The notes below the pieces were generated by a model. The model was not told the origin of the DNA. It did not search any database and was given only the letters and a program-made list of their open reading frames with translations. From Candidatus Methanophagales archaeon (GTDB lineage Archaea; Halobacteriota; Syntropharchaeia; Alkanophagales; Methanospirareceae), in assembly GCA_030621535.1 (NCBI GenBank), contig JAUXHM010000025.1, forward strand, positions 1-10,528: a stretch of 10,528 nucleotides of DNA, in the 5' to 3' direction. The position numbers and the translations under genes were made by a program. How positions within the stretch are numbered: the stretch's first letter is position 1; the number at the start of each line of letters is the position of its first letter. Of this stretch, positions 1 through 10,528 are shown in pieces.

Positions 1-611
1 GTTAGTTTGAGTTTATCGTCAATAATACTAACACAATCCAACGATTTCAATATATCTATATTGCTACCCTGCAATTCTTTACCCGAAACCTCTTTATATT
101 TTCTCTTAAACCATTTGACAGCCTTTAGATCAATATCCTCATAACTAGCTCCTTTAGAAATTTTAGAATCAAACTCTTGTTCATGTTTATTTAATATGAT
201 TCTTTCCAATTCCTCAGGAGGGACAACAACATTTTCAGTTCCAACTCTTTTGTAGGCAATTCCATCTAAATAGTAAGGTTTATTATCCCCTTCTTTTATT
301 TTAACTTCAATCACTTTCTTATCTCCAAATTCCAAAACTTCGATTTCAGGAGATATTTCGGTTTTTATTCTCTGCCTGATTTTCTGTGATATTGATTTTA
401 AGGTTTGATCAGAAACCGCTTGCCCAACAATTATTCCTTTATTTATTCCAAAATAAACTTTTCCTCCTTTATGGTTCAAGAAACCACAAACCGATTTTAG
501 AGCCCTATCTAATTGAGCGGTAGATTTTTTAAATTCTACTTCTTCTGATTCTCCTTTTTTAACCAATTCCGATAAATTTGGTCTCGTTCCTACTACCGAT
601 GCCATCTTCAT
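1..611 (-). CDS. Schlafen AlbA_2-domain putative ATP-binding protein, 3' end outside window, chimeric N-terminus
   Basis: Open from ATG 611-609 to the left edge (about 203 codons), so the C-terminus is missing. Residues 13-130 fit the AlbA_2 (Schlafen AAA_4) domain: LSELVKKGESEEVEFKKS, then CGFLNHKGGKVYFGI and IVGQ, then a DGIAYKRVGTEN stretch before a PPEEL motif. Family members are often annotated as ATP-binding proteins or RecG-like regulators; their biochemical role is poorly defined. The ATG overlaps the dehydrogenase stop (ATGA, 611-608). A second in-frame ATG at 605-603 has better spacing (9 nt) from the AGGAGG at 620-615. The first 12 residues, MKMASVVGTRPN, do not look like AlbA_2; they match the first strand of UDP-GlcNAc 2-epimerases, which favours the 611 start. 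The family call is firm. A link to the sugar pathway is only positional. Confidence 0.8.
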   Translation of the reverse strand, partial: MKMASVVGTRPNLSELVKKGESEEVEFKKSTAQLDRALKSVCGFLNHKGGKVYFGINKGIIVGQAVSDQTLKSISQKIRQRIKTEISPEIEVLEFGDKKVIEVKIKEGDNKPYYLDGIAYKRVGTENVVVPPEELERIILNKHEQEFDSKISKGASYEDIDLKAVKWFKRKYKEVSGKELQGSNIDILKSLDCVSIIDDKLKL

Positions 612-1795
612 TTTCCTCCTCTCCGCTCCATTTTCAATCCAAAGCAATCAAACACCAAATCCGCATCTTCGGGCATAATCCATCTTAACCCCATTTCCCC
701 TACCTCTTCACTCGAATACAATTCGTCATAAACATAAACGTCCAATCCGCGCTCCATCAGAAGCTTTGCCAGAGCCAAATTCCTGCTGTGATACAATTCC
801 TTCACGCCTTCTCTAAACGAAATCCCTTTTACACATATTTTCCGTTCGTTCAACGGCCTGTTTATCTTCATACATTCTAATTCTAAAACTATTTTCTCTG
901 CCCAATACCCAACCATCTCATCGTTTATTTCCCTCGCGGTTCTGAGCAACTTTGCATAATCGAACTTATCCCTCTTCTCCATCTCATTGACTAAAAACCA
1001 CGGATAGACTGGAATACAGTGGCCTCCAACACCCGTAGAAGGCAAATGAATGTGGCAGTATTCGTGGTTCGCATACGTTCTCGCCTCATAAAAATTCACG
1101 TCCAGCTCATCGGCAATCTTGAACAGCTCGTTCGCCAAACCGATGTTAACGTCTCGATAACACCCCTCCACGATTTTTATGAATTCCGCAACGCGTGCAG
1201 AAGAGACCAAATGCAGGTTCGGAATGAACTTCTGGTACGTCTCAAAAGCTTTCTGCCCACTTTCTTTATTTACACCTCCTACGACTTTAGGAAATTTCTC
1301 CAGACGTGAAATACTAAAACCCGTCATTATCCTTTCTGGCGAATATGCCAAATAGAATTCACCCAGTGCTAATCCGCTTTCTTCTTCCAGCCATTTTCTC
1401 GCACGTTCCTCCGTAGTCTTCGGTGGTACGCTCGTCTCTAAAACCACCAAATCTCCCTTATTTAATACTCTGCCGACGTTCCTGAATGCACTCTCTATGA
1501 TATGGTAATCGGGGTTGTTGTTTTCATCCGTAAACAGCGGCACAATTATAATGAATACCTCGCATTCTTTTGCATCGTCATACCTGGTGGTTGCAATTAA
1601 ATCCTTTCCTCCATGCCTCTTGATTAGCTCGTCCAGACCCATCTCCTCGGGAATTGGATTTTTACCCCCATTAATATCCGCACATTTTTTTTCGTCTATG
1701 TCCACGCCAATAACCTCAAAGCCACTGTTACTGTTCGCTATAACACTTGCAATAGGCAAGCCCGCCTTGCCCAGTCCGATTACTGCTATTTTCAT
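608..1795 (-). CDS. Nucleotide-sugar 6-dehydrogenase (UDP-GlcNAc/UDP-ManNAc type, WbpA/WecC-like)
   Basis: Predicted NAD-dependent four-electron oxidation of the C6 hydroxyl of a UDP-HexNAc to the uronic acid, the first step towards a diacetamido uronate. The N-terminus MKIAVIGLGKAGLP is a Rossmann dinucleotide fold. YSPERI (about residues 152-157) and RDVNIGLANEL (about 214-224) are family signatures, and GVGGHCIPVYPWFL carries the thioester-forming Cys (C260). About 395 residues is normal for the family. ATG 1795 is preferred because GGGTGG lies about 5 nt upstream and it starts directly at the Rossmann strand; GTG 1804 would add three residues. Compared with characterised UDP-glucose dehydrogenases, the Asn four residues after the catalytic Lys is Gly, and the Asp four residues after the catalytic Cys is Tyr. 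The sequence alone does not separate GlcNAc from ManNAc specificity; the aminotransferase, oxidoreductase and acetyltransferase neighbours favour UDP-GlcNAc. Confidence 0.9.
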   Translation of the reverse strand: MKIAVIGLGKAGLPIASVIANSNSGFEVIGVDIDEKKCADINGGKNPIPEEMGLDELIKRHGGKDLIATTRYDDAKECEVFIIIVPLFTDENNNPDYHIIESAFRNVGRVLNKGDLVVLETSVPPKTTEERARKWLEEESGLALGEFYLAYSPERIMTGFSISRLEKFPKVVGGVNKESGQKAFETYQKFIPNLHLVSSARVAEFIKIVEGCYRDVNIGLANELFKIADELDVNFYEARTYANHEYCHIHLPSTGVGGHCIPVYPWFLVNEMEKRDKFDYAKLLRTAREINDEMVGYWAEKIVLELECMKINRPLNERKICVKGISFREGVKELYHSRNLALAKLLMERGLDVYVYDELYSSEEVGEMGLRWIMPEDADLVFDCFGLKMERRGGK

Positions 1796-1801
1796 TATAA
1801 C

Positions 1802-1831
1802 CACCCGATTACACAGATTCTCACAAGATTC
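1802..1831. repeat. Imperfect 10-nt-period array (CACxxGATTx units), left copy
   Basis: Three consecutive 10-nt units on the plus strand: CACCCGATTA, CACAGATTCT and CACAAGATTC. This is the inverted partner of the array at 1934-1953. Similar GATTACAC-type short repeats occur in many environmental genomes. The array overlaps the upstream region and alternative GTG start of the dehydrogenase. Confidence 0.6.
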
Positions 1832-1861
1832 TCCTTCTTACATCCAAACTTTTCTTGGGTT

Positions 1862-1880
1862 AAGTCCTTATAAAGCCATT
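1862..1880 (-). promoter_or_regulatory. TATA-like element upstream of the dehydrogenase
   Basis: On the minus strand, GGCTTTATAAGGACTTAA lies about 70-85 nt upstream of the dehydrogenase ATG and resembles an archaeal TATA box. It could give an internal promoter for the dehydrogenase and AlbA_2 genes. It also falls inside the small 34-codon ORF, and AT-rich sequence is common here, so support is weak. Confidence 0.25.
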
Positions 1881-1895
1881 TTTCATTTGTATTAT

Positions 1896-2507
1896 TCATT
1901 TTTCTCTCTTCTGGCTAATATTCTTTTCTGTGTTAATCTCGTGTAATCTCGTGGTTTCTACTTCTTTTCCGCATTCACATTTATAAATTATTTTTTCATC
2001 GAAATCTTCTCTAATAATTTCACTCAGTTTCCTCCCGCAATAGCATACAAAACCTTTCAATTCCGCAGGATTGCCATATACCAATCCAAACGATGGCACA
2101 TCCTTTGTTACTACCGAACCCGCCCCCACCATTGCATAGTCGCCTATCGTCACACCACAGACAATTGTTGAATTCGCGCAAATGCTCGCTCCCTTCCTCA
2201 CCTCTGTTGGGACAATTTTATCCTCTCCCCAACTAAACGCCCTCGGATACAAATCATTCGTGAAAGTTACGGCAGGACCAATTAAAACATCATCCTCTAT
2301 CTTCACTCCCTTGTATACAGAAACGAAATTCTGGACTTTTACTCCGTTTCCAATCTCCACCTCCTCATCTATATACACGCTCTTCCCTATAACGCAATTT
2401 TTCCCTATCTTTGCTTTCTCCCGCACATGCGCAAAGTGCCATATTTTTGTCCCATCCCCTATATTGTCGCTTTCCACGACTGCCGTAGGATGCTTAAAGA
2501 ATGCCAT
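1896..2507 (-). CDS. Left-handed beta-helix N-acetyltransferase, WbpD/WlbB-like
   Basis: Predicted to transfer acetyl from acetyl-CoA to the 3-amino group of UDP-GlcNAc(3NH2)A, completing the diacetamido uronate. Residues 6-135 are hexapeptide repeats (IGDGTKIWHFAHV, IGKNCVIG, IGNGVKVQN, IGDYAMVGAGSVVTKDV). The FTND motif (N84) and VYGNPAELKGFVCYCG (144-158) are typical of the family. Two CxC pairs (C155/C157 and C177/C179) form a likely zinc site near the C-terminus. The last about 20 residues, from ETTRLHE on, are encoded by the GATTACAC-type repeat and are probably not native. The ATG at 2507-2505 has a good AAGGAGA about 5 nt upstream and overlaps the oxidoreductase end by 14 bp, so the two are likely translationally coupled. 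It would act in the cytosol, probably as a trimer as in its family. Confidence 0.9.
   Translation of the reverse strand: MAFFKHPTAVVESDNIGDGTKIWHFAHVREKAKIGKNCVIGKSVYIDEEVEIGNGVKVQNFVSVYKGVKIEDDVLIGPAVTFTNDLYPRAFSWGEDKIVPTEVRKGASICANSTIVCGVTIGDYAMVGAGSVVTKDVPSFGLVYGNPAELKGFVCYCGRKLSEIIREDFDEKIIYKCECGKEVETTRLHEINTEKNISQKREK
1934..1953. repeat. Perfect 10-nt tandem duplication (TAATCTCGTG x2), right copy
   Basis: TAATCTCGTG occurs twice in direct succession. On the minus strand it reads CACGAGATTA, the same unit type as the array at 1802-1831 but in the opposite orientation, so the two arrays form a loose inverted pair about 100 nt apart. It lies inside the acetyltransferase reading frame and encodes part of its C-terminal tail. 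Confidence 0.65.
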
Positions 2508-3417
2508 TTAATCTCCTTATTTCCTCACATATCTTTAAATTGTTCAATGCTTGCACAGGTGTGATTGGGAATTCCTCACCTTTCTTTACACACGCGATAA
2601 AAGTTTTTAATTCCTCCTTTAATGGCTCCACCTTGTTAACCAAAACTTTCTCAATGATATTCTCCTGTGTGTATCGCTCATTTTCTATGCCGTATTTCCC
2701 CGGCTTCCTATACACATAAATCTCTTGGTTCATGAAATCTCCTTCAATCGTGAACTCTTCCTCTTCAATGTATATCGCCCTGATTTTTTTCGACGCTTTT
2801 CTACTCGCAGACAGCGACACAATAGATGAATTAAGTTCAATTAACACTTTGCAGAGGTCGTTGTTCCCGGCACTGTACAGCTCATAGTCCCCGCTTATGG
2901 ACTTATACAAAACGTTAAATACAATATCAATGTCATGAATCATCAAATCTTCTACAATCGTGCTGTCTGTTATTCTTGCAGATGCTGGATTGTGCCTCTT
3001 GATCTCAACATAAAGTGGACTTTCGATTATTTTCTCTATCTCCTCCACTATCGGATTAAACCTCTCAATGTGACCAATGCCGACAATTAACCCCTTATCT
3101 TCCAACAAATTTACTAATTCCTCTCCTTCTCTAACGTTCAATGCAATTGGCTTTTCTATTAAGCTGTGAACATCTTTTTCAATCGCTCTTTTAGCGACCT
3201 CAAGATGATATTTTGTTGAAACGCAAATACTTACCGCATCAACTCGCTCCAAAAGCTCTTCCAGAGAATTGCAAATAATAACACCATACTCTTTCAATCT
3301 TTTCGCCTTCTCTCCATCAATGTCAAAGGCATAGACCTCCGCAATCTCTTTAAGTTCTGAATAGATTCGGACATGGTTCTTACCCATGGTTCCAGTCCCG
3401 ATAACGCCGACTTTCAT
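2494..3417 (-). CDS. Gfo/Idh/MocA-family oxidoreductase, WbpB-like nucleotide-sugar 3-dehydrogenase
   Basis: Predicted to oxidise the C3 hydroxyl of UDP-GlcNAcA with NAD, making the 3-keto substrate for the neighbouring aminotransferase. The N-terminal Rossmann motif GVIGTGTMGKNH (4-15), EKPIAL (88-93) and GHIERFNP (115-122) mark the family; the Lys of EKP is the usual catalytic/cofactor-binding residue. EDLMIHDIDI (156-165) holds the conserved His-Asp pair. The 307-residue length is usual. The start is set by overlap with the aminotransferase stop (ATGA, 3417-3414); there is no separate Shine-Dalgarno, which suggests reinitiation. Members of this broad family act on many sugars, so the substrate is inferred from the operon. 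Confidence 0.88.
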   Translation of the reverse strand: MKVGVIGTGTMGKNHVRIYSELKEIAEVYAFDIDGEKAKRLKEYGVIICNSLEELLERVDAVSICVSTKYHLEVAKRAIEKDVHSLIEKPIALNVREGEELVNLLEDKGLIVGIGHIERFNPIVEEIEKIIESPLYVEIKRHNPASARITDSTIVEDLMIHDIDIVFNVLYKSISGDYELYSAGNNDLCKVLIELNSSIVSLSASRKASKKIRAIYIEEEEFTIEGDFMNQEIYVYRKPGKYGIENERYTQENIIEKVLVNKVEPLKEELKTFIACVKKGEEFPITPVQALNNLKICEEIRRLNGIL

Positions 3418-4526
3418 TTTATTTGTTTATTTATTGTTTCCGTAATATACATTAAATCCTTTTCTGTTAGTGCCGGATGAACAGGTAAACTTAAAATCTT
3501 GTCAGATAAGGCTGTGGCCACAGGACACTTAGCGTTTTCGTCTGTATAGCCCAGTCGTTGGTACAGCGGTTGTTTATGTATTGGTAGTGGATAGTGAATG
3601 GCACACCCAATACCTTCCTTTTTTAGATACCCCATGAACTCGTCTCTTGACATTGGAAATCCTTCCTCAATTGTAACTGCATACTGATGATAAACGTGCT
3701 TAACTCCCTTTTTCCTATGCGGGAGTTCGAGTCCGGATACCTTTAAGTGTTGATTAAGATATTCTGCATTTCTTATTCTCTTTTCGTTAAATCTACCCAA
3801 TTTCTTTAATTGCGCAACGCCAATCGCAGCCTGTATATCCGTCATTCGGTAATTGTATCCCAGCATCGTATGATAATACTTCTGATTTTCGCCATGACTT
3901 CTGAGCAACCCGCACACCTTTGCTATTTCGTCACTGTCGGTTGTTATCATCCCTCCTTCTCCCGTAGTCATGTTCTTTGTAGCATAAAAAGAGAAACAAC
4001 CCGCAACTCCAAACCTTCCCACTTTCTTGCCTTCATATTCGGCACCGTGCGCTTGAGCACAATCTTCGATTAAATATACATTGTAATCTTCACAGATGTC
4101 TTGTATCTCTTTCACATCAAACGGGTGACCAAATAGATGCACGGCTATAATTGCTTTTGTTTTATCCGTTATCTTCTCTACGACATCTTCCGGATTTATA
4201 TTGAATGTTCTTGCATCCACATCTGCAAAAACAGGTTTAGCTTCCTGGAACAGAACAGCGTTTGCCGTGGATATAAACGTAAAAGAAGGAACAATAACCT
4301 CATCTCCTTGTTTTATGCCCAATGACTTGAGTGCAATATCCAAAGAAATTGTGCCATTGCCGACTGCTACCGCATTTTTAACACCAACATATTTAACAAA
4401 AGCAGTTTCAAATTCTTCGACTACTTTTCCCTGTGCGAGCATTCCTGACTTAAGGACTTCAGCAACTGCTTGGATTTCATCATTGCCTATTATAGGTTTT
4501 GCAATTGGAATCATTTTTTCCTTCAT
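3414..4526 (-). CDS. DegT/DnrJ/EryC1/StrS-family PLP aminotransferase, WbpE-like
   Basis: Predicted PLP-dependent transfer of an amino group (probably from glutamate) to the 3-keto sugar nucleotide, giving UDP-GlcNAc(3NH2)A. Features are MIPIAKPIIG near the N-terminus, GNGTISLDIAL (57-67, cofactor phosphate region), IEDCAQAHGA (153-162, Asp155 contacting the PLP ring) and FYATKNMTTGEGG (180-192) with Schiff-base Lys184. The C-terminal YPLPIHKQPLY is typical of sugar aminotransferases. ATG 4526 overlaps the preceding stop (ATGA). The second ATG at 4514 gives the family's usual MIPIAKP start and has GAAGGA just upstream, so it may be the true one. Substrate identity rests on the neighbouring dehydrogenase, oxidoreductase and acetyltransferase. 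Confidence 0.92.
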   Translation of the reverse strand: MKEKMIPIAKPIIGNDEIQAVAEVLKSGMLAQGKVVEEFETAFVKYVGVKNAVAVGNGTISLDIALKSLGIKQGDEVIVPSFTFISTANAVLFQEAKPVFADVDARTFNINPEDVVEKITDKTKAIIAVHLFGHPFDVKEIQDICEDYNVYLIEDCAQAHGAEYEGKKVGRFGVAGCFSFYATKNMTTGEGGMITTDSDEIAKVCGLLRSHGENQKYYHTMLGYNYRMTDIQAAIGVAQLKKLGRFNEKRIRNAEYLNQHLKVSGLELPHRKKGVKHVYHQYAVTIEEGFPMSRDEFMGYLKKEGIGCAIHYPLPIHKQPLYQRLGYTDENAKCPVATALSDKILSLPVHPALTEKDLMYITETINKQIK

Positions 4527-4879
4527 ATCCCTCCCATCAAAATTGCTCTGACAACGATGCCGACGAGTAATGCAAAGGTTATGCTTGCAAGTGTCCCGAT
4601 TAAATAGTATTCAGCCATTTTTCTATCTTTCAATTCATTGAACCTTGCAATAGATTTGGCGGCAAAAATAACTGTTATTGCTGTGTATTGATTAACCAAT
4701 ACAAAGGTTAAGACCATGACCCTTTCAGCTATCCCTATCACCATACCAGCACCTTTTAAGCCGCTGATTTCTACTTCTTTCTCGTATCTCCTGAGCATTA
4801 ACTTAATGAAATGAGCACCTATAATGCTTACAATAATATACGCAGAAATTATCACAGCAATTTTGAAAGCATAACTCAT
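4523..4879 (-). CDS. Short DUF3307-like membrane protein (SatE-type partner of SatD)
   Basis: A 118-residue protein with three likely membrane segments (about 7-28, 50-74 and 92-112). The stretch from GIAERVMVL (49-57) through AAKSIARFNELKDRKMAEYY (73-92) to LIGTLAS matches the conserved C-terminal half of DUF3307 proteins as I remember it. The usual N-terminal half (two or more further helices) is absent, so this is a half-length form. The start lies one base after the satD stop, with GGGGGA and GGTGA upstream. SatD-family genes are often followed by a DUF3307 gene, as in the streptococcal sat locus, so the pairing supports the call. Function is unknown. It may anchor or respond to the SatD protein. 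Confidence 0.65.
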   Translation of the reverse strand: MSYAFKIAVIISAYIIVSIIGAHFIKLMLRRYEKEVEISGLKGAGMVIGIAERVMVLTFVLVNQYTAITVIFAAKSIARFNELKDRKMAEYYLIGTLASITFALLVGIVVRAILMGGI

Positions 4880-4880
4880 T

Positions 4881-5576
4881 TCACCATTCCCCCTTGTCAG
4901 TCATTTTTGGCTTATTTTCTCCTGTCAGCCAATTTTGGGTTATAAAATCAACAAAAGTATCCTCCGCTCCTTTCAATAACTTATATTTACTCCTTTTTAA
5001 TATCTTAGAAAGGGTTTGTTTTTTTATTCCTATACCCCTCGCTACCTCTTCCAACGTGACATTGCTCTTCTCATTTTTCACTTTTCTGTAATATGTTACA
5101 ATTTCTCTCTGCCTTTTAGTCCAACTCCACATCACATCTACCATGAAATTCAATAAACACGTAACAACCCCTTCAATTTCCCACTCACTTTTGAATACAA
5201 CCCATATATTTTCTTTCTTTGCCCTTTCTAACGCGTCAGATGCTTTATGAAAAGATTCGCCATCTATCTCTCCGACATTTTCGCTTAAACTTGTAGATAT
5301 GCCACCAATGCCAATTCCCAAATAGAATTGATGACGGATGTTTTCAAAAAACACATAATAAATATCGAACAGATATTTTGGTGAGAAAAGCATCCCCTGA
5401 AAACTATCCCCTCCTACAACCATAAATTTTGCAGGTATCTCTTCCTCAAATCTGCTGTTGACTATTCTCAAAGCATTTTTTAATTCTTCTTGAACTTCCG
5501 CTCTGTCCTTCAACTTTCTCGAAGACTTCAGATCGCCAGTTACAACCACATACCTGTTCTGCAATGTACGAGTCAT
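4881..5576 (-). CDS. SatD-family protein with C-terminal helix-turn-helix
   Basis: 231 residues. The N-terminal about 130 residues fit the SatD family: VVVTGDLKSSRKLKDR (10-25), a Phe-rich strand leading to GGDSFQGML (55-63), LGIGIGGIST (86-95) and GEIDGESFHKASDALERAK (102-120). D15 and D57, each after Gly, sit where class III nucleotide cyclases and other palm domains place metal-binding Asp residues; that comparison is my inference. Residues 150-205 (WTKRQREIVTYY to LEEVARGIGIKKQTLSKIL) form a sigma-region-4-like helix-turn-helix, suggesting DNA binding. The start ATG directly follows the glycosyltransferase stump's TAA (TAA|ATG) with no visible Shine-Dalgarno, so translation may depend on the upstream stump. 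The next gene is the DUF3307-like membrane protein, one base away. No biochemical role is established. Confidence 0.75.
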   Translation of the reverse strand: MTRTLQNRYVVVTGDLKSSRKLKDRAEVQEELKNALRIVNSRFEEEIPAKFMVVGGDSFQGMLFSPKYLFDIYYVFFENIRHQFYLGIGIGGISTSLSENVGEIDGESFHKASDALERAKKENIWVVFKSEWEIEGVVTCLLNFMVDVMWSWTKRQREIVTYYRKVKNEKSNVTLEEVARGIGIKKQTLSKILKRSKYKLLKGAEDTFVDFITQNWLTGENKPKMTDKGEW

Positions 5577-5780
5577 TTAGTTATTTAGATATTTATTTTT
5601 TAATGTCTTATATCTTTTTAAAATCCTATCATACAGCTCCCTGTGCCCATCTACAACCACGACAATCTCCAGCTTCTCGTTCTCACAGGATTGTGCGTTC
5701 AAGCTATTTATTGCCTCTACAAAGTCTTCATACCTTTCGTTTTGATGCATGCATAATATGATAGACACAGATGTAAACAT
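5577..5780 (-). pseudogene. Truncated family-2 glycosyltransferase (N-terminal stump)
   Basis: 67 codons. SVSIILCMHQNERYEDFVEAI followed by LEIVVVVDG is the first two strands of a GT-A (GT2-family) nucleotide-binding fold. The DxD metal site, catalytic base and acceptor domain, normally over 200 further residues, are missing. After RILKRYKT the coding becomes AT-rich and Lys/Asn-rich and stops in a TAA that directly abuts the satD ATG. No continuation of the fold appears in any frame before satD. It is probably a remnant left where the satD-DUF3307 pair joined the glycan operon. The start ATG (5780-5778) has no clear Shine-Dalgarno. A functional micro-ORF that delivers ribosomes to satD is an alternative. 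Confidence 0.6.
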
Positions 5781-5869
5781 GTTAAATCTCGCGTATTTTC
5801 ACCCTTTGCTGCTACCATGCTATTTTAGCCCACATGAATTTAGTTATTTATATCTATAAGCACTAAATC

Positions 5870-5902
5870 TTCTTTAAATTTAAATAGATAAAGTTTAAAG
5901 AA
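5870..5902. promoter_or_regulatory. Palindrome with 9-nt arms, possible operator
   Basis: TTCTTTAAA (5870-5878) and TTTAAAGAA (5894-5902) are perfect reverse complements separated by 15 nt. The arm spacing (24 nt between equivalent positions) is near two helical turns, and the element covers the likely TATA box of the F420/NAD operon. AT-rich composition makes chance plausible. Confidence 0.35.
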
Positions 5903-5945
5903 AAAGATAAGTGGGGGGAAACGGGTAATTAAACCTTTTGAGGCG

Positions 5946-5990
5946 CACGCGCAATGCGAATGATGGTGCGTGATTGATGTGCGATTGTTG
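5946..5990 (+). promoter_or_regulatory. Leader hairpin and TGCG repeats before the NuoE-like gene
   Basis: CACGCGC (5946-5952) can pair with GTGCGTG (5966-5972), giving a 7-bp stem with one G-U pair and a 13-nt loop. The same stretch holds three TGCG-led units at 5955, 5967 and 5980, about 12-13 nt apart. It could be a leader structure or a regulator site. It is GC-rich compared with the adjacent promoter. Confidence 0.25.
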
Positions 5991-6016
5991 AAAAGAGCAG
6001 AAGGGTAGAAATAGAC

Positions 6017-6475
6017 ATGAAGGTGAAGATGAAGCGGGTGGATGAGATAATAGAGAGATATAAGGGGGAAGAAGGAGTTTTAATTCAGTTGCTGTTGGAT
6101 ATACAAAGCGAGTTCAATTGGATTCCCCATGGAGTGATTGCACGAATAAGCGAGAAGATGCGGATTCCGACGAGTCAAATATATCGAATAGCAAGTTTTT
6201 ACAAGGCGATGAGCTTGAATCCGGTTGGTCGTCATATAATACATGTATGTCTGGGTACTGCCTGTCAGGTGCGTGGTGCACCGAAGATTCTGGACCGGGT
6301 GGAAGAGAATTTGAAGATAAAAGAGGGGAGTACTACAGCAGACATGCGATTTAGTTTGAGGAGAGTGAATTGCCTTGGTTGCTGTGCCATGGGACCGGTG
6401 GTAGTAGTTGATGGGAATTATCACGGCAAGATAACTCCGGCAATGGTAGAAGATATTTTAGAGAAATACGAGTAA
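6017..6475 (+). CDS. NuoE/HydC-like [2Fe-2S] subunit of an NAD(H)-linked complex
   Basis: 152 residues, normal for the family. A helical N-terminal bundle (about 6-65, VDEIIERYKGEEGVLIQLLLDIQ to IYRIASFYKAM) is followed by a thioredoxin-like [2Fe-2S] domain with C78-x4-C83 and C119-x3-C123. HVCLGTACQVRGA and NCLGCCAMGPVVVVDG are close to family consensus. The subunit usually passes electrons next to the FMN subunit encoded just downstream, and it acts in the cytosol. The start is uncertain: ATG 6017 has only a distant AAGGG, while ATG 6029 has AAGGTGA immediately upstream and would remove four residues. First gene of a three-gene operon in the order seen for hydC-hydB-hydA. Confidence 0.93.
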   Translation: MKVKMKRVDEIIERYKGEEGVLIQLLLDIQSEFNWIPHGVIARISEKMRIPTSQIYRIASFYKAMSLNPVGRHIIHVCLGTACQVRGAPKILDRVEENLKIKEGSTTADMRFSLRRVNCLGCCAMGPVVVVDGNYHGKITPAMVEDILEKYE

Positions 6476-6488
6476 AGAGGGGGTGGAA

Positions 6489-8429
6489 ATGCCAAGATTA
6501 AACTCGAAAGAGGACTTGAAGGCGCTGAGAAGAAAGATTATAGGTGTGCGAGACTTGAATAAGCCATACATTACGCTCTGTTCCGGAACGGCATGTCATG
6601 CCACGGGTAGTGATGCGGTTGCTGCGGCAATACAGAAGGAATTGGAGAAGCAATGTTTAACGGGAGAGGTAGGCGTACGGAGGACAGGTTGTCATGGCTT
6701 TTGTGAGCGAGGACCTATTATTATCATTTATCCCGGGGAGATATGCTATCTCAATGTAACGCCCGAAGATGTGCCAGAGATTATCTCAAAGACCATAAAA
6801 GGAAGGGAGATTATAGAGCGGTTACTTTACGCTGATCCCAACACGGGAGAGCAAATGGTTCATGAGCAGGATATTCCATTTTACAAATATCAAACCCGGC
6901 TTGTTTTTAGCGGTAACCTGTGGGTTGACCCGACAAATATAGAAGATTACATCGCACTTGGTGGATATCGAGCGTTAGCTAAAGTATTGCATGAGATGAC
7001 ACCAGAGGAAGTGCTGGAAGAAGTGAAGCGTGCAAATTTGCGGGGTAGGGGCGGCGGTGGTTTTCCCGCTGGACGGAAATGGGAGACCACCCGGGATGCT
7101 TCTGGCGAACCCAAATATGTGATAGTCAATTGTGATGAAGGCGACCCGGGAGCCTATATGGACAGGTCAATAATGGAAGGAAATCCACACAGGGTTCTTG
7201 AGGGTTTAACTATCGCTGCTTATGCCATCGGTGCTACCCAGGGATTCGTTTACGTACGCCAGGAGTATCCACTGGCAGTGAGTAATCTTGCGATTGCACT
7301 CGAACAAGCGAAGGAATACGGCTTACTTGGAGAGGACATACTGGGTTCGGGATTCGAGTTCGATGTGAAGGTGCATCGAGGTGCAGGAGCGTTTGTTTCT
7401 GGTGAGTCCAGCGCTTTGATGAATGCGATAGAAGGAAAAGTGGGCGAGCCAAGACCTAAATACGTTCATACTTCAGAAGCGGGCATCTGGGATAAACCAA
7501 GCAATTTAAATAACGTGGAGACGTTGGCAAATGTGCCGCTGATAATCGAAAAAGGTGCTGATTGGTTCGGCTCGATTGGAACGGAAGGCAGTAAAGGAAC
7601 GAAGATTTTCTCGCTCGTGGGCACGGTAAACAATACGGGTTTAGTGGAAGTGCCAATGGGAACGACGCTGCGCGACATCATATATAAAATAGGTGGGGGG
7701 ATTCGGGGCGGTAAGAGATTCAAAGGTGTGCAAACAGGCGGACCCTCAGGCGGAATAATTCCAGAGCAATATCTTGATTCGCCGGTGGATTTCGATGAAC
7801 TCACGAAGTTGGGTTCGATGATGGGCTCTGGAGGTATGATTGCTATAGACGAAGATACGTGTATCGTAGATTTAGCACGCTATTTCGTGGATTTTCTCTG
7901 CGATGAATCGTGTGGCAAGTGCGTGCCCTGCCGTGAGGGCTTAAAGCGTATGCGTGAGATATTAGAAGATATAGTTGCCGGACGCGGAAAAGAGGGAGAT
8001 ATTGAGCTGCTCAAAGAAATAGCGGTGGTGATGAAAGAGGCATCGCTGTGTGCGTTGGGAACGACAGCCGCTAATCCGACTTTGAGCACCATCAGGTACT
8101 TTAGAGATGAATATGAAGCGCATATAAAGGAGAAAAGATGCCCGGCGCTGGTTTGTAAGGACTTGATTTCATATTATATAGACCCAGAGAAGTGCATAGC
8201 TTGTTTGAAGTGTCTGAAGAACTGCCCTGAAGGTGCAATAGAGGGAGAGAAAAGAGTAATACACGTGATTGAGCAATCGAAATGCGTAAAGTGCGGGATT
8301 TGCTATGACGTTTGCCCGCCTAAAGTCGGGGCAGTAAAGAAAATATCGGGCAGGCCAGTTCCTCCGTCGTTACCCGAAGCGGAGAGGGCGATAAGAAAAG
8401 GAAAGAAAAAGGGAGGGGGGAGTGATTGA
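6489..8429 (+). CDS. NuoF/HydB-like FMN, NAD(H)-binding Fe-S flavoprotein
   Basis: About 646 residues, far longer than respiratory NuoF (around 440) because of extra domains. Counting from GTG 6483: a thioredoxin-like [2Fe-2S] domain (C33-x4-C38, C70-x3-C74); the NuoF core with FMN/NADH motif RGRGGGGFPAGRKW (187-200) and NCDEGDPGAYMDR (216-228); an SLBB-like region (about 375-435); the [4Fe-4S] site CGKCVPC (C477, C480, C483) plus C523; an H547/C553/C558 group that could bind zinc, as in HydB; and two ferredoxin-type [4Fe-4S] sites (C571-C574-C577-C581 and C601-C604-C607-C611). This layout is that of HydB/HndC, the bifurcating subunit of HydABC-type enzymes, not of complex I. ATG 6489 is chosen because GAGG ends 8 nt upstream. 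The tail is Lys/Gly-rich. It likely oxidises or reduces NAD(H), passing electrons to the downstream Fe-S/F420 subunit. Confidence 0.93.
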   Translation: MPRLNSKEDLKALRRKIIGVRDLNKPYITLCSGTACHATGSDAVAAAIQKELEKQCLTGEVGVRRTGCHGFCERGPIIIIYPGEICYLNVTPEDVPEIISKTIKGREIIERLLYADPNTGEQMVHEQDIPFYKYQTRLVFSGNLWVDPTNIEDYIALGGYRALAKVLHEMTPEEVLEEVKRANLRGRGGGGFPAGRKWETTRDASGEPKYVIVNCDEGDPGAYMDRSIMEGNPHRVLEGLTIAAYAIGATQGFVYVRQEYPLAVSNLAIALEQAKEYGLLGEDILGSGFEFDVKVHRGAGAFVSGESSALMNAIEGKVGEPRPKYVHTSEAGIWDKPSNLNNVETLANVPLIIEKGADWFGSIGTEGSKGTKIFSLVGTVNNTGLVEVPMGTTLRDIIYKIGGGIRGGKRFKGVQTGGPSGGIIPEQYLDSPVDFDELTKLGSMMGSGGMIAIDEDTCIVDLARYFVDFLCDESCGKCVPCREGLKRMREILEDIVAGRGKEGDIELLKEIAVVMKEASLCALGTTAANPTLSTIRYFRDEYEAHIKEKRCPALVCKDLISYYIDPEKCIACLKCLKNCPEGAIEGEKRVIHVIEQSKCVKCGICYDVCPPKVGAVKKISGRPVPPSLPEAERAIRKGKKKGGGSD

Positions 8430-8431
8430 GG

Positions 8432-9850
8432 GTGTTGAAATTAGAAATTGATGGTAAAGCGGTAGAGGTAGAAGCAGAGAAAGGAAAAACCATCCTGGAA
8501 GCTGCGAAAAGCATCGGCATTGATATACCTACTCTATGTTATCATCCTGCCTTAGAACCCTTTGGCGCCTGCAGATTATGCTCGGTGGAAATAGAGAAAC
8601 GGGGCAGGAAAAAGATTGTCACTGCCTGTAATTATCCCGTTGAAGATGGACTGGCGGTAAACACCAAATCGCCGGAGATTATCGAGATAAGAAAAATGCT
8701 CTTAGAACTGCTGCTGGCAAGATGCCCGGAAGAGGGCAAAATACAGCGTCTGGCGCATGAACATGGCGTTGTGAAGCCGCGATTTAAATTGGAAGACGAG
8801 CGGTGTATTCTTTGCGGATTGTGTACACGGGTTTGCGAGGAGTTAGTGGGTGTCTCAGCCATAAACGTTATAAATCGCGGTGTGGAGCGAGCCATTGGAA
8901 CACCTTACATGGAGCTATCAGATGATTGCATTGGTTGCGGTTCGTGTGCGCTTGTATGCCCTACGGAAGCAATAAAGAGGGAAAAGAACATATACCCAAC
9001 GACGGCGGAAGATACGAGGGCAATCGAAGACAGATTCTTAGAAGGTGAGCGAGATGCTGAACTGGGCGTTTACACCGATTTAATCGCGGGAAAGAGCTCT
9101 TTGGACGGTCAAGATGGAGGAATAGTCTCCTCGCTGCTTATTTCTGGCATAAAAAATAACTTGTTTGACGCTGCGCTGGTCGTGCATCGAAAAGATGGCT
9201 ATGGCTATAAAGCCGAGGCAGTTGTAGTTGAGGATGTAGCAGGGATAAGACGCGCGCAAGGCACGAAATATTTGCGCGTGCCGATGATGTCGAAACTAGA
9301 AGAAGCGTTAAAGGCAGGCAAGAGGAGAATAGCCGTTGTCGGCACGCCCTGCGAAGTCCGCGCGGTGCGGAAGATACAGCAACAGCGGGATTTGGAACGT
9401 GAATTTCCCGGGGTAGAGATTACTCTGCTGGGCTTATTCTGTTTTGAAAGTTTCGATTACGAAGGTTTAAAGGAACGGACGAAACGTGAATTTGGCGTTG
9501 ACCTTGATAAAGCGGATAAGACGCAGATAACCAAGGGGAAATATATCGTTACGGTAGATGGCGAGGATTATTCATGTGACGTGCGAGCGTTTGAGGATGT
9601 GGTGAGCGAAGGATGTCCTTACTGCGACGATTTCGTGTCCCGACTTGCAGACATCTCTATCGGCTCGGTTGGAAGTACAGATGGATATTCTACGGTGATT
9701 GTGCGGTCGGAAGTTGGGAAAAAGCTTCTGGACGCGACTGAGTTCGTCCAGGCTGAAGTGACTAAGAAAGAGATTGTAAAACTAGTAAGGTTTAAAAAGA
9801 AAAGAGCAGATAAGAATTTTGCAGTGATTATGGATGGTTTGGCGACATAG
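8432..9850 (+). CDS. HoxU/HydA-like Fe-S domain fused to FrhB-type F420 oxidoreductase domain
   Basis: About 472 residues; positions count from TTG 8426. Residues 1-80 are a plant-type [2Fe-2S] ferredoxin (C38, C49, C52, C68) as in NuoG, HoxU and HydA. The usual NuoG His-Cys3 cluster region (about 90-115, LLARCPEEGKIQRLAHEHG) keeps only one Cys. Two [4Fe-4S] sites follow: C127/C130/C133/C137 and C168/C171/C174/C178. From about 212 comes a full FrhB/FdhB-type domain: DGQDGGIVSSLL (228-239), GTKYLRVPM (279-287), VVGTPCEVRAVRK (304-316), GLFCFESF (336-343), CPYCDDFVSRLADISIGSVG (397-416). C309, C339, C397 and C400 can hold the FrhB [4Fe-4S]; FAD and F420 binding follow from the family. It overlaps or abuts the HydB-like gene; GTG 8432 is preferred, with GGAG 9 nt upstream. 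It probably links NAD(H) electrons to F420. No hydrogenase H-cluster motif is present. Confidence 0.9.
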   Translation: MLKLEIDGKAVEVEAEKGKTILEAAKSIGIDIPTLCYHPALEPFGACRLCSVEIEKRGRKKIVTACNYPVEDGLAVNTKSPEIIEIRKMLLELLLARCPEEGKIQRLAHEHGVVKPRFKLEDERCILCGLCTRVCEELVGVSAINVINRGVERAIGTPYMELSDDCIGCGSCALVCPTEAIKREKNIYPTTAEDTRAIEDRFLEGERDAELGVYTDLIAGKSSLDGQDGGIVSSLLISGIKNNLFDAALVVHRKDGYGYKAEAVVVEDVAGIRRAQGTKYLRVPMMSKLEEALKAGKRRIAVVGTPCEVRAVRKIQQQRDLEREFPGVEITLLGLFCFESFDYEGLKERTKREFGVDLDKADKTQITKGKYIVTVDGEDYSCDVRAFEDVVSEGCPYCDDFVSRLADISIGSVGSTDGYSTVIVRSEVGKKLLDATEFVQAEVTKKEIVKLVRFKKKRADKNFAVIMDGLAT

Positions 9851-9887
9851 TATTCGTGGGCACTGTCTAAAAATATAGCGATTTATC

Positions 9888-9973
9888 TACCGCGGAGAGC
9901 GCAGAGTTTTAGGACTGTTTCAATCCTTGCTGACTTTCCTGATGGCTCTGCGTTCTCCGTGTGCTCTGCGGTA
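9888..9973. repeat. Inverted repeat of 9-nt-period GC-rich units between convergent genes
   Basis: Left arm 9888-9906 reads TACCGCGGAGAGCGCAGAG. The reverse complement of the right arm (9946-9973) starts TACCGC and ends GGAGAACGCAGAG, with one extra 9-nt unit inserted. On the minus strand the right arm is three units (CGCAGAGCA, CACGGAGAA, CGCAGAGCC). It lies between the F420 fusion gene and the rhomboid gene, which are convergent, so its hairpin could act as a two-way transcript end. Units of this kind recur in many environmental genomes. Confidence 0.65.
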
Positions 9974-9985
9974 AAATTTAAGGAT

Positions 9986-10528
9986 TCAGGATTTCAACCA
10001 CATACCTGCGAGCAATCCGAAAAAAAGACCTGATAAATGTGCCGTATGCGCAATCATATCGCCTGAACCAATCATAAAGAAATCATAGAGGGCGAAGAGA
10101 ATAACCACCATCCAGATTTCCAGCGGTACAATAAAGAACAAATATACCCGCATTCTCGGCATCAGCACCGCAAGAGTAGCGAATATCCCCATTAATGCTC
10201 CACTTGCACCAACCGCCGGACTAACTGAAGTCAAACTCCAGCCAATCCCTGCAAAAATGCCTGCGAGGAAAAAGATGAGCAGAAATTTCGAACTTCCTAT
10301 TTTCCGCTCTAATACCGGAGCGAAGAAGAAAAATACGAGCATATTGATAAAAAAATGCTCGAAGCTCCCGTGCAGGAATAGGTGTGTTACCAGTGTCCAG
10401 GGTCTTTCCATTACAAGTGTCGGATTCAGGATTAATAGTTCGGTATAGTATGGACGCGGAATAAGCAATTGTAAAACAAAAGAGATGGACATGAGAAACA
10501 AAATCAAGAACGAATAGTTACCGGCGAA
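9986..10528 (-). CDS. Rhomboid-family intramembrane serine protease, 5' end outside window
   Basis: The frame is open to the right edge (FAGNYSF precedes the first internal TTG at 10507-10505), so the true start lies beyond the window. From that TTG there are 173 residues with about six membrane segments. HGSFEHFFINM carries the His/Asn pair (H51, N55) that helps form the oxyanion site in rhomboids. GASGALMG holds the nucleophile S102, and AHTAHLSG near the C-terminus holds the catalytic His (H157). All key residues are present, so an active protease that cuts membrane-embedded substrates is likely; the substrate is unknown. It converges on the F420/NAD operon, and nothing ties it to that complex. 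Confidence 0.9.
   Translation of the reverse strand, partial: FAGNYSFLILFLMSISFVLQLLIPRPYYTELLILNPTLVMERPWTLVTHLFLHGSFEHFFINMLVFFFFAPVLERKIGSSKFLLIFFLAGIFAGIGWSLTSVSPAVGASGALMGIFATLAVLMPRMRVYLFFIVPLEIWMVVILFALYDFFMIGSGDMIAHTAHLSGLFFGLLAGMWLKS

What the first reader, a model, noticed from the sequence alone, without database searches (positions are those of the whole stretch)
6017..9850. HydABC-like complex with an F420 module in place of the hydrogenase
The three genes keep the order and domains of hydC-hydB-hydA, including HydB's N-terminal [2Fe-2S] domain and two C-terminal [4Fe-4S] sites that mark the electron-bifurcating type. The third subunit swaps the H-cluster domain for a complete FrhB domain. 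From known potentials of NAD, F420 and ferredoxin, the complex could couple F420H2/F420 to NAD(H) alone, or split/merge electrons between NAD(H), ferredoxin and F420. The Fe-S and motif content is directly visible; the bifurcation is inference.
Basis: partly seen in the sequence, partly recalled or inferred. Interest (0 to 1): 0.78.

Follow-up and report, generated by a model that had tools for sequence, protein, structure and literature searches.

The report
F420-linked electron-bifurcating complex of ANME-1
A three-gene operon of a methane-oxidising archaeon encodes a predicted relative of electron-splitting hydrogenases in which the hydrogen-making part is replaced by a module for the methanogen coenzyme F420, a kind of enzyme that has been predicted before but seems not to have been purified.

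Summary
Genes 6017-6475, 6483-8429 and 8426-9850 encode HydC, HydB and a HydA N-terminus fused to a complete FrhB (F420) domain; the window is a whole contig of an ANME-1-type MAG. The flavin subunit meets published residue criteria for bifurcating enzymes, which E. coli NuoF fails. One ligand position of the unusual B2 site differs: Val498 instead of Cys/Thr.

The kind is already named. Schut et al. 2022 (PMC9304861) predicted "F420-Bfu" from two Methanosaetaceae sequences; Chadwick et al. 2022 (PMC9012536) listed FrhB8 beside "divergent NuoF" in ANME without a function.

Added here: the two are probably one system. It occurs in 22 of 36 genomes of the window's family, and in Methanothrix, Methanolliviera and Bathyarchaeota. 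The fusion was made at least twice from different FrhB paralogues (AU p 4e-17). None of 19 genomes with the main type has RnfC; none of 36 (many incomplete) has Mer or Fno over cut-off. Most likely it reversibly couples F420 to NAD(H) plus ferredoxin; making F420H2 would fill two gaps stated for ANME-1. Role, direction and bifurcation are inferred.

The parts
6017..6475 (+). BfuC (HydC/NuoE-like, 152 aa), [2Fe-2S] ligands C78, C83, C119, C123
   Evidence: Pfam PF01257 E 4e-50; the four Cys kept in 45 of 45 distinct rows; best PDB match HydC of a bifurcating hydrogenase
6483..8429 (+). BfuB (HydB/NuoF-like, 648 aa): N-terminal [2Fe-2S], FMN/NAD(H) site, B1 [4Fe-4S], B2 site, two C-terminal [4Fe-4S]
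   Evidence: A224, M226, F304, GGPSG419-423, H547, C460, C553, C558 and the eight C-terminal Cys in 42 of 42 distinct near-full-length rows; E. coli NuoF lacks them
6558..6791 (+). BfuB N-terminal [2Fe-2S] thioredoxin-like domain (residues 26-103)
   Evidence: PF01257 E 5e-10
7974..7976 (+). Val498 of BfuB, at the position of the B2-cluster ligand Cys476 of the A. mobile enzyme (Thr in FeFe enzymes)
   Evidence: Ungapped stretch of the HMMER alignment to 7t2r_B; Val in 33 of 42, Cys in 7, Ile in 1, Thr in 1 distinct rows
8172..8327 (+). BfuB C-terminal two-[4Fe-4S] domain (residues 564-615), presumed ferredoxin-side clusters B3/B4
   Evidence: Pfam Fer4 hits; C571-C611 in 42 of 42
8426..9850 (+). 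BfuA (474 aa): HydA-type N-terminus fused to FrhB
   Evidence: Pfam, PDB; 39 of 39 near-full-length rows keep the twelve N-terminal and four FrhB-domain Fe-S Cys and QDGG
8426..8983 (+). BfuA N-terminal part (1-186): [2Fe-2S] C38/49/52/68 and two [4Fe-4S] C127-137, C168-178
   Evidence: fits the A1, A2, A4 set that Schut et al. give for clade 45
9038..9763 (+). FrhB (F420/FAD) domain of BfuA (205-446): QDGG 229-232, GTKY 279-282, [4Fe-4S] C309/339/397/400
   Evidence: Pfam; Foldseek: the 12 best matches are all F420 enzymes; FrhB FAD-loop description in PMC3930138

Best explanation
The operon encodes a Type 1 'F420-Bfu' enzyme (BfuC-BfuB-BfuA), a member of the HydABC/Bfu family. NAD(H) binds at the FMN of BfuB, and ferredoxin is presumed to dock at the C-terminal clusters of BfuB. 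F420 exchanges hydride with an FAD in the C-terminal FrhB domain of BfuA. Electrons run FAD - FrhB [4Fe-4S] - two ferredoxin-type [4Fe-4S] - BfuA [2Fe-2S] - BfuB B1 cluster - FMN. The FMN with its neighbouring clusters splits or merges them: NADH + 2 Fd(red) + 2 F420 <-> NAD+ + 2 Fd(ox) + 2 F420H2. Shown from sequence: genes, domains, ligands, conservation, family. Inferred from the family: three substrates, electron path and bifurcation. Inferred from physiology: in ANME-1 it most often runs towards F420H2, which Fqo can then oxidise. NAD versus NADP is not settled by the sequence.
For: The published BF residue criteria are met in 42 of 42 BfuB rows, and E. coli NuoF fails them. Four of five B2 ligands, including the His said to be absent from non-bifurcating homologues, are present. 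Best structure relatives of B and C are subunits of bifurcating enzymes. The BfuA cofactor set fits the one given for clade 45, which contains F420-Bfu. The FrhB domain keeps QDGG and the cluster Cys in 39 of 39; its 12 best structural matches are all F420 enzymes. An FrhB paralogue of similar build (ferredoxin domain plus F420-reductase domain), bound to CO dehydrogenase, was shown to reduce F420 in Ca. Ethanoperedens. The fusion was made at least twice, which points to selection for joining the two.
Against: No purified member was found in print. Val498 removes one B2 ligand of the [2Fe-2S] cluster that Schut et al. think plays a key role, and they describe that position as Cys or Thr only in the passages read. 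F420-contacting residues are not known from the structures read (pocket empty in Frh and Fsr), so substrate identity rests on homology. Having an FrhB neighbour does not prove F420 coupling in ANME-1: Chadwick et al. report FrhB7 beside CODH subunits in ANME-1, yet CO-coupled F420 reduction was not detected in ANME-1 or ANME-2 enrichment extracts (PMC11493965, unreplicated for ANME). The AlphaFold2 model is poor at the ferredoxin clusters (pLDDT below 50 at 126-130 and 144-190), so the electron path was not measured. In L019 and L036 BfuA stands apart from BfuCB.
Confidence: 0.74

Rival explanations
1. A plain NAD(P)H:F420 oxidoreductase: same parts, but ferredoxin is not used and no bifurcation occurs; it replaces the missing Fno of ANME-1.
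For: Fno over cut-off in 0 of 36 genomes of the window's family. Val498 breaks the five-ligand B2 site in the window and in 33 of 42 rows, which could mean loss of the bifurcating mechanism. NADH to F420 alone costs only about 8 to 15 kJ with the potentials tried, so pool ratios could drive it.
Against: The C-terminal ferredoxin-type clusters and the B2 His and three Cys are kept in 42 of 42; Schut et al. say non-bifurcating homologues lack B2-B5. The residue criteria of Losey et al. point to bifurcating. Methanotrichaceae carry both F420-Bfu and Fno (8 of 8 genomes tested), so it is not simply an Fno substitute.
Confidence: 0.13
2. The FrhB domain does not use F420 but another carrier (a ferredoxin or another small molecule), as in the plant HCAR branch of the fold.
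For: HCAR is in the structural hit list from rank 13. FrhB paralogues in ANME-1 are many and mostly untested (PMC9012536). CO-coupled F420 reduction was not seen in ANME-1 extracts although FrhB7 lies beside CODH genes there.
Against: F420 enzymes fill ranks 1-12 with higher identity, 29-34% against 20-21%. The tree puts the domain among archaeal FrhB paralogues. FrhB modules on CODH and Fwd of Ca. Ethanoperedens were shown to reduce F420.
Confidence: 0.08
3. Same F420-Bfu enzyme, but in vivo it runs the other way: F420H2 is split into NADH and reduced ferredoxin for biosynthesis, because the cell makes F420H2 from methane and has no Fno. (This rival concerns direction only; its odds are not exclusive of the best explanation's enzyme.)
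For: Reaction energies are small (about -4 to -19 kJ per 2 F420H2 with the potentials tried), so the ratio of the pools decides; ANME-1 need NAD(P)H and reduced ferredoxin for anabolism (general knowledge).
Against: Methane oxidation itself makes reduced ferredoxin, and ANME-1 MetF is thought to make NAD(P)H in excess of need, with no settled return path. Schut et al. propose the F420-reducing direction for Methanosaetaceae.
Confidence: 0.3

Closest known systems
F420-Bfu (Type 1 Bfu, BfuB clade 45; Schut et al. 2022, PMC9304861)
   Same: BfuCB core plus BfuA carrying a C-terminal F420-reducing FAD domain, with only the A1, A2 and A4 clusters in BfuA; archaeal.
   Different: Reported from two sequences and placed in Methanosaetaceae, as a prediction; the window is ANME-1. 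Val at a B2 ligand position is not mentioned in the passages read.
FrhB8 'NuoF-Trx' gene cluster of ANME (Chadwick et al. 2022, PMC9012536)
   Same: FrhB paralogue clustered with a divergent NuoF and a thioredoxin-like gene, almost only in ANME; very probably the same genes.
   Different: No bifurcation, NAD or ferredoxin role was assigned, and no link to Bfu or to the MetF/Fno question was made in the sections read. Identity by accession was not checked (no supplement look-ups allowed).
HydABC bifurcating [FeFe]-hydrogenase (T. kivui 8a6t, T. maritima 7p5h)
   Same: HydB and HydC over nearly full length, B-subunit ligands.
   Different: No H-cluster domain; BfuA lacks the His-Cys3 cluster motif (recalled); Val at position 498, where 8a6t has Thr.
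Wor-Bfu, electron-bifurcating tungsten aldehyde oxidoreductase (9mqx)
   Same: Closest solved BfuA N-terminus; Schut et al. place Wor-Bfu in clade 45 with F420-Bfu.
   Different: Its third reaction sits in extra tungsten subunits, not in BfuA (Schut et al.).
F420-reducing CODH zeta subunit of Ca. Ethanoperedens (8riu; PMC11493965)
   Same: Two [4Fe-4S] plus FrhB module added to a non-F420 enzyme; best Foldseek match of BfuA.
   Different: Serves CO dehydrogenase; no NAD site, no Bfu core.

Membership tests
Bfu (BfuABC) family | BfuC with one [2Fe-2S], encoded beside BfuB | tested here: met
   PF01257 E 4e-50; ligands in 45 of 45 rows; adjacent in the window and in 25 of 37 loci, several of the rest cut by contig edges
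Bfu (BfuABC) family | BfuB with B1, B3, B4 [4Fe-4S] and B5 [2Fe-2S] plus FMN fold | tested here: met
   Pfam domains. B1, B3 and B4 Cys in 42 of 42; N-terminal Cys C70/C74 in 42 of 42 and C33/C38 in 41 of 42, the exception being the distant L109
Bfu (BfuABC) family | B2 site: His plus Cys ligands (H525, C438, C531, C536, and C476 or Thr in A. mobile numbering) | tested here: inconclusive
   H547, C460, C553, C558 present in 42 of 42; the fifth position is Val498 in the window and Val in 33 of 42, so one stated ligand is not met
Bfu (BfuABC) family | Losey et al. residues: A/E and M near NADH site, F near FMN, GGPSG | tested here: met
   A224, M226, F304, G419-G423 in 42 of 42; E. coli NuoF has T, K, Y, GGAGT. 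F304 was equated with T. maritima HydB F367 by motif; no alignment to that protein was printed
Bfu (BfuABC) family | Bifurcation between NAD(H), ferredoxin and a third substrate | not testable with these tools
   Needs a purified enzyme
F420-Bfu (Type 1) | BfuA carries an F420-reducing FAD domain in place of the H-cluster domain | tested here: met
   PF04422 and PF04432; 39 of 39 rows keep QDGG and the four FrhB cluster Cys
F420-Bfu (Type 1) | BfuA has only A1, A2 and A4 clusters besides the catalytic domain | tested here: met
   Cys content of BfuA against the statement for clade 45; which motif is A1, A2 or A4 was not given in the passages and is my reading
F420-Bfu (Type 1) | BfuB falls in clade 45 of the published tree | not tested
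   The published alignment was not available; no supplement look-ups allowed
F420-Bfu (Type 1) | F420 is the third substrate | not testable with these tools
   Homology only
HydABC [FeFe]-hydrogenase | H-cluster domain in subunit A | tested here: not met
   No H-cluster domain among Pfam hits of BfuA; TIGR02512 matches only residues 122-192, far under cut-off (47 of 406 bits)
Complex I (NuoEFG) | NuoF without N-terminal [2Fe-2S] and C-terminal clusters; NuoG with molybdopterin-fold domain (recalled) | tested here: not met
   BfuB has the extra domains and scores under the NuoF cut-off (470 of 559 bits); BfuA has an FrhB domain instead

The most novel reading that the evidence does not exclude
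F420-Bfu is the catabolic confurcating junction of Rnf-less ANME-1. It merges NAD(P)H from MetF with reduced ferredoxin from formyl-methanofuran oxidation into F420H2 for Fqo, replacing both Rnf and Fno, and closing the electron balance of reverse methanogenesis in these archaea. It does so with a B2 site lacking the fifth ligand, so the current Bfu mechanism would need revision. The same design evolved twice, the second time inside a pyruvate oxidoreductase operon.
Probability: 0.3. Interest if true: 0.82.

Novelty: new member of a known kind. Interest (0 to 1): 0.5.

Why it matters
How ANME-1, a major group of sea-floor methane oxidisers, returns the electrons of its MetF step and of reduced ferredoxin to energy conservation is stated as open in a main comparative study (PMC9012536, sections read). 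A soluble enzyme with NAD(H), ferredoxin and F420 sites is a direct candidate, and three adjacent genes make it expressible. It is also a natural test of the Bfu mechanism: a group with Val where Cys or Thr is thought to hold the B2 cluster. No biochemical test of F420 in this family was found in the searches made here.

Tried and rejected
Rejected: an ordinary NuoEFG/complex I module (BF-type residues and extra clusters). Rejected: a hydrogenase (no H-cluster domain). Considered: F420-Bfu as a simple replacement of Fno. It fits ANME-1 (0 of 36 over cut-off) but not Methanotrichaceae, where 8 of 8 genomes tested have both; of the three other genomes in that call G069 also has Fno, the Bathyarchaeota (G067) and Methanolliviera (G068) ones have none over cut-off. 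Considered: complementarity with Rnf. RnfC is over cut-off in 0 of 19 genomes with the main-type enzyme and in 6 of 17 without it. The Fisher p of 0.006 ignores kinship, and the six lie in only two genera (g3, g5), so few independent events stand behind it; 11 of 36 genomes have neither, and two of the six with RnfC (G007, G034) carry the second-type F420-Bfu.

Checked for MetF linkage: MetV-MetF lies 5.7 kb downstream of F420-Bfu on one contig (L096) with other genes between; not an operon. NAD or NADP preference could not be read from the sequence. The AlphaFold2 model (mean pLDDT 75.8, 30 sequences) is unreliable over the ferredoxin clusters, so no distances were taken from it. The BfuB tree does not resolve how the F420, HdrA-type and glutamate-synthase-type branches relate. 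In my scripts the group now called HdrA-type was labelled 'Nfn'; some searches showed that label to be wrong. Row filters: BfuB rows aligning under about 590 residues, BfuA rows under about 430, BfuC rows under about 125, FrhB domains under 75% of the profile and N-termini under 70% were left out before counting; the numbers dropped were not printed. The first AU test (p 8e-65) left the G038 row on the other side and so was too harsh; one search repeats it with all fused rows held together (p 4e-17). Both used groups named after the tree was seen. In the 19 main-type genomes three BfuA are cut by contig ends before much or part of the FrhB domain or its start is seen (G004 residues 2-213, G031 3-310, and G032/G023 only 112-472); they were counted by identity (76-94%).
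Full report
WHAT IS THERE. The 10,528-base window is a complete contig (C62) of a 1.09 Mb, 60.6% complete MAG. Its nearest named relatives are ANME-1/Methanophagales genomes (BfuA 91-95% identical). Three co-directional genes at 6017-6475, 6483-8429 and 8426-9850 encode 152, 648 and 474 residues. The proteins are HydC/NuoE; HydB with N-terminal [2Fe-2S] and two C-terminal [4Fe-4S]; and a HydA-type N-terminus ([2Fe-2S], two [4Fe-4S]) followed by a complete FrhB domain. The other genes of the window are on the other strand and of other families.

IS THE CORE OF THE BIFURCATING TYPE? Losey et al. 2020 (PMC7311640; passages and one section) give residues that separate bifurcating from non-bifurcating beta subunits. 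Schut et al. 2022 (PMC9304861; abstract, passages and first parts of sections 4-6) give cluster ligands. In 42 distinct near-full-length BfuB sequences (the window and 41 relatives, shorter ones left out) A224, M226, F304 and GGPSG are invariant, as are the B1, B3 and B4 cysteines and H547, C460, C553 and C558 of the B2 site. E. coli NuoF, used as a negative control, has T, K, Y and GGAGT, none of the B2 residues, and no C-terminal clusters. One position differs from the published description. The fifth B2 ligand, Cys476 in the A. mobile enzyme (Thr in FeFe enzymes), is Val498 here. It is Val in 33 of 42, Ile in 1 (L039), Cys in 7 and Thr in 1. Cys occurs in six loci of the short-BfuA type and in L110; Thr in the distant L109. 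So four of five B2 ligands are kept. Schut et al. say Thr stands there in about two thirds of 1,558 sequences; what the rest hold was not in the passages read.

THE THIRD SUBUNIT. In 39 distinct near-full-length BfuA sequences the twelve N-terminal Fe-S cysteines, the QDGG motif and the four FrhB-domain cysteines are invariant. In Frh the QDGG loop and a Cys134 loop surround the FAD (PMC3930138, passages). The cofactor set fits the A1/A2/A4 set that Schut et al. report for clade 45, where F420-Bfu lies. An AlphaFold2 model (mean pLDDT 75.8, better over the FrhB domain, poor over residues 126-130 and 144-190) finds as its 12 best Foldseek matches only F420 enzymes: Ethanoperedens CODH and Fwd modules, Fsr and FrhB. 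The plant enzyme HCAR, a ferredoxin enzyme as I recall, begins at rank 13. FrhB modules bound to CO dehydrogenase and formylmethanofuran dehydrogenase of Ca. Ethanoperedens were shown to reduce F420 (PMC11493965, abstract and passages). That makes F420 the best guess here. Two cautions: no F420-bound structure was found in the papers read, and the same paper did not detect CO-coupled F420 reduction in ANME-1 or ANME-2 extracts, although Chadwick et al. report an FrhB paralogue (FrhB7) beside CODH subunits in ANME-1. A neighbouring FrhB is thus not proof of F420 coupling; a fused one is stronger.

DISTRIBUTION. The genome scan found 37 relatives: ANME-1/Methanophagales and MAGs labelled Methanosarcinales, Methanomicrobia or Methanomicrobiales, Methanothrix and other Methanotrichaceae, Methanolliviera, and a Bathyarchaeota MAG. 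The protein database adds further entries named Bathyarchaeota (1,217 proteins at E <= 1e-10 for the FrhB part, the best 120 listed). In the window's family (36 genomes including its own, completeness 59-98%), BfuA with FrhB occurs in 22: 19 of the main type and 3 of a second type; four of the 19 are partial at contig ends. G012 has only a BfuB at 90% identity. Schut et al. count two F420-Bfu sequences and place them in Methanosaetaceae.

TWO ORIGINS. In a tree of 85 FrhB domains, 39 main-type BfuA domains form one group (100/99). That group nests among ANME-1 FrhB paralogues, several of them beside HdrA-like genes, including MetV-MetF-HdrA-FrhB clusters. The BfuA domains of ANME-1 genus g3 (three genomes) and of G038 lie in another clade, next to FrhB paralogues. 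In five of the seven of these that I fetched (L116, L117, L119, L120, L121) a TPP-enzyme gene (a pyruvate-oxidoreductase-type subunit) lies beside the FrhB gene, the Pfor type of Chadwick et al. Holding all 43 fused domains together costs 188 log units (AU p 4e-17; groups named after seeing the tree). In the N-terminal-domain tree g3 and G038 group with other Bfu types (97/90 with Bathyarchaeota, 99/92 without), away from the main F420 type, though holding the main type with Bathyarchaeota as one clade is not rejected (AU p 0.08). In one g3 genome (G007, L107) four pyruvate oxidoreductase subunit genes run directly into BfuC and BfuB, the BfuA lying on another contig. So FrhB was joined to BfuA at least twice (or swapped), the second time from, and apparently inside, a pyruvate oxidoreductase cluster.

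PHYSIOLOGY. Chadwick et al. 2022 (PMC9012536; sections 10, 13 and 38 and passages read) state that ANME-1 lack Fno, replace Mer by MetF, mostly lack Rnf, and that how NADPH electrons return is an important open question and ferredoxin recycling needs another mechanism. They name FrhB8 in clusters with divergent NuoF and thioredoxin genes, without a role. On the 36 genomes here: Mer over cut-off 0 (three weak matches), Fno over cut-off 0, MetF in 31, RnfC in 6. None of the 19 genomes with the main enzyme has RnfC; 6 of 17 without it do (Fisher 0.006, not corrected for kinship, two genera only). With the potentials in Schut's Table 1 (-280, -500, -360 mV) NADH + Fd(red) -> 2 F420H2 yields about -12 kJ per four electrons, while NADH -> F420 alone costs about +15 kJ per two electrons. 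Confurcation would therefore let ANME-1 put both pools onto F420H2. Against a simple story: 8 of 8 Methanotrichaceae genomes with the enzyme also have Fno, and 14 of the 36 family genomes, some incomplete, gave no BfuA-FrhB.

NOVELTY. The kind is in print as a prediction (F420-Bfu). In the held library that term occurs in one paper, BfuABC with 'electron bifurcating' in three, and FrhB with NuoF and F420 in one. Of these, PMC9304861, PMC11406978 and PMC9012536 were seen as passages and sections, PMC10734219 only as a listing; none links the ANME cluster with Bfu in what I saw. A broader search listed 15 of 36 papers, of which only two were opened (PMC9012536 and PMC12054007), so a mention elsewhere is possible. 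New here, as far as seen: the unification, the wider distribution, the twofold origin, the Val at the B2 ligand, and the link to the electron-return question. Hence 'new member of a known kind', interest 0.5.

Noticed in passing
L102:3444-8573 (G011) and L103:504-7529 (G008), ANME-1: A different Bfu: BfuA N-terminus fused to the C-terminal two thirds of HdrA (51-65% identical to three of four ANME-1 HdrA-like proteins compared, 34-36% to the fourth; 57% to the full HdrA-like protein two genes upstream of BfuC in L103), with the N-terminal third of HdrA as a separate gene just upstream of BfuC (69-87% to three, 39-40% to the fourth). It would hold both an HdrA flavin and a Bfu core; HdrA is not named as a partner in the parts of Schut et al. 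read.
   Followed up: partly
L107:7883-12865 (G007, ANME-1 genus g3): Pyruvate oxidoreductase subunit genes (POR, a two-[4Fe-4S] ferredoxin, POR_N/PFOR_II, TPP_enzyme_C) run directly into BfuC and BfuB; the FrhB domain of g3 BfuA is of the pyruvate-oxidoreductase-linked type. A possible pyruvate-F420-Bfu complex.
   Followed up: partly
L091:4052-13072 (G020), L092 (G033), L093 (G019, cut after FrhB): MetV-MetF-HdrA-FrhB-HdrA-HdrA-MvhD cluster in ANME-1 genomes (domains scanned in L091, the others by similarity); Chadwick et al. state that none of their ANME-1 genomes has MetF in a cluster with HdrA. Its FrhB is among the nearest paralogues of the main BfuA FrhB domain.
   Followed up: partly
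L104:3387-8044; similar short-BfuA loci L105, L079, L081-L083 (ANME-1): BfuC-BfuB with a short BfuA (about 224-247 aa), followed in L104, the only one scanned, by a glutamate-synthase-domain protein: a possible bifurcating glutamate synthase. These BfuB have Cys at the fifth B2 position.
   Followed up: partly
L110 (G038:C174) and L144 (G038:C220): Aldehyde ferredoxin oxidoreductase gene upstream of BfuC-BfuB-BfuA; the BfuA start overlaps the FrhB-bearing BfuA of another contig by 41 identical residues, so an aldehyde oxidoreductase may feed an F420-Bfu.
   Followed up: partly
L101:7961-9355 and L100:6589-8970 (G021); L019:6230-7624: BfuA-FrhB on a contig stretch without BfuB/BfuC; in G021 BfuC-BfuB lie on another contig followed by a pyridine nucleotide-disulphide oxidoreductase. 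The G021 BfuB hit was listed with one in-frame TGA.
   Followed up: partly
window 608-4526: Sugar-nucleotide gene set on the minus strand: UDP-sugar dehydrogenase, hexapeptide acyltransferase, GFO/IDH/MocA oxidoreductase, DegT aminotransferase.
   Followed up: no
window 4881-5576, 3-647, 9986-10528: SatD-family protein, an AlbA/Schlafen-domain protein, and a rhomboid protease.
   Followed up: no
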